Of a stretch of DNA of 64,000 nt, positions 1-64,000 are shown piece after piece. This stretch comes from Streptomyces sp. NBC_01335 (GTDB lineage: Bacteria; Actinomycetota; Actinomycetes; Streptomycetales; Streptomycetaceae): the NCBI RefSeq assembly GCF_035953295.1, contig NZ_CP108370.1:1302001-1366000 (forward strand). Direction: 5' to 3'. Both the position numbers and the translations under genes were made by a program. Each line of letters starts with the position of its first letter. Within the stretch, counting starts at the first letter, position 1. The notes under the pieces were generated by a model. The model was not told the origin of the DNA and did not search any database. It saw only the letters and a program-made list of their open reading frames with translations.

Positions 1-1508
1 TGCGCGTCCACCAGGGTGAGAGCCGGGCCCACGATGTTGTTCCACCGCGCCGACGCCGAGGGGGCGGGCTGGTGGCGTTCTTCGCTGGCCCTGTCGTGCC
101 AGATGCGCTCGACATCGGCCAGGAGGTCCAGCTGGAACTGAGGGTCGGTCAGCAGACGTTCCCCGGGAAGGATTTCGCTCGGCGGCTTCAGGGCGATGGC
201 GCCGAGGGCCATCTCTCCGCCGGCCTTGGCGGCGACGACCTGATTGTCTCCCTCGGCGGTGATGGTTCCCTCGTTGGCCGCGAGCTGCATGGCGATGCCA
301 TGGCCGAGGAACAGCCCGCGGGCGCCACTCCTCTCCCGGCAGGCCGTCATCGTCCTGCGGGCCTCCCAGGTGATCCACGTCTTGGCGACGGCTATGTCCC
401 GCTCGCACGCCGCGCGGTCCTCGTCCGTACCGTCCGCGGCGCGGGTCCACCGCGTGACCACCGACCGGTGGAGCAGGGTGGCCGCGTACGTGGTGGCCAC
501 CGCCTCCAGGAGGGGGGCGTGGTGACTGCGGTGCTCGATCAGGGGCTGCGTCGCGCGGGTGGTCATCGACGACGTGATCCGGTCGTGGGAGAGCCGCATG
601 GTCACGGCCAGCGCGTGGCGCGTCGCGCCGAGGCTGTACCCGGACATGCACAGCTTGCCCATGGTGACCCGGCCTATGGAGTGCAGATACCGGCGCCGAG
701 GACTGCCCACGGCGCTGCTGAACTCCCCCTCGCGGGTGAGGCGTCCGTGGTCGCCCTGGAGCATCGCCTCGTAGGGCAGACGCACACCACGGAACGTCGT
801 GACGCAGTGATCGACCGGGGCACTGGCCGTCTCGGCCAGCTCGCGCACCTCGATCCCTCGCAGGTGGACCCCGTCGGCATCGCTCAGCGGGGTCAGGAAG
901 AGGAAGATGCCGTGGTCGGTACCGTCGACCAGCAGACGTGCGGCCACGACCGCCGCCTTCGCGCCGCCGGCCGAGGACGTGTTGGGCATGAACTTCGCGG
1001 CCCCGGGCGTCGGAGTGTCCAGGACGAATCCGCCCGACTCCCGGTCGAACGTCGCCGTGGTCTCACATCTCGCGGCGTCATTGCCGTGCCCGAGCTCCGT
1101 ACACAGAAACGTCCCGATCCGATCGGTGAACCCGGCCAGATCGTCACCGGTGCGGCCGTGATCGACCAGGCTCCCGAGAAACAGGTTGAAGTGGATCGAG
1201 CTCACGGTGGCCATGCCCGGGTCGACCCCGGCCCACTCGTGGAGGGCGGACAGCTCCGCGGCGTCCGCCACGAACCGCTCCATCCGGCCGGGAACAGCCG
1301 CACGCACCAGCCCAAGACGCTCGTAGGAGAGCGCTATGCGCTCCTCACGGGTCAGCCCTTCACGGAACGAGAAGGGGGCTGAACCGAACAGACCGCGCCA
1401 GCGATCATGCGTCTCGGCGAGGCGGCCGCCGTAGAGCGCGTGGGTGAGATCGGCGAGGAGCGGGAGCGGCGGGCGGGAGGCGTTGTCTCGCATCTGATGG
1501 GAAGTCAC
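1..1508 (-). CDS. acyl-CoA oxidase/dehydrogenase-like flavoprotein (3' end outside window)
   Basis: About 500 residues are visible and the C-terminus lies beyond the window edge. The order of motifs fits the acyl-CoA oxidase branch of the acyl-CoA dehydrogenase superfamily: a CTELGHGND stretch at about residue 110 (the oxidase 'TELGHG' flavin-loop motif), a beta-domain with a KFMPNTSS run, and a late helical segment ending AEGDNQV (family 'GDN-V' substrate-site motif). Such enzymes oxidise acyl-CoA at C2-C3 and pass electrons to O2. The start is taken as GTG at 1508 because a TAGCGT box lies exactly six bases upstream (1515-1520), suggesting a leaderless mRNA. An in-frame ATG at 1493 is the alternative. 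No ribosome binding site is seen before either. The substrate is unknown; a secondary-metabolism role is possible. Confidence 0.8.
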   Translation of the reverse strand, partial: MTSHQMRDNASRPPLPLLADLTHALYGGRLAETHDRWRGLFGSAPFSFREGLTREERIALSYERLGLVRAAVPGRMERFVADAAELSALHEWAGVDPGMATVSSIHFNLFLGSLVDHGRTGDDLAGFTDRIGTFLCTELGHGNDAARCETTATFDRESGGFVLDTPTPGAAKFMPNTSSAGGAKAAVVAARLLVDGTDHGIFLFLTPLSDADGVHLRGIEVRELAETASAPVDHCVTTFRGVRLPYEAMLQGDHGRLTREGEFSSAVGSPRRRYLHSIGRVTMGKLCMSGYSLGATRHALAVTMRLSHDRITSSMTTRATQPLIEHRSHHAPLLEAVATTYAATLLHRSVVTRWTRAADGTDEDRAACERDIAVAKTWITWEARRTMTACRERSGARGLFLGHGIAMQLAANEGTITAEGDNQVVAAKAGGEMALGAIALKPPSEILPGERLLTDPQFQLDLLADVERIWHDRASEERHQPAPSASARWNNIVGPALTLVDA

Positions 1509-1919
1509 ATCGGAACGCTAATAGCAATCACGGGGTCTCCCAGAGTGATGATCAACACGATTGGCGTGATCTGATACGCGGTAGGCGCCGGCCCCCGAGC
1601 ACGGGAGTCCCCCTGCCGGCATCGGGGTGGCGCAGCCCGGAACGGGTGGGCGGCGGACTCGGCAGCGGGCGGCCCACACCTCCGTTCAAGGCCCGCCCCC
1701 TCGCGACGGCGAACACGATGAGCCGATCTGCCGACGGGTGGTCAGGCAGCAGGGGTGGCTCCGCGATGAGGACTCCCAGCGCCATGCGTCGCACCGCAGG
1801 ACGCGGCGACCTGAGCGGCCTTGATCCGCCGGACACCACCGCAGGGTGGGGCTGGCCCTACCCCGCGGTGGCCGGTCAGCCGGTTGGCCGGGGCGGCGCG
1901 AACCTGGGACTGTGGCGCC
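1509..1919. other. intergenic region with promoter-like box and imperfect inverted repeat
   Basis: A non-coding stretch between two divergent genes. It holds the TAGCGT box of the acyl-CoA oxidase gene (1515-1520) and an imperfect inverted repeat at 1550-1571 with arms GATCA/TGATC and CACG/CGTG, a possible operator. The open frames across the rest lack ribosome binding sites or recognisable domains. Nothing else was identified. Confidence 0.4.
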
Positions 1920-2573
1920 ATGACTGATACCTCGTCACTCCGCACCATGCCCCAAGTGCCCGCCGGGCGTGGGCCCGTGGCCCACCGGTTCCGTGGGGAG
2001 TTGGGATATCTGCTGTCCGGACTGCCCCTCGGGGTGGCGGCCTTCACCGTCGCGGTGACGGGTTTCGCCTTGGGAGTGTCCACTCTCGCGGTCTGGATCG
2101 GACTCCCCATACTGGCCGGAACTCTGCGCGCTGCCGGGTCCCTGGCCAATTCGGAACGCCGGCGGGTGGCTGCCGTCACGGGCCGTCCGTTCCCGTTACA
2201 CCACCCTGGTCCGGCCGGCGCAGGATGGGCCGGGGCGCTGCGGACCGTGCGTGAACCACGGTCCTGGCGCGACCTGGTCCATCTTGTCGTCGCCTTTCCG
2301 CTTCAGGTCGTCACGTTCGGCGTGGCGCTGACGTGGACCCTCGGCGGGGTCGGCGAGTTGCTCTACTTCACCTGGTCGTGGGCCCTGCCGCAGGGACCGG
2401 GTAACCAGGGACTGGTGGAGCTGATGTTCGACAACTCCTCGCGGGCGGCCGACATCGGCTTCAACACGGTCACGGGTGTGGTCCTGTTGGCCACTGTGGT
2501 CCCGGTGATCCGCGGGCTGACCGCGGCACAGACCCGGCTGGCCCGCGCCCTGCTGAGTGACCGGGCCGCGTAA
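1920..2573 (+). CDS. sensor-domain membrane protein (PF13796-like), TTA-containing
   Basis: A 217-residue membrane protein with two pairs of hydrophobic segments (about residues 27-65 and 118-160) and a last segment near 190-205. The RGELGYLLSGLPLGV start is typical of the actinobacterial 'sensor' domain that usually sits at the N-terminus of NarL-type histidine kinases. Here it stands alone, with no kinase fused or adjacent. ATG 1920 follows GACTGT by six bases, so the mRNA may be leaderless. A TTA leucine codon at 2196-2198, in frame, is the only one I noticed in the window and would make translation depend on the bldA tRNA. The ligand is unknown. Confidence 0.72.
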   Translation: MTDTSSLRTMPQVPAGRGPVAHRFRGELGYLLSGLPLGVAAFTVAVTGFALGVSTLAVWIGLPILAGTLRAAGSLANSERRRVAAVTGRPFPLHHPGPAGAGWAGALRTVREPRSWRDLVHLVVAFPLQVVTFGVALTWTLGGVGELLYFTWSWALPQGPGNQGLVELMFDNSSRAADIGFNTVTGVVLLATVVPVIRGLTAAQTRLARALLSDRAA

Positions 2574-2908
2574 CCACGGCTGGGCCAGGTGTACCGCCCC
2601 GTCATGCCGGGGACACGGCCGGCCGGCGGAAGGCGCGGTGCGGGCGGTGGAAGGCGCGGTGCGGGCGGTGGAGCCGGCCGGATGCGCTCGTCCGGTTCCT
2701 GCGATGAAGGGCGCCCGTCCGGTTCCGAGGGGGCCGGGGATCCGGCCGGGGATCAGCAAGGCTTGTCCGGCCACCCGGCCACCCGGCCAGCCACCCGGTG
2801 CGCCGATCGGAGGAAGCCGGGCGGCGCGGGACGTGTCGTCCGACAGAACCAGTGGTCCGCTCGCCACGCTGGACGGTCTTTGCCCGTTCACGAGTAGGGG
2901 TGAGTTCC
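2574..2908. repeat. intergenic region with short tandem repeats
   Basis: A 335-base gap before the multicopper oxidase. It contains two exact 21-base tandem copies at 2628-2648 and 2649-2669, and a CCACCCGGCC-type iteration at about 2769-2800. A ribosome binding site (GGGGTGAG, 2897-2904) precedes the next gene. No open frame here looks genuine. Confidence 0.6.
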
Positions 2909-4438
2909 ATGGACCCATCACGCGGTATCAACAGGCGTGCGCTACTGGCGGCGGCTCCCGCCCTGGTCGCCGGCGCACTTCAGGCCCCCCGCGCTTCGGC
3001 GTCGGCGGCGCCGCAGTTCAGCCCGCCTCCGGTGATCGGGTCGGCGGACGGCGTCCTGTCGACCACGCTGCGGGTCGCGTTCGCCCGGCGCACGCTCGCC
3101 GGGGTCGGCGACGTCGATCTCCGGCTCTACAACGGAGAGGCCATCGGGCCGACGCTCCGCGTGCGTCCGGGCGACCTGCTCGACATCGAGCACATCAACG
3201 AGCTGCCGCCCAACCCCGATCAGGCCACTCACAGCGACCACAACGTGCCGCACCGGTTCAACACGGTGAACCTGCACACCCACGGGCTCCACGTGTCGCC
3301 GAGCGGCGAGGCGGACAACGTCTTCCGGGAGTTCGCTCCCTACGATCCGGCCAACGGCCAGACCGCCACGAGTTACCGAAGCCGCATCGAGATCCCCTCC
3401 GGCCACGAGGGCGGCACGTACTGGTACCACTCGCACGTGCACGGGTCGACCGCCGTCCAGCTGTCCGGCGGCCTGCTGGGCGCGATCGTCGTGGAGGGCG
3501 CGATCGACCGGGTTCCGGAGATCGCGGCCGCGAGCGACGTCGTGATGGCGATCGGTGAACTCAAGCTCTCGGACGGTCAGGTGCCGGACCTGCACGCCGA
3601 GGACGACCTCGACGCGGTCGAGTCGACGTACGTCGTGAACGGCCTCTTCCGGCCGGTGGTCCAGGTGCGCGAGGGCGAGGTGCAGCGCTGGCGCCTGATC
3701 AACGCGTCGGCGTTCACCGTCCTGCCGATCCGGGTGGAGGGACACGCCCTGCACCAGATCGCCGTGGACGGCATCGCCCTCACCCGGACCGTCGAGCTCG
3801 ACGGGGTCACCCTGGCGATGGGCAACCGGTCCGACGTCATGATCAGGGCGCAGCGCCCGGGCGACTACCGGATCATGGCGGGCGACATCCTGCTGGCGAC
3901 GATGACCGTGCGGTCCGGCTCCGGCGCGCGGATGGAACTGCCCACGGACCTGCCGGGGCCCACCCCGTACATCGACCCGGGTGCGGTGACCCGACGCCGC
4001 TCCCTGACCTTCCACAGCGACAGGAACGCCTTCCCCGGCCGGCCCTTCCCGCACGCGTTCCGTATCACCGGCGACGGAGCGACGCCGGCCACCCGCGACC
4101 TGGCCGATCCGACGGATCCGACGTACGGCCGGTTCGATCCGGAGCACGTCAACCACACCCTCCGGCTCGGCGACACGGAGGAATGGACCCTGCTCAACAA
4201 CTCGAACGGCCACCCCGTCCACCCGTTCCACCTGCACACCAACCACTTCCTGGTGACCGCAGTCGACGGCCGCGCCCTCGGCACACCGGTGTGGCAGGAC
4301 ACCATCGGCATCAGGAGGGGAGGCTCGGTGACCCTGCGCGTCCGCTTCGAGGACTTCACCGGTCGGGCCCTCGTCCACTGCCACCAGCTCCAGCACGAGG
4401 ACCAGGGGATGATGCAGCTCGTCGAGTACGTCGAGTGA
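2909..4438 (+). CDS. Tat-exported multicopper oxidase
   Basis: A 509-residue laccase-like enzyme, predicted to oxidise phenols, metals or similar substrates outside the membrane while reducing O2 to water. It opens with a twin-arginine signal peptide (NRRALLAAAPALVAG, residues 8-22). The copper motifs appear in order: HTHG near residue 130, WYHSH near 172, HPVHPFHLH near 435 and HCHQLQHED near 490. These are the type 1, 2 and 3 copper ligands. The start is fixed by AGGGGTGAG upstream of ATG 2909. The length fits two- or three-domain multicopper oxidases. A GC-rich hairpin after the stop probably terminates it. The physiological substrate cannot be told from sequence. Confidence 0.92.
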   Translation: MDPSRGINRRALLAAAPALVAGALQAPRASASAAPQFSPPPVIGSADGVLSTTLRVAFARRTLAGVGDVDLRLYNGEAIGPTLRVRPGDLLDIEHINELPPNPDQATHSDHNVPHRFNTVNLHTHGLHVSPSGEADNVFREFAPYDPANGQTATSYRSRIEIPSGHEGGTYWYHSHVHGSTAVQLSGGLLGAIVVEGAIDRVPEIAAASDVVMAIGELKLSDGQVPDLHAEDDLDAVESTYVVNGLFRPVVQVREGEVQRWRLINASAFTVLPIRVEGHALHQIAVDGIALTRTVELDGVTLAMGNRSDVMIRAQRPGDYRIMAGDILLATMTVRSGSGARMELPTDLPGPTPYIDPGAVTRRRSLTFHSDRNAFPGRPFPHAFRITGDGATPATRDLADPTDPTYGRFDPEHVNHTLRLGDTEEWTLLNNSNGHPVHPFHLHTNHFLVTAVDGRALGTPVWQDTIGIRRGGSVTLRVRFEDFTGRALVHCHQLQHEDQGMMQLVEYVE

Positions 4439-4495
4439 CTCCGGACGGCTCGGAACGGCTCGGCATGGCCAGAATGGCTTGAACAGCCTGCCCGA

Positions 4496-4532
4496 GGGGG
4501 CCCGGGCGGTTCCACGGACCGCCCGGGGCCCC
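4496..4532 (+). terminator. hairpin terminator after the multicopper oxidase
   Basis: The arm GGGGCCCGGGCGGT and its complement (4518-4532, with one bulged G) enclose a 7-base loop. There is no clear T-run, as is common in Streptomyces. Confidence 0.5.
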
Positions 4533-4601
4533 GAGGCGCGCCGTCGAAGTGCCGTCGAAGTGCCGTCGTTCGGCCGGAGGCCGGGATTCCAACAACGCCG
4601 A

Positions 4602-4670
4602 GCGTACGCACCGGGCGTCGCCGGACCCGCCCTCCGGGCGGACAGCGCTACTCTCGCAACACGCTTTAGG
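4602..4670. repeat. partial copy of the dispersed repeat seen at 30.6 kb
   Basis: About 67 bases here resemble the complement of about 30630-30697, including a CCGCCCT-CGGGCGG hairpin and a terminal ACACG..TAG end. By eye the identity is roughly 80-85 percent. It lies immediately upstream of the HEAT-repeat gene. Confidence 0.55.
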
Positions 4671-4703
4671 ATCCCCCGGTACGACGACCGGGAGGGTGGG
4701 GAC

Positions 4704-6248
4704 ATGGGCGAGGGCGCCGGGGACGGGACAGCGGCGGGTGTGCGGCCGGGGCGCGGCGCACCGCTGCCGAGCACCCTCGATCTCATGGACCCCGCCGCCT
4801 GGCTCGCGCTGGACGCGGGGGTGCGTGAGGTGACCGGGTACCGCTCGCTGGACGCGGGGGTGCGTACGGTGACGGGGTACCGCTCACTGGTCGCGGCGGT
4901 GCGCAAGGTGGCCGGTTACGGCTCACCGGTCGCGCACGCGGGCCCGCCGCCCGTCGACCCGGGGCAGGACGAGGAGTCGGGGCTCGTGCTTGCCCTCTGC
5001 CACCGCAACGGGCGGGTCCGTCAGGAGGCGGTACGCCGGTCGGCCGGCCGCCCCGGTCTGCTGCCACTGATCGTGATCCGCTGCACCGACTGGGCCGGCC
5101 CGGTGCGCGAGGCCGCCCGGCGGCTGCTGCGCGAGGCCCTGGACGAGGATTCCGCCACCACCCTCGCTCCCTTGGTCCTGCTCGTCGGCCGCCGCCACAG
5201 AGGCGCCTTCGGCGTCGAGTTGCTCGGGGAGGTCCTGCGCCGGGCGCCCCTGGAGCGGCTCGCGGTTCTCTTCGCCGCCCCGGACCGTGCCGTCCGGCGG
5301 TTCGCCTACCGGCTGGCCGTCGAGCGCCGGCTGCTCGGCCCCGTGGAGCTGGCCCGCGCCGCCGCCCGCGACGTGGACGCCGTGGTCCAGGACCTGTGCG
5401 CCACGGCCGCGCTCGCGGCGCTCACGACCCTGCGCGACGAGGCGGCGCACGAGACGTCCGGGACGCATGAGACGCACGACGCGGCGGCGCAGGAGACATA
5501 CGAGGCCGTGCTCGCGCCCCTGTTGACCGCGCGCCACCCGCGTGCCCGTTCGGCCGGCGTCACCGCGCTGCGGCGGGCGGGGCTGTCGGAGCGGGCGGAG
5601 GCCTTCCTCGGCGACCGGTCGGGGCTGGTCCGCGCGTGCGCCCGGTACGTCGTACGGCAGCACGGCGGCGATCCGGCGGCCTGGTACCGGGAGCGGTGCA
5701 CGGCGGCGGCCGGCCCGGGGTGGGCGCCCGGCGCGGTGGTCGGGCTCGCCGAGTGCGGGAACCGCCCGGACGCCGCGCTGCTGTGGCCGCTCCTCACGCA
5801 CCCAGCGGCCGCGGTGCGAGCGCGGGCGGTGGCCGGACTTCGGCTCCTGGACTGCGTGGAGGCCGGGCGGTTGCTGCCCCTCCTCGACGACGCGGCCGCC
5901 GGGGTCGCCCGGGAGACGGCCCTCGCCCTGGTGCCGTCGGTGGGGCAACTGCCCGTCGACCGGCTGCTGGAACGTCTCTACGGGCGGCCCCGGCACGTCC
6001 GGCTCGCCGCGTTCCGGCTGCTCGACGCGCGCGGCGGGATCGAGGCGCTACGGGCGGCCGTCGGGCTCCTGGAAGACCCGGACGTGAAGGTACGTACCCG
6101 GGCAGAGCAGTCCGTGCGGCGGTGGCGCCCGCCCGTGGACGCGCGGCACCACGGCACGGAGGTGGCGGAACTGCTCGACCAGAGCCGCCATCTCTTCAGC
6201 GCGTACGAGCTGCTCCGGCTCAAGTGGGAGGCCGGGGCAGCTGGTTGA
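4704..6248 (+). CDS. HEAT-repeat protein with N-terminal short tandem repeats
   Basis: A 514-residue alpha-solenoid protein. From about residue 75 onward it consists of helical pairs with conserved arginine, leucine and aspartate positions (for example RVRQEAVRRSAGRPGLL and VRARAVAGLRLLDC), typical of HEAT or PBS-lyase-type repeats used for protein binding. Residues about 35-73 contain three near-copies of a 13-16-residue unit around GVR-VTGYRSLDA. ATG 4704 has a good ribosome binding site (GGAGGGTGGGG, 4691-4701). A repeat-family fragment sits just upstream. It is convergent with the aldo/keto reductase. The partner is unknown. Confidence 0.75.
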   Translation: MGEGAGDGTAAGVRPGRGAPLPSTLDLMDPAAWLALDAGVREVTGYRSLDAGVRTVTGYRSLVAAVRKVAGYGSPVAHAGPPPVDPGQDEESGLVLALCHRNGRVRQEAVRRSAGRPGLLPLIVIRCTDWAGPVREAARRLLREALDEDSATTLAPLVLLVGRRHRGAFGVELLGEVLRRAPLERLAVLFAAPDRAVRRFAYRLAVERRLLGPVELARAAARDVDAVVQDLCATAALAALTTLRDEAAHETSGTHETHDAAAQETYEAVLAPLLTARHPRARSAGVTALRRAGLSERAEAFLGDRSGLVRACARYVVRQHGGDPAAWYRERCTAAAGPGWAPGAVVGLAECGNRPDAALLWPLLTHPAAAVRARAVAGLRLLDCVEAGRLLPLLDDAAAGVARETALALVPSVGQLPVDRLLERLYGRPRHVRLAAFRLLDARGGIEALRAAVGLLEDPDVKVRTRAEQSVRRWRPPVDARHHGTEVAELLDQSRHLFSAYELLRLKWEAGAAG

Positions 6249-6362
6249 GTACGCCAGGGGTGACGCGCCCGCAGGACCCGGACCCGCACCGAACCGGGTG
6301 ATCCGGGCGCGCGACCGAGTACGCCACCAGTTCCCCCGGGCCGCCCTCGCACCCCTCCCTCA

Positions 6363-7391
6363 TCAGGCGGCGGCACGCTCGGTGTCGGGGCGGCGCCGCA
6401 GCGCGGCCTGCTGGATGGCGGGCGGGTCGTACGCCATGTCGAGCCTCCCGATGTCGGTGCCGGGGGGCACGACGGCGTCGATCCGGTCGAGGATCTCGTC
6501 GCTCAGGCGGACCTCGGCGCCCGCGAGCAGGTCGTCGAGGTGGGCCATGGTGCGCGGTCCGATGATCGCCGAGGTGACACCGGGGTGGGCGATGGCGAAG
6601 GCCGTGGCCAGGTGCGTCAGCGGCATCCCCGCCTTCTCGGCGAGGGGGATGAGCTGTTCGACGACGTCGAGGCGGCGTTCGTCCTTCAGGTGCTTGAAGC
6701 CGAAGCCGGCGCGGTGCGTGGTGGCTTCCTGGCCCTTGCGGTAGCGGCCGGTGAGCAGGCCCCCTGCCAGCGGGCTCCAGACCAGCGCACCGATTCCGTA
6801 CCGTTCGCAGGCCGGCAGGACCTCGCGTTCGATGCCCCGGTTGAGGATCGAGTACGTCGGCTGCTCGGTGCGGAAACGCTGCAGGCCGCGCCGTTCGGCG
6901 GTCCACTGCGCCTCGACGATGTCGGTGGCGGGGAAGGCGGAGGAGCCGATGGCCCGGACCTTGCCGGCGCGGACCAGGTCGGTGAGGGCGGAGAGGGTCT
7001 CCTCGATGTCGGTGTCCGGCGCGGGGCGGTGGATCTGGAACAGGTCGACGTGGTCGGTGCCCAGACGGCGCAACGAGTCCTCCAGGGCGCGGACCAGCCA
7101 ACGCCGCGAGTTCCCCTGCTGGTTGGGGTCGTCGCCCATCGGGAGGTGGGCCTTGGTGGCCAGGACGACGTTGTCGCGGCGGCCCTTGAGCGCCTTGCCG
7201 ACGATCTCCTCGGACTCGCCGCGCGAGTAGGCGTCGGCGGTGTCCACGAAGTTGATGCCCGCGTCCAGCGCCTTGTGGATGATGCGGACGGAGTCGTCGT
7301 GGTCGGGGTTTCCCATGGCGCCGAACATCATGGCGCCCAGGCAGTAGGGGCTGACCTTGATGCCGGTCCGGCCCAGCGTGCGGTATCGCAT
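6363..7391 (-). CDS. aldo/keto reductase
   Basis: A 342-residue NADP(H)-dependent oxidoreductase of the aldo/keto reductase superfamily, a TIM-barrel enzyme reducing aldehydes or ketones. The catalytic tetrad is visible: Asp and Tyr in DTADAYSRGESEE (about residues 51-63), Lys in LATKAH (about 80) and His in QIHRP (about 125). The C-terminal NADP site is IIGPRT. ATG 7391 follows AGGAGAACC. The promoter about 130 bases upstream has operators in the spacer and near the start point, so expression is probably repressor-controlled and inducible. The true substrate is unknown. Confidence 0.93.
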   Translation of the reverse strand: MRYRTLGRTGIKVSPYCLGAMMFGAMGNPDHDDSVRIIHKALDAGINFVDTADAYSRGESEEIVGKALKGRRDNVVLATKAHLPMGDDPNQQGNSRRWLVRALEDSLRRLGTDHVDLFQIHRPAPDTDIEETLSALTDLVRAGKVRAIGSSAFPATDIVEAQWTAERRGLQRFRTEQPTYSILNRGIEREVLPACERYGIGALVWSPLAGGLLTGRYRKGQEATTHRAGFGFKHLKDERRLDVVEQLIPLAEKAGMPLTHLATAFAIAHPGVTSAIIGPRTMAHLDDLLAGAEVRLSDEILDRIDAVVPPGTDIGRLDMAYDPPAIQQAALRRRPDTERAAA

Positions 7392-7499
7392 GGTTCTCCT
7401 CGTATGCGCGTTTTGTATGCATGATCCTGTGCGGAGTCTTGTACGGACGGTCTGCGCGCACGGCCCGTGGCGGGTCCCGCCCTGTTCGAGCGACAAAAG

Positions 7500-7548
7500 C
7501 GGAACACCGTTCCGTAACGACAATACGGAACGATGTTCCGATTCACAA
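7500..7548 (-). promoter_or_regulatory. aldo/keto reductase promoter with two palindromic operators
   Basis: On the minus strand, TTGTGA (7548-7543) and TATTGT (7525-7520) are 17 bases apart, a near-consensus vegetative promoter. Palindromes CGGAAC-GAT-GTTCCG (7526-7540) and CGGAAC-ACC-GTTCCG (7500-7514) occupy the spacer and the transcription-start region, 26 bases centre to centre. This layout is typical of TetR-type repression; no TetR gene is nearby. Confidence 0.75.
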
Positions 7549-7649
7549 GGGGCCGAGAGGGATCGTGCGGACAGCGCTCCGCAACGACCGTCCGTGCACC
7601 ACCGAGGGCCCCGCGATCTCGCTCGGACGTGTCCTTCTACGCTGGGCCG

Positions 7650-8402
7650 ATGGAATGCGAGGGGGACTTCCGGGTCGGTGACGTGTTGTCGGTCGCCTGC
7701 CCCTTCACGGAGACCGTGGTCGTGGAAGGCGTGAGGTGGGGTCACCTGTCGGTGCGCTGGCCGTGGTGGTCGATCGACGAGGGCAACGAGCTCTTCCGCT
7801 GGAACGGGGTCATGGCCCTGGGCGTGGAGGGCGGGGACGCCTACCCGGAGAACCTGTCGGAACTGTTCCGGACCGACCCGCCGCCCCACCGTCTGCGGCC
7901 GGGTGACCTCTGCCGGGTCGGGGTGCCGCCGACCTTGGTGCACGTCACGTCCGTCGACCGTCACGACCCGCCGCTGGAGACCGGCTGGCTGCCGCGTCCG
8001 ACGCTGACCGTGGCCGTGCTGCCCGAGGGCATGTCCTACCGGGAGTACCCGGACGGGAGCCATCTCGACGGCTACGGCCACGGTCTCCATCCGGGCGACG
8101 GGACGCCGTACGCCTTCGAGCTGCTGTTGCGGCCGTACGCGTTCCTGCGGGCGGACGACGAGGTGGCCGACGCCGAGGGCAGAGCCTGGCGCCTCCGCGG
8201 GCCCTGGGAGTGGGAACCGTTCGACGGGGCGGCCCCCGGCCCGGGCCCCGTGTGGCCGCTCGTGCTGCTGACCCGCTCCGGGGTCCCCCGGTCCGGCGCG
8301 GACGCTGATGCGGAGGCGGTGGCCTCGGGCACGGCGACCGGTTCCCACCAGGACACCGTGCGGCGGTGGATGTCCCTCACCGGGGCCTCGCCCACCCCCT
8401 GA
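7650..8402 (+). CDS. hypothetical protein
   Basis: A 250-residue protein with no family I recognise. It is soluble, acidic and rich in tryptophan and proline in places (WPWWSIDEGNELFRWNG near residue 35; WEWEPFDG near 190). The open frame and coding bias are good, and ATG 7650 is preceded by TACGCT with exactly six bases between (box 7638-7643), so a leaderless mRNA is likely. It diverges from the aldo/keto reductase. The last 35 residues are Ala/Ser/Asp-rich and probably disordered. No signal peptide or membrane segment is seen. Confidence 0.7.
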   Translation: MECEGDFRVGDVLSVACPFTETVVVEGVRWGHLSVRWPWWSIDEGNELFRWNGVMALGVEGGDAYPENLSELFRTDPPPHRLRPGDLCRVGVPPTLVHVTSVDRHDPPLETGWLPRPTLTVAVLPEGMSYREYPDGSHLDGYGHGLHPGDGTPYAFELLLRPYAFLRADDEVADAEGRAWRLRGPWEWEPFDGAAPGPGPVWPLVLLTRSGVPRSGADADAEAVASGTATGSHQDTVRRWMSLTGASPTP

Positions 8403-8504
8403 GCAGGGGCGGACGCGGAGCTCCTGGGCTGCCCGCGCGGCCCACCCGGTCCCCCGCGACCAGCCGCGTCCGGCGGACGGGGGCCGGACACCGAGCTCCA
8501 GCCG

Positions 8505-9395
8505 TCAGCGCGACTCGTCCGGGTCGAAGCTCGCGAAGTAGGCGGCGGCCATGTCCTCGTGGCCGTGACCCTGGGCGGCGGCCCGGGCGAAACGGTCCGC
8601 GCTCGCTGCGGCGCCGTCGAGGCGGACGCCGTACCGCTGACCGGCCTCCACGATCAGGCGGGCGTCCTTCTCGGCCGTGGTCACCGCGAAACTGGCCGGT
8701 TCGAGGCCGCCGTCGAGGATGAGGGCGGACTTGGCGCGCAGATAGCCCATGTCGAGCGGGCCGCCGGCGATGGCGTCGAAGAAGTCCTGCGGGTTCACGC
8801 CGAGTCCCTTGGCGAGCGCCAGGGACTCTCCGGTGGCGGTGGTGGCCGCGATGACCCAGCTGTTGGCGACGAGCTTGAGGCGGGTGGCGCCTCCGTCGGC
8901 CCCGTTCTCGCCCGTCCAGACCGTACGGGCCCCGACCGCGTCCAGCACGGGGGCGACGGAGGCCCGCTGCTCCGCAGGGCCCGCCGCGAGGATCAGCAGC
9001 TGCCCGGCCTCGGCGGGCTGCCGGGTGCCGAGCACCGGTGCGTCGAAGAAGACCAGGCCGTGCTGGTCGGCGTAGGCGGCGAGCTCCTCGACGGCGTCGA
9101 CGCCCACGGTGGTCGACTGCACCCAGGCGGTGCCGGAACGGAGCGCGGGGGCCGCCTGTCGCATGACCTCCGCCACCGCCGCCCCGTCGTGCAGCATCGT
9201 CAGGACCACGTCGGCGCCTTCGACGGCCTCGGCCGGGGTGTCGGCGATCCGCGCGCCGTCCTCGGCCAGCGGCTCGGCCTTGTCCCGGGTGCGGTTCCAG
9301 ACCTGTACGGAGTGTCCGGCGCGGGCGAGGTTGCGGGCCATGGCGGCGCCCATGATCCCGGTGCCCAGAACGCTGACGGTCAGTGTGTCGGTCAT
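8505..9395 (-). CDS. NAD(P)-dependent beta-hydroxyacid dehydrogenase (HIBADH/GLYR family)
   Basis: A 296-residue enzyme of the 3-hydroxyisobutyrate dehydrogenase family, predicted to oxidise a beta-hydroxyacid or reduce the matching semialdehyde. The Rossmann fingerprint VLGTGIMGAAMARNLARAG is at residues 7-25, the substrate-binding region (FDAPVLGTRQPAEAG) near 120-135, and the catalytic lysine in RLKLVANSW near 170. ATG 9395 is preceded by AGAGAGG. The stop lies one base before the end of the LRV-like gene's coding span (stop at 9481) only in the sense that the two genes are neighbours on the same strand; no operon can be proven. Confidence 0.88.
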   Translation of the reverse strand: MTDTLTVSVLGTGIMGAAMARNLARAGHSVQVWNRTRDKAEPLAEDGARIADTPAEAVEGADVVLTMLHDGAAVAEVMRQAAPALRSGTAWVQSTTVGVDAVEELAAYADQHGLVFFDAPVLGTRQPAEAGQLLILAAGPAEQRASVAPVLDAVGARTVWTGENGADGGATRLKLVANSWVIAATTATGESLALAKGLGVNPQDFFDAIAGGPLDMGYLRAKSALILDGGLEPASFAVTTAEKDARLIVEAGQRYGVRLDGAAASADRFARAAAQGHGHEDMAAAYFASFDPDESR

Positions 9396-9480
9396 GGTCG
9401 GAGTCGGCCTCTCTGCCGGGTGGAACACGGACGGTGACGCGGTGGCGCCTTCAGCCGGCGCCGGCGCCCCCACCCGCACG

Positions 9481-9957
9481 TTACGTGGTGCCGCGGAGTC
9501 CGGGGAGGACGGGCGGCGGGAGGCGGCGGGCCATCTCGGCCACCGGCAGGGCGGGGTTGGCCGCGGCAGCCCTGGCCGGTTCGTGGTCCGGGTGGTCGAG
9601 CAGCCCGACGAGCACGGGCAGAGGCAGGGCCGGGTGGCGGGCCGCCTCGATGCGTACCCGCGAGTCCGCCAGGCAGGCGACCAGCGAGGCCGGGGTCGCC
9701 CCGGGGCGGCCGGCCACCGCGCGGAGCACCTTGCGTACGGGCGGGGTGCGCAGGGCCAGTTCCTCCAGGAACTCGGGCGAGGCGTCCGGGTTCTCGGCCA
9801 CCCGCCCCGCCACCTGGGCCCCGAAGCGCGTGGTCATCGCGCGCAGCACCGCCTCGGAGAGCCCGGGGTGCGGGGCCACCGCGCGGACCACCTTGGCGTC
9901 GGGGTCGGCGGCGAGCCGGTCGCGGATCCGGTCCGGCAGGTCGTGGCGCTCGGCCAC
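9481..9957 (-). CDS. leucine-rich-repeat-variant (LRV)/HEAT-like small protein
   Basis: A 158-residue helical repeat protein. Units such as VRAVAPHPGLSEAVLRAM, VAENPDASPEFLEEL, VAGRPGATPASLVACL and AARHPALPLPVLVGLL repeat with a period of about 24 residues, each carrying N/HP followed by a leucine-rich helix. This fits LRV-type protein-binding repeats. GTG 9957 is the only normal start before an upstream in-frame stop at about 10056, but it has no ribosome binding site. The in-frame sequence upstream (RPDNRALVAERHD) continues the repeat pattern, so a non-standard start or truncation is possible. Confidence 0.65.
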   Translation of the reverse strand: MAERHDLPDRIRDRLAADPDAKVVRAVAPHPGLSEAVLRAMTTRFGAQVAGRVAENPDASPEFLEELALRTPPVRKVLRAVAGRPGATPASLVACLADSRVRIEAARHPALPLPVLVGLLDHPDHEPARAAAANPALPVAEMARRLPPPVLPGLRGTT

Positions 9958-10112
9958 CAGGGCCCGGTTATCCGGTCGTCGGATGGTCCGCGTGCCCGCT
10001 CCGGGCAGCCGGGCCTGGCTGGAACGGTCGTCGCGGCCGACGCGGCCGGGCGTTCACAGCTCCGCCCGGCCGCCCGAGGTGTGCCGGCGGCCGGGCGGTG
10101 GTGGAGCGTGGA

Positions 10113-10517
10113 TCAGGAGTCGGTCTTCTCGGCGCGCGCGGCGCGTTCGGCGTTCCGCTCCTTGATGCGGACGGCCTCCTTGCGCACGTCCGCCTGGGTG
10201 GCGCGCTCGGCGCTCAGCCACTCCGGCATCTCGTTCTTGAGGGCGTCGATCTGCTCGGTGGTGAGCGGCTCGGTCACGCCTCCGCGGGCCAGGCCGGAGA
10301 TGGAGACGCCCAGCTTGGCGGCGACGACCGGGCGGGGGTGCGGGCCGTTGCGGCGCAGCTCTTCCAGCCAGGCCGGCGGTTCGGCCTGCAGCGCGTTGAA
10401 CTCGCCGCGCGAGACCACACCCTCCTGGAACTCGGCGGGGGTGGCTTCGAGGTACACACCCAGCTTCTTCGCCGCGGTGGCGGGCTTCATCGTCTGGGGT
10501 GTCTGGTGCGAGGTCAT
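10113..10517 (-). CDS. DUF5997 family protein
   Basis: A 134-residue soluble protein that I recognise as the actinobacterial DUF5997 family. It has a helical core (TAAKKLGVYLEATPAEFQ near residues 13-30, PAWLEELRRNGPHPRPVVAAKLGVS near 48-72) and a charged C-terminal helix (KEAVRIKERNAERAARAEK). The KLGVS-GLAR segment resembles a small helix-turn-helix, but DNA binding is only a guess. TACTCT lies six bases upstream of ATG 10517 (box 10524-10529), so translation is probably leaderless. It diverges from the LysR-like protein at 10640, a recurrent pairing in Streptomyces. Confidence 0.78.
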   Translation of the reverse strand: MTSHQTPQTMKPATAAKKLGVYLEATPAEFQEGVVSRGEFNALQAEPPAWLEELRRNGPHPRPVVAAKLGVSISGLARGGVTEPLTTEQIDALKNEMPEWLSAERATQADVRKEAVRIKERNAERAARAEKTDS

Positions 10518-10639
10518 GTGTCAAGAGTAGCGAGCGTGCGCGAGGCCGCCGACCACACCGGTCGCCGAAGGGCGGGGCGGCGGCGCCCGGGCCATGATCC
10601 GGACGAGAGGCCCTGGCCCGGGGCCGGTAACCTGGCGGG

Positions 10640-11428
10640 GTGACTGGCTCCGACGCACCCCCCTCGTTCCGCCTTGCCTACGTACCGGGCGTGACGCCTT
10701 CCAAGTGGGTGCGCATCTGGAAAGAGCGCTTCCCCCTCATTCCCCTGGAGCTGGTCTCCGTGCCGTCCGGCGAGGCCCCGGCGCTGCTGCTGGACGGTGG
10801 CGCCGACGCGGGCTTCGTACGGATGCCGGTCGGGCGCGAGGAGCTCAGCGCGATCCCGCTGTACACCGAGACCACGGTGGTGGTGATCCCCAAGGACCAC
10901 CTGCTGGCGGCCGCGGATGAGGTGTCCACCGAGGACCTCGCGGAGGACATCGTGCTCCACCCGCTCGACGACTCGCTCGGTTGGGAGCGCCCGCCGGGTC
11001 TGCCCGCGTTCGAGCGGCCGGAGACGACGGAGGACGCGGTGGCGCTGGTCGCGGCGGGGATCGGTCTGCTGGTCGTCCCGCAGTCGCTCGCCCGGCTCCA
11101 CCACCGCAAGGACCTCACCTACCGGACGATGACGGACGTCCCGGAGTCGCGCATCGCGCTCGCGTGGCCGGAGGAGAAGACGACCGAGAGGGTCGAGGAC
11201 TTCATCGGCATCGTCCGGGGCCGCACGGTGAACAGCTCCCGCGGGCGTACTCCCACTCCCCCGCAGCCCAAGCAGGAGAAGCGGGCGGCCGCCGGTGCCC
11301 GTCGCGGCGCCGGCGCGGGCAAGCCGTCGGCCCGCAACCCGCGGGGCGGCTCGGGAGGCGGCGCCAAGGGTGGCAAGAGCGCCGGCGGGGCCAAGGGAGC
11401 CAAGCGCGGAAAGCCGCGCGGCCGGTAG
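10640..11428 (+). CDS. LysR-type substrate-binding domain protein without HTH, basic tail
   Basis: A 262-residue protein whose first 200 residues match the periplasmic-binding-like effector domain of LysR regulators (FRLAYVPGVTPSKW; VALVAAGIGLLVVPQSLARL), but it starts directly at that domain, with no winged helix-turn-helix. The last 55 residues are a disordered, strongly basic Gly/Ala/Lys/Arg tail (GGAKGGKSAGGAKGAKRGK). TAACCT at 10628-10633 is six bases before GTG 10640, predicting a leaderless mRNA. The basic tail could bind nucleic acid non-specifically; this is inference. It diverges from the DUF5997 gene. Confidence 0.82.
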   Translation: MTGSDAPPSFRLAYVPGVTPSKWVRIWKERFPLIPLELVSVPSGEAPALLLDGGADAGFVRMPVGREELSAIPLYTETTVVVIPKDHLLAAADEVSTEDLAEDIVLHPLDDSLGWERPPGLPAFERPETTEDAVALVAAGIGLLVVPQSLARLHHRKDLTYRTMTDVPESRIALAWPEEKTTERVEDFIGIVRGRTVNSSRGRTPTPPQPKQEKRAAAGARRGAGAGKPSARNPRGGSGGGAKGGKSAGGAKGAKRGKPRGR

Positions 11429-11444
11429 CGGGAGCGCGCGGAAA

Positions 11445-11506
11445 GCCGGCCGTACGTGACGCCGGTCGTACGTGACGCCGGCCGTAGTGACGCCGGCCGT
11501 ACGCAC
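11445..11506. repeat. four tandem copies of a 16-base unit
   Basis: The units are 11445-11460, 11461-11476, 11477-11491 (one base shorter) and 11492-11506. The consensus is GCCGGYCGTACGTGAC. It lies just after the LysR-like gene. It could form alternating hairpins and act as a terminator, or be slipped-strand duplication. Confidence 0.7.
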
Positions 11507-11574
11507 GCGGCGGTCCTGGCTTCCGGGGCGACGGCCCGTACCGCCCCGGGCGCCCGCTCGTTACGCTCGCCGCC

Positions 11575-11940
11575 ATGGGCGTTCTCCTGCCGTTGCTGAT
11601 CGTTGCCGGATGTCTGGCCGCCGTCATGGGCCTCCTCGGGTTGCTCGCGGCCCGGGTACGGCGCCGGGGGACGGCCGGGGCCGCGATCGGGGCGGCCCTC
11701 GCGTCGTACGAGGAGGCGTTCCGTACCACGTCGTACGCCGCTCACCAGGAGATACGCGCCCAGGCCGACCGGCAGGCCCCGCTGCCGTCCCCGGACGGCG
11801 ACCGGCGCCCCACGACGCCGGAGTACGCGCCCGGGGACCGTACCGGGCGGCCATTCGGGCGCAGCTCCCGAACGGGGCGGCGGGGGCCTTTCGGCCTCGG
11901 GCGCGCCCGGCCGCGAGGCGGGCGTTCGGGCGGGCGCTGA
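11575..11940 (+). CDS. small membrane-anchored hypothetical protein
   Basis: A 121-residue protein with one N-terminal hydrophobic segment ([23 protein letters not shown] split over residues 3-25) followed by RVRRRG, suggesting an anchored protein with a cytoplasmic C-terminus. The rest is charged and disordered and ends in an Arg/Gly-rich tail ([15 protein letters not shown]). TACGCT (11562-11567) is seven bases upstream of ATG 11575, consistent with a leaderless transcript. I do not recognise a family. Confidence 0.6.
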
Positions 11941-12041
11941 GGCGCGCGGCGGGCGGTCGGTTCCGCGAGCGGCGGGGCCGTCGAGCCCCCGGGGGGACCC
12001 CTCTGCGCGAGACCCGGGCCGAGAAGTGTCAGGATGGTTGT

Positions 12042-12539
12042 ATGACCATCAAGGCTTACTTCGACATCACCATCAACGACGAGCCCGCCGGGCGGATCAC
12101 GTTCAACCTCTTCGAGGACGTCGTCCCGAAGACCGTGGAGAACTTCCGCGCCCTCGCCACCGGCGAGAAGGGCTTCGGCTACGCGGGCTCCTCCTTCCAC
12201 CGCGTCATCCCGGACTTCATGCTCCAGGGCGGCGACTTCACCCGTGGCGACGGCACGGGCGGCAAGAGCATCTACGGCGAGAAGTTCGCGGACGAGAACT
12301 TCAAGCTCACGCACAACAAGGCGGGCCTGCTCTCGATGGCCAACGCCGGCCGGAACACCAACGGCTCGCAGTTCTTCATCACCACCGTCCTGACCCCGTG
12401 GCTCGACGGCAAGCACGTCGTCTTCGGTGAGGTCGCGGACGAGGACAGCATGAAGCTGGTCCAGAAGATCGAGTCCCTGGGCTCCCAGAGCGGCCGCACC
12501 TCGGCGAAGATCACCATCGCGGAGAGCGGCGTCCTCTAA
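12042..12539 (+). CDS. ppiA: cyclophilin-type peptidyl-prolyl cis-trans isomerase
   Basis: A 165-residue cytoplasmic single-domain cyclophilin that catalyses cis-trans isomerisation of proline bonds during folding. Active-site signatures are present: [15 protein letters not shown] (residues about 48-62, with the catalytic Arg), TRGDGTGG, and GSQFFITT near 108-115, plus LDGKHVVFG containing the usual histidine. There is no signal peptide. ATG 12042 follows AGGATGG. The length is standard. A short tandem repeat begins right after the stop. Confidence 0.96.
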
Positions 12540-12553
12540 GGATTCCGTCCGAG

Positions 12554-12609
12554 GAATCCGGTTCGGGGATTCCGGTTCGGGGATTCCGGTTCGGGGATTC
12601 CGGTTCGGA
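12554..12609. repeat. four tandem copies of a 14-base unit
   Basis: Units of GATTCCGGTTCGGG start at 12554, 12568, 12582 and 12596, with only single-base changes at the two ends. The repeat separates ppiA from the convergent DinB gene. With the preceding GGATTCCG and GGAATCC it can fold into hairpins. Confidence 0.8.
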
Positions 12610-12686
12610 GACGCGCGGGTGGGCGGGAGACCGTCGGCCCGCGCGTCTTTCGTTCTCCGGTTCCCCTGGCGCCCGCACTTCCCCCA

Positions 12687-13232
12687 CTACAGCCCCACGG
12701 CGCCGTCGACCCCCTGGCGCAGCAGGTCGGCGTGGCCGTTGTGGCGCGCGTACTCCTCCACCATGTGCAGCATGACCCACCGGAGCGAGACCCGCCCCTG
12801 CCAGGGGTCGACGGCGGAGACGTCGAGATCCGCGGCTTCGGCGACGAACCGTTCCGCGAAGTCGACCTCCTCGCGCCAGGCCCGCCAGGCTTCCTCCGTA
12901 CGGGCGGCGTCGGGCACGGCGCGGTCGAACGCGCTGTCCGGCTCGTCCACCGTGGAGAAGGGCGCTGGTCCGTCATGGCCGGCCAACCGCAGCCGGAACC
13001 AACGGTGTTCGACGTCGGCGAGGTGCCGGACGAGTCCCAGCAGGGACAGGCCGGAGAAGTCCACGGACCGCAGGGCCATGGCTTCGGCGTCGAGCCCGGA
13101 GCACTTCAGGACCAGGGTCTCCCGCTGGCGGCGCAGGGACGCGGCGAGCATGGTCCGCTCGTCGCTCAGCGTCGGGACCTCTGCCCGTGGGTCACTTCCA
13201 GGATCGGTGAACATCTCCGCAAACCGTTGCAT
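12687..13232 (-). CDS. DinB/DUF664 family protein
   Basis: A 181-residue four-helix-bundle protein of the DinB superfamily (DUF664), whose members are metal-dependent, often thiol-transferase-like enzymes. Three conserved histidine regions appear: LVRHLADVEHRWF (near residue 66), WVMLHMVEEYARHNGHADLLRQ (near 152) and the intervening acidic segments. In actinobacteria many relatives use mycothiol, but that is not shown here. The usual C-terminal GVDGAVG ending is present. It is convergent with ppiA. Confidence 0.82.
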   Translation of the reverse strand: MQRFAEMFTDPGSDPRAEVPTLSDERTMLAASLRRQRETLVLKCSGLDAEAMALRSVDFSGLSLLGLVRHLADVEHRWFRLRLAGHDGPAPFSTVDEPDSAFDRAVPDAARTEEAWRAWREEVDFAERFVAEAADLDVSAVDPWQGRVSLRWVMLHMVEEYARHNGHADLLRQGVDGAVGL

Positions 13233-13315
13233 GTCCGGGATTGTGGCCGATGTGCACCCTCCGTCGCAGGAGTTTCACCCTTCCCGTGCAGCTGAAGCAG
13301 GAGGCAGGAGGCACA

Positions 13316-13891
13316 TCATGAGGCCGGTGGTTCCAGGCAGAGGCTCCAGCGGCCGGGTTGCCCGGCGAGGGTGACGGCGGAGAGCGGGCGCACGTCGATG
13401 TTCCAGTACGCCGACGGCGGGGCCTTCAACGCGTAGACGAGGATCGCGCGGACCACGGCGGGTTCGGCCACCGCGACGATGGAACCGCCGTCGAAGGGGC
13501 GGGTGTCGAGCCAGTGGCCGATGCGCCCGATGAAGCCGAGCAGCGGCTCGCCGCCGTGCGGTGCGGACCGGGGATCGGCCAGCCACGCGTCTACGGCGGC
13601 GGGCTCGCGGGCCGCGACCTCCGCCAGGGTCATGCCCCGCCAGCGCCCCATGTCGCAGTCGCGCAGGTCGGGTTGGGCCATGGGGGCGTACCCGAGAGCG
13701 GCACCGGTGGCCCGGCTCCGGGGGGTCGGCGCGCAGTAGCGGAGGTCGGCCGCGCCGAGCGGGACCAGCGCGTGGGCGACGAGTTGCACCTCATGCCATC
13801 CGGTGTGGTCCAGCGGACGGTCGTCGTCGAAGCGCTCGGCGAGCAGGGACGAGCTTCGCGCTGCCGCCACGAGGGAAACCCGAACACTCAT
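13316..13891 (-). CDS. histidine phosphatase-fold protein lacking the catalytic histidines
   Basis: A 191-residue protein with the fold signature of the histidine phosphatase superfamily: a DRPLDHTGWHEVQLVAHAL helix, YCAPTPRSRATGAALG and the GGEPLLGFIGRIGHWL region. The RHG motif that should carry the phosphoacceptor histidine reads AARSSS, and the second catalytic histidine position reads AVAEPAVVRA. It is therefore probably not a phosphatase. ATG 13891 is favoured because it begins at the first beta strand (VRVSLVAAARSSS); in-frame starts further upstream exist. Similar degenerate proteins are known in other Streptomyces. Confidence 0.75.
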   Translation of the reverse strand: MSVRVSLVAAARSSSLLAERFDDDRPLDHTGWHEVQLVAHALVPLGAADLRYCAPTPRSRATGAALGYAPMAQPDLRDCDMGRWRGMTLAEVAAREPAAVDAWLADPRSAPHGGEPLLGFIGRIGHWLDTRPFDGGSIVAVAEPAVVRAILVYALKAPPSAYWNIDVRPLSAVTLAGQPGRWSLCLEPPAS

Positions 13892-13956
13892 GGCCGCGAT
13901 GGTGAGGCCGCCGACCCTCGGGGTCAAGGGGGCCTGCATCAAAGGGAGTTGACGAT

Positions 13957-14388
13957 CTAACGGTTGACCAGAGTCATCCACTTTCCGGGCTCCTCCAGCT
14001 CTCGGAAGCCGACCTTCCCGTACACCCCGTGGGCGTCGCCCGTGGAAAGCAGGATCCTGCCGACACCGGCCGGGGCGAGGTGGTCGCGGACCGCTTCGGC
14101 CAGCCGGACGCCGAGTCCCCGCCCGCGGGCCACCGGGGCGACGTAGACGTCACAGAGCCAGGCGAAGGTGACGTGGTCGGTGACCACCCGGGCGTACCCG
14201 ACCTGGGTTCCGGAACTCCTTTCGTACACACCGAAGTTGAGTGAGGCAGCGATGGCCGCGTCCTGCTTGGCGCGACTGCGCCCGAGCGCCCAGTAGGCGT
14301 CGGTGGAGAGCCAGTGGTGAATACGGGCCGGGTCGAGCCGGGCGGGGTCGGTCGAGATGTCGTAGTCCTGCGTGATCGTTTCGGTCAT
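13957..14388 (-). CDS. GNAT family N-acetyltransferase
   Basis: A 143-residue acetyl-CoA-dependent acyltransferase. The central strand-helix motif VAPVARGRGLGVRLAEAV carries the pyrophosphate-binding R-G-x-G-x-R/L pattern (about residues 87-104). The N-terminus (YDISTDPARLDPARIHHWL) resembles the group annotated as small-molecule or aminoglycoside-type GNATs. TAGCCT lies six bases upstream of ATG 14388 (box 14395-14400), so the mRNA is probably leaderless. It may be cotranscribed with the phosphatase-like gene 65 bases downstream. The substrate is unknown. Confidence 0.88.
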   Translation of the reverse strand: MTETITQDYDISTDPARLDPARIHHWLSTDAYWALGRSRAKQDAAIAASLNFGVYERSSGTQVGYARVVTDHVTFAWLCDVYVAPVARGRGLGVRLAEAVRDHLAPAGVGRILLSTGDAHGVYGKVGFRELEEPGKWMTLVNR

Positions 14389-14476
14389 GGGCCCAGGCTA
14401 GAACAGCACTCCGGACCGGCCCAGCCGTTTCCGGTGCACGCGGCACCACCGGTCACACCCGGGGAACCCCCACCGC

Positions 14477-15919
14477 TCACCGCGTGTCGTACGCGATGCG
14501 CAGCCGCCTGACCCCTTCCGCGATCTCGCCCGCGCCGGAGGCGGCCGCGAAGCTGATCCGGACCTGCGCGGAGGGCGGTTCGGCGCAGAAGTACGGGCGC
14601 CCGGGGGCCACGGCGACCCCGGCCCGCAGGGCGCCGGTGACGAACGCGGCCTCGTCCGCACCGCTGCCGCCCCCGCCGGGGACGCGCAGCCAGAGGCTGC
14701 CGCCGCCGGACGGCACGTACGGCAGGTCGAGTTCGGGCAGCGAGCGGCGGAGCTCACCGGCGAGCAGGGTGCGACGCCGGGCCAACTCCCCTGCCACGAA
14801 GCGCAGATGGGTACCCCAGGCTGGAGATCCGACCAGTTCGAGTGCGGCTTCCTGGAGTGGCCTGGGCACGAAGAAGCTGTCCACGACCTGGATCGCGCGC
14901 AGCCGTTCCAGCACCGGGCCGCGCGCGGCGAGCGCGCCGACGCGCAGACTGGGCGAGGTGACCTTGGTGAGCGAACAGACGTGGACGACCACCCCGTCCG
15001 GATCGTCGGCGGCCAGCGGCGGCGGCAGGGGGCCCGCGTCCTCGTGGGCGAGGCGGCGGGCGAAGTCGTCCTCCACCACGAACGCGCCCGCGGCCCGAGC
15101 GATCCGCCGCACCTCGGCCCTCCGCTCGGGGTGGAGTACCGCCCCCGTGGGGTTCTGGAAGAGCGGCTGGCAGACGAAGACCCGCGCCCCGGTGGCACGG
15201 AACGCCGCGTCCAGCAGTTCGGGGCGCACGCCGTCCGCGTCCACCGGTACAGGGACGGGCCGCAGCCCGGCGGCCCGGGCGACGGCCAGCATGCCGGGGT
15301 AGGTCGGCGACTCGACGAGCACCGGAGCCCCGGGCGGGGCGAGCGCGCGCAGCGCGGTGGCCAGCGCGCCCTGGCCGCCCGCCGTGATCAGGACGTCGGC
15401 CGCGCCGACGCCGGGTCCGATCTCGCGGGCGAACCAGGCGCGCAGTTCGGGCAGCCCGTCCACGGGCGGCCGGTCCCAGGCACCGGGACGGCGGCCGGCC
15501 CGCGCGAGGGCTGCGGCCAGGGCCCGTTCGGGCTGGAGGGTGGGGTGGAGATAGCCGCCGTTGAACTCGATGACGCCCGGCGGGGGCGCGGCGAGCGTGA
15601 CGAGGACCCCCGAGGCGTCGACGGTACGGGGCACCACCTCGGGCCCGCCGTCCCCGCTGAGCGAGACCTCCTGCCAGGACGTGTCGCCCGGGGCCGGGGC
15701 AGTCGTACGCGGCTGGGCACGGAAGGCCCCGGCGCCGGGCCGGGTGACGACCAGCCCCTCGGCGGCCAGTTGGGCGAGGGCCCGGGTGACGGTGACCGGG
15801 CTGACCCGGAAGCGCTCGACGAGAGCACGGCTCGACGGCAGCTTTCCACCCGGTGAGTAGCGGTCCAGCTCTTGGCGCAGGGATTTCGCCAACTCACCCA
15901 CACTGCTACGCTCTTCCAT
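14477..15919 (-). CDS. MocR-type GntR/aminotransferase transcriptional regulator
   Basis: A 480-residue fusion of an N-terminal winged helix (GntR type: GKLPSSRALVERFRVSPVTVTRALAQLAAEGLV, residues about 24-56, in shortened quote) with a class I aminotransferase-like PLP domain. The PLP lysine lies in VCSLTKVTSPSLRVG (about residue 308). MocR proteins bind direct repeats and respond to PLP or amino compounds. Its start codon (15917-15919) overlaps that of the divergent EamA gene, and CGATAGCGCT direct repeats lie just upstream. The neighbouring exporter is the likely target. Confidence 0.92.
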   Translation of the reverse strand: MEERSSVGELAKSLRQELDRYSPGGKLPSSRALVERFRVSPVTVTRALAQLAAEGLVVTRPGAGAFRAQPRTTAPAPGDTSWQEVSLSGDGGPEVVPRTVDASGVLVTLAAPPPGVIEFNGGYLHPTLQPERALAAALARAGRRPGAWDRPPVDGLPELRAWFAREIGPGVGAADVLITAGGQGALATALRALAPPGAPVLVESPTYPGMLAVARAAGLRPVPVPVDADGVRPELLDAAFRATGARVFVCQPLFQNPTGAVLHPERRAEVRRIARAAGAFVVEDDFARRLAHEDAGPLPPPLAADDPDGVVVHVCSLTKVTSPSLRVGALAARGPVLERLRAIQVVDSFFVPRPLQEAALELVGSPAWGTHLRFVAGELARRRTLLAGELRRSLPELDLPYVPSGGGSLWLRVPGGGGSGADEAAFVTGALRAGVAVAPGRPYFCAEPPSAQVRISFAAASGAGEIAEGVRRLRIAYDTR

Positions 15920-16943
15920 GAGAGAACACGATAGCGCTATCCGGCTGACCGCGATAGCGCTCACTCCCACCGCCACTCCCCCGGCCCCGACGCCGACCCC
16001 GGCCTCACCTCCGGCCTCGACATCGCCCCCAGCCTCCCAGCCGGCCCCGGCCTCCGAGCGGACCGGCTTCGTCCTCGCCTCCCTCGGCGTCGTCGCCTTC
16101 TCGCTGACCTTCCCCGCCACCGTGTGGGGGCTGGAGAGCTTCGGCCCCTGGTCGCTGGTGGCGCTGCGCAGCGTGCTCGCCGCGTTGGTCGCGGGCACGG
16201 TCCTGCTGGCGGCCCGCATCCCGTGGCCGGGCCGCCGTCACCTGGGCGGGCTGCTGGTCGTGGCGGGCGGAGTGGTGGCGGGGTTCCCGCTGCTGACCAC
16301 GCTCGCGCTGAGGACGACGACCTCCTCGCACTCGGCCGTGGTGGTGGGGCTGCTGCCGCTGACCACGGCGGTGTTCTCGTCCCTGCGCACGGGCACCCGC
16401 CCGCCCCGCGCGTTCTGGATCGCGGCGCTCGCGGGGGCCGCCGTGGTGCTGGCGTTCACGGTCGCCCAGAGCGGCGGCACGGTCTCGGCCGGCGACCTGT
16501 ATCTGTTCGGTTCGCTGGTGGTGTGCGCGGCCGGGTACGCGGAGGGCGGCAGGCTGGCGCGGTCGATGCCCGGCTGGCAGGTGATCGGCTGGGCACTGGT
16601 CCTCTCACTCCCGGTCACGGTGGCGGGCAGCGCGGTCGCGCTGTCGTACGAGCCCGTCACGCTGACCGGGCAAGGGATCGCCGGCCTGGTCTGGCTGGCG
16701 GCCGGGTCCACCTTCATCGGGCTGTACGTCTGGTACCGGGGCATGGCGGAGATCGGTATCCCGCGCGCCAGCCAGCTGCAACTGGCCCAGCCACTGCTGA
16801 CGCTGGTCTGGTCGTTCCTGCTGCTCGGCGAGGAACTCTCCGCGGCCGCCCCGATCGCGGCGGTGGCCGTACTCGTCTGCATCGCGGTGACCCAGCGGGC
16901 GGGCACCCGGCGACCGCGTGAGCGCCACGCCCCGCGGTCATAG
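15918..16943 (+). CDS. EamA/DMT-superfamily exporter
   Basis: A 341-residue integral membrane protein with about ten hydrophobic segments in two EamA repeats (the first from about residue 52, the second from about 192), as in drug/metabolite transporters. The first 48 residues are a Pro/Thr/Ala-rich cytoplasmic extension. ATG 15918 shares its AT with the MocR start on the other strand, and no other start is available before the first membrane segment. TACGCT lies five bases upstream. It is probably controlled by MocR. The exported compound is unknown. Confidence 0.88.
   Translation: MREHDSAIRLTAIALTPTATPPAPTPTPASPPASTSPPASQPAPASERTGFVLASLGVVAFSLTFPATVWGLESFGPWSLVALRSVLAALVAGTVLLAARIPWPGRRHLGGLLVVAGGVVAGFPLLTTLALRTTTSSHSAVVVGLLPLTTAVFSSLRTGTRPPRAFWIAALAGAAVVLAFTVAQSGGTVSAGDLYLFGSLVVCAAGYAEGGRLARSMPGWQVIGWALVLSLPVTVAGSAVALSYEPVTLTGQGIAGLVWLAAGSTFIGLYVWYRGMAEIGIPRASQLQLAQPLLTLVWSFLLLGEELSAAAPIAAVAVLVCIAVTQRAGTRRPRERHAPRS
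15929..15961. promoter_or_regulatory. direct-repeat operator for the MocR regulator
   Basis: CGATAGCGCT occurs at 15929-15938 and 15952-15961, 23 bases apart (about two helical turns). The first copy is part of the palindrome ATAGCGCTAT. On the minus strand TATCGT (15933-15928) sits eight bases before the MocR start. Tandem direct repeats are the usual MocR target. Confidence 0.7.
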
Positions 16944-16987
16944 ACTTGTCGACACAGGGACCGCCGTCCAGGAGGAGGTCGTTCCCG

Positions 16988-17197
16988 ATGGAGGCCCACA
17001 CCGGCGACCGGTTGCTGACCCACGGCAGAACCGTCGGCCGGCCCGACCAGGTCGCCGAGATCATCGAGGTACGAGGCCCGCGCGGCACCCCGCCGTACCG
17101 GCTGCGCTACGCGGACGGCCACGAGTCGCTGGCGTACCCGGGGCCGGACAGCGTGGTGCAGCACACGGGCGGAGCGGAGAAGCCGGAGACGAAGTGA
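16988..17197 (+). CDS. DUF1918 domain protein
   Basis: A 69-residue protein of the actinobacterial DUF1918 family, a small SH3-like beta-barrel domain of unknown function. The sequence follows the family pattern: GDRLLTHGRTVG, EIIEVRGPRGTPPYRLRY and DGHESLAYPGPD. ATG 16988 has a strong ribosome binding site (AGGAGGAGG, about 16970-16978). It lies 44 bases after the EamA gene and may be read from its own TAGACT box at about 16943. Confidence 0.88.
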   Translation: MEAHTGDRLLTHGRTVGRPDQVAEIIEVRGPRGTPPYRLRYADGHESLAYPGPDSVVQHTGGAEKPETK

Positions 17198-17332
17198 GCG
17201 GCGCCGGTAGCCGGGACATCCGGCACCGCGCCGCAGACGGCGGAGAGAGCTGGTCCGCCCAAGCACCGAACCGGAAAGCGCAAAACGCAGCCGTAAGCTC
17301 GTCGCTCGGCACCGGACGCTGAGAGTGCCCCC

Positions 17333-18673
17333 TCAGGCAGCTACGGGGACGCCGACAGTGGTCGCGCGCTCCAGAAGTGCTCTCGCCTGCCGATTCGAAG
17401 AGTAGGGGGAGAGCACGGACACCATCTCGCGCATGCGATCGTCGCACCTTCCGGACTGCACCATCGGGTAATCGTCCAGAGCCTCGTTCCAGGTGCCCAC
17501 GGCTGCTTCAAGATGCCCGATGGCGAACTGACGCTCAGCGGTCAGGCCGAGATGTCGCACCTTGGCTCGCCTGTAGAGGCTGTGCCGAAGTCTGTTCGAC
17601 TCCTGCATGGACTCAACTGCTCCGGCAGCGTCGCCGAGTTCGTGCCGCACCTGGGCCACGTGATACATCAGCGAGGACGGGTCGTAGGAACCGAAGGCTC
17701 TCGCCTGCGATTCAGCTACGTCCATTGCCTTTTCTGCTTCCTTCATACGGAGAAGAGCACTGTCGCGCTCACCGAGTTGAGCAGCGGCGTGCGCCTGCTG
17801 GCCTGCCAGGAAGGCCCGCATGCGAGGGCCGGCGTGCGGTGAGGCAGCTGCGGCAGCGTCAGCCAGACGAAGCGCATGCCGCCCGTGCCCGAGATCCACA
17901 ACCTGGACGGACATGCCCCGCAGTGTCGTGCAGTAGGTCAGGTGGTCGTCGGCAGCACCGGCCAGTTCCAGAGCCTTGAGGTAGTAGCGCTGGGCCAGTC
18001 CGTGAAGTCCCTCGTCCACCGCCATGTAGCCGGTGAGGTAGCAGAGGTCCGCAGCGGCGGACATCATCTCTTTCCGCACCGCGTCCGGGGCTTGCGCGTG
18101 CAGGTAACCGGCGACGGTGTTCACCAGAAACGCCGCCGCCATCGGCCTGGCATGCCTGCCTCCGAACTGGTCGTCCAACTCGGAGACCCGCTCCGTCATC
18201 TGCGTGACCATCTCGACTTCTCCGCGTCCGATACGGGTCACCTGGCCCGCGGCAAACGCTTCGGCGCGACCCACTACGTCTGGCCAGTCCGGAATGGTGA
18301 GCGCCACGGAGAACAGTGCCGCACCCGGTACGGAACGACGTGAGGGATCCATGTCCTGCCTCCCCAGATCGACGAGTCCTTCCACCGTATCGAGTGGGGT
18401 TCCCTCTCCCTGGAGCCGAGGAAAGCCCGTCTCCTCACGGGTAACCGGTCGGGACAACCGGCGGGAGAAGACTTCGAGGATCAGGCCCCTGGCCTCTTTG
18501 CGCGGCATGGTGCCGTCAAGCCAGTGCTTCACCGCGGATTCGTCGTAGCGGGTAGGCCGCCCGGTCTCCGTACCAGCCCTGTTCACTGCCATGGCGAAGC
18601 TGCTGTATGTCCAGCCGGTCTCTCGCAGAAGGCGAGCCAATCCCTCATTCGGCTTCTTCTGAGACACAGTCAA
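17333..18673 (-). CDS. NsdA-like regulator: XRE-type HTH with TPR region
   Basis: A 446-residue protein with an N-terminal XRE-like DNA-binding region (LARLLRETGWTYSSFAMAVN, then DESAVKHWLDGTMPRKEA, residues 12-62) and a long C-terminal array of TPR-like helices (for example LHGLAQRYYLKALELAGAA). This architecture matches the Streptomyces NsdA-type regulators that influence development and antibiotic production. The start is TTG 18673 or the nearby GTG 18667, which is better spaced from AAGGGCGG. A second member of the family lies at 23733. It diverges from two small ORFs. Target genes are unknown. Confidence 0.82.
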   Translation of the reverse strand: MTVSQKKPNEGLARLLRETGWTYSSFAMAVNRAGTETGRPTRYDESAVKHWLDGTMPRKEARGLILEVFSRRLSRPVTREETGFPRLQGEGTPLDTVEGLVDLGRQDMDPSRRSVPGAALFSVALTIPDWPDVVGRAEAFAAGQVTRIGRGEVEMVTQMTERVSELDDQFGGRHARPMAAAFLVNTVAGYLHAQAPDAVRKEMMSAAADLCYLTGYMAVDEGLHGLAQRYYLKALELAGAADDHLTYCTTLRGMSVQVVDLGHGRHALRLADAAAAASPHAGPRMRAFLAGQQAHAAAQLGERDSALLRMKEAEKAMDVAESQARAFGSYDPSSLMYHVAQVRHELGDAAGAVESMQESNRLRHSLYRRAKVRHLGLTAERQFAIGHLEAAVGTWNEALDDYPMVQSGRCDDRMREMVSVLSPYSSNRQARALLERATTVGVPVAA

Positions 18674-18966
18674 CCGCCCTTGTTTTCAAGGCTTTCAAGT
18701 CCTCGCGTCACGGGTTCCTCAACCTGCTCGTCCGCGAGGATCTGGGCGCCGACCACGACCCGGCCGTACGGGAACTGATCGGCAGGGCGTACGTCCTTCT
18801 GGCGGCGAAGGCCCCCACGCGGGAGACACCGTGCTTCAGCGCCTACGCCCACGTGCGGGAGGCAGCCGACATCGCCCGGCGTCTGCTCAGGGTCTGGGCC
18901 GGAAGGAACCGCGAGGCCGGGCGGCAAGGCAGGGACGCGGTGCGAGTGACCGGGGAACGCCCGTGA
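18607..18966 (+). CDS. hypothetical protein, start uncertain
   Basis: The coding-like part (from about 18700) reads REDLGADHDPAVRELIGRAYVLL and continues through AYAHVREAADIARRLLRVW, a helical soluble protein. The only ATG in frame (18607) lies inside the divergent regulator gene, overlapping it by 66 bases, and has no ribosome binding site. The true start may be non-standard or the gene may be 5'-degraded. The stop overlaps the GTG of the next small ORF (GTGA), which argues that it is translated. It may belong to the small proteins that accompany XRE/TPR regulators in Streptomyces. Function unknown. Confidence 0.45.
   Translation: MSSRSLAEGEPIPHSASSETQSTALVFKAFKSSRHGFLNLLVREDLGADHDPAVRELIGRAYVLLAAKAPTRETPCFSAYAHVREAADIARRLLRVWAGRNREAGRQGRDAVRVTGERP
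18678..18691. promoter_or_regulatory. inverted repeat between regulator and small ORFs
   Basis: CCTTG-TTTT-CAAGG, followed by a second CTTTCAAGT half-site. It lies immediately upstream of the XRE/TPR regulator start and is a candidate autoregulatory operator. Confidence 0.45.
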
Positions 18967-19109
18967 CGACAAGGATCGGGGTGTACCGGGTAGGGCGTGA
19001 AGGCAACCGCGAGGTGATCCGCCCCGTGCGCCCGGTGAAACCCCTCAAGGTGCCGGAGGTCACGTCGGCCTGGCCCCGGTGCCGGTGCCCCCGCCACAGG
19101 GCCATGTGA
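18963..19109 (+). CDS. 48-residue small protein translationally coupled to the preceding ORF
   Basis: GTG 18963 overlaps the preceding stop in a GTGA arrangement. The protein begins with TRIGVYRVGREGNREV, continues with a proline-valine stretch (RPVRPVKPLKVPEV) and ends with a CRCPRH segment that could bind metal. The style resembles the small proteins next to XRE/TPR regulators in other Streptomyces, from memory only. Function unknown. Confidence 0.55.
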   Translation: MTTRIGVYRVGREGNREVIRPVRPVKPLKVPEVTSAWPRCRCPRHRAM

Positions 19110-19237
19110 GGACCCGGCCGATCGAGACCGGTTCGAACGCGGTCCGACAACACCGGAGGACGGCACCATCTCGACCCGGGAGCCCGGAGGTCCTGGGGCC
19201 GCCCATGGAGCGCCGGTCAGGTACCACCGGGCGCCGC

Positions 19238-20218
19238 TCATCCCGACCGCCGACCGCCCAGGGAGTTCAGCAGCGCGGCGCCCCGTTCGGCGTCGTCCAC
19301 GCTCACCGCGAAGTCCTTGCCCCTGGCGCTTATGACGAGGCACTCTCCGCCGCGGAGCATCACCGTGGTGCCGAGCCCGCTCAGTCGGTAGCCCCAGCCG
19401 CCCACCTGGGTCGGCCTGCGGTACTCGGACCGGGCCGACTCGATGTCCTGGAGGGTCCAGCGGCGCGCCGGCCAGCCGAGCGGTCCGAACGACACCTTCA
19501 GCCCCTTCTCGCTGACGGTCGCCTGCACCGAGGCGCAGCCCAGAAACAGAACCGAGGTGAGCGCGGACAGCATGATCAGCGTCCACTGCGGGGCCGTCAC
19601 CCCCACGGCAGCGACCAGGACGGTGGCCAGGGCCACGACTCCGGCGAGCGCCGCGGACACGTGGAGCCACGGGTTGGACGCCCGGGAGAACCACATGAGC
19701 CGTTGCCCGGTGGGCAGATCCATGCGCGGGCCGTCCTCCGTCGCCACCGGGGCGATGACCCTCCGGCTGCTCACCCGCCAGGCGGCCAGCCCGACCACGG
19801 CCGCCACCACGAGAGTTCCGACGGTCCCGACCGTCACCGAGCCGGCCTCATGCCAGTCGGCCCGGTCGAGGTTGGCCCGTACGATCGACGCCTGAACTCC
19901 GGCCAGGAAGACACCCGTCGGGACCAGGGTGGCACCCGCCCACCCTCGCGCCGCACCGCCCCGCCGCGCGTTCGCACGCCACACCGCGAGCCCGATCCCC
20001 ACGACCGCCACCGCCCATATCAGCGCGGGGACGAGTGCGGCGGCCCACAGGGGCATGGCACCGTCGGGCCGCCCTGCCCCGTTCCAGTGCGTCGCCACCC
20101 GTTCCGGGAGTCGCCCGCTCGCCGCCGGCACCATGCCCACCAGCAACGCCAGGACCCCGACAGTCCAGCAGACGGCACCCCATATGGCACCGCCCCTGCT
20201 CTTCGCGCGCTCGCTCAC
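19238..20218 (-). CDS. DUF1648-type integral membrane protein
   Basis: A 326-residue membrane protein with about seven hydrophobic segments. The N-terminal part has the DUF1648 pattern (LPERVATHWNGAGRPDGAMP, about residues 37-56), and the C-terminal third is a PH-like soluble region (SFGPLGWPARRWTLQDIESA). The GTG start overlaps the stop of the GntR gene (GTGA at 20215-20218), so the two are translationally coupled. This GntR(YtrA)-DUF1648 pair is common in Gram-positive bacteria and often concerns envelope stress, but the role here is unknown. Confidence 0.85.
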   Translation of the reverse strand: MSERAKSRGGAIWGAVCWTVGVLALLVGMVPAASGRLPERVATHWNGAGRPDGAMPLWAAALVPALIWAVAVVGIGLAVWRANARRGGAARGWAGATLVPTGVFLAGVQASIVRANLDRADWHEAGSVTVGTVGTLVVAAVVGLAAWRVSSRRVIAPVATEDGPRMDLPTGQRLMWFSRASNPWLHVSAALAGVVALATVLVAAVGVTAPQWTLIMLSALTSVLFLGCASVQATVSEKGLKVSFGPLGWPARRWTLQDIESARSEYRRPTQVGGWGYRLSGLGTTVMLRGGECLVISARGKDFAVSVDDAERGAALLNSLGGRRSG

Positions 20219-20565
20219 TGCGCCGTCCCCCTGATCATCTCGACAAGGTCATTCCTGCTGTAACCCAGCCGCGCGGCATCGACCACCAGCTCGGCCACCC
20301 GGTCCAGCAGCGCGGAGCGCCGGTCCGCTCCGGCGGCCACCGTCACGCCCCGACCGCGCCGGAACTCCAGAACCCCCTGGTCCCGAAGGCTCCGGAGGCC
20401 GCGCAGAACCGTGTTGACGTTCACGCCCAGCGCCTGCGACATGTCACGCGCCGGAGGAAGCCGGTCGCCCGGCAGGCATTCCCCCTGCGCGATGGCGCGG
20501 CGGATCGCCCCCGCCACCTGCTCGTGCAGGGGGCTGGCGTCTGCGGTGTTCAGTGTCAGCAGCAT
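20215..20565 (-). CDS. GntR-family (YtrA-like) transcriptional regulator
   Basis: A 116-residue short GntR regulator with a winged HTH (LHEQVAGAIRRAIAQGECL, then LPPARDMSQALGVNVNTVLRGL) and a short C-terminal dimerisation tail, as in the YtrA subfamily. ATG 20565 is chosen because the family begins with a beta strand before 'SPLHEQV'. The start codon is inside a perfect 11-base-arm inverted repeat, giving a direct route to autorepression. It is coupled to the DUF1648 membrane gene. Confidence 0.9.
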   Translation of the reverse strand: MLLTLNTADASPLHEQVAGAIRRAIAQGECLPGDRLPPARDMSQALGVNVNTVLRGLRSLRDQGVLEFRRGRGVTVAAGADRRSALLDRVAELVVDAARLGYSRNDLVEMIRGTAQ

Positions 20566-20590
20566 GGTGCTAATGAAAGTAGCACCATGC
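20562..20590. promoter_or_regulatory. perfect inverted-repeat operator over the GntR start codon
   Basis: GCATGGTGCTA (20562-20572), a 7-base spacer, then TAGCACCATGC (20580-20590). It covers the ATG of the GntR gene. The size and AT-rich centre fit a YtrA/GntR dimer site. Confidence 0.78.
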
Positions 20591-20709
20591 ACTCGATCGG
20601 GGGAGGGTGCGCGAGCGTGCGAACCGGGACGGGGAAGAGATCAGGACGGGGAAGAGCCCCACCCCACCTCACCCCGCGGAGGAACCTCACCCCATCCCGT
20701 CGAGGAACC

Positions 20710-21942
20710 TCACCCCGCCCCGTAGTGGTCCGCCGCCACCCGGGCCATGGCGCCGATCCGGTCCGCCTTCACGCTGTTCGCGGAGAAGAAGGCGTGTCCG
20801 CCGACGGCCGGGTAGTCCTCGGCGAGGGTGAGGTGGCGGGAGAGTTCGGCGGAGTTCTGCCAGGCGGAGTTCTGGGCGGGGTCGCCCGCCTTGTACAGCG
20901 CCTCGCCGATGTAGAGGTCGACGTCGGTGCCCTCGACCACCTCGGCCCACCAGGGGACGAGTTGGGCGTAGTCGGCGCCCGACTGGCCGATGCTCCAGTA
21001 CAGCTGGGGGCAGATGTAGTCGATCCACCCCTGCTTGATCCACTTGCGGGTGTCCGCGTACAGGTCGTCGTACGTCTGCACCCCGGCGGCGGTCGGCGAG
21101 CCGAGCGGGTCGGTCGTCTTGTTGCGCCAGACGCCGAAGGGGCTGATGCCGAAGCGGACGTGCGGCTTGATCGCCTTGATCCGGTCGGCGGTCTCCTTCA
21201 CCAGCCGGTCGATGTTGTCGCGGCGCCAGGCCGCCTTGCTGCTGAAGCCGGCGCCGTGTTCGGCGTAGGTGTCGGCGTCGTCGAAGGTCTGGCCGGAGAC
21301 GGGGTACGGGTAGAAGTAGTCGTCCCAGTGGACCGCGTCGATGTCGTACCGGCTGACGGCGTCCAGCATGGCGTCCTGGACGAAGGCGCGGACCTCCGGC
21401 AGCCCGGGGTCGTAGTAGAGCTTCCCGCCGTACGGGACGACCCAGTCCGGGTGGACCCGGGCGGGGTGGGTGGCGACGAGCTTCTTCGGGTCGGTCTGGT
21501 TGGAGACGCGGTACGGGTTGAACCAGGCGTGCAGTTCGAGGCCCCGGGCGTGGGCCTCGGTCACCGCCGTGCCGAGCGGGTCCCAGCCGGGGGCCTTGCC
21601 CTGGACACCGGTCAGGTACTGCGACCAGGGCTCGTGCGGCGAGGGCCAGAGGGCGTCGGCGCTGGGCCGCACCTGGAGGACGACCGCGTTGAGGCCGAAC
21701 CGGACGGCCCGGTCCAGGTGGGCGACGAGCTCGCTGCGCTGGGTGGCCGCCGTCAGCCCGGTGGCCGACGGCCAGTCGACGTTGGCGACCATGGCGATCC
21801 ACATTCCGCGCAACCCGGTCGCCGCGCGGTGACGTCGGTCACGGGACACGCGTCCCGCCGCCCCCGCCGGACCCGGTGCCGCCAGGGCGGCCACCACTCC
21901 GGCCGCGCCCAGTACGAATGCCCTCCGGCCCATGCCCCGCAT
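20710..21942 (-). CDS. GHL10-family glycosyl hydrolase-like secreted protein
   Basis: A 410-residue protein with a twin-arginine-type signal (GRRAFVLGAAGVVAALAAP, residues 5-23) and a TIM-barrel domain of the GHL10 (DUF187) family. Family landmarks include GMWIAMVANVDWPS near residue 46, NAVVLQVRPSADALWPS near 85, HAWFNPYR near 138, VHWDDYFYPYP near 210 and DYICPQLYW near 305. Some relatives hydrolyse peptidoglycan-derived or other glycans; the substrate here is not known. The ribosome binding site is GGAAGGCGGAG. It is probably exported. Confidence 0.88.
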   Translation of the reverse strand: MRGMGRRAFVLGAAGVVAALAAPGPAGAAGRVSRDRRHRAATGLRGMWIAMVANVDWPSATGLTAATQRSELVAHLDRAVRFGLNAVVLQVRPSADALWPSPHEPWSQYLTGVQGKAPGWDPLGTAVTEAHARGLELHAWFNPYRVSNQTDPKKLVATHPARVHPDWVVPYGGKLYYDPGLPEVRAFVQDAMLDAVSRYDIDAVHWDDYFYPYPVSGQTFDDADTYAEHGAGFSSKAAWRRDNIDRLVKETADRIKAIKPHVRFGISPFGVWRNKTTDPLGSPTAAGVQTYDDLYADTRKWIKQGWIDYICPQLYWSIGQSGADYAQLVPWWAEVVEGTDVDLYIGEALYKAGDPAQNSAWQNSAELSRHLTLAEDYPAVGGHAFFSANSVKADRIGAMARVAADHYGAG

Positions 21943-22127
21943 GCTCTCCGCCTTCCTCTCGCGCTCCGCCGCACCGCTCCGGTCGGCTGCGTGACGCAGA
22001 TCATGCCTTCTCGGACCGTCGATGACCCGCAGGTAACTTGGGCCGCGTCGCCGGGTACCGTCTGGAGGTCGAAGCGGGTACCGCCACCCACGGGTCCCGC
22101 GATACGGAGATCAGGGAGAGGCACGAG

Positions 22128-23000
22128 GTGACGGACTCTATGGCCGACATTGCACGCGTCGGAGTGGTCGGCTGTGGCCAGATGGGCGCAGGTATCGCGG
22201 AGGTCTGCGCGCGCAGCGGTCTGGACGTGATGGTCGCGGAGACCACCGGTGAGGCCTTGGAGATAGGGCGTACCCGGCTGCACAACTCCCTGTCGAAGGC
22301 CGCCGAGCGCGGCAAGATCACCGACGAGGAGCGGGACGAGGCCCTGGGCCGGCTCAGCTTCACCACCGACCTCGGCGAGTTCGCCGACCGCGACCTGGTC
22401 ATCGAGGCCGTCGTGGAGAACGAGCAGGTCAAGACGGAGATCTTCCGGGTGCTCGACCAGGTGGTGACCCGGCCGGACGCGATCCTGGCGTCCAACACCT
22501 CCTCCATTCCGCTGGTGAAGCTGGCCGTGGCCACCTCCCGGCCGGACCAGGTCATCGGAATCCACTTCTTCAACCCGGCGCCGGTGCAGAAGCTCGTCGA
22601 ACTGATTCCCGCCCTGACGACGGGCGAGGGGACCGTGCTGCGGGCCGAGGCGCTCGTACGCGACGTGCTGGGCAAGCACCCGATCCGGGCGCAGGACCGG
22701 TCCGGGTTCGTGGTGAACGCCCTGCTGATCCCGTACCTGCTCTCCGCGATCCGGATGTTCGAGTCGGGCATCGCCAGCCGCGAGGACATCGACAACGGCA
22801 TGGAGATGGGCTGCGCCCACCCGATGGGGCCGCTGAAGCTCGCGGACCTCATCGGCCTGGACACGGTGGCGTCCGTCGCCGACTCGATGTACGCGGAGTA
22901 CAAGGAGCCCCTGTACGCCGCTCCCCCGCTGCTCCAGCGCATGGTGGACGCGGGCCGGCTCGGCCGGAAGTCGGGGGCGGGGTTCTACCCGTACGCCTGA
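22128..23000 (+). CDS. 3-hydroxybutyryl-CoA dehydrogenase
   Basis: A 290-residue NAD(P)-dependent enzyme that interconverts 3-hydroxyacyl-CoA and 3-ketoacyl-CoA in short-chain fatty acid metabolism. The dinucleotide fold VGVVGCGQMGAGIAEVCARSG is near residues 10-30 and the catalytic region contains ASNTSSIP, GIHFFNPAPVQKLVE (catalytic His) and the DRSGFVVNALLIPYL signature. GTG 22128 is chosen for GGGAGAGG upstream; ATG 22140 is the alternative. Two strong hairpins follow. Confidence 0.95.
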   Translation: MTDSMADIARVGVVGCGQMGAGIAEVCARSGLDVMVAETTGEALEIGRTRLHNSLSKAAERGKITDEERDEALGRLSFTTDLGEFADRDLVIEAVVENEQVKTEIFRVLDQVVTRPDAILASNTSSIPLVKLAVATSRPDQVIGIHFFNPAPVQKLVELIPALTTGEGTVLRAEALVRDVLGKHPIRAQDRSGFVVNALLIPYLLSAIRMFESGIASREDIDNGMEMGCAHPMGPLKLADLIGLDTVASVADSMYAEYKEPLYAAPPLLQRMVDAGRLGRKSGAGFYPYA

Positions 23001-23001
23001 G

Positions 23002-23098
23002 CCAGGTGGTGGCCGGCGGATCAAGGCCCCGACCACGGCCCGCCGGCCACCACCTGGTCCCGCCCGCAGGGGCGGCCGGACTCACCGGCCGCCCCTGC
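23002..23098. terminator. two hairpin terminators between convergent genes
   Basis: Hairpin one has 17-base arms at 23002-23018 and 23041-23057. Hairpin two has 14-base arms at 23066-23079 and 23085-23098 (GCAGGGGCGGCCGG and complement, 5-base loop). The second probably serves the NUDIX gene on the minus strand, although neither has a T-run. Confidence 0.75.
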
Positions 23099-23114
23099 GT
23101 CGTGTCCGGCGCCC

Positions 23115-23645
23115 TCACCCCAGCCTGAGGTGGTGCAGCATCAGCAGCCCGGCCGCCATGTTGGCCGCGGGGACCCGGCCCCGGGCGATGAGGTCGGGTA
23201 CGGATGTGAGGGGCACCCACTCCCGGCGTGAGGACTCGAACCCGTCGGTGGGCGGGCCGGTCCAGTGGGCTTCCTCGGCCCAGTAGAGGTGGTGGCGGGC
23301 GTCGGTGAGTCCGTTGGAGGGCTCCACCGTCATGAGCGGGCGCAGCGGGCCGGGGCGCCAGCCGGTCTCCTCCTCCATCTCCCGGGCGGCGGCGCGGGCG
23401 ATGTCCTCGCCGTCCTCCACGACGCCGGCGGCGAGTTCCCAGCCCCAGCTGTCGGTGATGAAACGGTGCCGCCAGAGCAGCAGGACCTCGTCGGCGTCGT
23501 TGACGACGGTGGCGGCGGCGACGGGGCGCAGCCGGATGACGTAGTGGTCGAGGTGCCTGCCGTCGGGGAGTCGGACATCCGCGAGGTTCACTCGGAACCA
23601 GCGGTTCTCATAGACGGATTGTTCGTTCAGGTTCGCCCATTGCAC
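23115..23645 (-). CDS. NUDIX hydrolase (ADP-ribose pyrophosphatase-like)
   Basis: A 176-residue hydrolase of nucleoside diphosphates linked to other groups. The Nudix box is complete (from GVVEDGEDIAR to REMEEETGW, about residues 75-97), with the catalytic glutamates. The preceding DHYVIRLRPVAAATVV and WELAAG strands resemble ADP-ribose pyrophosphatases. Start ATG 23645 follows AAAGGTGG. It stands 87 bases upstream of the second NsdA-like regulator's stop on the same strand. Substrate not proven. Confidence 0.9.
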   Translation of the reverse strand: MQWANLNEQSVYENRWFRVNLADVRLPDGRHLDHYVIRLRPVAAATVVNDADEVLLLWRHRFITDSWGWELAAGVVEDGEDIARAAAREMEEETGWRPGPLRPLMTVEPSNGLTDARHHLYWAEEAHWTGPPTDGFESSRREWVPLTSVPDLIARGRVPAANMAAGLLMLHHLRLG

Positions 23646-23732
23646 AGGTCTGCCACCTTTCGTTCGTTCGGTGGCAACATCGCAGCAGGGGCGGCGGGGT
23701 CAGGGAACGTGCGCTTCCGAATGCGCCGGGGC

Positions 23733-25091
23733 TCACAGGGGCACGCGCAGCGCTCCCGCGATCACCTCGGCGGCCCGCACGGCCTCCGCGCTCTTGCTGG
23801 CCGCGAGGTCGTCGCGGACGGCGCCCATCCGCTCGCGCAGCCTGCGGGACTCCACCCCGCGCGCGCTTTCCGCCATCTCCGTGGCCGTGCGCGCCGCCCG
23901 GTCGGGCTCCCCGAGGCGCAGCTCCACCTGGGTCAGCATCGCGAGCCGGTGCACGCGCCCCCGGTCGTGCGCCGGGGCGCGTACGGCCAGGGCCGCGTGC
24001 TCCCTCGCGGCCGTGAGGTCGCCCAGGCCGAGCAGGGCCTCGGCGACCTGTACGTCCACCAGGCCGGGCTGGACGTAGGCGGTCTCCTCCGGCTCCGCGC
24101 CGGGCAGGATGCGGGCCGCGAGCGCCTCGGCGCGGCCGATGCGCTCGCGGGCGGACCGGTCGTCCCCGAGCCGGGCGTACGCCTTGGCCTGCATGGCGTG
24201 GAGGTCCGCGGCGAGCGCCGGGGTGATGCGGTGTCCGGCGGCCCGTATCGCCGCCTCGGCGAAGGCGACCGCGCGGCGGAACTCCCCCAGGTGCAGGGAC
24301 TGGTTGACCAGCAGGGCGATCACATAGCCGCCGAGTGCCCGGTCGCCGCTCGACTTGGCGAGGCGCAGCGCCTGGTGGAAGTAGCGCTGGGCCAGTCCGT
24401 GGGCGTCGGAGTCGTAGGCGCAGATGCCCGCGAGCGCGACGAGTCCGGCGGTCGCGCGGTGCAGCCGGCGGCCCGTGGCGTCGTCGTGGCCGGCGTGCAG
24501 CAGCGGGGCCGCTCCGGCGTTGAGGAAGCCCACCACCCGGCCTCTCGTGGCGATGCCGCCGGCCTTGCGGTAGAGGTGCTCGTAGTGGTTGCGGGCGGCG
24601 CGCAGGATCTCCAGGTCGGCGGGGCCGATGCGGGAGGGGCCGGGGCGGGAGACGTCCATGTCCTCGGGCGGGTTCTCCCACTCCCAGACGGGCATCACGG
24701 CCGCGGTCCCGGTGACGGCGGGGACGCCCGTCAGCCGCGGGTTGTGCTGCCCGTCCGCGCGCCAGAGCGCGGTGGCCCGTTCGACGAACCCGGCGAGCGG
24801 GGTGCCGGGGGACGGCGCGGCCGGTGCGCCCGGTGCTCCCATGCCGATGTCGTCGAGGGTGACGGGGCGCCCGAGGCGCCGCCCGAGGACCTCGCAGATC
24901 AGGTCGGGTACCTCACCGCGCGGGCGCTGGCCCTTCAACCAGCGTGACACGGCGGTGTGTTCGTACCGCAGCCGCAGTCCCCGGGCCTGGCCGGCCCGGT
25001 TCACGTGGCCGGCGAGCCCCGCCCGCGAAACCCCTGCCTCCTCCACGAGGGACTCCAGCAGGATGTTGGGCTCCGTACGGTCGCGCTCCAC
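23733..25091 (-). CDS. NsdA-like regulator: XRE-type HTH with TPR region
   Basis: A 452-residue protein with an N-terminal HTH (LLESLVEEAGVSRAGLAGHVN and YEHTAVSRWLKGQRPRGEVP, residues 10-60) and C-terminal TPR-like helices (GLAQRYFHQALRLAKSSGD). It is a paralogue in architecture of the 17333 regulator. GTG 25091 follows GGAAGGGGG. A perfect palindrome lies about 86-102 bases upstream. Such regulators often tune development or secondary metabolism in Streptomyces. Targets are unknown. Confidence 0.85.
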   Translation of the reverse strand: MERDRTEPNILLESLVEEAGVSRAGLAGHVNRAGQARGLRLRYEHTAVSRWLKGQRPRGEVPDLICEVLGRRLGRPVTLDDIGMGAPGAPAAPSPGTPLAGFVERATALWRADGQHNPRLTGVPAVTGTAAVMPVWEWENPPEDMDVSRPGPSRIGPADLEILRAARNHYEHLYRKAGGIATRGRVVGFLNAGAAPLLHAGHDDATGRRLHRATAGLVALAGICAYDSDAHGLAQRYFHQALRLAKSSGDRALGGYVIALLVNQSLHLGEFRRAVAFAEAAIRAAGHRITPALAADLHAMQAKAYARLGDDRSARERIGRAEALAARILPGAEPEETAYVQPGLVDVQVAEALLGLGDLTAAREHAALAVRAPAHDRGRVHRLAMLTQVELRLGEPDRAARTATEMAESARGVESRRLRERMGAVRDDLAASKSAEAVRAAEVIAGALRVPL

Positions 25092-25176
25092 GCGTCCCCC
25101 TTCCCGCGCCGGGCCGGAACAGGTGGGTCGGACCTGTACCGGACGCGTACGCCGCAAGGTTCCAGCCAAGCACCGA

Positions 25177-25193
25177 TTCACACGGGGTGTGAA
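25177..25193. promoter_or_regulatory. palindromic operator candidate upstream of the XRE/TPR regulator
   Basis: TTCACAC-GGG-GTGTGAA, a perfect 7-base-arm palindrome in an otherwise GC-rich region. It is a candidate site for the adjacent regulator itself. Confidence 0.5.
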
Positions 25194-25496
25194 CGGAATG
25201 CCCGAACCGTCCCCCTGTGCGCCCTCCCGCGCGGGGGCGGGCGTGGGTTGACTGGGCGTCTCGCCGGATCGCGGCCGGGTCGTCGCGGCTCCCCCTCGTA
25301 AAGCTCCGACGGCCCTCGTCCGCACCGCCCGCTCTGCCGGCCTGCCCGACACACCACGGCAGGGCGGGCGGTGCAGGACCGCACGGTCCCACTGCCCGAA
25401 CGAACAGGAGGGGTGGCCACGGGACGGAGGCCGGGGCCGAAACGCTTCCGGTCCCGACTCCGGGCCCGGGTGCGGTCCCCCGCGGACGGCGAGACG

Positions 25497-25535
25497 GAGG
25501 AGGGGCGCATCCGGTCACCGGATGCGCCCCTCCTC
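25497..25535 (-). terminator. terminator of the pheST operon
   Basis: Eighteen- to nineteen-base perfect arms (GAGGAGGGGCGCATCCGG and its complement) with a 1-3 base loop, about 30 bases after the pheT stop. Confidence 0.82.
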
Positions 25536-25565
25536 ACCGTGCGGCGGCGGCCGCCGCGCCGGGCG

Positions 25566-28079
25566 TCACGCCCCGCGCAGCACCGCGCCGTTGCGCTCGG
25601 CGGCGAGCGCCACGGCGGCGTCGCGGGCGGCCGACGCCTCGTCGACCGTCAGCGTGCGGTCCGGGGCGCGGAAGCGCAGCGCGTACGCGAGCGACTTGCG
25701 GCCCTCACCGATCTGGTCGCCGGTGAACACGTCGAACAGCCGGAGCGATTCGAGGAGTTCGCCCGCGCCCTCGCGGAGCGTCGCCTCGACCTCGGCGGCC
25801 GGGACGTCGGTGGGGACGATCAGCGCGATGTCCTGGGTCGCCACCGGGAAGGTGGAGATCCGGGGGGCGCGGAGCACGCCTTCGGCGGCCCGCTCCAGGA
25901 CGTCGATCTCGATCTCCATCGCGCTGGTGCGCTCGGGGAGGTGCAGCTCCTTGACGACGCGCGGGTGGAGTTCGCCCGCGTGTCCGAGGAGGGTCTCCTC
26001 GCCGTTCACCGTGACGTACAGCGCGGCGCAGCGGCCGGGGTGCCACGGGGCGTGCCGGTCGGCGCGGACCGTCACCTCGACGCCCGCCTCGCGGGCGAGG
26101 GTGCGTGCTGCCTCGACGGAGTCCGCCCAGGTCGCCGGGCGGCCCTTGCCCCACCAGCCGGCCTGTTCGCGGGCGCCCGCGAGGACGACGGCGGCGTGGC
26201 GCGGCTGACGCGGCAGGGAGGTGTTGAGCGCGGCGATCTCCTCTTCCGAGGGGCGCCGGTCCACCGGGAGCCGGACGGCCTGCGTCTCGTGGCCGGTCGG
26301 CCGGAAGACCAGCCCGGTCTCGAAGAGCGCGAGGTCGTGGGAGCCGCGGCCGTCGTTGCGCCGCAGCGCGCCGAGGAGGCCCGGCAGCAGCGTGGTGCGC
26401 AGCGCCGGCTCCTCGTCGGAGAGCGGGTTGGCGAGGAGGACCGTGCGGCGCCGGGCGTCGTCGGTGTCCAGGCCGAGCTGGTCGAGGACGGTGTTCCCGA
26501 TGAACGGGTAGTTCAGCGCCTCGACGTAACCGGCGCCGGCCAGGGCCCGGCCGATGCGGCGGCCCAGCCGCTGGCGGTCGGTGAGACCGCGGCCCGACGG
26601 CGGGGTCGGCAGGGTCGACGGGAGGCTCTCGTAACCCTCCAGCCGGATGACCTCTTCGGCGAGGTCGTTCGGCTCGCTCAGGTCGGGGCGCCAGGACGGC
26701 ACGGTGACCAGGAGCTCGTCCTGCCCGTAGACGTCGCAGCCGACCTCCTGGAGGCGGCGGACGACGATCTCGCGGCCGTAGTCGACCCCGGCCACCCGGC
26801 TGGGGTGGTCCGCGGGCATCGCGATGGTGCGGGGCGCGGAGGGGGCGGTGATCTCGGTGACGCCCGCCTCGGCGGTCCCGCCGGCGAGCAGCACCAGCAG
26901 GTCGACCGTGCGCTGCGCGGCAGCGGCGGCGGCCTGCGGGTCGACGCCGCGCTCGAAGCGCTTGGACGCCTCGGTGGACAGCTTGTGCCGGCGCGAGGTG
27001 CGGGCGATCGAGAGCGCGTCGAAGTGCGCGGCCTCGACGACGACCTCGGTGGTGGCGGCGGTCTCGGTGCCGGCGTCGGCGATCTCCGTGTGGGCGCCGC
27101 CCATGACACCGGCGAGGCCGATGGGGCCGCGGTCGTCGGTGATGACGAGGTCCTCGGCGTCCAGGACGCGGACGACACCGTCGAGGGTGGTGAGCTTCTC
27201 GCCCTGCTGGGCGCGGCGGACGCCGACGGGGCCTTCGACGCGGGTGCGGTCGTAGGCGTGCAGCGGCTGGCCGAGCTCCAGCATCACGTAGTTGGTGATG
27301 TCGACGGCGAGCGAGACCGCGCGCATGCCGGCCTTCTGCAGCCGGCGCGTCATCCAGAGCGGCGAGCGGGCCTCGGGGTCGAGACCGGTGACGGTGCGCG
27401 CGGTGAAGCGCGGGCAGCCGAACGGGTCACTGATCCGGACCGGGTAGCCGTACGCGTTCGGCGCGGGTACGTCGAGCAGCGCCGGGTCGCGCAGCGGCAG
27501 GCCGTACGCGGTGGCGGTCTCGCGGGCGATGCCGCGCATCGACAGGGCGTAGCCGCGGTCGGGGGTGACGGCGATGTCGAGGACCTCGTCGACGAGCTGG
27601 AGCAGCTCGATCGCGTCGGTGCCCGCCTCGGTCTCCGGCGACAGCACGATGATGCCGTGGGTGCCGTCGTCGCCCATGCCGAGCTCGTCGGTGGAGCAGA
27701 TCATGCCGTGCGAGGTCTTGCCGTACGTCTTGCGCGCGGCGATCGCGAAGTCGCCGGGCAGGACGGCGCCGGGGAGGACCACGACGACCTTGTCGCCGAC
27801 GGCGAAGTTGCGGGCGCCGCAGACGATCTCCTGCGGTTCTCCGGTGCCGTTGGCGGTTCCGACGTCGACGGTGCAGAAGCGGATGGGCTTCTTGAAGCCC
27901 TCCAGCTCCTCGATGGTCAGTACCTCTCCGACGACCAGCGGGCCGGTGAGGCCGGCGCCGGTCTGCTCGACGGCCTCGACCTCGAAGCCGGCGTCGACGA
28001 GCTTGGCCTGCACGTCACGGCCGGTCTCGGAAGCCGGCAGGTCGACGTATTCCCGCAGCCAGGAAAGCGGGACGCGCAT
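25566..28079 (-). CDS. pheT: phenylalanyl-tRNA synthetase beta subunit
   Basis: The 837-residue beta chain of the (alpha-beta)2 PheRS, which charges tRNA-Phe. It starts with [15 protein letters not shown], followed by the EMAP-type tRNA-binding domain (about residues 40-150), the B3/B4 editing domain, B5 and the catalytic-like core. It ends in the FDX-ACB anticodon-binding domain ([17 protein letters not shown] onward, from about residue 740). ATG 28079 overlaps the pheS stop by one base (TGATG), giving translational coupling. The length is normal. Confidence 0.98.
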
Positions 28080-29218
28080 CAGATCTCCATCCCGAACGGT
28101 CGGGTGAACCGGATGTCACCCTCGACCAGGTCTCGCATGTCTTCGACGTTGTGGCGGAACATCAGCATCCGTTCGATGCCGAACCCGAAGGCGAATCCGC
28201 TGTACTTCTCGGGGTCGACACCGCAGGCGACGAGCACCTTCGGGTTGACCATGCCGCAGCCGCCCAGCTCGATCCAGCCCTCGCTGCCGCAGGTGCGGCA
28301 GGGGCGGTCGGGGTTGCCGACGGACTCGCCGCGGCAGACGAAGCAGACCATGTCCATCTCGGCGGACGGCTCGGTGAACGGGAAGTAGTTCGGCCGCAGC
28401 CGGGTCTTCATGTCCGTGCCGAAGAGCGCCTGCACCATGTGGTCCAGGGTGCCCTTGAGGTCGGCCATGGTGAGGCCCTCGTCGATCGCGAGCAGCTCGA
28501 TCTGGTGGAAGACCGGGGTGTGCGTCGCGTCGAGCTCGTCGGTGCGGTAGACCCGGCCGGGGCAGACCACGTAGACGGGGGGCTTGCGGCTGAGCAGCGA
28601 CCGCGCCTGGACGGGCGAGGTGTGGGTACGCAGCACGACGCCGGACTCGTCGCCCTCGGTGGGACGGCCGTCGGCCGTCGTACCGCGGACGAAGAAGGTG
28701 TCCTGCATCTGGCGGGCCGGGTGGTCGGGCACGAAGTTGAGGGCGTCGAAGTTGAACCACTCCGCCTCGACCTCGGGGCCCTCCGCGATCTCGTAGCCCA
28801 TGGCCACGAAGACGTCGGCGACGCGCTCCATGATGGTCGTCAGCGGGTGGCGGGCGCCGGCCGGGACGCGGTCGTAGGGGAGCGTGACGTCCACGGCCTC
28901 CTCGACGAGCACCCGGGCGTCCCGCTCGGCCTCCAGCTCGGCCTGGCGTGCGGCCAGGGCCTTGGAGACCGCGCCGCGGGCCTGGCCCACGCGCTTGCCC
29001 GCCTCGGCCTTGGCCTGCGGCGGCAGGGCTCCGATCTCGCGGTTGGCGAGCGACAGCGGCGAGGTACCCCCGGTGTGCGCGGTCTTCGCCTGGGCGAGCG
29101 CGTCGAGGTCGCCCGCGGCGGCGAAGGCGGCGAACGCCTCGTCCCGCATGCGCTCGATCTCTTCCGGTTTCAGTGCCTCGACCTCGACTGGGTCGTACGA
29201 CTTGTTCGGTGCCGACAT
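28079..29218 (-). CDS. pheS: phenylalanyl-tRNA synthetase alpha subunit
   Basis: A 379-residue class II synthetase catalytic chain. An N-terminal coiled-coil (about residues 15-110) is followed by the catalytic core with motif 2 ([20 protein letters not shown]) and motif 3 ([14 protein letters not shown], near residue 345). A CFVC...CRTC pair of cysteine doublets near residues 305-325 may bind zinc. ATG 29218 follows GGGAAGAG; the family begins 'MSAPN'. It forms an operon with pheT. Confidence 0.98.
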
Positions 29219-29420
29219 CTCTTCCCGTGCTTCCGATTGGCTGATACTGCCCGTATCGGGGGACACCCCGAGACCCCCGTGGCCCTGCTCGACGGCAGGA
29301 GGACGCAAAGGTGCCAAAGGTCGAGTCTAAAGGCCGTGGGGGCGGTACGAAGCCCGTGGGCTGCTCGGAGGCCCTCCACCGCGCGGTGCGAAGGCGCCCG
29401 ATCCCTCCGCGCGATCCTGG

Positions 29421-30572
29421 TTATCGCAGGTACGCGGGGGTGCTCACGGGCAGGATAAATCGAAACTCCGCGCCCCCGCCGGGAGCCCGGTCGACCGTGA
29501 TGGTGCCGCCGTGGGCGGCGACGATGCCCTTGACGATGTAGAGGCCGAGGCCGGTGCCGCCGCGCTTGCTGCCGCGCCAGAAGCGGGTGAAGACGCGGGC
29601 CATCGACTCCTCGGGGATGCCGGGCCCTTCGTCGCTCACGGTGACCGCCGTTCCTGTCTCGTCGTTGTCCGCCGGGGCGGGTGCGATGTCGATGGTGACA
29701 GTTCCCTCGCCGTGGCGCACCGCGTTTTCCAGCAGGTTGCCGAGTACCTGGTCGATCTTGTCGGGGTCGGCCCAGAGATCGGGCAGCGGGTGGCCGGCGC
29801 GGACGAGGAAGCGGTCGGGCGACTGGCCGCTGGCGACGAGGGCCTGTACGTGGCGGGCGACGGCGGCGGAGATGTCGACGGGCTGGCGGCGCAGCTCCAG
29901 CCGGCCGGAGTCGATCCGGGAGATGTCCAGCAGCTCGGCGATGAGGCGGGTGATGCGGCCGGCGTCGGCGTCGACCGTCTCCAGCATGAGCCGCTTCTGA
30001 TCGTCGGAGAAACGTTCCCACTTGGCGAGCAGCGTGGCGGTGAACCCCTTGACGGAGGTCAGCGGGGAGCGCAGCTCGTGGGCGACGGTCGCGATGAGGT
30101 CGGAGTGGCTGCGCTCGGTGCGGCGGCGGGCCTCGGTCGAGCGGAGCTGGACGACGACCCGCCGGACGGGTCCGGTGGGGTGGTCGCGGACGTACCGCGC
30201 GGAGACGAGGACCTCGCGCCCGCCGGGGAGCAGCAGGTTCCGCTCGGGCTGGCCGACCCGGGTGGCGAGGCCGCCGTAGGGATCGGTCAGGGTCCACCAG
30301 CGTCGGCCCTTGAGGTCTTCGAGGGGCAGTGCCTCTTCCAGCCGGCTGCCGAGGGCGGTTTCCTTCGCCACGGAGGTGATCTTGACGGCGGCGGCGTTGA
30401 AGCAGACGATGCGCCCGGTCCGGTCGGCGACGACCAGCCCGTCCGGCAGGTCGTCCGGCTCGACGCCGAGGAGGATGTCCGAGGGGGCGGAGCCGCCCGC
30501 AGCGTCCTCGTCCGCCCCGGGGCGGACGACGGTGGTCGTCGTCCGACGCGGCCTGCTCATGCCGACAGCCAT
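29421..30572 (-). CDS. PAS-domain sensor histidine kinase
   Basis: A 383-residue soluble kinase with an N-terminal PAS domain (DLPDGLVVADRTGRIVCFN, about residues 45-63), a HisKA dimerisation domain with the phosphoacceptor histidine in TVAHELRSPLTSVKG (about 165), and a HATPase domain with N box (NLLENAVRHGEG), G1 (DEGPGIP) and G2 (GTGLGLYIVKG). No transmembrane segment is present. No response regulator is adjacent, so its partner lies elsewhere. ATG 30572 is preceded by GGGGTACGGGAAA; ATG 30560 is an alternative. Its upstream region abuts a MITE-like repeat. Conserved next to pheST in Streptomyces. Confidence 0.92.
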   Translation of the reverse strand: MAVGMSRPRRTTTTVVRPGADEDAAGGSAPSDILLGVEPDDLPDGLVVADRTGRIVCFNAAAVKITSVAKETALGSRLEEALPLEDLKGRRWWTLTDPYGGLATRVGQPERNLLLPGGREVLVSARYVRDHPTGPVRRVVVQLRSTEARRRTERSHSDLIATVAHELRSPLTSVKGFTATLLAKWERFSDDQKRLMLETVDADAGRITRLIAELLDISRIDSGRLELRRQPVDISAAVARHVQALVASGQSPDRFLVRAGHPLPDLWADPDKIDQVLGNLLENAVRHGEGTVTIDIAPAPADNDETGTAVTVSDEGPGIPEESMARVFTRFWRGSKRGGTGLGLYIVKGIVAAHGGTITVDRAPGGGAEFRFILPVSTPAYLR

Positions 30573-30628
30573 TTTCCCGTACCCCACCTCTCGAACCGGT
30601 GCAGTGGGCCCCGAGCCCGTCACCCTAC

Positions 30629-30801
30629 TAGGCCGTGTGTCGAAAGTGGCGCCGTCCGCCCGAAGGGCGGGCCCGGCGGCGTCCGGTGCGTGCGATCGCA
30701 CGGCGGAGGGCCGCCCCGATACTGGGCGTATCGGGGTGATCCCGACAACGCGGCGGGCGCACGAGCGGGCGCTACGGCCGGTCGTCGGCGGGCACGGTCA
30801 G
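30629..30801. repeat. MITE-like dispersed repeat, copy A
   Basis: About 173 bases beginning TAGGCCGTGTGTCGAAAG and running to the stop codon region of the TrmH-like gene (GGCACGGTCAGG). The middle (GTCCGGTGCGTGCGATCGCA, then a hairpin, then GACAACGCGGCGGG) is clearly related to the element at 40436-40601. The internal hairpin CCCCGATAC...GTATCGGGG differs between copies. Confidence 0.65.
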
Positions 30802-31637
30802 GAACCCGTACGGGGGCGCTGCGCGCGGGCGGAGGCGTAGAGGCAGACGGCGGCGGCGGTGGCGAGGTTGAGGCTCTCCGCCTTGCCGTGGATGGGCACC
30901 CGGACCACCGCGTCGGCGAGGGCGCGGGTCTCCTCGGGGAGGCCCCAGGCCTCGTTGCCGAAGACCCAGGCGGTGGGGCCGCCCATGGTGCCGGCGTCGA
31001 GTTCGTCGTCGAGGTCGGCGGTACCGGCCCCGTCCGCGGCCAGCACCCGCGCACCGGCGTCCCGCAGCCCCTGGACGGCCAGCTCGACCGGTACGCCGAC
31101 CGCGACCGGCAGGTGGAAGTGCGAACCGACGGACGCGCGCACCGACTTGGGGTTGTACAGGTCGACCGAGGCGTCGGTGAGGACCACGGCGTCCGCGCCC
31201 GCCGCGTCGGCGCAGCGCAGCACCGTACCGGCGTTGCCGGGGTCGCGTACGTTCGCCAGTACGGCCACCAGGCGGGGCTTCGCGGCGAGGATGTCCTCGA
31301 ACGGGGAGTCCAGGAAGTGGCAGACGCCGATCAGGCCCTGGGGGGTGACGGTCTGGGAGACGTCGGCGAGGACGTCCGCGTCGGCGAGGTGCACCCGGGC
31401 ACCGGCCGCGTGGGCGGCGTCGATGATCTCCGTGTACCGCTCGGCGGCTTCCACCGTGGCGAACAGCTCGATCAGGGTGGGTTCGCCGTCGGCGCCCCGG
31501 TGCGCGGCGGCCTCGCGCACGGCCTGCGGCCCCTCGGCGATGAACCGGCGCTCCTTGACGCGGAAGTTCCGCTTGGCCAGCCTCCGGGCGGCGGCGACGC
31601 GGGGCGAACGCGGGGAGATCAGTTCGGGGATGCCCAT
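30798..31637 (-). CDS. TrmH/SpoU-family RNA 2'-O-methyltransferase
   Basis: A 279-residue SPOUT methyltransferase, probably acting on rRNA. An N-terminal substrate-binding region (KERRFIAEGPQAVREA, about residues 29-44) is followed by the knotted catalytic domain with motif 1 (LANVRDPGNAGTVLRCADA), motif 2 (TAWVFGNEAWGLP) and motif 3 (VPIHGKAESLNLATAAAVCLY, split in the fold). ATG 31637 is the conserved start (MGIPELISPRSPRV). The stop codon (30798-30800) coincides with the end of a MITE-like repeat. It lies downstream of infC-rpmI-rplT but is separated from it by a terminator. Confidence 0.93.
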   Translation of the reverse strand: MGIPELISPRSPRVAAARRLAKRNFRVKERRFIAEGPQAVREAAAHRGADGEPTLIELFATVEAAERYTEIIDAAHAAGARVHLADADVLADVSQTVTPQGLIGVCHFLDSPFEDILAAKPRLVAVLANVRDPGNAGTVLRCADAAGADAVVLTDASVDLYNPKSVRASVGSHFHLPVAVGVPVELAVQGLRDAGARVLAADGAGTADLDDELDAGTMGGPTAWVFGNEAWGLPEETRALADAVVRVPIHGKAESLNLATAAAVCLYASARAQRPRTGS

Positions 31638-31744
31638 GGTCGGCGGCGGGCCTCTCTGCGTGCGACGGGACTCGGGGGTGTCCGGCGGATCAGGGTCACG
31701 CGCCCCGGGAGGACGTGTGACGCACCGGGAAGGCGTGTGACGCA

Positions 31745-31779
31745 CCGGACCCGCAGGCGACGAGCGCCTGCGGGTCCGG
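31745..31779 (-). terminator. terminator after rplT
   Basis: Perfect 15-base arms (CCGGACCCGCAGGCG at 31745-31759 and its complement at 31765-31779) with a 5-base loop. It lies 26 bases after the rplT stop. Confidence 0.82.
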
Positions 31780-31805
31780 GTCAAGCACCTTCAAGTACGC
31801 CTGGG

Positions 31806-32189
31806 TCAGGCGGCCTTGGGGGCGTTCACGTCGGCCGGGAGGGCCTTCTTCGCGACCTCGACGAGGGCGGCGAACGCGTTGGCGTCGTTGACCGCGAGCT
31901 CGGCCAGGATCTTGCGGTCCACCTCGATGTTGGCGGCCTTCAGACCCTGGATGAGGCGGTTGTAGGTCATGCCGTTCTGGCGGGCAGCGGCGTTGATGCG
32001 CTGGATCCAGAGCTGGCGGAAGTCGCCCTTGCGCTTCTTGCGGTCGTTGTAGTTGTAGACCAGGGAGTGGGTGACCTGCTCCTTGGCCTTGCGGTACAGG
32101 CGCGAACGCTGACCGCGGTAACCGCTGGCGGCCTCGAGGATCGCCCGGCGCTTCTTGTGGGCGTTTACTGCCCGCTTGACGCGTGCCAC
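31806..32189 (-). CDS. rplT: 50S ribosomal protein L20
   Basis: The 127-residue L20 protein, which binds 23S rRNA early in 50S assembly. The family signature is complete: [20 protein letters not shown] at the N-terminus, [17 protein letters not shown], and [23 protein letters not shown] 32189 follows AAGGAG. It is the last gene of infC-rpmI-rplT. The C-terminus has a short [12 protein letters not shown] tail typical of Streptomyces. Confidence 0.98.
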
Positions 32190-32303
32190 TTTTAACTCCT
32201 TGTAGCGGGGCTGGTGTTCATGTCTTCGACGCACCCAGCCCGGAAACGAATTGGTCCCGGTGTGATCGAGGTCGGCCGCCCGGATTCACCGGGGGCCAGG
32301 ACC

Positions 32304-32498
32304 TCACTTGCCGAGAAGCTTCTTGATCTTCTTGGCGTCGGCCGGAGCCACGACGACCGTGCCGGTCAGCGAGCGGGTCTTCTTGGACGACTTGTGCTCC
32401 AGGAGGTGGCGCTTGCCCGCCTTCTCGCGGAGCACCTTGCCGGAGCCGGTGATCTTGAAGCGCTTGCTGGTACCGCTGTGCGTCTTGTTCTTCGGCAT
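32304..32498 (-). CDS. rpmI: 50S ribosomal protein L35
   Basis: The 64-residue L35 protein. [20 protein letters not shown], then [19 protein letters not shown] give an unambiguous match. ATG 32498 follows GAGGAGAG. It lies between infC and rplT in the standard order. Confidence 0.98.
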
Positions 32499-32617
32499 CG
32501 CGCCGTTCTCTCCTCGTCAGTGGCGCCCCTCACGGTGCGGGCACCGCGCAAATCAGGGGCGTCAGATCTCTGTGGATTCCGGGAGGACCGGGGGCCGCCT
32601 GGGTGGCGGCCCCGAGG

Positions 32618-33292
32618 TCACGCCTCGGAAGGTGTCTCGGCCGAAGCCTCGGCAGGAGCCTCGGCGGGTGCCTCGGCCTGCTCCTCGGACTCACCCGCGG
32701 ACTCGGTGTCCTGGGTGGTGCCCTGGCGCTCGGCCTTGCGGGCGGCCTGCGCCTCGCGGGCCTCCGCCATGGCTTCGGTCTTCTTCTTGTGCGGGCCCAG
32801 AACCATGATCATGTTCCGGCCGTCCTGCTTGGGGTTGGACTCGATGAAGCCGAGTTCCTCGACGTCCGAAGCGAGACGCTGGAGCAGGCGGAAGCCGAGC
32901 TCCGGGCGGGACTGCTCACGACCACGGAACATGATCGTGATCTTGACCTTGTCGCCCTGCTTCAGGAACCGAACGACGTGACCCTTCTTGGTGTCATAGT
33001 CGTGCGGGTCGATCTTCGGCCGGAGCTTCATCTCCTTGATGACCGTGTGCGCCTGGTTCTTGCGCGCCTCACGGGCCTTCATGGCCGACTCGTACTTGAA
33101 CTTCCCGTAGTCCATGAGCTTGCACACGGGCGGGCGGGCAGTCGCCGCCACCTCGACCAGGTCGAGGTCGTACTCCTGTGCGAGCTCCAGGGCCTTGGCA
33201 AGCGGAACAATCCCGACCTGCTCGCCGCTGGGTCCGACAAGTCGCACCTCGGGAACGCGAATCCTGTCGTTGATGCGGGGCTCGGCGCTGAT
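32618..33292 (-). CDS. infC: translation initiation factor IF-3, predicted ATC start
   Basis: A 224-residue IF-3 with the N-terminal domain ([18 protein letters not shown]), a linker and the C-terminal domain ([18 protein letters not shown]). A further 40-residue Ala/Glu/Gln-rich C-terminal tail is typical of Streptomyces. No ATG, GTG or TTG is available in frame at the conserved N-terminus. The only sensible start is ATC at 33292-33290 (ISAEPRIND), with AGGAGG four bases upstream. IF-3 genes of other bacteria use rare starts such as AUU for autoregulation. A GTG 12 codons in would delete conserved residues. Confidence 0.93.
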
Positions 33293-33592
33293 GGATCCTC
33301 CTAGGTAGCACCACGGGACCGCCTGGCGGACAGCCCCGTAACGTCTGTTTTCGACAAGACCAACCGCGCCGGGATATGAAAAATGCCCCGGACGGGAACA
33401 CAGGCGGGGCTCCTGGAAATACCGGAACACCGCCGCGTGCAATCCGCGGGGCGCATCGGACGGCTCCATCGTCCGTACGGAACGATGGTGGCCGTCTGAC
33501 CGGTGACCCGTCACCCTGAGGGCGACCAGGTGGGAGATCGGAGCCTCCACTTGTGGGCCGAGCACATAGGTGTCCGGCCGGTCGTTACACAA
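33293..33592 (-). promoter_or_regulatory. promoter and structured 5' leader of infC-rpmI-rplT
   Basis: TTGTGT (33592-33587) and TATGTG (33568-33563) with an 18-base spacer form a good vegetative promoter. The leader of about 265 nt contains two strong hairpins: CCATCGT..ACGATGG (33466-33488) and GGTGAC-CC-GTCACC (33502-33515). An intrinsic-terminator-like stem follows (33385-33410). This suggests control by premature termination. Confidence 0.65.
33378..33410 (-). terminator. possible attenuator in the infC leader
   Basis: On the minus strand GCCCCG (33410-33405), a 14-base loop and CGGGGC (33390-33385) are followed by ATTTTTC. A G/C stem followed by a U-run is rare in this genome style. It lies about 90 bases before the infC start. 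Confidence 0.55.
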
Positions 33593-33702
33593 GGTTAGCA
33601 GCCACCGGACGACGACGCTAATCCCGCGCCCCACGGCTCCTCACGCCCCCGGCCCGGCTCCCGCGCGCGGGGACGTACGGGACCCGCCGTATCGTGTGGG
33701 GC

Positions 33703-34062
33703 ATGAGTGACGCCCCCAGCACCGAGAACCCCGGCTTCGACGAAATGGCCCGCGACATCGCGGAGGTCCCCGCCGTCGAGGTGATCGTGACCGTCGCGGT
33801 CAACCTGATGAGCGCCGCCGCCGTGAAGCTCGGCCTGACCGAGGAGGGCGAGGAGCACAAGGACCTCGACGAGGCCCGCAAGCTCGTGCACGCCCTCGCC
33901 GGCCTGCTGGACGCCAGCACGACCGAGATCAGCACCTTCCACGCCTCGCCGCTGCGCGACGGGCTGAAGTCGCTCCAGCTCGCCTTCCGCGAGGCCTCGC
34001 TCGTACCGGACGAGCCGGGCACCGGCCCGGGCGAGAAGTACACGGGTCCGGTCTACGGCTAG
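33703..34062 (+). CDS. DUF1844 family protein
   Basis: A 119-residue protein of the DUF1844 family, conserved next to infC in actinobacteria. The helical core MARDIAEVPAVEVIVTVAVNLMSAAAVKLGL (quoted in parts: residues 12-30 and 31-42) and the LVHALAGLLDASTTEI segment are characteristic. TATCGT (33690-33695) lies seven bases before ATG 33703, so the transcript is probably leaderless. Function unknown. A strong hairpin follows. Confidence 0.88.
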   Translation: MSDAPSTENPGFDEMARDIAEVPAVEVIVTVAVNLMSAAAVKLGLTEEGEEHKDLDEARKLVHALAGLLDASTTEISTFHASPLRDGLKSLQLAFREASLVPDEPGTGPGEKYTGPVYG

Positions 34063-34075
34063 ACGGCCCCCGGAG

Positions 34076-34125
34076 CACAGCACGGAGCCCGCCTCCCCCT
34101 CGGGGACGGCGGGCTCCGTGCTGTG
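34076..34125. terminator. 18-base-arm terminator hairpin
   Basis: The arms 34076-34093 and 34108-34125 are perfectly complementary (CACAGCACGGAGCCCGCC) with a 14-base loop. It follows the DUF1844 gene and probably works on both strands. Confidence 0.82.
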
Positions 34126-34174
34126 TCCGGCGCGGAACGCGAGAGGCGCCCCGCCGCGAGTCACCCGGACACGG

Positions 34175-34291
34175 TCACCACTTCTCGTACGCGGTCAGCG
34201 GGTGCGTGAGGACCGCGGAGCCGACGGCGAAGAACACCAGGAGCGTGCCGCGCCCGGCAGGCTCTCGAACCGGCAGAAACCGGCCGACCGC
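34175..34291 (-). pseudogene. 38-codon in-frame open segment after the SseB stop, possible gene remnant
   Basis: Directly after the SseB stop (TGA 34294-34292) the same frame stays open for 38 codons. The last 25 or so have nearly pure G/C third positions and encode GRGTLLVFFAVGSAVLTHP followed by LTAYEKW, a membrane-like C-terminus. There is no start codon and no ribosome binding site. It may be the tail of a lost membrane gene or a readthrough extension. Confidence 0.4.
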
Positions 34292-35020
34292 TCAGCGGGT
34301 GAAGAGCGCCTCGCCAGGTGCGGGCGCGTCGGCCGGCAGCACGGCGAGGTCGAGGCCGCGGACGAGCCGGGCGCGCAGCACCTCGCTGGCGGAGAGCGCG
34401 GAGGCCACCCGCCGTGCCACCTCGGCGGGCACGGCGTCCGGGGCGAGGACGAGCGCGAGGGTGCCGTCGGCACTGCCCGGGCCCAGGTGGGCGCGGAGCA
34501 CGGCGGGTTCGGCCGCGACGACGTCCCGTACGGCCGTGACGACGGCGGGGTCGTCCAGCGGGTCGGCGCTGGTCCGTCCCTCGGTGAGGGCGCGCAGCAC
34601 GGAGCCGGAGAGCTCGAAGGGGACGGGCCCGGCGAGGTCCAGCACGATCGTGTCCGCCTTCTCGTGGGCGGCGGCCTGGAGCGCCTGGTGCAGGGGTACG
34701 GCGACGGGGCGGGCCTGCGGGTCCCAGAGCGCCAGGGACGCGGTGGAGGTGAAGGCGGGCAGCGCGCGCCGGTTCCCCGCCTTGAGGGTGGGGACGGCCA
34801 TGTCGCTGGTCTTCTCGCGGCGCAGCCCGTTCTCGTCCTCTTCCACCTCGCCGAGGACGGCGACGACGGGCACCAGGAGCCGGGCGTCCCGGAGGGCGGC
34901 GAGCACCGGCCCGACGGCCGACCTCTCCTTCGACCAGGCGGTGAGCGCCGCCGTCAGCTCGGGTGCGGCGGTGCCGTCGTCGTCGGAGAAACCGGGGTCC
35001 GGGATGTTCTTGAGCTCCAC
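34292..35020 (-). CDS. SseB family protein
   Basis: A 242-residue protein of the SseB family (type III secretion-related name, but housekeeping in actinobacteria; function unknown). It has the N-terminal family pattern (ELTAALTAWSKERSAVGPVLAAL and LLVPVVAVLGEVE) and the AFTSTASLALWDP segment. GTG 35020 is chosen because TACGCT (35032-35027) is exactly six bases upstream, giving a leaderless transcript. An in-frame upstream ATG at 35050 lies before this promoter box. It diverges from the beta-lactamase-like gene. Confidence 0.85.
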   Translation of the reverse strand: MELKNIPDPGFSDDDGTAAPELTAALTAWSKERSAVGPVLAALRDARLLVPVVAVLGEVEEDENGLRREKTSDMAVPTLKAGNRRALPAFTSTASLALWDPQARPVAVPLHQALQAAAHEKADTIVLDLAGPVPFELSGSVLRALTEGRTSADPLDDPAVVTAVRDVVAAEPAVLRAHLGPGSADGTLALVLAPDAVPAEVARRVASALSASEVLRARLVRGLDLAVLPADAPAPGEALFTR

Positions 35021-35105
35021 GGGACGAGCGTAGTGGGTCCCTTTTCTCATCCGGACGACAGGTTCGCCACAGGCTCTTCTCAGCCGCGGTTCCTAGCGTG
35101 CGGCC

Positions 35106-36059
35106 ATGCCCCGTCTGAGAATACGCAGGTCAGTGATGTCCGCCTCGGTGACGGCGTTGGTCGTGCTGGCCGGTACGGCGGCCGGCGGCGCGTACCTGAC
35201 GAGCCACTCGGCCGACGGCGCGGCCGACCCGGTGGCCTCGGTAGCCTCGGCTTCGTCGCGGGCCGCCTCGCCGGGGGGCGGCACACCCTCCGCGACGAGG
35301 AGCGAGGAGCCCGCGGTGGACTACGACGCACTGGTGGCGGCGGCCGTCCGGCCGGTGGCCGGTGACGCGCGGCTGTCGGTCGCCGTCCTCGACACGGAGA
35401 GCGGGGAGAGCGGAGCGTACGAGAGCACCGCCGGGCAGACCTTCGACACGGCCAGCATCGTGAAGGTGGACATCCTGGCCGCCCTGCTGCTGGCCGCGCA
35501 GGACGAGGGGCGGGAGCTGACCGCGAGCGAGCGCGCCTCGGCGGCCACCATGATCGAGAACAGTGACAACGCCTCGGCGACGCGGCTGCTCCAGGTCGTC
35601 GGCGGGGCGAGCGCGCTCGACGCGGCGAACGAGCGGCTGGGGCTGACCGGTACCACCGCCTCCCACGCGTGGGGGCTGACCCGGACCACCGCGGCCGACC
35701 AGGTGCGGCTGCTGGAGGCGGTCTTCGCCCCGTCCGCCGGCACCGCGGGCTCCCCACTGTCGGCCTCTCCTCTGTCGGCGGACTCGCGGGCCTACGTCCA
35801 GGAGCTGATGGGCCAGGTGGAGGCGGACCAGCGGTGGGGGGTGTCCGCGGCGGGCGGCGCGGCGCTCCTGAAGAACGGCTGGATGCCCCGGACCACCACC
35901 GGACTGTGGGACATCAACAGCGTGGGGCGGGTCGAGTCGGGCGGCAGGACGTATCTGGTGGCCGTGGTCAGCGACGGGCACGCCACCCAGCAGGCGGGGA
36001 TCACGCTGGTCGAGGCGGCGGCGAAGGCCGCGGTGGGGGCGCTCGCGGCGGCGGGCTGA
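35106..36059 (+). CDS. exported class A beta-lactamase-like serine hydrolase
   Basis: A 317-residue protein with an N-terminal membrane anchor or signal (SASVTALVVLAGTAAGGAYL, residues 12-31), a Ser/Ala/Pro linker and a penicillin-recognising fold. SxxK is SIVK in TASIVKVDIL (about residue 118) and SDN is present in NSDNASA (about 154). The third element reads KNGW instead of KTG (about 260), so true beta-lactamase activity is doubtful. TAGCGT (35094-35099) is six bases before ATG 35106, giving a leaderless transcript. Confidence 0.85.
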   Translation: MPRLRIRRSVMSASVTALVVLAGTAAGGAYLTSHSADGAADPVASVASASSRAASPGGGTPSATRSEEPAVDYDALVAAAVRPVAGDARLSVAVLDTESGESGAYESTAGQTFDTASIVKVDILAALLLAAQDEGRELTASERASAATMIENSDNASATRLLQVVGGASALDAANERLGLTGTTASHAWGLTRTTAADQVRLLEAVFAPSAGTAGSPLSASPLSADSRAYVQELMGQVEADQRWGVSAAGGAALLKNGWMPRTTTGLWDINSVGRVESGGRTYLVAVVSDGHATQQAGITLVEAAAKAAVGALAAAG

Positions 36060-36163
36060 CGGTGCGGCCGGCCGTGTGACGGGCCCATGAAGGAGCCGCA
36101 CGGCCGGCCGCATGACGGGGGCCATGAAGGAGCCCGTGAAGGGACGGTGATGAAAGGCCGTTC

Positions 36164-37438
36164 TTACGGGTTCGGCCGGCCGAAGGGGGAGACCCGGCGG
36201 TTCCTGCCGCGCCACAGCACCACGGCGGCCGCCAGGAACAGGACGCCCGCCACTCCGGCGGCCGGGGCGGTCCAGGCGGCCGGTCCGCCGCTGTCGGTCT
36301 CGGGGTCGGGGCCGGAGCCGAAGTACTTCTTTCCGTAGCCGGCCGCGGCGGCCTTGCTGTCCGCCTGTGCGGCGTCCCCGCCCGCCGCGATGGCCGCCGG
36401 CGGGTCGACGATGCCGTAGCCGTGGGTGTCGTCCCGGCCGCCGGCCGGGGCGTCGCGGGCCGTCTTCGCGAGGAGCGTCTTGATCTCGGCCGGGGTGAGG
36501 TCGGGGTGCGCGGCGCGGACCAGGGCGACGGCTCCGGACACGAAGGCCGCGGCGGCCGAGGTGCCCCACTCGATGTAGTAGTGCCGGTCCGGGTTGGCGA
36601 CGACGATGTCGTCGCCGGGTGCGCTGACGGTGGCGTACCAGTGCCGGGTGGAGAACGAGGCGTGGGTGTCGTACTTGTCGACGGCGGCGACGGCGATGAC
36701 GCCGGGGTAGGCCGCCGGGTAGGAGGTGCTGTCCCCCTTCTCCCCGCTGTTGCCCGCCGAGGCGACGACGGAGACACCCTTGGCGAGGGCGTACTGGATG
36801 GCGTTGTCCTCGGAGGCGTCCGCGTGGGCGGACTTGCTGTCGTCGCCCAGCGAGAGGTTGATGACGTCGGCACCGTGGTCGGCGGCCCAGCGGATGCCGT
36901 CGGCGAGGGCGGTGCCCCGGGACTTGCGCGCCTTCGCCCGGGCGGCGTCGGTGGATTCCAGGATCACCCGGACCGGCAGGATCTTCGCCTCGGGTGCGAC
37001 GCCGAGCACGCCGTCGCTCTGACCGGCTCCGTTGCCGTGCCCGGCGATGATGCCGGCCATGGCGGTGCCGTGCAGGGCCCACGCCTTGTCGCCGGGGCCC
37101 GCGCCGAAGCCGATGAGGTCCTTGCCGGGGAGCACTCCGCCGACGAGGTCGGGGTGGCTGTCGTCGACGCCGGTGTCGAGCACCGCGACGGTGACGCCCC
37201 TGCCCTTGGTGGTCCGCCAGGCCTGGTCGGTGTGGAGGGAGGCGAGGGCCCACTGGCGGTCGCGGATGGCGTCGGCCCGCGCGGGGGTGGCGGGCAGCAG
37301 TGCGAGCAGCCCGGCGGCACAGGCGGCGACGAGGGCCCGCGCGGCCCGCGCCCGCCCGGTGGCGGCGGTGGCGCGGGCGGTGCCGGGTGCGGCGGGGAAG
37401 CGGGCGGTGCCGGGTGCGGCGGGGAATCGGGGGCTCAT
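36164..37438 (-). CDS. mycosin-type S8 serine protease (type VII secretion-associated)
   Basis: A 424-residue subtilase with signal sequence (about residues 29-55), catalytic Asp in VLDTGVDDSHPDL, His in HGTAMAGIIAG and Ser in GTSAAAAFVSG, and a C-terminal membrane helix (VAGVLFLAAAVVLWRG) followed by a short basic tail. This is the mycosin (MycP) architecture that cleaves ESX substrates. No ESX structural genes (EccB-EccE, EsxA/B) are nearby. The N-terminus has two copies of RFPAAPGTA. ATG 37438 overlaps the stop of the upstream gene (ATGA). Confidence 0.9.
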   Translation of the reverse strand: MSPRFPAAPGTARFPAAPGTARATAATGRARAARALVAACAAGLLALLPATPARADAIRDRQWALASLHTDQAWRTTKGRGVTVAVLDTGVDDSHPDLVGGVLPGKDLIGFGAGPGDKAWALHGTAMAGIIAGHGNGAGQSDGVLGVAPEAKILPVRVILESTDAARAKARKSRGTALADGIRWAADHGADVINLSLGDDSKSAHADASEDNAIQYALAKGVSVVASAGNSGEKGDSTSYPAAYPGVIAVAAVDKYDTHASFSTRHWYATVSAPGDDIVVANPDRHYYIEWGTSAAAAFVSGAVALVRAAHPDLTPAEIKTLLAKTARDAPAGGRDDTHGYGIVDPPAAIAAGGDAAQADSKAAAAGYGKKYFGSGPDPETDSGGPAAWTAPAAGVAGVLFLAAAVVLWRGRNRRVSPFGRPNP

Positions 37439-38979
37439 CGCGGCTTCTTCTCCGTCAGGTCGGCGACGGTCGTGCGCAGGGCGCGTTCCACCCGGTCGGC
37501 CACACCCTCGGCGTCGTTGCCGAGGCCGGCCTCGGCGACGGCCGTGGTGGCGCCCCGGGCCATGGCCAGGGCGGCGGGCTGCGGATCGGTGACGGCCCGT
37601 CCGTCCGCGAACCCGGAGACCGCGTACACGAGGACCGGGAGCTCGGTCAGGACGTGCGTCGTCCAGGCGGCGCGCTGGACGGCCCCGAACCCCTCGGCGG
37701 CGGTGCCCGGCACGGGGTACGTACGAGGCATCAGGTCCTTGCGCTCGCCCAGCTTCTGGTCGGCGAACCGGGTGGCGAGCGCCCGCATCGCGGTGTCGTC
37801 CGCCTCGGTGAAGACCATGCCGACGGTGGTGACCGTGCTGCGCGTCGCGTCGGTGTAGGTGGCGCGGACCACGCGTACGCAGCCGACCGGCCCGAGGGCG
37901 CGTACCAGCAGCGGGTCGAGGGCCTCCGCGCAGTCGCCGTCGGCGGCCACCCCGAGCCGGGTCCACACCCGGTCGGCTCCGCCCGGTCCGGCTCCCTTGC
38001 CCTGGAGGGTGCGGGGGAAGAGCGTGTCGACGGGGAGGCTGTGCCAGGCGCTGCGGGCGGTGGACCAGGAGGTGTTCCCGCCGGACGAGGCGGAGGCGTC
38101 GTCGGTGAGCCAGGCCCCGGCCGCCGCCCCGCCGATCAGACCGATGCCGAGCACGACGCAGACGGCCGCGGCGACGGTCCTGGCCCGCTGCCGGGGCTCC
38201 GGCCTGATCGGCCGCAGCCGGGTGGTCAGCTCCATCGGCGTCTCGGGGAAGCCGTAGCGCGGCGGTACGGGGTACGTGCTGGGGTGCCGCATCCCGTACG
38301 GGGCCGGCGGCGGGCCGGGCGGGGCGCCGGGCGGCGGCGTGAGGTCCACCGCCCCGACGGGCCTGCGCCGGGCGGCGGGCGGCGGCACCGGCGGCTGGGC
38401 GCCGGGCGGCGGCACGGGCGGCCGGGCGGGCGTGACCGGGGGCCGGGCGCCGGGGACCTGCGGCGCGGGGCGCACGGGGGCGGCCGGGACGGGCCGCAGG
38501 CGGGTGGTGGTCTCGGACGGCGTCGGTGCGGGGACGGACGGCGGTACGGGGGGCTGCGCGGCCGTGGCTCCCGGGCGCAGGCGCCGGGTGGTCTCGGAGG
38601 GGATCTGCCCGGGGCCGGACGGGGGCCGGCCGGAGGAGGCGGGGGGCGCGGGGGGCGCGGGGGGCATCGCGGGCGCAGGAGGAACAGCGGGAGAACCAGC
38701 GGGAACAGCGGGCGGCGCGGCGGGCACGGCCTGCCCGGGAACGCCGGGCGCAGCAGGAGCAGCAGGAGCGACGGGAGCTACAGGAGCGCCGGGGCCAGCA
38801 GGAGCGGCGGGCGCAGCAGAAGCCGCAGGGTCGCCGGGCGCCGAAGGGGCGACGGGCGCGCCAGGAGGAGCGGCGGCGCCCGGGGCCTGTGCGGGAGTTC
38901 CGGGGGTCGGGGGCGTGGTGGTGCCGGGCGGGACCGGTGGGCGGGGCGGCACGGGAGCGTGCTGCGCCTCGGTACTCAT
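37435..38979 (-). CDS. proline-rich membrane protein coupled to the mycosin
   Basis: A 514-residue protein. The first 230 residues are a low-complexity Pro/Ala/Gly region with three spaced TT-LRP motifs (SETTRRLRPG, SETTTRLRPV, MELTTRLRPI). One membrane helix follows (TVAAAVCVVLGIGLIGGAAAG, just after the third motif), then a C-terminal extracytoplasmic domain with a CAEAL..GCVRVVRA cysteine pair. ATG 38979 follows AGGGGGAC. Coupling by ATGA overlap suggests joint function with the mycosin. The domain family is not recognised. Confidence 0.75.
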   Translation of the reverse strand: MSTEAQHAPVPPRPPVPPGTTTPPTPGTPAQAPGAAAPPGAPVAPSAPGDPAASAAPAAPAGPGAPVAPVAPAAPAAPGVPGQAVPAAPPAVPAGSPAVPPAPAMPPAPPAPPASSGRPPSGPGQIPSETTRRLRPGATAAQPPVPPSVPAPTPSETTTRLRPVPAAPVRPAPQVPGARPPVTPARPPVPPPGAQPPVPPPAARRRPVGAVDLTPPPGAPPGPPPAPYGMRHPSTYPVPPRYGFPETPMELTTRLRPIRPEPRQRARTVAAAVCVVLGIGLIGGAAAGAWLTDDASASSGGNTSWSTARSAWHSLPVDTLFPRTLQGKGAGPGGADRVWTRLGVAADGDCAEALDPLLVRALGPVGCVRVVRATYTDATRSTVTTVGMVFTEADDTAMRALATRFADQKLGERKDLMPRTYPVPGTAAEGFGAVQRAAWTTHVLTELPVLVYAVSGFADGRAVTDPQPAALAMARGATTAVAEAGLGNDAEGVADRVERALRTTVADLTEKKPR

Positions 38980-39235
38980 CCCGTCCCCCTGGTTCGCCTC
39001 GCGTACCGCTACCGCTCGCGGAACACGCACCCGGGCAAGCCCGTTGGTCGCCGCGTGCCGGTCACTCTACGGGCTGCGGGCGGACCGCGGGGAACGGGTC
39101 CGTCCGGGCGTCGCATCCGCGCGGTTCGTTCCCCGGCCGGGCCCGCGTACCGGGTCCGGCCGGGAGCGGGGACGGGGAACGGTGATTCCCCGCAGGCCCT
39201 TACCGATGGGTACGCCTCTCTGGCAAGCTGCCGCC

Positions 39236-40438
39236 ATGACTGTGCGCGCCACTGACCGGGCCCGTTACGACCGGGCCACCGCCCATCTCGACGCACCGCT
39301 CACGGTGGTCGACCTGGAGGCGTTCGACGCCAACGCGGACGACCTCGTCGCCCGCGCTGCCGGGAAGCCGATCCGGGTGGCGAGCAAGTCCGTCCGCTGC
39401 CGGGCCCTGCTGGAACGGGTGCTCGCCCGGCCGGGGTTCGCCGGGATCATGTCCTTCACCATGGCGGAGTCGCTCTGGCTGGCCCGGGCGGGCTTCGACG
39501 ACGTGCTGCTCGCCTACCCGTCCGCCGACCGCTCGGCCTTCGCCGAGCTGGCCGCCGATCCGAAGCTCGCCGCCTCGGTGACGGTGATGGTGGACGACCC
39601 GGCGCAGCTGGAGCTGATCGACGCGTCCCGCGCGGGCGGCACGGAGGAGATCCGGGTCGCGCTGGAGCTGGACACCTCGCTGCGCCTGCTGGGCGGCCGG
39701 GTGAGGGTCGGCGCGCTCCGCTCGCCGCTCCGCTCCCCCGCCCAACTCGCCGACCTGGCAAGGTCGGTGGCGCGGCGGCCGGGGTTCCGGCTGGTCGGCC
39801 TGATGGCGTACGAGGGGCACATCGCGGGGGTCGGGGACGCGGTCTCCGGGCGTCCGCTGCGGTCCCGGGCCATCCGGCTGATGCAGGCGACGGCCCGCCG
39901 GGAGCTGGTGGTGCGCCGGGCCGAGGTGGTGCGCGCGGTGCGCGCGGTCGTGCCGGACCTGGAGTTCGTCAACGGGGGCGGCACCGGCAGCGTGCAGCAC
40001 ACCGCCGCGGAGTCCGCGGTGACGGAGATCGCGGCCGGCTCGGGGCTGTACGTCCCCCGGCTCTTCGACAACTACACGTCGTTCAGGGGGCGTCCGGCGG
40101 CGCTCTTCGCGCAGCCCGTCGTGCGGAGGCCGGGGGTGGGCGTGGTGACGGTGCTCGGCGGCGGCTATCCGGCGTCCGGCGCGGCGGGCCCGGACCGGCT
40201 CCCCGTCCCGTACCTCCCCCAAGGGCTGCGCTACGACCCGCAGGAGGGGCCCGGCGAGGTCCAGACACCGCTGCTGGGGTCGGCCGCCGACGATCTGCTG
40301 ATCGGCGACAAGGTGTGGTTCCGGCACGCGAAGGCGGGCGAACTGTGCGAGCGGTTCGACGCGTTGCACCTGATCGAGGGCGACCGGATCACGGCCACCG
40401 TGCCGACGTACCGCGGTGAGGGGCGGACGTTCCTCTAG
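39236..40438 (+). CDS. PLP-dependent amino-acid deaminase/aldolase (alanine racemase-like fold)
   Basis: A 400-residue enzyme of the family containing D-threonine aldolase and D-amino-acid deaminases. The PLP lysine is probably in IRVASKSVRCRALL (about residue 47), at the end of the first barrel strand. LVGLMAYEGHIAG and EFVNGGGTGS bind phosphate, and the C-terminal beta domain carries HAKAGELCERFD. CAAGCT lies six bases before ATG 39236. The TAG stop is the first three bases of the MITE-like element. The amino-acid substrate is unknown. Confidence 0.85.
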   Translation: MTVRATDRARYDRATAHLDAPLTVVDLEAFDANADDLVARAAGKPIRVASKSVRCRALLERVLARPGFAGIMSFTMAESLWLARAGFDDVLLAYPSADRSAFAELAADPKLAASVTVMVDDPAQLELIDASRAGGTEEIRVALELDTSLRLLGGRVRVGALRSPLRSPAQLADLARSVARRPGFRLVGLMAYEGHIAGVGDAVSGRPLRSRAIRLMQATARRELVVRRAEVVRAVRAVVPDLEFVNGGGTGSVQHTAAESAVTEIAAGSGLYVPRLFDNYTSFRGRPAALFAQPVVRRPGVGVVTVLGGGYPASGAAGPDRLPVPYLPQGLRYDPQEGPGEVQTPLLGSAADDLLIGDKVWFRHAKAGELCERFDALHLIEGDRITATVPTYRGEGRTFL

Positions 40439-40601
40439 GACGTGTCTGACCATGCGCGTCGGATCGGCGGGCGGTGTCCGGTGCGGTGCATCGCAAGGCG
40501 GAGGACCGCCCGCGTACGGGATGTACGCGGGCGGTCCGACAACGCCGCGAGGTGCCGTGCCGGGCGCCGACCGCCCGGCGGGAATGGTCAGACACGGCCT
40601 A
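40436..40601. mobile_element. MITE-like element with terminal inverted repeats, copy B
   Basis: 166 bases bounded by TAGGACGTGTCTGACCAT (40436-40453) and its complement with one mismatch (40584-40601). The centre has a hairpin ACCGCCCGCGTAC..GTACGCGGGCGGT. No transposase gene is present. The left end supplies the stop codon of the preceding gene. It is related to copy A at 30629. Confidence 0.72.
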
Positions 40602-40693
40602 AGGGCATGTGGCACGGCGGACGTTCCCCCGAGGACCGTGGACCGTGTGGCAGGCTCGTGGTCTCAGCGCCTGTCGGGTGAAGGAGTGCGGCC

Positions 40694-42091
40694 ATGCCCC
40701 AGTACACGGCCTCCGTCGGGGTGGCCGGTTTCCGGTTCGACGGGTTGCGGGAGCTGCTCGGGCGGGCCGGTCCGGCGCGTTCGGGGGACGAGCTGGCGGG
40801 GGTCGCCGCGCGGAGCGACGCGGAGCGTACGGCGGCCCGGATCGCGCTGGCCGAGGTGGAGCTGCGGGCCTTCCTCGAAGACCCGGTGGTGCCCTACGAG
40901 GACGACGAGGTCACCCGGCTGATCGTCGACACCCACGACGCCGGCGCGTTCGCGCCCGTCGCCGGGCTGACGGTCGGCGAGTTCCGCGACTGGCTGCTCT
41001 CCTACCGGGCGACCCCGGCCGCGCTCGCGGCGCTGGCGCCGGGTCTCACCCCGGAGATGGCCGCCGCGGTGAGCAAGCTGATGCGCAACCAGGATCTGGT
41101 CCAGGTGGCCCGCGCGTGCACGGTCGTCACCCGGTTCCGGAACACGATCGGGCTGCCGGGGCGGCTCTCGGTGCGCCTCCAGCCCAACCATCCGACGGAC
41201 GATCCCCGGGGCGTCGCGGCCTCGGTGCTCGACGGGCTGCTGTACGGCTGCGGGGACGCGGTCATCGGCATCAACCCGGCGTCCGACTCCCTGGCCTCGG
41301 TGACGGATCTGCTGCGGCTGACGGACGAGATCCGGCAGCGGTACGCGATCCCGACGCAGACCTGTGTGCTCACCCATGTCACCCGTACGCTCCGGGCGAT
41401 CGAGCGGGGCGCACCGGTGGATCTGGTCTTCCAGTCCGTCGCCGGGACCGAGGCCGCCAACCGCGCCTTCGGCATCGATCTGGCCCTGCTCGCGGAGGCC
41501 CACGACGCGGGGCTCTCCCTGGGGCGGGGCGAACTCGGCGACAACGTCATGTACTTCGAGACCGGCCAGGGCAGCGCGCTCTCCGCCGACGCGCACCACG
41601 GCGTCGACCAGCAGACGCTGGAGGCCCGCGCCTACGCGGTGGCGCGGCGGTTCCGTCCGCTGCTGGTCAACACGGTGGTCGGGTTCATCGGCCCGGAGTA
41701 CCTCTACGACGGCAAGCAGATCATCCGGGCGGGGCTGGAGGACCACTTCTGCGGCAAGCTGCTCGGTCTGCCGATGGGCGTCGACGTCTGCTACACCAAC
41801 CACGCCGAGGCCGACCAGGACGACATGGACAGCCTGCTGACACTGCTCGGGGTGGCGGGCTGCACCTTCGTGATGGGGGTCCCGGGCTCCGACGACGTGA
41901 TGCTGAACTACCAGTCCACCTCCTTCCACGACGCGTTGTACGTACGGTCCGTGCTGGGGCTGCGTCCGGCACCGGAGTTCGAGGCGTGGATGGAGCGGAT
42001 GGGGATGTACGACTCCGAGGGCCGGGCGGTGGCGCCGGTCGCGCACAGCCCGCTGGCCGCCGGTCTCGCCGCGATGATCGGCGAAGCGTGA
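40694..42091 (+). CDS. eutB: ethanolamine ammonia-lyase large subunit
   Basis: A 465-residue catalytic subunit that, with EutC and adenosylcobalamin, splits ethanolamine into acetaldehyde and ammonia. Family landmarks include RNTIGLPGRLSVRLQPNHP (near residue 150), QTCVLTHVTR (near 220), NVMYFETGQGSALSADAHHG (near 285) and DVCYTNHAEADQDDMDSL (near 365). ATG 40694 sits behind GAAGGAG. The end overlaps eutC by four bases. No microcompartment genes are adjacent, so this is the stand-alone catabolic type. Confidence 0.96.
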   Translation: MPQYTASVGVAGFRFDGLRELLGRAGPARSGDELAGVAARSDAERTAARIALAEVELRAFLEDPVVPYEDDEVTRLIVDTHDAGAFAPVAGLTVGEFRDWLLSYRATPAALAALAPGLTPEMAAAVSKLMRNQDLVQVARACTVVTRFRNTIGLPGRLSVRLQPNHPTDDPRGVAASVLDGLLYGCGDAVIGINPASDSLASVTDLLRLTDEIRQRYAIPTQTCVLTHVTRTLRAIERGAPVDLVFQSVAGTEAANRAFGIDLALLAEAHDAGLSLGRGELGDNVMYFETGQGSALSADAHHGVDQQTLEARAYAVARRFRPLLVNTVVGFIGPEYLYDGKQIIRAGLEDHFCGKLLGLPMGVDVCYTNHAEADQDDMDSLLTLLGVAGCTFVMGVPGSDDVMLNYQSTSFHDALYVRSVLGLRPAPEFEAWMERMGMYDSEGRAVAPVAHSPLAAGLAAMIGEA

Positions 42092-42912
42092 GCGGGCCGG
42101 CGGAGAACAGGAGCCCGGAGGAGCACCGGGGCCCCGACCTCTGGGAGCCGCTGCGCCGGCACACCCCGGCCCGGGTGGGGCTCGGGCGGACGGGCCACGG
42201 ACTGCCGTTGCGGCATCTGCTGGAGTTCCAGGCCGCGCACGCCCTGGCGCGGGACGCGGTCCACCAGGCGGTGGACTTCGCAGCCCTGCGTACGGGGCTG
42301 ACGGGCCATCCGGTCGCCGAGGTGCGCAGCGCCGCCCCGGACCGGGCGGCCTATCTGCGCCGCCCCGACCTGGGCAGGAAGCTGCATCCGGACGACGGGA
42401 CCCGCCTGGCGGGGCTGCCCGGCGGCGGAACGCTGGTGGTGATCGCGGACGGGCTCTCCGCCACGGCGGTCCAGCGCCACGCGCTGCCGCTGCTGGAGGC
42501 GCTGGTGCCGCTGCTCGGCGGGAGCGGGGGCGCAGGCACAGGCGAGGGCGGCGGCCGGGAGGGCGTTCCGGTGGTCCTCGCCTCCCAGGCGCGGGTGGCG
42601 CTCGGGGACGAGATCGGGGAACGGGTCGGCGCCCGGCTGGTGCTCGTGCTGATCGGCGAACGCCCCGGGCTCAGCGCCGCCGACAGTCTCGGGGCGTATC
42701 TGACGTACGGGCCCCGGACCGGGCGGCGGGACGCGGAGCGCAACTGCGTCTCCAACATCCACCCCCCGGCCGGGCTCGGCTACCCGGCGGCCGCACGCAC
42801 GATCGCCTCACTCGTCGCCGGGGCGGAGCGGCTCGGGCTCTCGGGGGTGGCGCTGAGTGGCGAGGAGCCTGGGGATCCGGCGGCGCTGCCGCCCCCCGAC
42901 CAGGGCTCGTGA
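42088..42912 (+). CDS. eutC: ethanolamine ammonia-lyase small subunit
   Basis: A 274-residue EutC that binds cobalamin and forms the lyase with EutB. RVGLGRTGHGLPLRHLLEFQ (about residues 29-48), HALARDAVHQAVDF and ERNCVSNIHPPAGLGYPAA (about 215) are conserved. GTG 42088 overlaps the eutB stop (GTGA). A Gly-rich insert (about residues 140-155) lies in the middle. The last 20 residues are poorly conserved. Confidence 0.95.
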   Translation: MSGPAENRSPEEHRGPDLWEPLRRHTPARVGLGRTGHGLPLRHLLEFQAAHALARDAVHQAVDFAALRTGLTGHPVAEVRSAAPDRAAYLRRPDLGRKLHPDDGTRLAGLPGGGTLVVIADGLSATAVQRHALPLLEALVPLLGGSGGAGTGEGGGREGVPVVLASQARVALGDEIGERVGARLVLVLIGERPGLSAADSLGAYLTYGPRTGRRDAERNCVSNIHPPAGLGYPAAARTIASLVAGAERLGLSGVALSGEEPGDPAALPPPDQGS

Positions 42913-42978
42913 TGTCCTGGCGGCCTCCGGCTGGGTGGTGTCCGGGGGTACGGGGACGACGGCATGAATGGAGGCGCG

Positions 42979-43650
42979 TCACTCACGGGTGACGGTCACC
43001 AGCTCCGCCTCATAGGCGAGGATGACGAGTTGCACTCTGTCGCGGGCGTCGAGCTTGGAGAGCAGGCGGGTCACGTACGTCTTGGCGGTGGCGCCGCTGA
43101 TGCACAGGTTCTCGGCGATCTCCGCGTTGGTCAGGCCGCTGCCGATGAGAGTGAGCACCTCGCGCTCGCGGTCGGTGATGCCCTCGAGGCGGCGCGGCGG
43201 CGCGGGCGGTGTCACCGTCCAGGAGCGTCGGGCGACGAACTCGGCGATCAGGCGGCGGGTGAGGCCGGGCGCGATGAGGCTGTCGCCGGAGGCGACGACG
43301 CGGACGGCGGCGAGGATGTCGTCCAAGGCCATGTCTTTGACGATGAAACCGGAGGCACCGGCGCGCAGGGCGCCGTAGAGGTACTCGTCGTCGTCGAAGG
43401 TGGTCAGTATCAGCACGCGGGTGCCGCTCGGGCCTGCGGTGATGCGCCTGGTGGCCTCGATGCCGTCGGTGCCCGGCATCCGGATGTCCATGACGACGAT
43501 GTCGGGCGTCAGCCTCTCGGCGAGCGCGGCGGCTTCAGCACCGTCGCCCGCCTCCCCGACCACTTCCAGGTCCGGGGCATCGGTGATGACCATCTGCAAG
43601 GCGGTTCGGACCAGGGGCTGGTCGTCGGCGAGCAGGACGCGGACGGTCAC
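42979..43650 (-). CDS. NarL/LuxR-family response regulator
   Basis: A 223-residue regulator. The receiver domain has the acidic pair ADD (near residue 8), phosphoacceptor Asp in VVMDIRMPG (about 54) and Lys in FIVKDM (about 104). The C-terminal LuxR HTH contains LTNAEIAENLCISGATAKTYV. GTG 43650 overlaps the kinase stop (GTGA). It is the partner of the preceding histidine kinase and probably controls the divergent ABC transporter. Confidence 0.95.
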   Translation of the reverse strand: MTVRVLLADDQPLVRTALQMVITDAPDLEVVGEAGDGAEAAALAERLTPDIVVMDIRMPGTDGIEATRRITAGPSGTRVLILTTFDDDEYLYGALRAGASGFIVKDMALDDILAAVRVVASGDSLIAPGLTRRLIAEFVARRSWTVTPPAPPRRLEGITDREREVLTLIGSGLTNAEIAENLCISGATAKTYVTRLLSKLDARDRVQLVILAYEAELVTVTRE

Positions 43651-44879
43651 GTCGCCGCCACCTCCCTCGGCTCGAAGTGGGTGGGCCCCGGTACGGGAAG
43701 CCGGGCCGCCACTTGGAAGCCGCCCCCGGGAAGCGGCCCCGCGGTGAATGCGCCGTGCAGCAGGGCGGCGCGCTCGCGCATACCGGCGAGGCCGTAACCG
43801 GCAGCGGGCTCGTCGCCCGGGCCGCGGCCGCCATCGGTGATCTCCAGGGCGATCTCCGTCTCTCCACAGTTGATGCGCACCAGGCAGGAGCGGGCATCGG
43901 CGTGCCGGACCACGTTGGTGAGCGACTCCTGGACGATGCGGTACGCGGACAGGTCGAGGTCCGGTGGCAGCGGCCGCCGCTGCCCCTTCCACTCCACCAC
44001 CACCCGCACCCCCGCGGACGTGGTGGCAGCGGCCAGCCGGTCGAGGTCGTCGAGGCCGGGTGCTCCGTGCGGCACGGTCTGCGCGGAGTCCGCCGCACGC
44101 AGCGCGCCGAGCATCCGCCGCAACCCCGACAAGGTCTCCCGGCTCGCGTTCTCCACCTCGCCGAGCGCCTCCCTGGCCCGTGACGGCTGGCTGTCGATGA
44201 CCCGGCGGGCGGCACCGGCCTGCAGGGCGACGATGCCGAGGGTGTGCGCGACGGCGTCGTGCAGCTCGCGGGCGATGCGCAGCCGCTCGTCGGTCACCGC
44301 CTGCGTGGCCGCCTGGGCTCTGACCTGCTCGGTGTGGAGCCGCGACTGGCGGGCGGAGTTGCCGAGCAGCCAGGCGACCAGCACCGTGAGTGCCACCGCG
44401 AGCTGCCCGGCGGTATTGATGGTGCCGCCCCCGTACATCCGCACCGTCAGCGGAATCACCAGAACCACGCATGCCGTCCCCGCCGCCCAGGCAGAGCTGC
44501 GGCGGGGTGTGCCGGCCGCGATGAAGTACAGGGCGACGTCCGGCGCCAGAAACTGCACCAGAGGGAACTCGTCCGCCTGGCCGAGCAGGGCCGCCCCGAA
44601 GACCGAGCCGAGCAACAACAGGACGTAGGCCGCAAGCGGGCGGCGCTCCAGCAGCCGGCAGCCGGTCAGCACCAGGGCCGCGGCAGTCGGCAGAATCGGC
44701 CAGCTCACGAACACCTGGCCGAAACCCGGGGTGAGCTCGTCGTCGCGGGCGCTGTCGCCCGGCAGGACGAAGAACTCGTCGACGAACGCGCAGCCCATCG
44801 CCCCGAGCCAGACGAGTGCCGTCCAGCGGCCGGGCGACAGGCGCTTGAGCAGCGGCAGTTGGCCGGGGTGCGCTGACAT
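43647..44879 (-). CDS. NarL-type sensor histidine kinase
   Basis: A 410-residue membrane kinase with about five to six N-terminal hydrophobic segments (residues 20-190), a HisKA_3 motif (RIARELHDAVAHTLGIVALQ, about residue 215) and a HATPase domain (ESLTNVVRHADA; YGLAGMRERAALL). TAAAAT lies exactly six bases before ATG 44879 (box 44886-44891), so translation is likely leaderless. It diverges from an ABC exporter, like many antibiotic- or envelope-stress sensors of this type. Confidence 0.94.
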   Translation of the reverse strand: MSAHPGQLPLLKRLSPGRWTALVWLGAMGCAFVDEFFVLPGDSARDDELTPGFGQVFVSWPILPTAAALVLTGCRLLERRPLAAYVLLLLGSVFGAALLGQADEFPLVQFLAPDVALYFIAAGTPRRSSAWAAGTACVVLVIPLTVRMYGGGTINTAGQLAVALTVLVAWLLGNSARQSRLHTEQVRAQAATQAVTDERLRIARELHDAVAHTLGIVALQAGAARRVIDSQPSRAREALGEVENASRETLSGLRRMLGALRAADSAQTVPHGAPGLDDLDRLAAATTSAGVRVVVEWKGQRRPLPPDLDLSAYRIVQESLTNVVRHADARSCLVRINCGETEIALEITDGGRGPGDEPAAGYGLAGMRERAALLHGAFTAGPLPGGGFQVAARLPVPGPTHFEPREVAAT

Positions 44880-44929
44880 GCCGCGATTTTAGGTGCGGCA
44901 GTCGCTCCGGGTCATCGGACCATGGTCGT

Positions 44930-44969
44930 ACAACCACGGGTGACAGCCCCACAACCATGGCTGACGGCC
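44930..44969. promoter_or_regulatory. direct repeats between two-component system and ABC exporter
   Basis: ACAACCACGGGTGACAGCC (44930-44948) and ACAACCATGGCTGACGGCC (44951-44969) are 21 bases apart. A half-site in opposite orientation (CCATGGTCGT, about 44920-44929) precedes them. A plausible binding region for the response regulator. Confidence 0.55.
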
Positions 44970-45033
44970 GCGGCGCACGAGTGTCAACCGCGAGCCGATG
45001 CCCCTCGCGGCCCCGGCCGCCATCGTTGACGCC

Positions 45034-45942
45034 ATGATCGAAGCCAGCGAACTCACCAAGAGATACGGCAAGAAGACCGCCGTGGACGCCCTGAGCTTCA
45101 CCGTCCGACCGGGCCGGGTCACCGGGTTCCTCGGCCCGAACGGAGCCGGAAAGTCCACCACCCTGCGACTGGCCCTGGGCCTGCACGAGCCGGCCTCCGG
45201 CACCGTCACCGTCGACGGCGTACGCTTCCGCGACCGCCCGCGGGGCCTGCGCCACGTCGGCGCCCTGCTCGACGCGAACGACGTGCACGGCGGCCGCACC
45301 GGCCGGGCCCACCTCACCGCCCTGGCACGCAGCAACCGCATCCCGCGCACCCGGGTCGACCAGGTCCTGGCGGAGGTGGGCCTGACCGACGCCTGCCGGC
45401 GCCGCATCAGCGGCTACTCGCTCGGCATGAAGCAGCGCCTCGGCATCGCCACCGCCCTGCTCGGCGACCCGCCGGTGCTGATCTTCGACGAGCCGCTCAA
45501 CGGCCTCGACCCCGAGGGCGTGAAATGGGTTCGCGGCCTGTTCCGGCAACTGGCGGCGGAGGGCCGCACGGTCTTCGTCTCCAGCCATCTGATGTCGGAG
45601 ATGGAACACACCGCCGACGAGCTCGTCGTCATCGGCCGCGGCGCGCTCATCGCCGCGCAGAGCCTGGCGGACTTCGCCGCCCGTGCCGGCGGCACCACCG
45701 TCACCGTGAGGGCCTCGGACGCGGCCGCGCTGGCTCCGCTGCTCACGGCCGAGGGCGCGACCGTTCGCGCCGACGACGGCGTGCTCACCGTCACCGGCCT
45801 GCCCGCGCCCCGGATCAGCGAGCTGGCCTTCCAGCACCGGATGCTGCTGCATGAACTGACCACGCACCACCCGTCCCTGGAGGAGGCCTTCATGGAACTC
45901 ACCGCCGACAGCATCGAGTACACCACGGGGGACATCCGGTGA
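45034..45942 (+). CDS. ABC transporter ATP-binding protein
   Basis: A 302-residue ATPase of the drug/antibiotic-exporter type. It has Walker A GPNGAGKST (residues about 39-47), signature YSLGMKQRLGIA (about 129-140), Walker B PPVLIFDEPLNGLDPEG and the switch histidine in SSHLMSEME. The C-terminal 80 residues are the usual extra domain. ATG 45034 follows CATCGT by seven bases. It forms an operon with the permease (GTGA overlap) and diverges from the two-component system, which probably regulates it. Confidence 0.95.
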   Translation: MIEASELTKRYGKKTAVDALSFTVRPGRVTGFLGPNGAGKSTTLRLALGLHEPASGTVTVDGVRFRDRPRGLRHVGALLDANDVHGGRTGRAHLTALARSNRIPRTRVDQVLAEVGLTDACRRRISGYSLGMKQRLGIATALLGDPPVLIFDEPLNGLDPEGVKWVRGLFRQLAAEGRTVFVSSHLMSEMEHTADELVVIGRGALIAAQSLADFAARAGGTTVTVRASDAAALAPLLTAEGATVRADDGVLTVTGLPAPRISELAFQHRMLLHELTTHHPSLEEAFMELTADSIEYTTGDIR

Positions 45943-46748
45943 ACGCCGTACGCTTCCGCGACCTGATCGCCGCCGAGTGGCTGAAGATGTGGTCGCTGCG
46001 CTCGACCCCGTGGGTCTACCTGGTGACCGCGCTGGCGACGATCGGCTTCAACACGGGCGAGGCGTACGACACCTACCACTACTGGAACGAAGGGAACGCC
46101 GGAAGCCACGCGCGGCAGTACGTCCGCGACGGCATCCCCGTGCAGAACGCCTTCACCGACAACGCAAGTACGGTCTTCGCCCTCGCGACCGTTGCCATCG
46201 GCGTCGTCGCGATCTGCGGCGAGTACAGCACGGGCCAGATCCGCACCACCTTCACCGCGGTTCCCGCGCGGCAGTCGGTGATGGCGGCGAAGCTCGCCGT
46301 CACGGCGGTGGTCATGACCGTGTTCGGTGCCGTGGTCGCGCTCGTCTCCTTCTCCACCTCCCAGGCGATCCTGGGCCTCCGTGACGTGGGCGTCCCCATC
46401 AGCCACCCGGGGGCCCTTCGCGCCGTACTCGCGTCGGCCCTGCTCGCTCCTGTCTGTGCCCTGGTCGGCATGGGGATCGGTGCCGTACTGCGGCACGCCG
46501 GAACGTCGGTGGCCGCGGGCGTCGTCCTCCTGCTGCTGGCACCGTTCCTCTTCAGCGAGGACCACCACTGGTCGGCGGTCCTCAACCACGCCCTCCCGTT
46601 GCGCGCGTGGAGCCGCCTGACGGAGATCCCGTTCACGCCGCGGACCGCCTACCCATGGACATCCGCCGGCGCCTGGATCGTCTACGCCGCCTGGGCCCTG
46701 GGGGCAGCGGCCGTCGCCGGCACAGCCGTACGACGGCAGGACCAGTAG
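45939..46748 (+). CDS. ABC transporter permease
   Basis: A 269-residue membrane protein with six hydrophobic segments (first near residues 24-40, last near 243-262) of the ABC-2 permease type. The N-terminus (FRDLIAAEWLKMWSLRSTPWV) is the typical start of such exporters. A large extracytoplasmic loop (about residues 41-75) contains EAYDTYHYWNEGNAG. GTG 45939 overlaps the ATPase stop. The exported molecule is unknown. Confidence 0.9.
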   Translation: MNAVRFRDLIAAEWLKMWSLRSTPWVYLVTALATIGFNTGEAYDTYHYWNEGNAGSHARQYVRDGIPVQNAFTDNASTVFALATVAIGVVAICGEYSTGQIRTTFTAVPARQSVMAAKLAVTAVVMTVFGAVVALVSFSTSQAILGLRDVGVPISHPGALRAVLASALLAPVCALVGMGIGAVLRHAGTSVAAGVVLLLLAPFLFSEDHHWSAVLNHALPLRAWSRLTEIPFTPRTAYPWTSAGAWIVYAAWALGAAAVAGTAVRRQDQ

Positions 46749-46828
46749 GCCGGGCCGCCGGGGCCTCCACCTCGCGGCCCGTGACGACGGGCGCCGGTGA
46801 CGCCCACGCGCCCGTTCGCCACGGGTCC

Positions 46829-47764
46829 TCAGCCCGCCCGCGCGGTCAGCGAGAGCAGGTCGCGGGCGGGACCGGCCGGGCGGTGTCCGGTGGGCCAGAC
46901 GGCCCGCAGCTGGCGCCGGAGCCGTACGCCGGTGAGGTGGACGGGGACCAGGCGGCGCGCGGAGAGTTCCTCGCCGAGGGCCAGCTCGCTCAGGACGCAG
47001 GGCCCTGCGCCGCTCTCGGCCGCGCTCTTCACGGCGGTCGTGGAGGAGAGCTCCAGCAGGGGCTGGGCGAGTCCGCCGTGGACGGCGAGGGCGGCGTCCA
47101 GGACCTGGCGGGTGCCCGAGCCCCGCTCGCGGAGGATCAGCGGGGTCGCGGCGAGTTCCTGCGGGGTCAGCAGGGTGCGGCGGCGGGCCCAGGGGTGGAC
47201 GGGGGCGACGACGACCACCAGGCGGTCGTGGGCGACGACGGTGCCGTCGAGCCCCTCCGGGGTGGTGAGGCCCTCCACGAACCCGAGGTCGGCCTCGCCG
47301 AGGAGGAGGCGGCGGGCCACCTGTTCGGAGTTTCCGGCGAGCAGCGAGACGGCGGTGCCGGGGCGTTCGGCGCGCAGCGCGATCAGCCAGCCCGGCAGGA
47401 GGTACTCGGCGATGGTCATGCTGGCCGCGACCCGCAGCCGGGAGTCCCGCCGGTCCCGCAGCGCCTGGGCGCCCGCGTCGAACGCCTCGGCCGCCTCGAC
47501 GATCCGGCGGGCCCAGTCGGTGACCAGGGCCCCGGCGTCGGTCAGGGTGGAGCCGCGCGGAGAGCGGTCCAGCAGGGCGACGCCGAGCTGCCGCTCCATC
47601 GTGCGGATCCGGCTGGAGGCGGCGGGCTGGGTGATGCCGAGTTCCCTGGCGGCGCGGCCCAGGCTGCCGAGGCGTGCGACGGCCAGCAGCAGCTCCAGTG
47701 CCCCGAGGTCGGGGACGCGGTGGGCCAGCGGGACGCGAGCGGGGGCGTCGGGGACAGGGGGCAT
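46829..47764 (-). CDS. LysR-family transcriptional regulator
   Basis: A 311-residue regulator with an N-terminal winged HTH (LELLLAVARLGSLGRAARELG and ITQPAASSRIRTMERQLGV, residues 22-62) and a C-terminal effector domain (LRVAASMTIAEYLLPGWL onward). TAAGCT lies six bases before ATG 47764 (box 47776-47771), predicting a leaderless mRNA. It diverges from the TDT carrier with only 70 bases between the starts. A palindrome overlaps its -10 box. Probably activates the carrier. Confidence 0.93.
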   Translation of the reverse strand: MPPVPDAPARVPLAHRVPDLGALELLLAVARLGSLGRAARELGITQPAASSRIRTMERQLGVALLDRSPRGSTLTDAGALVTDWARRIVEAAEAFDAGAQALRDRRDSRLRVAASMTIAEYLLPGWLIALRAERPGTAVSLLAGNSEQVARRLLLGEADLGFVEGLTTPEGLDGTVVAHDRLVVVVAPVHPWARRRTLLTPQELAATPLILRERGSGTRQVLDAALAVHGGLAQPLLELSSTTAVKSAAESGAGPCVLSELALGEELSARRLVPVHLTGVRLRRQLRAVWPTGHRPAGPARDLLSLTARAG

Positions 47765-47774
47765 AACGTCAGCT

Positions 47775-47786
47775 TATGACCTCATA
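47775..47786. promoter_or_regulatory. palindrome between LysR and TDT carrier genes
   Basis: TATGA-CC-TCATA, with a T-N11-A LysR-box pattern around it. It overlaps the -10 box of the LysR gene, so binding would both repress lysR and face the divergent carrier. Confidence 0.6.
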
Positions 47787-47834
47787 GACATGGAGTGCCT
47801 GGTGGGGGCGGTGCCCGCGGCGGAGAATCGTGTA

Positions 47835-49025
47835 ATGGCCATCCATGAGCGGACCCTGACCCGGCCGCCGACCGCACCGACCGCACGCCCCGACGCACCT
47901 GCTCCTACCGGTTCCCCGGGCGATGCCGCCCCGAGGCGGCCGGCGCTGCGCGCCTTCGGTCCGAACTGGTACGCGACGGTGATGGGCACCGCGATCGTCG
48001 CGAGCGCCGGAACGGCTCTGCCGGTGGACGTGCCCGGGCTGCGGGGGGCGTGCACCGTCGTCTGGGCGGTCTCCGCCGTCCTGCTGGTGGCCGTGCTCGC
48101 CGCACGTGCCGGACACTGGCGCCACCACCGGGACCAGGCCCGGGCCCACCTGCTGGATCCGGCGGTCGCCCCCTTCCTCGGCTGTCTGCCGATGGCGCTG
48201 CTCTCGGTGGGCGGGGCCACGATGGTGGCCGGTACGCCGGTGGTGGGCGAGCGGGCCGCGCTGGTGGTGGACGTGGTGCTGTACTCGGCGGGCACGGTGC
48301 TGGGGCTGGCCGTCGCGGTGGCCGTGCCGTTCCTGATGGTGACGCGCCACCGCCTCGAACCCGGCAGCGCCGCCCCCGCGTGGCTGCTGCCGCTGGTCCC
48401 GCCGCTGGTCTCCGCCGCGCTCGGCCCGCTCCTGATCAGCAGGCTCCCGGCGGGCCAGGGGCGCGAGGCGCTGCTCCTCGGCTGCTACGCGATGTTCGGG
48501 CTGACGCTGCTGGCGACGCTCGCGGTGCTGCCCCTCGTCTTCGCGCGGCTGCTGCACCACGGGCCGCTCCCCCTCGCGCTGACGCCGACGCTCTTCCTGG
48601 TGCTGGGGCCGCTCGGCCAGTCGACCACCGCCGTGAACCAGCTGGCCGACGTCGCGCCGGGTGCGATCGGCGCCCCGTACGCGACCGGGCTCGGGGCCCT
48701 GGCGGTGCTCTACGGGGTGCCGGTCATGGGCTTCGCGCTGCTCTGGCTGGCCCTCTCGACCGCCCTGACCGTGCGCGCCCTGCGGGCCGGGATGGGCTTC
48801 GCGATGACCTGGTGGGGCTTCACCTTCCCGCTCGGCACCTGCGTCACCGGGGCGGCGGGCCTGGCCCGCCACACCGGGCTGCACGCCTTCGGCTGGCTGG
48901 CCGAGGCGCTGTTCGTCTGCCTGCTGGCCGCGTGGGCGGTGGCGGGGACCCGTACCGTACGGGGGCTGCTCGGCGGCACGCTGCTCGGGGCGTCCGCCCG
49001 GCCGGCCGCCGTCCGGACGGCCTGA
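47835..49025 (+). CDS. TDT-family (tellurite-resistance/dicarboxylate) transporter
   Basis: A 396-residue membrane protein with ten hydrophobic segments, matching the TehA/SLAC1-like TDT family (FGPNWYATVMGTAIVASAG at residues 41-59; LGPLGQSTTAVNQL near 262; TWWGFTFPLGTC near 320). The family includes C4-dicarboxylate and sulfite exporters. The first 35 residues are a Pro/Ala-rich tail. ATG 47835 is six bases after GAGAAT. It is probably controlled by the divergent LysR regulator. Confidence 0.9.
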   Translation: MAIHERTLTRPPTAPTARPDAPAPTGSPGDAAPRRPALRAFGPNWYATVMGTAIVASAGTALPVDVPGLRGACTVVWAVSAVLLVAVLAARAGHWRHHRDQARAHLLDPAVAPFLGCLPMALLSVGGATMVAGTPVVGERAALVVDVVLYSAGTVLGLAVAVAVPFLMVTRHRLEPGSAAPAWLLPLVPPLVSAALGPLLISRLPAGQGREALLLGCYAMFGLTLLATLAVLPLVFARLLHHGPLPLALTPTLFLVLGPLGQSTTAVNQLADVAPGAIGAPYATGLGALAVLYGVPVMGFALLWLALSTALTVRALRAGMGFAMTWWGFTFPLGTCVTGAAGLARHTGLHAFGWLAEALFVCLLAAWAVAGTRTVRGLLGGTLLGASARPAAVRTA

Positions 49026-49050
49026 GCACGGGGCCGCACCTCTGGGCCCG

Positions 49051-49605
49051 TCAGCGGCGGGAGTCGTAGGTGGCGTCGATGTGCTCGGCCACCGCGACGA
49101 CCAGCAGCCGGGTGCCCGGGAGGGTGGCCCGCCAGCGGTGGCGGACGCCGCCGGAGAGGAAGAGCGTGTCGCCGCGGTCCAGGCGGTAGGCCTGGCCCTC
49201 GGCCTCGACGTCGACGGCGCCCTCGACGACGTACATCAGCTCGTCGTTGCGGTGCTGGAACTCGCGGCCGAGGTCCTGCTCCCCGATGAACTCCAGGGCG
49301 CTGAGCTGGTGGCGGCCCCGCACCACCCGGCGGGCGCCGTCCTCGTCTCCGCCGCGCACCACGTCCACGGCGCGCGCCGAGTCGGCGGCCTCGCGGAGCT
49401 TGGCGGTGGTGGTCTCCAGTGCTCCGGCGACCCGGGTGAGCGACTGGGCGCTGGGCCGGGCGCGCTCGTTCTCGATCTGGCTGAGGAAGGGCACGGAGAG
49501 GCCGCTGCGCGCGGCCACCGCGGCCAGCGTGAGCCCCAGGGTTCTTCGGCGTCGGCGCACGGCGGAGCCCACCCGCAGTGCTTCCTTCTCGTCCATCTCG
49601 CCCAT
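49051..49605 (-). CDS. XRE-family regulator with cupin domain
   Basis: A 184-residue protein with an N-terminal XRE HTH (LGLTLAAVAARSGLSVPFLSQIENERARPS, shown in parts; residues about 23-50) and a C-terminal cupin (ELMYVVEGAVDVEAEG; GDTLFLSGGVRHRWRA). Such regulators sense small ligands and often control nearby transport genes. ATG 49605 follows GGGAGG. It lies 160 bases downstream of the glycine betaine transporter on the same strand, which may be its target; this is inference. Confidence 0.92.
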   Translation of the reverse strand: MGEMDEKEALRVGSAVRRRRRTLGLTLAAVAARSGLSVPFLSQIENERARPSAQSLTRVAGALETTTAKLREAADSARAVDVVRGGDEDGARRVVRGRHQLSALEFIGEQDLGREFQHRNDELMYVVEGAVDVEAEGQAYRLDRGDTLFLSGGVRHRWRATLPGTRLLVVAVAEHIDATYDSRR

Positions 49606-49764
49606 GTCGGCTCCCTCCCGTCCGGCCATCCTCCCGGCTGCCAGCACCTTACGCACATGGTTGCGCGATTCCCTCACCGAGGAGAACTCCCGGCAACGCG
49701 CGCGGGGTGGCCCCCGCCTCTCGGCGGTGACCACCCCTGACCTGCGCGTACGCGGATTTTCTGG

Positions 49765-52389
49765 CTACTGCGGCGCCATCGTGTCCACGATCGACGGATG
49801 GGCGTCCATCCAGGACTTCACGGCTTCCTCCTCGTGGCCGGTACCGGCCTTGGCGATGCCGTTCTCCAGTCCGGCGAGCTGGTCCTCGCTCAGCTTGAAG
49901 TTCTTGAACCACTTCGCGAGCTGCGGGTAGTTCTCCGGGAACTCCTTGCTGGCGACCGTGTGCAGCCGGTCACCGGTGCCGAAGCCCTTCTTCGGGTCCT
50001 TCAGCTTGGTGAGGTCGTACTGGTCGTACGCCCAGTGCGGGGTCCAGAGCACGACGGCGATCGGCTCCTTCTTGGCGTACGCCCGCTTCAGCTCGGCGAG
50101 CATGCCGGGCGTGGAGGAGTCGACGACCTTGTACTCCTTGTCCAGCCCGTAGGCCGGCAGGACGTTGTTCTTCAGGTTCTCCATGGTGGCGGTGCCGGGC
50201 TCGATGCCGACGATGCGCCCCTTGAACTCCGAGGACTTGCCCTTGAGGTCGGCGAGCGTGTGCACGTCCTTGACGTAGCTGGGCACCGCGACCTCGATGG
50301 AGGTGGGGCCGTACCAGGAGCCGACGTCGGTCAGGTCCTTCTGGTACTTCTTCCAGTAGTTCGCCTGCGTGTACGGCAGCCAGCCGTCGAACTGGACGTC
50401 GATCTGGCCGCGCGACATCGCCGCGTACATGGGGCCGACCTCGAACTGCTTGAGGTTGATGGTGTAGCCGCGCTGCTCCAGGACGGCCTTCCACAGGTAG
50501 GTGGCGGCGATGTCCTCCTCCCAGGGGAACCAGGCGACGTTCAGCGCGCGGTCGCGTTCGTCCTTGCCGTCGGCGGCCTTGGACGGCTTCGCCGTCGGGG
50601 TCCACTGCGCGGCCGCGTCCGGGTGGGCCTTCAGCCAGGTGCGGACGGCGTCCTGCTCCTTGCCCGCGCCGGCCTTCTGGATCTCGGCCTCCAGGCTGGT
50701 GAGCTGCTTCTCGCTCATCTTGAAGTTCTTCAGCCAGGACGCGACCTCGGGGTTGTCCGCGGCGAAGCCCTTGCGGGACAGGGTGTGGACGCCGTCGCCC
50801 TTGCCCCAGAGGTTCTTGGTGTCCTTCAGCTTCGTCAGGTCGTAGCTGTCGTAGGCCCAGTGCGGCGACCAGAGCGGGACGACGATCGGTTCCTTCTTGG
50901 CGTACGCGCGCTTCAGCTCGGCCAGCATCGAGGGCGTGGAGCCGTCGACGACCTTGTACTCGCCGTCCAGGCCGTAGCCCGGCAGGATCTTGTCCTTCAG
51001 GAGGGCCGACTCGCCGGCGCTCGGCTCGATGCCGACGATCCGGTTCTTGAACGAGGCGCCCTTGCCCTTGAGGTCGTCGAGGGTCTTGACGTCCTTCACG
51101 TAACTGGGGACGGCCAGCTCCAGCGAGGTGGGGCCGTACCAGGAGCCCAGGTCGTCCAGGCGGTCCTTGTACTTCTTCCAGTAGCTGGCGTGGGTGACGG
51201 GCAGCCAGGAGTCGGTCTCGAAGTCGATCTGGCCGCCTGCCATGCCGGTGTACAGCGCTCCGGCCTCGTACTGCTTGACGTCGACCTCGAAGCCCTGGCG
51301 CTCCAGCAGCTCCTTCCACAGGTACGTGGAGGCGATGCCCTCGTCCCAGGGGATGTACCCCATGCTGATCTTCTTGCCCGCGCCGACGGACGAGGAGGAC
51401 GCGGCGGTGGCGGACGAGCCGCCGCCGCCGAAGACGCCCATGCCGCCGGCGACGAGCGCGAGGATCACCACGCCGGTGAGCGCGACGGCACCCTGCGGGC
51501 GGTAGTTCCAGAACTTCGGGCCACCGGCCAGGGCCTGGGCCTTGGCGAGCGCCCGGCGGCCCAGCGGGGAGACCTCGCGCCCCAGTGCGCCCGTCATCCG
51601 GTCCAGGTACATGGCGAGGATGACGATGGAGATGCCGGCCTCGAACCCGAGGCCCACGTCGACGTTGCCGATGGCGCGGTACACGGAGCCGCCGAGGCCG
51701 CCGCCGCCGACCATACCGGCGATGACCACCATGGACAGGCCCAGCATGATGACCTGGTTGATGCCCGCCATGATGGTGGGCAGCGCGAGCGGAAGCTGCA
51801 CGCGCAGCAGGGTGTTGCGGGACGTGGTGCCGAACGCCTCGGCCGCCTCGACGAGCTCGCCGTCGACCTGGCGGATGCCGAGTTCGGTCATCCGGACGCC
51901 CGGGGGCAGCGCGAAGATGATGGTGGCGATGATGCCGGGGACGACACCGACGCCGAAGAAGATGACGCCGGGAATCAGGTAGACCATGGCCGGCATGGTC
52001 TGCATGAAGTCCAGCACCGGCCGGGTCACCGCGCTGACGCTCTTGGACCGGGAGGCCCAGATGCCGAGCGGGACCGCCAGGACCAGCGTGACGATGGTGG
52101 CGACGAGCACCAGGGTGAGGGTGTCCATCGCCTCGTCCCACAGCTCGATGGAGTCGATGAGGGCGAATCCGACGAACGCGAGGACACCGGCGGGCAGTCC
52201 GCGCAGCCACCAGGCGATGACGGCGACGATGCCCGCGAAGAGCAGCGGGGCGGGCGCGGAGAGGACGGCCGCGATGCCGTCGAACATGCCGCTGACGATC
52301 GAGCTGATGGCGTCGAAGAGCCAGGCGAGGTGGGTCTGCAGCCAGTCGACCGCGGAGTTGACCCATTCACCGAGAGGGAGCCTAAACAC
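49765..52389 (-). CDS. glycine betaine/proline ABC transporter: permease fused to two substrate-binding domains
   Basis: An 874-residue fusion. Residues 1-310 are a ProW/OpuAB-type permease with the EAA-like loop (ELVEAAEAFGTTSRNTLLRVQLP, split; about 178-200). After a membrane segment and a Gly/Ser linker, two homologous OpuAC-type binding domains follow: one from about 340 (MGYIPWDEGIASTYLW) and one from about 612 (VAWFPWEEDIAATYLW). Each has the GSWYGPTS and PHWAYD motifs whose tryptophans cage quaternary amines. GTG 52389 overlaps the ATPase stop by eight bases. It imports osmoprotectants such as glycine betaine. Confidence 0.94.
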   Translation of the reverse strand: MFRLPLGEWVNSAVDWLQTHLAWLFDAISSIVSGMFDGIAAVLSAPAPLLFAGIVAVIAWWLRGLPAGVLAFVGFALIDSIELWDEAMDTLTLVLVATIVTLVLAVPLGIWASRSKSVSAVTRPVLDFMQTMPAMVYLIPGVIFFGVGVVPGIIATIIFALPPGVRMTELGIRQVDGELVEAAEAFGTTSRNTLLRVQLPLALPTIMAGINQVIMLGLSMVVIAGMVGGGGLGGSVYRAIGNVDVGLGFEAGISIVILAMYLDRMTGALGREVSPLGRRALAKAQALAGGPKFWNYRPQGAVALTGVVILALVAGGMGVFGGGGSSATAASSSSVGAGKKISMGYIPWDEGIASTYLWKELLERQGFEVDVKQYEAGALYTGMAGGQIDFETDSWLPVTHASYWKKYKDRLDDLGSWYGPTSLELAVPSYVKDVKTLDDLKGKGASFKNRIVGIEPSAGESALLKDKILPGYGLDGEYKVVDGSTPSMLAELKRAYAKKEPIVVPLWSPHWAYDSYDLTKLKDTKNLWGKGDGVHTLSRKGFAADNPEVASWLKNFKMSEKQLTSLEAEIQKAGAGKEQDAVRTWLKAHPDAAAQWTPTAKPSKAADGKDERDRALNVAWFPWEEDIAATYLWKAVLEQRGYTINLKQFEVGPMYAAMSRGQIDVQFDGWLPYTQANYWKKYQKDLTDVGSWYGPTSIEVAVPSYVKDVHTLADLKGKSSEFKGRIVGIEPGTATMENLKNNVLPAYGLDKEYKVVDSSTPGMLAELKRAYAKKEPIAVVLWTPHWAYDQYDLTKLKDPKKGFGTGDRLHTVASKEFPENYPQLAKWFKNFKLSEDQLAGLENGIAKAGTGHEEEAVKSWMDAHPSIVDTMAPQ

Positions 52390-53593
52390 GGGCCACCTTC
52401 TTCGCGGCGAGGTCGCCGTCGGCCGCTGCGCCGGCGTCGGCGCCGTCCGCTCCGGTGGACTTCGCGGCGGGCGCGGTGTCGTCGTCGGGCGCGGTGTCCT
52501 CGGCCGCCGGCATCGGCGCGGCGGGCTTCATCGGCTCGCCCAGCACGGCGAGGAGCCGCTCGCGCGGGACGACCCCGACGAGCCTGCCCCGCTCGTCGGT
52601 CACGGCGACCGGGGTGCCGCTCGACGCGCAGGGGGTGAAGAGCTCGATGATCGGCGTGGACTCGGCGACCGTGGCGGGGGCCGCGTCCAGCACGTCCTGC
52701 GGGGTGCGCAGTTCGGTGCCGTCCTCGGTGGTGGAGCCCATGACGGTGTGCGGTTCGGCCATGATGGCGCCGGCGGTCAGCACCCGGGCGCGGTCGACGT
52801 CCTGGGTGAAGGAGGCGACGTAGTCGTTGGCCGGGGTGACGAGGATGTCCTCGGCGGAGCCGAGCTGGACTATCTCGCCGTTCCGCATCACCGCGATGTT
52901 GTCGCCGAGGCGCATGGCCTCGTTGAGGTCGTGGGTGATGAAGACGATGGTCTTCTTCAGACGCTTCTGGAGTTCCAGGAGCTGGTCCTGCATGTCGCGG
53001 CGGATCAGCGGGTCCAGCGCGCTGAAGGACTCGTCCATCAGCAGCAGGTCGGCGTCGGTGGCCAGCGCGCGGGCCAGACCGACGCGCTGCTGCATGCCGC
53101 CCGACAGCTCGTCGGGCCAGGACTTCTCCCAGCCGCCGAGCCCGGTCAGCTCCAGCGCCTCGGCGGCGCGCTTCTCGCGCTCGGCCTTGGCTACACCCTG
53201 CACTTCCAGACCGTACGCGGCGTTCTCCAGCACACTGCGGTGCGGGAAGAGCGCGAAGTGCTGGAAGACCATGCTGATCCTGGACGAGCGGACGTGGCGG
53301 AGCTCGCGGGGGCTCAGGGAGGTCAGGTCCTGGCCGTCGAACAGCACGCTTCCGGCTGTGGGGTCCAGGAGTCCGTTGAGCATCCGCAGAAGCGTGGACT
53401 TGCCCGAGCCCGAGAGACCCATCACGACGAAGATCTGTCCCGGTTCCACGGTGAACGACGCGTCGATCACCGCTGCGGTCGTTCCGTCGGCGCGCAGCTC
53501 GTCACGGCTCGCGCCGGCTTCGAGTTTCTCCACGGCCTGATCGGGTCGTCTGCCGAATACCTTGTACAGGTGTTCGGCCTGCAGCCTTGACAC
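52382..53593 (-). CDS. glycine betaine/proline ABC transporter ATP-binding protein with CBS-like tail
   Basis: A 403-residue ProV/OpuAA-type ATPase with Walker A GLSGSGKST (about residues 60-68), signature LSGGMQQRVGLARAL (about 165), Walker B LLLMDESFSALDP and the C-terminal CBS-type regulatory region (VMGSTTEDGTELRTPQDV; GTPVAVTDERGRLVGVV). The last 45 residues are acidic and Ala/Asp-rich. GTG 53593 follows GAGG; a GTG six bases upstream (53599) is the alternative. It forms an operon with the permease-binding-protein fusion. Confidence 0.95.
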   Translation of the reverse strand: MSRLQAEHLYKVFGRRPDQAVEKLEAGASRDELRADGTTAAVIDASFTVEPGQIFVVMGLSGSGKSTLLRMLNGLLDPTAGSVLFDGQDLTSLSPRELRHVRSSRISMVFQHFALFPHRSVLENAAYGLEVQGVAKAEREKRAAEALELTGLGGWEKSWPDELSGGMQQRVGLARALATDADLLLMDESFSALDPLIRRDMQDQLLELQKRLKKTIVFITHDLNEAMRLGDNIAVMRNGEIVQLGSAEDILVTPANDYVASFTQDVDRARVLTAGAIMAEPHTVMGSTTEDGTELRTPQDVLDAAPATVAESTPIIELFTPCASSGTPVAVTDERGRLVGVVPRERLLAVLGEPMKPAAPMPAAEDTAPDDDTAPAAKSTGADGADAGAAADGDLAAKKVARV

Positions 53594-53868
53594 ATACACC
53601 TCGCGGGTTGAACCGGAAACGGTCCGCCACACCCCCGCGTCGACGGACCGTGGAGCGGCACGGAATCTGCCCGCATGGCACGTACACAAGTTGAAATTTG
53701 GACGTGCTCCGCTCCGATGCCGCGCCTGCCCCCGCTTATCCGGAGCAAACACTTCTGTGACCCAGCTCACCCGATCCGGACGGAACCGCACCGGGGAAAG
53801 CCCGTGCGCGTATGCCGCCCCGGGCTCGCCCCGGGGCCGGTGTCGGTGCCGTGGGGCATGATCGGGGG

Positions 53869-54792
53869 GTGACGCGACGCCTGATGCTCCTCGACACCGC
53901 CTCCCTGTACTACCGCGCCTACTTCGGCGTGCCGGACTCGGTGCGCGCACCGGACGGCACCCCGGTCAACGCCGTGCGCGGGCTGCTGGACTTCATCGCC
54001 CGACTGGTCCAGGACCACCACCCCGACGACCTGGTCGCCTGCATGGACGCGGACTGGCGGCCGGCCTGGCGGGTCGAGCTGATCCCCACCTACAAGGCGC
54101 ACCGGGTGGCGGTGGAGACGCCGGCGGGCCAGGCCGACGAGGAGGAGACCCCGGACACCCTCGCCCCGCAGGTCCCGGTGATCGAGGCGGTGCTGGACGC
54201 GGTGGGCATCGCCCGCGTGGGCGTCGCCCCGTACGAGGCGGACGACGTCATCGGTACGCTCACCGGCCGGGCGACCGGACCGGTGGACATCGTCACCGGC
54301 GACCGGGACCTCTACCAGCTGGTGGACGACGCGCGCGGGGTGCGGGTGCTCTATCCCCTCAAGGGCGTCGGCACGCTCCAGGTGACCGACGAGGCGGTGC
54401 TGCGCGAGAAGTACGGCGTGGACGGCCGAGGGTACGTCGACCTGGCCCTGCTCCGCGGCGACCCCAGCGACGGCCTTCCCGGCGTCCCCGGCATCGGCGA
54501 GAAGACCGCGGCGAAGCTGCTGGACGCCTTCGGGGACCTCGCCGGGATCATGGCCGCGGTGGACGACCCGGCGGCGAAGCTGACCCCCTCGCAGCGCAGG
54601 CGGCTGGACGAGGCCCGGGGGTACGTCGCGGTCGCGCCGAAGGTGGTGCGGGTCGCCGGGGACGTACCGCTTCCCGGGTTCGACCCGGTGCTGCCCCGCG
54701 AGGCACGCGACCCGGTGGCCCTCTCGGAGCTGGCCGAGCGGTGGGGGCTGCGCGGCGCGCTGCAACGGCTCCTGTCGGCGCTGCACTCCTGA
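53869..54792 (+). CDS. 5'-3' exonuclease (PolA N-terminal/FEN-like)
   Basis: A 307-residue stand-alone flap/5'-3' exonuclease. The N-terminal nuclease domain has conserved acidic residues in MLLDTASLYYRAYFG, VACMDADWRPAWR, PYEADDVIGTL and VTGDRDLYQLV; the H3TH DNA-binding region is DGLPGVPGIGEKTAAKLL (about residue 205). GTG 53869 lies six bases after CATGAT, so it is possibly leaderless; ATG 53884 is the alternative start. It acts in DNA repair or RNA-primer removal. Confidence 0.93.
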   Translation: MTRRLMLLDTASLYYRAYFGVPDSVRAPDGTPVNAVRGLLDFIARLVQDHHPDDLVACMDADWRPAWRVELIPTYKAHRVAVETPAGQADEEETPDTLAPQVPVIEAVLDAVGIARVGVAPYEADDVIGTLTGRATGPVDIVTGDRDLYQLVDDARGVRVLYPLKGVGTLQVTDEAVLREKYGVDGRGYVDLALLRGDPSDGLPGVPGIGEKTAAKLLDAFGDLAGIMAAVDDPAAKLTPSQRRRLDEARGYVAVAPKVVRVAGDVPLPGFDPVLPREARDPVALSELAERWGLRGALQRLLSALHS

Positions 54793-54914
54793 GAGACGGG
54801 CGGCCCACAGCAAGCCGTGGTTCCCTGGCGGGGGTGCGCGACCTTCTCGCCGGAGGTTCCGTGCATCCATTGCTTACGGGACCACCCGTGCCCGGATCAC
54901 CCCGCCGGTGCTAG

Positions 54915-54930
54915 CTTAGGCAGACCTAAG
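54915..54930. promoter_or_regulatory. iron box upstream of the siderophore-interacting protein
   Basis: CTTAGG-CAGA-CCTAAG, close to the DmdR/IdeR consensus (TTAGG...CCTAA). It lies 67 bases before the start of the next gene, so expression should rise when iron is scarce. Confidence 0.82.
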
Positions 54931-54996
54931 TTTCGCGGCCCCGGGCGCTGGTCCCCGGCTCCCGGGTCCCGCACATTCCGGCACAGGGAGATCCAC

Positions 54997-55845
54997 GTGG
55001 CACGTCCGACGCGGCAACCGCCCAAGGGCAAGGGTGCGCAGGTCGTGCGCACCGAACAGATCACCCCCCACATGGTGCGGGTGGTCCTGGGGGGCGAGGG
55101 CCTCGCCTCCTTCGGGACCGAGGGTTTCGCCGACCACTACGTGAAGCTCTGCTTCGCACCCGAGGGCGCCGACTACGCGCACCCCTTCGACATGGCGGCG
55201 ATCCGCGAGTCGTACCCGCGCGAGCTGTGGCCGACCACGCGTACGTACACCGTGCGCTCCTGGGACCCGGCCGCCCGCGAGCTCGCGATCGACTTCGTCG
55301 TGCACGGCGACGAGGGCCTGGCCGGTCCGTGGGCCGCGCAGGCCTCCCCCGGCGACCCGATGACGCTCCTCGGCCCGGGCGGCGGCTACTCCCCGCAGGA
55401 GTCGGCCGACTGGCACCTGCTGGTGGGCGACGAGAGCGCGCTGCCCGCCATCGCGGTGGCGCTGGAGCAGATGCCCGCCGACGCCCGGGGGCACGTGTTC
55501 ATCGAGGTGCCCGACGCCGCCGAGGAGCAGAAGGTGACCGTCCCCGCCGGGGTGTCGGTCACCTGGCTGCACCGGGGCGAGCGCCCGGTCGGCGAGCTCG
55601 CCACCGCCGCCGTGCTGGGGCTGGACTTCCCGGAGGGCGAGGTGCAGGCGTTCGTCCACGGCGAGGCCGGCTTCGTCAAGGAGATCCGGCGGTACCTGCG
55701 GGTCGAACGCGAGATCCCGCTGGGGCAACTGTCGATCTCGGGCTACTGGCGCCTCGGCCAGAACGACGACGCCTGGCGTGCCGTCAAGCGCGAGTGGAAC
55801 GAGCAGGTCGAGCGCGAGCAGGAGACCGGTCCCGGTACCGGCTGA
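54997..55845 (+). CDS. siderophore-interacting protein (FAD-dependent ferric-siderophore reductase)
   Basis: A 282-residue SIP/ViuB-family flavoprotein that releases iron from siderophores in the cytoplasm. The FAD-binding RxYTxR motif is RTYTVRSWD (about residue 83), the NAD(P)H-binding part includes LVGDESALPAIAVALEQMP (about 147-165), and the family ending SISGYWRLGQNDDAW is present. GTG 54997 follows AGGGAG. The iron box upstream supports this role. Confidence 0.95.
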   Translation: MARPTRQPPKGKGAQVVRTEQITPHMVRVVLGGEGLASFGTEGFADHYVKLCFAPEGADYAHPFDMAAIRESYPRELWPTTRTYTVRSWDPAARELAIDFVVHGDEGLAGPWAAQASPGDPMTLLGPGGGYSPQESADWHLLVGDESALPAIAVALEQMPADARGHVFIEVPDAAEEQKVTVPAGVSVTWLHRGERPVGELATAAVLGLDFPEGEVQAFVHGEAGFVKEIRRYLRVEREIPLGQLSISGYWRLGQNDDAWRAVKREWNEQVEREQETGPGTG

Positions 55846-55859
55846 CCCTGCGGTACCAC

Positions 55860-55898
55860 GGGAGCCCCGGCTGTCCTCGGAAGGACGCCGGGGCTCCC
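55860..55898 (+). terminator. terminator after the siderophore-interacting protein
   Basis: GGGAGCCCCGGC (55860-55871) and its complement (55887-55898) enclose an inner stem GTCCT/AGGAC. Confidence 0.8.
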
Positions 55899-56033
55899 GC
55901 GCGTCCGGAAGTCCACGGATGTCCGGACGCCGGCCGCCCGGTCCGTGGAAGGATTTCCCGCCCCGGCCCCGCCCCGGTCCCGCACCGGCCCGGCCGGCTG
56001 ATCACCCGAAGGCCGACCCCTTCGCACGGGCGA

Positions 56034-56061
56034 CCAATCCGAACGGCCCGCGGCTCCGAAT
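56034..56061 (+). promoter_or_regulatory. SigK-type promoter of sigK-rskA
   Basis: CCAATCC (56034-56040), 15 bases, CCGAAT (56056-56061). It resembles the mycobacterial SigK consensus (CCATCC, CCGAAT) and is identical in boxes and spacing to the promoter at 63287-63314, suggesting autoregulation. The sigK start is 38 bases downstream. Confidence 0.78.
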
Positions 56062-56098
56062 CAAGGGGAGTCCATGAACCTCCTGGGAGGAAGCCGCG

Positions 56099-56683
56099 TT
56101 GAAAGAAGCCGTGTACATCGGCCCCGTGCCTTCGGCCGGACCCGATCTGCAGGACCTCCTGGTCCAGGTTGCCCGGGGGGACCAGGACGCCTTCGCCCAG
56201 GTCTACGACGCCGTCTGCGGACCGGTCCTGGGTCTGATCCGCACCGTCCTGCGCGACCCCGCCCAGTCCGAGGAGGTCGCCCAGGAGGTGCTGGTGGAGG
56301 TGTGGCGGACCGCGCCGCGCTACCAGCCGTCCCGTGGCAGCGCCATGAACTGGGTGCTGACGCTCGCCCATCACCGGGCCGTGGACCGGGTCCGCTCGGC
56401 GGAAGCGTCGGCGGCGCGGGAACACCGGGCCGCACTGCTGGACCGCACACCGGCGTACGACGAGGTGACCGAGCAGGTCGAGACCCGGCTGGAGCGCGAA
56501 CAGGTGCGCCGCTGTCTGCGGACCCTGTCCGACCTGCAACGCGAGTCGGTGACCCTGGCCTACTACCGGGGCCTGACCTACCGCGAGGTGGCCGAACTCC
56601 TCGCCGTACCGCTGGGAACCATCAAAACGCGCCTGCGCGACGGTCTGATCCGGATGCGCGACTGCCTGGGGGTGAGCGCATGA
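56099..56683 (+). CDS. sigK: ECF RNA polymerase sigma factor SigK-like
   Basis: A 194-residue group 4 sigma factor with region 2 (DAFAQVYDAVCGPVLGLIRT to SAMNWVLTLAHHRAVDRVRS, about residues 29-102) and region 4 (LSDLQRESVTLAYYRGLTYRE to VPLGTIKTRLRDGLIRMRDC, about 142-188). TTG 56099 is favoured because GGGAGG is eight bases upstream; GTG 56111 is the alternative. It overlaps rskA (ATGA). Homology to M. tuberculosis SigK is judged from gene order and motifs, not a search. Confidence 0.93.
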   Translation: MKEAVYIGPVPSAGPDLQDLLVQVARGDQDAFAQVYDAVCGPVLGLIRTVLRDPAQSEEVAQEVLVEVWRTAPRYQPSRGSAMNWVLTLAHHRAVDRVRSAEASAAREHRAALLDRTPAYDEVTEQVETRLEREQVRRCLRTLSDLQRESVTLAYYRGLTYREVAELLAVPLGTIKTRLRDGLIRMRDCLGVSA

Positions 56684-57438
56684 GCACCACGGCGGAACTC
56701 CACACGTTGACCGGCGCCTACGCGCTGCACGCCCTCCCCGAGGACGAACGCCACGCCTTCGAGCGGCACTTGGCCGAATGCGTCGCCTGCACCCAGGAGG
56801 TGGCGGAGCTCTCGGCCACCGCGTCCCGGCTGGCCCTCGCGGTCTCCGTCGCTCCCCCGCGCGGAATGCGCGACGAGGTGCTGTTCCGGATCACGACGGT
56901 ACGTCAGGAGGCGCCGGGGCACGGCGTTCCCGGTGGTCCGGCCGCCGCTCCCGGGCGGCCCGGCCGGTGGACCCGGTACGCCCTGGCGGCCTGCCTGGCC
57001 GCCGCCGCCTCCCTCGGCGGAGTCGCGGTGTGGCAGAACCAGGTGGCACGGGACGCCCAGCAGGAGGCGGACAGTGCCCACCAGCGGAACGAACTGCTGG
57101 CGCGCGTGCTCTCCGCACCCGACGCGAAGACCGTCTCGACGGAGTTCGCCGCGCGGGCACGCGGCACGGTCGTGGTGTCGTCGAGCGAGAACCGGGCCGT
57201 GTTCCTCTCCTCCGGGCTGGAGCGGCCGCCGGCCGGCAAGGTCTACCAGCTGTGGTTCGCGGACGGCGGGACGATGCGTTCGGCCGGGCTGATGGACCCG
57301 GACGCGACGGGCGACGCGGTGCTCCTGGCCGGCCCGGTCGACGACGCTTCGGGCATGGGCGTCACCGTCGAGCCGGCAGGCGGCTCGGCCACGCCCACCT
57401 CGGCGCCTCTCGCGCTGATGAACTTCCCGACGGCCTGA
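56680..57438 (+). CDS. rskA: anti-sigma-K factor RskA-like membrane protein
   Basis: A 252-residue regulator with an N-terminal zinc-associated anti-sigma domain (HALPEDERHAFERHLAECVAC in two parts; the HxxxCxxC motif near residue 30-35), one membrane helix (YALAACLAAAASLGGVAV, about 99-116) and an extracytoplasmic RskA domain (KVYQLWFADGGTMRSAG). It should hold SigK inactive until cleaved on an external signal. Coupled to sigK by ATGA. Two terminators follow. Confidence 0.93.
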   Translation: MSTTAELHTLTGAYALHALPEDERHAFERHLAECVACTQEVAELSATASRLALAVSVAPPRGMRDEVLFRITTVRQEAPGHGVPGGPAAAPGRPGRWTRYALAACLAAAASLGGVAVWQNQVARDAQQEADSAHQRNELLARVLSAPDAKTVSTEFAARARGTVVVSSSENRAVFLSSGLERPPAGKVYQLWFADGGTMRSAGLMDPDATGDAVLLAGPVDDASGMGVTVEPAGGSATPTSAPLALMNFPTA

Positions 57439-57462
57439 TCGGGGGCGTCGTCGGGAGGGTGG

Positions 57463-57513
57463 CCCGGGACCTCCTCGGAGGTCCCGGGCTGTGCCCCGTG
57501 CGTGCGGGGCACA
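57463..57513. terminator. double hairpin between rskA and the convergent lipid operon
   Basis: The first hairpin has 12-base arms CCCGGGACCTCC/GGAGGTCCCGGG (57463-57488, 2-base loop). The second has TGTGCCCCG/CGGGGCACA (57490-57513). They probably insulate both operons. Confidence 0.82.
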
Positions 57514-57557
57514 GCACGCACGACGAAAGGCCCTGCGCGGTGGGAGAGTGCCGCGGT

Positions 57558-58361
57558 TCAGTTCCGCCGGGGCGGCAGCGGGACGAAGCCGCTGGTACGC
57601 GCCCGGTAGGCGGCCCAGCCCGGCCTGTCCGCCATATGACGTTCCAGCAGGGCCTTGCCGCTTCCGCCGATGAGCAGGTAACTCATCGACGCGGGGGCGA
57701 CGGCGGTCGCCGCCGCTGCGGCCGGACTGTCCACGACGAACAGGAACAGACCCCACCAGACGCAGAAGTCCCCGAAGTAGTTGGGGTGCCGGGTCCAGGA
57801 CCACAGGCCTCTGTCCATGATCAGGCCGCGGTGCGCGGGATCGGCCTTGAACCGCGCCAGCTGACGGTCCCCCACCGCCTCGAAGACCAGCCCCACCGAC
57901 CACAGCGCGCACCCGGCCCAGACCCACCCGGTGGGCGGGCCCTTCACGTACTGCGCGGCCTGCACGGGGGCGGAGACCAGCCAGACCAGGAAGCCCTGGA
58001 GCAGGTACACCTTGCGCAGCGCGTAGAGGCCGGGGTGGCCGGGGGCCCTGTTCAGCAGGGCCTCGTAGCGCGGGTCCTCGCCGTGGCCGCGTCCGCGGCG
58101 CGCGATGTGCAGGGCGAGCCGGAAGCCCCAGACGACCGTGAGGGCGGTCACCAGGAGCCGTCGCACCCCGTCGCCGTCGCCCGCCGACATGCGGTACGAG
58201 ACGAGGGCGACGGCGGCGAACCCGATCCCCCAGGCGACGTCCACCACCCGGTGCACCCCTTTGCGCAGGGCCACCGTGAAGGTGACGAGCATGACGGCGA
58301 GGGCGGCGCCCGCCGCGGGGGCCAGCCCCTGGGCGAACGCCGCCCAGCCGAAGCCGGTCAC
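57558..58361 (-). CDS. DUF1295 (steroid 5-alpha-reductase-like) membrane protein
   Basis: A 267-residue integral membrane protein of the DUF1295 family, related to isoprenylcysteine methyltransferases and steroid reductases. It has about seven hydrophobic segments and the C-terminal motif WSWTRHPNYFGDFCVWWG (about residue 190), which binds cofactor. GTG 58361 overlaps the upstream methyltransferase stop (GTGA). It corresponds to Rv0446c of the M. tuberculosis sigK locus. It probably reduces or otherwise modifies a lipid; the reaction is unknown. Confidence 0.9.
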   Translation of the reverse strand: MTGFGWAAFAQGLAPAAGAALAVMLVTFTVALRKGVHRVVDVAWGIGFAAVALVSYRMSAGDGDGVRRLLVTALTVVWGFRLALHIARRGRGHGEDPRYEALLNRAPGHPGLYALRKVYLLQGFLVWLVSAPVQAAQYVKGPPTGWVWAGCALWSVGLVFEAVGDRQLARFKADPAHRGLIMDRGLWSWTRHPNYFGDFCVWWGLFLFVVDSPAAAAATAVAPASMSYLLIGGSGKALLERHMADRPGWAAYRARTSGFVPLPPRRN

Positions 58362-59791
58362 CGGTCCACGCCCAGTTGCTCGTACCAGCCGTGCCGGGTG
58401 GCGGGCATCGCCGCCGCTCCCGAGGCGTCGGGGCGCACGCAGAGGATCTGGTCGACGCCCATCCGCCGTTCTTCGAAGGCGAGGGCGCCACCCACCAGGT
58501 AGAGCCGCCAGACCCGGGCGGTCTCCTCGCCCACGAGAGCCACGAATTCCGGCCAGCGGGCCTCCAGGGTGCGCCGCCACGCCTCCACCGTCAGGACGTA
58601 GTGCTCGCGCAGCGATTCGACGTCGCGCACTTCGAGTCCGGCGCCCTCCAGCAGCCCGACCGTCTCGCCGAGCGGCCGCATGTGCATGTCGGGGGCGATG
58701 TAGGACTCGATGAAGACGCCACCCCCGGGCGCGGTGGTGCCGCGGGACATCTGCTGGACGAGGGCCCGGCCCCCGGGGCGCAGCACGTCGTGCAGCAGCG
58801 CGGTGAACGCGGGGTATTGGGCGTCGCCGACGTGCTCGCCCATCTCGACGGTGGAGACCGCGTCGTAGCCGGCCCGGAAGCCCGGCAGGTCCCGTACGTC
58901 CCGGTAGTCGGCGTGGTGCACCTCGACACGGTCCGCCAGACCGAGTTCACCGACCCTCCGGGTCACGTGGGCGGCCTGTTCCGCGGCGAGGGTGACGGCG
59001 GTGACCCGGACGCCGTGATGGCGGGCCGCGTACAGGGTGAGTGAGCCCCAGCCGCAGCCGATGTCCAGGAGCCGCCCGTCGGGGCCCAGTCCGAGTTTCC
59101 GGCAGATCAGTTCGAGCTTGTCGCGCTGGGCGTCGGCCGGCCCGTAACCGGGCCGCCCCTCGCCCGTCCAGTAGCCGCAGGAGTACGCCATCGTCCCGTC
59201 CAGCAGGAGGGTGTAGAAGGCGTTGGACAGGTCGTAGTGGTGGCTGATGGCGGCGCGGTCCCGTGCCTGGCTGTGGAGGGCGCCCCGAAGCCCCGCCCGC
59301 GAGGCGGGCACCGGCGGGCGGGGCCCGACCGCGCCGAGCCGTACGGCGGTGACCGCCGCCCTGATCCGGTCGCCGAGTCCTCCGGCGGGTGGGCGCAGTC
59401 CCCTCTCCCGGGCGGCCCCGCGCATGGCACGCAGTCCTTCGGCGAGGTCGTCCGCGAAGTCGATGTCGCCGGTGATGTAGGCCTCGGCGAGGCCGAGTTC
59501 GCCGGGCTGCCAGAGCAGCCGGCGCAGGGCGTGGCGGCGGCGCACGTGCACAGTCGGCGCGTCGGCCGGGCCGGTCTCGCTGCCGTCCCACATGCGGACG
59601 CGTACCGGCAGCGCACCGCCGAGGAGCCGCTCGACCAGCGGTCCGACCCGCTGGGCGGCGCCGTTCGGTGCGGTGTCCGGCGCGGGGGCGTCCGGGGTGC
59701 TCCGCGGGCGCGGCACGGCAGCGGGGTCCGCGGTGTGCCGGGCGGCGGTCGCTCCGGAGCCGGGTGCGGCGGGGTCCTGCGGGGGGTTCAC
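58358..59791 (-). CDS. CFA-synthase-type SAM-dependent fatty-acid methyltransferase 2
   Basis: A 477-residue cyclopropane-fatty-acid-synthase family methyltransferase. The N-terminus is a 60-residue Pro/Ala-rich extension and a small accessory domain. The catalytic domain opens with AISHHYDLSNAFYTLLLDG and binds SAM through LLDIGCGWGSLTLYAARHHG (about residue 255). GTG 59791 is chosen for GGAGGAG six bases upstream; GTG 59854, overlapping the previous stop, is the alternative. It is a second, divergent methyltransferase; the M. tuberculosis locus has one. Confidence 0.92.
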   Translation of the reverse strand: MNPPQDPAAPGSGATAARHTADPAAVPRPRSTPDAPAPDTAPNGAAQRVGPLVERLLGGALPVRVRMWDGSETGPADAPTVHVRRRHALRRLLWQPGELGLAEAYITGDIDFADDLAEGLRAMRGAARERGLRPPAGGLGDRIRAAVTAVRLGAVGPRPPVPASRAGLRGALHSQARDRAAISHHYDLSNAFYTLLLDGTMAYSCGYWTGEGRPGYGPADAQRDKLELICRKLGLGPDGRLLDIGCGWGSLTLYAARHHGVRVTAVTLAAEQAAHVTRRVGELGLADRVEVHHADYRDVRDLPGFRAGYDAVSTVEMGEHVGDAQYPAFTALLHDVLRPGGRALVQQMSRGTTAPGGGVFIESYIAPDMHMRPLGETVGLLEGAGLEVRDVESLREHYVLTVEAWRRTLEARWPEFVALVGEETARVWRLYLVGGALAFEERRMGVDQILCVRPDASGAAAMPATRHGWYEQLGVDR

Positions 59792-59850
59792 GGGGGTCTC
59801 CTCCGGTGGGGGAAGGGTCGGGCGGCGGGCGGTCGGGTCGGCGGCGGGGG

Positions 59851-61113
59851 TCACGGGGCCTCCGGGCGCACGAGCAGGACCTGTTCGACGTTGAGGTAGC
59901 CCGAGCGGAAGCCGGCTTCGGAGTAGGCGAGGTAGAAGGTCCACATCCGCCGGAAGGTGGCGTCGAACCCGAGGGCGTCGACCTCCTCGGCGCGTTCGTG
60001 GAAACGTTCCCTCCACAGGCGCAGGGTCTCGGCGTAGTGGGTGCCGAACCGTGCGCGCCGGTCGGTCCGCAGGCCGGCGCGTGCCGCGGTCTCCTCCAGG
60101 GCCCGGCTGGAGGGGATCAGCCCGCCGGGGAAGATGTACTTCTGGATCCAGGTGTGGGTGGCGCTCGCCGCCCGCATCCGGTCGTCCGGCATGGTGATGG
60201 CCTGGAGCGCGATCCGGCCGCCGGGAGCGAGCCTCGCCTCCAGGGTGCGGAAGTAGACGGGCCAGTACGCCTCTCCGACGGCCTCGATCATCTCGACGCT
60301 GACGATCGCGTCGTACTCCCCGGTGATCTGCCGGTAGTCGCGGAGGCGGACCTCGATCCGGTCCTCCAGTCCGGCGTCCCGGATGCGGCGGCGCGCGAGG
60401 TCCCGCTGTTCGGCGGAGAGCGTGACCGTGGTGACCTCGGCGCCCCTGGCCGCGGCACGCAGCGCCAGTTCGCCCCAGCCGGTGCCGATCTCCAGCAGCC
60501 GGGTGCCGGGGCCCACGGCGGTCAGATCGAGCAGCCGGTCGATCTTGCGGTGCTGCGCGGCCGGAAGCAGGGACTGTTCGGCCGGAAACCCCCGGAAGAG
60601 GGCGGCGGAGTAGGTCATGGTCTCGTCGAGGAAGAGCGCGAAGAGGTCGTTCGAGAGGTCGTAGTGGTGGCTGATGTTGTCCCGGGCGCCGTCCGGTGTG
60701 TTGGCCTGCGCGGCGGGCTGCCGCGGCGCCCAGAGCGGGCGCAGCCGCTGGAGCGGGGCGGGGACGAGTTCGGCGACGTGTCCGGCGAGTACGGAGAGCA
60801 CGGCGACGGGATCGGGGGCGTCCCACTCCGCCGCCATGTAGGACTCGCCGAAGCCGATGAGGCCGTTGACCCCGATCCGGCGGAAGAACGCCCCGGGGCG
60901 GTGGATCTCCAGCAGCGGGCCGCCCAGACCGAGGCTTTCGCCGCCCGCGAGCCGGGCGCGCAGCGGGAGGCGCCCCAGAGCGTGGCGGACGACGCGTTCG
61001 GCGACGGCGGTCCTCGGGCGGGAGGCGCGTCGGGGCCGGACGATGTCGGGCCAGCGCTCCGGGTCGGGGACGGGGAGCACGGACGGGGAGCAGGGGGAGG
61101 TGGACACCTTCAC
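59851..61113 (-). CDS. CFA-synthase-type SAM-dependent fatty-acid methyltransferase 1 (UfaA1-like)
   Basis: A 420-residue methyltransferase of the cyclopropane/methyl-branched fatty acid synthase family, which alkylates double bonds of membrane phospholipid acyl chains. ISHHYDLSNDLFALFLDETM (about residue 140) opens the catalytic domain; the SAM motif is LLEIGTGWGELALRAAARG (about 188) and the VSVEMIEAVGEAYWPVYF loop follows. GTG 61113 overlaps the DUF1365 stop. The position matches M. tuberculosis ufaA1 (Rv0447c), reported to make 10-methyl-branched fatty acids. The product here is not shown. Confidence 0.93.
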   Translation of the reverse strand: MKVSTSPCSPSVLPVPDPERWPDIVRPRRASRPRTAVAERVVRHALGRLPLRARLAGGESLGLGGPLLEIHRPGAFFRRIGVNGLIGFGESYMAAEWDAPDPVAVLSVLAGHVAELVPAPLQRLRPLWAPRQPAAQANTPDGARDNISHHYDLSNDLFALFLDETMTYSAALFRGFPAEQSLLPAAQHRKIDRLLDLTAVGPGTRLLEIGTGWGELALRAAARGAEVTTVTLSAEQRDLARRRIRDAGLEDRIEVRLRDYRQITGEYDAIVSVEMIEAVGEAYWPVYFRTLEARLAPGGRIALQAITMPDDRMRAASATHTWIQKYIFPGGLIPSSRALEETAARAGLRTDRRARFGTHYAETLRLWRERFHERAEEVDALGFDATFRRMWTFYLAYSEAGFRSGYLNVEQVLLVRPEAP

Positions 61114-61850
61114 CGCATGCCTTTCTGAGTACGGGAACGGGGGCGCGGGACCACCGGCAGTCCGCGCAGGAGGAGGCGGATGCCGTGGAACCGGATCGCG
61201 AGGGAGACCGCGGCGGTGGACCAGGGGTGGCGTGCGGCCAGCCGCAGCAGCGCGGCCGGCCCTGCGGGGCGCCCGGTGCCCCGCACGGTCGCCGTGAACG
61301 GGCGCCGGCCCGCGCGTTCCAGGTGGATGGTCAGCGCGAGCCGGGCCCCTGGTTCCGGCAGCCGCATCCGGTAGGAGCCGTCGACGGGGAAGAACGGCGA
61401 GACGTAGAAGTCCTTGTCGGCCGAGGCCACGCCGTCCGCGCCGGGCCGCAGGAGGTAGGCGTGGCGTTCCCCGTACGTGTTGTGCACCTCGGCGACGACG
61501 CAGAGCGGTGAGCCGTCCGGCCGGTGGCACCAGTACACGGTGAGGGGGTTGAAGACATGGCCGAGAACCCGGGCCTGGGTGAGCATCCGCACCGTGCCGT
61601 CGCCCAGTTCGACACCGTGGGCCGCCAGGAAGCGGGTGAGGCCGGCGCGGATGCCGGGTGCCGTGCCGCCGAAGTGGTCCCGGGCGTCGAACCGGGCGAG
61701 CGGGGCCAGCGGGCGGGGCAGGCGCGGGGGGTGGTCGGGATCGATGAACCAGAGGTAGGTGCGGTGGCGGAAGGCGTAGCGGCGCGGCCGCGTCCGTACA
61801 TGGGTGATGGTGCACGGGTAGAGCGCCGCGGCGCCGGGAGCGCCCGTCAC
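61110..61850 (-). CDS. DUF1365 family protein
   Basis: A 246-residue protein of the DUF1365 family, often placed between an FAD oxidoreductase and a CFA synthase. The family blocks are present: YPCTITHVRTRPRRYAFRHR (about residues 11-30), LGHVFNPLTVYWCHRPDG, EVHNTYGERHAYLL and KDFYVSPFFPVDGSYRM. GTG 61850 overlaps the previous stop (GTGA), and its stop overlaps methyltransferase 1. It corresponds to Rv0448c. Its biochemical role is unknown; it probably helps in fatty-acid modification. Confidence 0.92.
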   Translation of the reverse strand: MTGAPGAAALYPCTITHVRTRPRRYAFRHRTYLWFIDPDHPPRLPRPLAPLARFDARDHFGGTAPGIRAGLTRFLAAHGVELGDGTVRMLTQARVLGHVFNPLTVYWCHRPDGSPLCVVAEVHNTYGERHAYLLRPGADGVASADKDFYVSPFFPVDGSYRMRLPEPGARLALTIHLERAGRRPFTATVRGTGRPAGPAALLRLAARHPWSTAAVSLAIRFHGIRLLLRGLPVVPRPRSRTQKGMR

Positions 61851-63127
61851 CAGGTCACCCCCAGCGCGTGGGCCGCCTCGACACCGGAGCGGCAGCCGTC
61901 CTCGTGGAAACCCCAGCCGTGGTACGCCCCGGCGAAAGCGGTCACCGGCCCGGAGAGCGCGGGCAGCAGTGCCTGCGCGGCGATCGACTCCGGTGTGAAG
62001 ACCGGGTGTTCGTAGACCATCCGGGCGCGGACACTCCGGGGGTCCACCCGTCCCCCGTCGTTCAGTGTGACGACGAAGGTCTCGGGGGCGTCGAGCCGTT
62101 GCAGCCGTGTCATGTCGTAGCTGACCGTGACCTGGCGGGCGTCGGCAGCGCACGAGGGCATCAGGTAGTTCCAGGAGGCGCGGGCCCTCGGGGCGTCCGG
62201 CAGGAGCGTGGTGTCGGTGTGCAGCAGCGTGGTGTTGCGTGAGTACCGGAACGCGCCGAGGACGCTGGTCTCCGCGTCGGTGGGGTCGGCGAGCAGCCGC
62301 AGGGCCTGGTCGGGATGGGTGGCGACGACCACGCGGTCGTACCCCTGCGTGATCCCGTCCTCGGTGACCAGTTCGACGCCGTCGTGGTGCCGGCGCAGGG
62401 CTCGGACCGGAGTGGCCGTGCGCACCGCGGAGAGCCGCTTCGTCAGCAGGTCGACGTAGGAGCGGGAACCGCCGGTGACGGTGCGCCAGACCGGCGAGCC
62501 GCCGACGGAGAGCATGCCGTGGTGGGCCAGGAAGCGGAACAGGTGGCGGGCCGGGTGGCGGAGCGCGGTGACCGGGTCGCAGGACCAGACGGCGGAGACC
62601 ACCGGGGTGAGGAAGTGGGCGCGGAAATAGGGGGAGAAGCGGTAGCGCTCGGCGAACTCCCCCAGTGTGAGCAGGGCTTCTCCGCTCGCGCTCTCCGGCT
62701 CCGCGAGCACCACACGGGCGGCCCGGTGGAACCGGGGCACCTCGGCGAGCATCCGCAGATAGGCACCGCGCAGTGCCGCGCGCGGTTGGGCGAGGAGTCC
62801 GGACACCCCGCGGGCGCCCGCGTATTCGAGTCCGCACCCCTCGCACCGGACGGACATCGACATCTCCGACTCCTGGGTGCGGACGCCGAGTTCGTCGAAG
62901 AGCCGCAACAGATGCGGATACGTCCGGCGGTTGTGGACGATGAAGCCCGAGTCGACGCGGTGCACCCGGCCGTCCGAGGAGGTCAGGTCGTGGGTGTGCG
63001 CGTGCCCCCCGGGGCGGTCGTCCGCCTCGTAGAGCGTGACGTCGTCGGTCTTCGTCAACACGTGGGCGGCGGTCAGTCCCGCCACCCCGCTTCCGACCAC
63101 GGCCGTGCGCCGCCGTACCGCTGCCAT
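61847..63127 (-). CDS. FAD-dependent oxidoreductase (amine-oxidase-like, Rv0449c type)
   Basis: A 426-residue flavoprotein with the N-terminal dinucleotide fold TAVVGSGVAGLTAAHVL (about residues 8-24), YEADDRPGGHAHTH and a C-terminal FAGAYHGWGFHEDGC segment. This family always accompanies DUF1365 and a CFA synthase. It may desaturate or oxidise the modified acyl chain. ATG 63127 follows GGAAGGTG. It is the first gene of the five-gene coupled operon, and a SigK-like promoter lies about 100 bases upstream. Confidence 0.93.
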   Translation of the reverse strand: MAAVRRRTAVVGSGVAGLTAAHVLTKTDDVTLYEADDRPGGHAHTHDLTSSDGRVHRVDSGFIVHNRRTYPHLLRLFDELGVRTQESEMSMSVRCEGCGLEYAGARGVSGLLAQPRAALRGAYLRMLAEVPRFHRAARVVLAEPESASGEALLTLGEFAERYRFSPYFRAHFLTPVVSAVWSCDPVTALRHPARHLFRFLAHHGMLSVGGSPVWRTVTGGSRSYVDLLTKRLSAVRTATPVRALRRHHDGVELVTEDGITQGYDRVVVATHPDQALRLLADPTDAETSVLGAFRYSRNTTLLHTDTTLLPDAPRARASWNYLMPSCAADARQVTVSYDMTRLQRLDAPETFVVTLNDGGRVDPRSVRARMVYEHPVFTPESIAAQALLPALSGPVTAFAGAYHGWGFHEDGCRSGVEAAHALGVTW

Positions 63128-63224
63128 CCCGTGCACCTTCCGTGAGTTGGTCCCTCGCCGCCACGGCCGCCCTGAGCGGGGCCAAGGCCGCCGGGCGCCT
63201 GCCGGACAGGCGCCCCACGGAGTT

Positions 63225-63252
63225 GTTCGTCGCCGGCCGTCCCGCGGATTGG
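63225..63252 (-). promoter_or_regulatory. degenerate SigK-type promoter of the lipid-modification operon
   Basis: On the minus strand CCAATCC (63252-63246), 15 bases, ACGAAC (63230-63225). The -35 box and spacing equal those of the two other promoters, and the CGAA core of the -10 is kept. It should drive the FAD oxidoreductase operon. Confidence 0.58.
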
Positions 63253-63286
63253 CCGGAACCGAGGTGTGATCCATTCGGGTGAACGA

Positions 63287-63314
63287 CCAATCCGCCGGCC
63301 GCCCGGCGCCGAAT
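63287..63314 (+). promoter_or_regulatory. SigK-type promoter of the molybdopterin oxidoreductase
   Basis: CCAATCC (63287-63293), 15 bases, CCGAAT (63309-63314). The GTG start at 63322 is seven bases after the -10 box, so the mRNA should be leaderless. Confidence 0.76.
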
Positions 63315-63321
63315 CCCCGGT

Positions 63322-64000
63322 GTGACAGCAGATCGGAACGATGCGCGAACGCAGGGACCTTCGGAGTCCCGGCGCTCCCGCTGGGTGCGCGCCGCACTGG
63401 CCGCCCTCAGCGGGCTGATCGCCGGGTTCTGTGCCCTGTGCGTCGCCGAGTTGGCCGCGGCGGCCGTACGCCCGGAGGCGGGGCCGGTCACGGCGGTGGG
63501 CGGCGCGGTCATCGACCGCACTCCCCCGGCCGTGAAGGACTTCGCCGTACGGAACTTCGGCACGGACGACAAGCTGGTGCTGCAGCTGGGCATCCTCGTG
63601 CTGCTGGCGCTCTTCGCCATGGCGGTGGGAGTCCTGGCACTGCGGCACCGGCGGGTCGGCGCCTCGGCCGTTCTGGTCTTCGGTCTGGTCGGGGCGGTGT
63701 CGGCGGTGGGGCGGCCCGAGGGCAGCCCCTTTGACGCGCTGCCTTCGGTGGTCGGTGCGGTCGTCGCGGCGGGAGTGCTGTATCTCCTGATCGGCCGGCT
63801 GGCCCCGGCCAGGACTCCGGTCCGGTCCCCGTCACCCGCGGCTGGGGAGACGGAGACCGGGCCGGTACCCGCCGCCGGGGCCTCCTTCGACCGGCGCGGG
63901 TTCGTGATCGCCGCCACCGCCGCCGCGGCGGCCTCGGCCGGGGCGGGGTACGTGGGGCGCCGCCTCACCGCCTCCGTCGAGGCCGGGGCGTCCGCCTCGC
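63322..64000 (+). CDS. membrane molybdopterin-dependent oxidoreductase (sulfite-oxidase-like), 5' part
   Basis: About 226 residues are visible and the gene runs out of the window. The N-terminal membrane part has about four hydrophobic segments (for example WVRAALAALSGLIAGFCALC and LGILVLLALFAMAVGVLAL), with AVGGAVIDRTPPAVKDFAVR in the first loop. It ends in a RRGFVIAATAAAAA segment that leads into the molybdopterin domain, which lies outside the window. This layout is known from Streptomyces sulfite-oxidase-like enzymes; the assignment is from memory. GTG 63322 is fixed by the promoter spacing. Confidence 0.78.
   Translation, partial: MTADRNDARTQGPSESRRSRWVRAALAALSGLIAGFCALCVAELAAAAVRPEAGPVTAVGGAVIDRTPPAVKDFAVRNFGTDDKLVLQLGILVLLALFAMAVGVLALRHRRVGASAVLVFGLVGAVSAVGRPEGSPFDALPSVVGAVVAAGVLYLLIGRLAPARTPVRSPSPAAGETETGPVPAAGASFDRRGFVIAATAAAAASAGAGYVGRRLTASVEAGASAS

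What the first reader, a model, noticed from the sequence alone, without database searches (positions are those of the whole stretch)
56034..64000. A compact SigK regulon: sigK-rskA, a lipid-modification operon and a molybdoenzyme
Seen: three promoter-like sites with the same -35 box (CCAATCC) and the same 15-base spacer, at 56034-56061 (+), 63287-63314 (+) and 63225-63252 (-). Two have the identical -10 CCGAAT, the third ACGAAC. They sit before sigK, before the molybdopterin oxidoreductase and before the FAD/DUF1365/methyltransferase/DUF1295 operon. Known: M. tuberculosis SigK recognises CCATCC...CCGAAT, and its locus Rv0449c-Rv0444c has the same gene set. Inference: one anti-sigma-controlled response changes membrane fatty acids and switches on a redox enzyme.
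Basis: partly seen in the sequence, partly recalled or inferred. Interest (0 to 1): 0.75.

Follow-up and report, generated by a model that had tools for sequence, protein, structure and literature searches.

The report
SigK stress regulon in a Streptomyces
A soil bacterium carries one switch (SigK-RskA) whose matching promoters control a membrane-lipid operon and a surface-protein operon, and the same kinds of target genes are switched on by singlet oxygen in an unrelated photosynthetic bacterium, which suggests what this poorly understood switch may sense.

Summary
Observation confirmed. The three CCAATCC-N15-[C/A]CGAA[T/C] sites are exactly as stated and are the only exact N15 matches in the 8.36 Mb genome. 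In 80 related named loci plus this one, 113 of 120 exact matches lie before sigK, the FAD-oxidoreductase operon or the molybdoenzyme; the reversed control finds 0. The molybdoenzyme start codon follows the -10 by 7 nt in 31 of 32 measurable loci, so a leaderless mRNA is predicted. The SigK-regulon reading is well supported by sequence, not by experiment. Two things were missed. The gene after the molybdoenzyme, just outside the window, is an MPT70-like fasciclin lipoprotein, the classic SigK target. And FAD oxidase, DUF1365 and CMAS match UfaD-UfaO-UfaM, the furan-fatty-acid pathway; in Rhodobacter sphaeroides that pathway and a fasciclin gene belong to the RpoE-ChrR singlet-oxygen regulon. 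Best reading: an actinobacterial membrane photo-oxidation-type response making furan-type fatty acids. Regulon about 0.9, lipid product about 0.5, singlet-oxygen-type signal about 0.35. Caveats: no expression or lipid data; a second SigK-RskA pair exists in this genome.

The parts
56034..56061 (+). SigK-type promoter P1 (CCAATCC-N15-CCGAAT) of sigK-rskA
   Evidence: motif upstream of sigK in 44 of 54 loci, 53 of 55 with the extended pattern
56099..56683 (+). sigK (ECF sigma factor), TTG start with GGGAGG upstream
   Evidence: NF007228 SigK 292.6 bits, cut-off 226; best PDB hit M. tuberculosis SigK 4nqw, E 2.2e-46, both cysteines aligned
56680..57438 (+). rskA (anti-sigma factor), 4-nt overlap with sigK
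   Evidence: PF10099 RskA_C 104.6 bits, PF22618 RskA_N, zf-HC2
57439..57557 (.). two perfect hairpins (12 and 10 bp) between the convergent operons, likely bidirectional terminator
   Evidence: RNA fold -82.3 kcal/mol, z -5.2 against shuffles
57558..58361 (-). DUF1295 protein (weak steroid 5-alpha-reductase match), last gene of lipid operon
   Evidence: PF06966 219.8 bits, PF02544 26.2 bits
58358..59791 (-). CMAS2, second CMAS-type SAM methyltransferase (absent from many relatives); start uncertain, GTG 59791 or 59854
   Evidence: PF02353 231 bits; 34% to CMAS1; only a cross-hit to CMAS1 in many loci; starts
59851..61113 (-). CMAS1, UfaM-like SAM methyltransferase
   Evidence: PF02353 286 bits; 45% over 346 aa to the CMAS beside rpoE-chrR in Azospirillum lipoferum
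61110..61850 (-). DUF1365 = UfaO-like protein (furan-forming oxygenase homologue); only DUF1365 match in the genome
   Evidence: PF07103 228.9 bits; single match in own genome; 42% over 163 aa to Azospirillum DUF1365
61847..63127 (-). UfaD-like FAD amine-oxidase family protein; ATG 63127 preferred (GGAAGG 8 nt upstream), GTG 63136 possible
   Evidence: PF01593; 44% over 422 aa to Azospirillum homologue; start check
63225..63252 (-). SigK-type promoter P2 (CCAATCC-N15-ACGAAC) of the lipid operon
   Evidence: motif upstream of ufaD in 50 of 81 loci, 65 of 81 extended
63287..63314 (+). SigK-type promoter P3 (CCAATCC-N15-CCGAAT), divergent from P2
   Evidence: motif before the molybdoenzyme in 30 of 35, 32 of 35 extended
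63322..64000 (+). Sulfite-oxidase-family molybdoenzyme with hydrophobic N-terminal segments (by eye), GTG start 7 nt after the -10 (predicted leaderless); 550 aa, continues to L006:16974 (window-equivalent 64974)
   Evidence: PF00174 140.6 bits; spacing 7 nt in 31 of 32 measured loci. Next gene L006:17095-17742 (window-equivalent 65095-65742, outside) = fasciclin lipoprotein, PF02469, MPT70 1nyo E 5.7e-35

Best explanation
This is the SigK-RskA regulon of a Streptomyces. Shown by sequence: one ECF sigma factor with its RskA-type anti-sigma factor; three matching promoters, one for sigK-rskA itself (autoregulation) and a divergent pair. One of the pair stands before ufaD-ufaO-CMAS1-CMAS2-DUF1295. 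The other stands before a molybdoenzyme with a predicted leaderless start, followed by an MPT70-like fasciclin lipoprotein gene. Inferred: an oxidative membrane signal leads to proteolysis of RskA or loosening of the SigK-RskA complex, SigK is freed, and the cell methylates unsaturated acyl chains (CMAS1, UfaM-like), desaturates them (UfaD) and oxygenates them to a furan-type fatty acid (UfaO). Furan lipids are destroyed by singlet oxygen and, in Rhodobacter sphaeroides, their genes are needed for full release of the sigma factor. The molybdoenzyme and fasciclin lipoprotein would act outside the membrane, the former perhaps handling oxidised sulfur compounds. It works like the RpoE-ChrR singlet-oxygen response but uses a different sigma/anti-sigma family.
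For: Motif uniqueness in the genome. 113 of 120 exact motif matches in 1.55 Mb of 81 loci lie at the three promoters, reversed control 0. In upstream regions the motif (NC[AG]ATCC-N13..17-NCGA[AC]N) is in 44/54 (sigK), 50/81 (ufaD), 30/35 (molybdoenzyme), against 0/56 (rskA), 0/74 (DUF1295), 1/77 (CMAS1), 4/81 (ufaO). In 8 loci the -10 has changed to CGGA at both sigK and ufaD. SigK and RskA family matches; both redox cysteines in 63 of 63 aligned SigK sequences. MPT70-like fasciclin gene behind the molybdoenzyme; DUF1365 and fasciclin each give a single match in the genome, both here. Gene order ufaD-ufaO-CMAS equals R. palustris RPA2571-2570-2569, shown to make 9M5-FuFA (PMC7380195, abstract and two results sections read). 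In A. lipoferum and Aminobacter plasmids an FAD gene and a DUF1365 gene lie directly divergent from a sigma factor with ChrR; in A. thermophilum one gene lies between; protein identities 42-45%. The R. sphaeroides RpoE regulon under singlet-oxygen stress lists cfaS (UfaM), RSP_1091/1090 (UfaD/UfaO) and a fasciclin protein, RSP_1409 (PMC7074977 Table 1, passage). R. capsulatus uses a singlet-oxygen-induced pair closer to SigK-RskA than to RpoE-ChrR (same paper). M. kansasii light induces mpk83 and mpk70, which have putative SigK sites (PMC9861118, passages).
Against: No transcript, protein or lipid was measured. The characterised UfaD/UfaO/UfaM sequences themselves were not held; only homologues beside rpoE-chrR were compared. 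UfaA1 of M. tuberculosis was reported to make 10-methyl stearate in vitro (as told in PMC5660069, which doubts it). R. capsulatus has the SigK-like pair but no homologue of UfaD, UfaO or the fasciclin RSP_1409 (PMC7074977 Table 1), so the pairing is not obligatory. In the M. kansasii passages seen, only mpk83 and mpk70 of the SigK-type genes are listed as light-induced, weakly (6- and 3-fold), not the lipid operon. Oxidising conditions stabilise the M. tuberculosis SigK-RskA complex in vitro (PMC7509140 introduction), which is opposite to a simple oxidation switch. Streptomyces membranes are mostly saturated branched chains (recalled), so substrate may be scarce. 16 of 81 ufaD regions lack even the extended motif. 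Genus-wide, most exact motifs (81 of 110) are not near DUF1365. A second SigK-RskA pair (67% identical SigK) exists in this genome and could share these promoters. In the class sample 23 of 42 DUF1365 genomes show no RskA within 10 kb on the same contig.
Confidence: 0.6

Rival explanations
1. SigK regulon as described, but the lipid operon makes cyclopropane or 10-methyl (tuberculostearate-like) fatty acids, not furans; the response is a general membrane-fluidity or envelope response.
For: Two CMAS-family methyltransferases; UfaA1 of the mycobacterial operon was reported to give 10-methyl stearate in vitro (told in PMC5660069, passages).
Against: TBSA synthesis was assigned to another gene, cfa, in M. 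smegmatis (PMC10127668, passages), and in M. chlorophenolicum to BfaB with BfaA, an FAD-linked oxidoreductase encoded beside it (PMC5660069). DUF1365 travels with ufaD across the phylum: ufaD is hit beside ufaO in 31 of 34 fetched loci, and UfaD-UfaO are the steps that lead to the furan (PMC7380195).
Confidence: 0.3
2. The promoters are read by the second SigK-RskA pair of this genome (about 7.74 Mb) as well as, or instead of, the local SigK.
For: SigK2 is 67% identical to SigK. In other Streptomyces, SigK relatives at 63-67% identity lie divergent from DUF4331 genes with the identical CCAATCC-N15-CCGAAT promoter.
Against: No such motif was found upstream of SigK2 here; the three promoters surround the local sigK and are conserved with it in relatives.
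Confidence: 0.2
3. Chance resemblance; the three sites are not promoters.
For: Up to 2 mismatches the genome holds 55 sites against 18 in the reversed control, so weak matches mean little.
Against: Exact N15 form unique to the locus; conserved position, spacer and -10 spacing to the GTG in relatives; joint -10 change at two promoters.
Confidence: 0.02

Closest known systems
Mycobacterial SigK-RskA regulon (Rv0449c-Rv0444c and mpt83-dipZ-mpt70)
   Same: SigK with both redox cysteines, RskA, a lipid operon at the sigK locus, fasciclin lipoprotein target, autoregulation (PMC7509140 abstract, introduction and passages; PMC10540498 passages; gene-by-gene identities of Rv0449c-Rv0446c recalled)
   Different: sigK-rskA converges on the lipid operon instead of lying downstream in it; -35 CCAATCC here, CCCATCC in three unnamed same-class loci with sigK next to the lipid genes (L122, L123, L127), CCATCC in M. 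tuberculosis (recalled); extra CMAS2; fasciclin gene follows a molybdoenzyme; dipZ not looked for
RpoE-ChrR (ECF11) singlet-oxygen regulon of Rhodobacter sphaeroides
   Same: Targets UfaM, UfaD, UfaO and a fasciclin protein; sigma factor next to ufaD-ufaO (PMC7074977 passages)
   Different: Anti-sigma is RskA-type, not ChrR; other promoter sequence; its photolyase, RpoHII and cytochrome targets were not looked for here
Furan fatty acid pathway UfaM-UfaD-UfaO(-FufM) of R. sphaeroides and R. palustris
   Same: Same three families, same order as RPA2571-2570-2569
   Different: DUF1295 and CMAS2 added; product not known for this operon
SorA/SoxC sulfite dehydrogenases and MsrP (YedY)
   Same: Oxidored_molyb domain (PF00174)
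   Different: Far under the curated cut-offs of SorA (118 of 600 bits) and MsrP (37 of 207 bits), with N-terminal hydrophobic segments (sequence by eye)

Membership tests
SigK-RskA regulon | SigK orthologue | tested here: met
   NF007228 292.6 bits, cut-off 226; 4nqw best PDB hit
SigK-RskA regulon | Adjacent RskA-type anti-sigma factor | tested here: met
   PF10099 and PF22618 over cut-off, overlapping sigK by 4 nt; transmembrane segment not computed
SigK-RskA regulon | Redox cysteine pair of SigK | tested here: met
   C139 and C189 in 63 of 63 aligned SigK sequences, aligned to M. tuberculosis SigK cysteines
SigK-RskA regulon | SigK-type promoter at target operons | tested here: met
SigK-RskA regulon | MPT70/MPT83-type fasciclin target | tested here: met
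   L006:17095-17742, PF02469 and 1nyo, second gene behind P3; co-transcription not tested
SigK-RskA regulon | DipZ target | not tested
   no search made
SigK-RskA regulon | SigK-dependent transcription | not testable with these tools
   needs RNA from mutants
Furan fatty acid pathway | UfaD, UfaO and UfaM homologues together | tested here: met
   families by Pfam, homology to stand-ins beside rpoE-chrR; order as in PMC7380195
Furan fatty acid pathway | Orthology to the characterised R. sphaeroides / R. palustris proteins | not tested
   those sequences were not held; Azospirillum and Aminobacter homologues were used as stand-ins
Furan fatty acid pathway | Furan fatty acid product | not testable with these tools
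   needs lipid analysis
ECF11 RpoE-ChrR | ChrR-type anti-sigma factor with cupin domain | tested here: not met
   only RskA_C, RskA_N and zf-HC2 matched at E 0.001
SorA sulfite dehydrogenase | NCBIfam equivalog cut-off | tested here: not met
   118 of 600 bits
MsrP | NCBIfam equivalog cut-off | tested here: not met
   37.3 of 207 bits

The most novel reading that the evidence does not exclude
SigK-RskA is the actinobacterial counterpart of the RpoE-ChrR singlet-oxygen response. Two different anti-sigma families have been placed over the same effector set (furan-fatty-acid enzymes plus a fasciclin protein). Furan lipids made by the operon both scavenge singlet oxygen and, through their oxidation products, trigger RskA proteolysis. 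This would name the missing inducer and the missing lipid product of the SigK regulon.
Probability: 0.35. Interest if true: 0.75.

Novelty: new variant of a known kind. Interest (0 to 1): 0.55.

Why it matters
The stimuli that activate the SigK system 'remain obscure' (words of PMC9861118, passage seen), and most proteins of its lipid operon are still listed as of unknown function (PMC10540498, passage). The regulon parallel found here predicts both the signal (singlet oxygen or lipid photo-oxidation) and the product (a furan fatty acid), and it can be tested in harmless Streptomyces with simple gene removals and GC-MS. It also provides a natural set of promoters with joint -10 changes for studying ECF sigma specificity.

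Tried and rejected
Covariation of SigK residues with the CGGA -10 form: the eight sequences share R76 and E/D78 in the stretch around residues 75-84, but L080 has the same combination with CGAA, so no residue could be assigned. The eight may stem from one ancestor, and at ufaD the base after CGGA varies (T, A or G; with N16 some read CGGAAT). The -35 change CCAATCC to CCCATCC is not joint: L051, L084, L087 and L098 are mixed.

The MRSLERH... protein behind the same motif in other genomes matched no Pfam family (the L168 copy was tried) and gave no match in this genome, so it does not explain the sites here. S. coelicolor 'SigK' (SCO6520) in PMC9205884 is a SigB-type factor, not this protein (passages). 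Veyrier 2008, the main prior paper on SigK regulon evolution, is not held, so how far it covered Streptomyces is not known to me; [quoted passage not shown] Literature searches that bear on the furan link; none of the listed papers, as far as titles, abstract starts and passages seen, ties SigK to furan fatty acids. Papers outside the held library were not searched.
Full report
WHAT WAS CHECKED. The window is 1302001-1366000 of contig C1 of an 8.36 Mb, 4-contig genome. The closest DUF1365 protein listed is 96% identical and from Streptomyces sp. NPDC002308, so this is a Streptomyces. The three sites are present exactly as written. CCAATCC-N14..16-CGAAY occurs three times in the window (shuffle mean 0.03, 0 of 100 shuffles with 3 or more). 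It occurs five times in the genome, of which two have N14; the reversed pattern occurs 0 times. With N15 only these three remain. Allowing 2 mismatches gives 55 sites against 18 reversed, so I used only exact or defined variants.

ANATOMY. sigK (56099, TTG) and rskA overlap by 4 nt. The lipid operon reads towards them: ufaD 61847-63127, ufaO 61110-61850, CMAS1 59851-61113, CMAS2 58358-59791, DUF1295 57558-58361, with 4-nt overlaps at three of the four junctions as the starts were chosen. Between the convergent ends lie two perfect hairpins (fold z -5.2). P2 and P3 form a divergent pair with 34 bases between their -35 boxes. Behind P3 the molybdoenzyme (550 aa, PF00174) begins with GTG 7 nt after the -10, so at the expected start site there is no room for a ribosome-binding site. 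That protein matches MPT70 (1nyo, E 5.7e-35, residues 62-214) and is the only fasciclin match in the genome. The DUF1365 gene is likewise the only match.

FAMILIES. SigK: NF007228 292.6 bits against a cut-off of 226; best PDB hit M. tuberculosis SigK (4nqw) with both cysteines aligned. The pair is present in 63 of 63 SigK sequences that I aligned (at least 45% identity). RskA: PF10099 and PF22618. The molybdoenzyme belongs to the sulfite-oxidase superfamily but is far below the curated cut-offs of SorA, SoxC, SorT and MsrP, so its substrate is open.

PROMOTER CONSERVATION. A scan of genome contigs with the DUF1365 protein gave 80 named loci (the best 80 of 114 confirmed), from Streptomyces and neighbouring genera as titled, so they are related and not independent. 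Together with the window's own locus, in the 420 nt before each gene, a motif NC[AG]ATCC-N13..17-NCGA[AC]N is found before sigK in 44 of 54, ufaD in 50 of 81 and the molybdoenzyme in 30 of 35 usable regions; before rskA 0 of 56, DUF1295 0 of 74, CMAS1 1 of 77, ufaO 4 of 81 and fasciclin 8 of 43 (regions with the gene start missing or too close to an end were left out). The spacer is 15 in 44 of 44 (sigK), 50 of 52 (ufaD) and 29 of 30 (molybdoenzyme) such sites. Over all 1,553,115 bases of these 81 loci the exact form (CCAATCC-N15-NCGAAY) occurs 120 times, 113 of them in the promoter windows of the three genes, with 0 for the reversed pattern. With CC[AC]ATCC and CG[AG]A allowed it is 165, of which 151 fall in the windows: sigK 53 of 55, ufaD 65 of 81, molybdoenzyme 32 of 35. 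Of the seven exact matches outside the windows, those in L043, L044, L046 and L089 lie upstream of the fasciclin gene, and those in L045, L050 and L053 lie at the divergent position beside ufaD. Of 9 loci with fasciclin but no molybdoenzyme hit, 3 show the motif within 400 nt before fasciclin. In 31 of 32 molybdoenzyme loci where it could be measured the GTG starts exactly 7 nt after the -10 (the other is ATG at 8; three more loci lack the motif), so a leaderless transcript is predicted across the group. Eight loci (L060, L063, L068, L072, L085, L106, and unnamed L116 and L117) have CGGA instead of CGAA at both sigK and ufaD, and L085 also at the molybdoenzyme. A joint change at separate promoters is what one sigma factor reading all of them predicts, though it may be a single event in one clade. 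The -35 variant CCCATCC is not joint (mixed in L051, L084, L087, L098).

GENUS-WIDE. In 61 Streptomyces genomes the exact N15 form occurs 110 times against 3 for the reversed pattern (count). 21 of the 61 have DUF1365, and 12 of these 21 have at least one exact motif within 15 kb (29 motifs); 28 further motifs lie elsewhere in those genomes and 53 in the 40 genomes without DUF1365. So the motif is used well beyond this locus in the genus. In 20 regions that I picked from these (not a random sample), downstream features include DUF4331 genes divergent from SigK relatives at 63-67% identity (L158 by Pfam; L163, L166, L169 by likeness to it), sigK itself (L174-L176), fasciclin genes on the motif's strand (L167, L176), a molybdoenzyme-fasciclin pair elsewhere (L160), an unclassified MRSLERH protein (L157, L159, L164, L165, L168), and several sites without a clear gene. 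In this genome none of these extra exact sites exists.

PHYLUM AND CLASS. DUF1365 is found in 35 of 296 genomes sampled from the phylum. In 34 loci fetched from these, ufaD is hit beside ufaO in 31 (not in L123, L127 and L144, the last cut by a contig end), usually followed by a CMAS, so the enzymes form an old module. In a class sample of 148, DUF1365 occurs in 42 and RskA_C in 108; 41 of 42 DUF1365 genomes have an RskA (67 of 106 others; Fisher p 3.5e-6, not corrected for kinship or genome size), and 19 of 42 have the two within 10 kb on one contig. So the module is often, not always, linked to SigK-RskA.

WHAT THE LIPID OPERON MAKES. In R. sphaeroides and R. palustris UfaM (a SAM methylase), UfaD (RSP1091) and UfaO (RSP1090, DUF1365) convert an 18:1 chain on phospholipid to a methyl furan fatty acid; RSP1087-1089 are not needed (PMC7380195, abstract, two results sections and passages). 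The order RPA2571-2570-2569 is the order here. As stand-ins for the characterised proteins I used three plasmid loci. In A. lipoferum and Aminobacter an FAD oxidoreductase and a DUF1365 gene lie directly divergent from a sigma factor with a ChrR-family anti-sigma factor; in A. thermophilum one gene lies between. A CMAS gene is next in A. lipoferum, a short methyltransferase in A. thermophilum, none in Aminobacter. Identities of A. lipoferum proteins to this window: UfaD 44% over 422 aa, CMAS1 45% over 346, UfaO 42% over 163 aa; CMAS2 is more distant, 34% over 269. 23 UfaO columns are invariant over 14 sequences including these. The reductant of UfaO is unknown (PMC7380195, passage); the predicted model is a beta-barrel with weak resemblance to calycins.

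THE PARALLEL. The singlet-oxygen RpoE regulon of R. sphaeroides lists rpoE-chrR, cfaS (RSP_2144, UfaM), RSP_1091/1090 (UfaD/UfaO) and RSP_1409, a beta-Ig-H3/fasciclin protein, log2 change 2.8 and 4.5 (PMC7074977 Table 1, passage). That is the same target set as here: lipid enzymes plus a fasciclin protein. The same paper reports that R. capsulatus, whose singlet-oxygen-induced pair resembles M. tuberculosis SigK-RskA (34% and 25%) more than RpoE-ChrR, lacks homologues of UfaD, UfaO and RSP_1409: for the signal, against a fixed link to these targets. In M. kansasii, light raises mpk83 and mpk70, which have putative SigK sites (PMC9861118, passages). The R. sphaeroides furan-lipid genes are themselves needed for full sigma activation by singlet oxygen (PMC6852236 and PMC7074977, passages). 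From this I infer that SigK senses, directly or through lipid oxidation, a photo-oxidative or related signal. This inference is not shown, and it sits uneasily with the finding that oxidising conditions stabilise the M. tuberculosis SigK-RskA complex in vitro (PMC7509140 introduction).

VERDICT. Observation confirmed. Regulon reading supported by comparative sequence (about 0.9). Furan-type lipid about 0.5. Singlet-oxygen-type signal about 0.35. That SigK sites are conserved between Actinobacteria is already in print (PMC7509140, citing Veyrier 2008). New in what I could see: the fasciclin gene behind the molybdoenzyme, the conserved leaderless start, the joint -10 change, the match of the lipid operon to the furan pathway in a SigK setting, and the parallel of the two regulons. 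Veyrier 2008 is not held and Dufour 2008 was not looked up, so their coverage is unknown to me.

Noticed in passing
L155 (G000:C1 about 7.742-7.744 Mb): A second SigK-RskA pair in the same genome (67% identical SigK), next to genes that look by eye like diaminopropionate/siderophore-type biosynthesis; no CCNATCC-type promoter found upstream.
   Followed up: partly
L060, L063, L064, L068, L072, L085, L106, L116, L117: A Streptomyces group in which the -10 has become CGGA: at both sigK and ufaD in the eight that carry sigK, and at ufaD in L064, which has no sigK hit.
   Followed up: partly
   Followed up: partly
L158, L163, L166, L169: DUF4331-type genes behind the identical promoter, called start 5-17 nt after the -10, divergent from SigK relatives of 63-67% identity.
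   Followed up: partly
L157, L159, L164, L165, L168: A conserved MRSLERHRDV... protein that looks by eye like a zinc-finger anti-sigma factor (no Pfam match for the L168 copy) behind the same motif; these five genomes have no DUF1365 match and it gave no match in this genome.
   Followed up: partly
L094, L097, L102, L105, L108, L114: ECF sigma factors only 28-35% like SigK lie on the same strand upstream of ufaD where no close SigK hit is seen, directly upstream in L097, L102, L105 and L108; possible sigma replacement.
   Followed up: no
L154 (Rhodococcus erythropolis 31-kb plasmid): The lipid operon on a small plasmid without an annotated sigma factor within the 16.7 kb seen (gene table may be incomplete).
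   Followed up: no
61110-61850: AlphaFold2 model of the DUF1365/UfaO protein is a fairly confident beta-barrel plus a long C-terminal helix, with only weak structural matches to nitrobindin, spirocyclase and fatty-acid-binding folds.
   Followed up: partly
54817-55845: Siderophore-interacting FAD protein (PF08021, PF04954) directly upstream of sigK, same strand.
   Followed up: no
L006:17991-18536 and 18571-19533: SPW-repeat protein and ADP-ribosylglycohydrolase genes follow the fasciclin gene.
   Followed up: no
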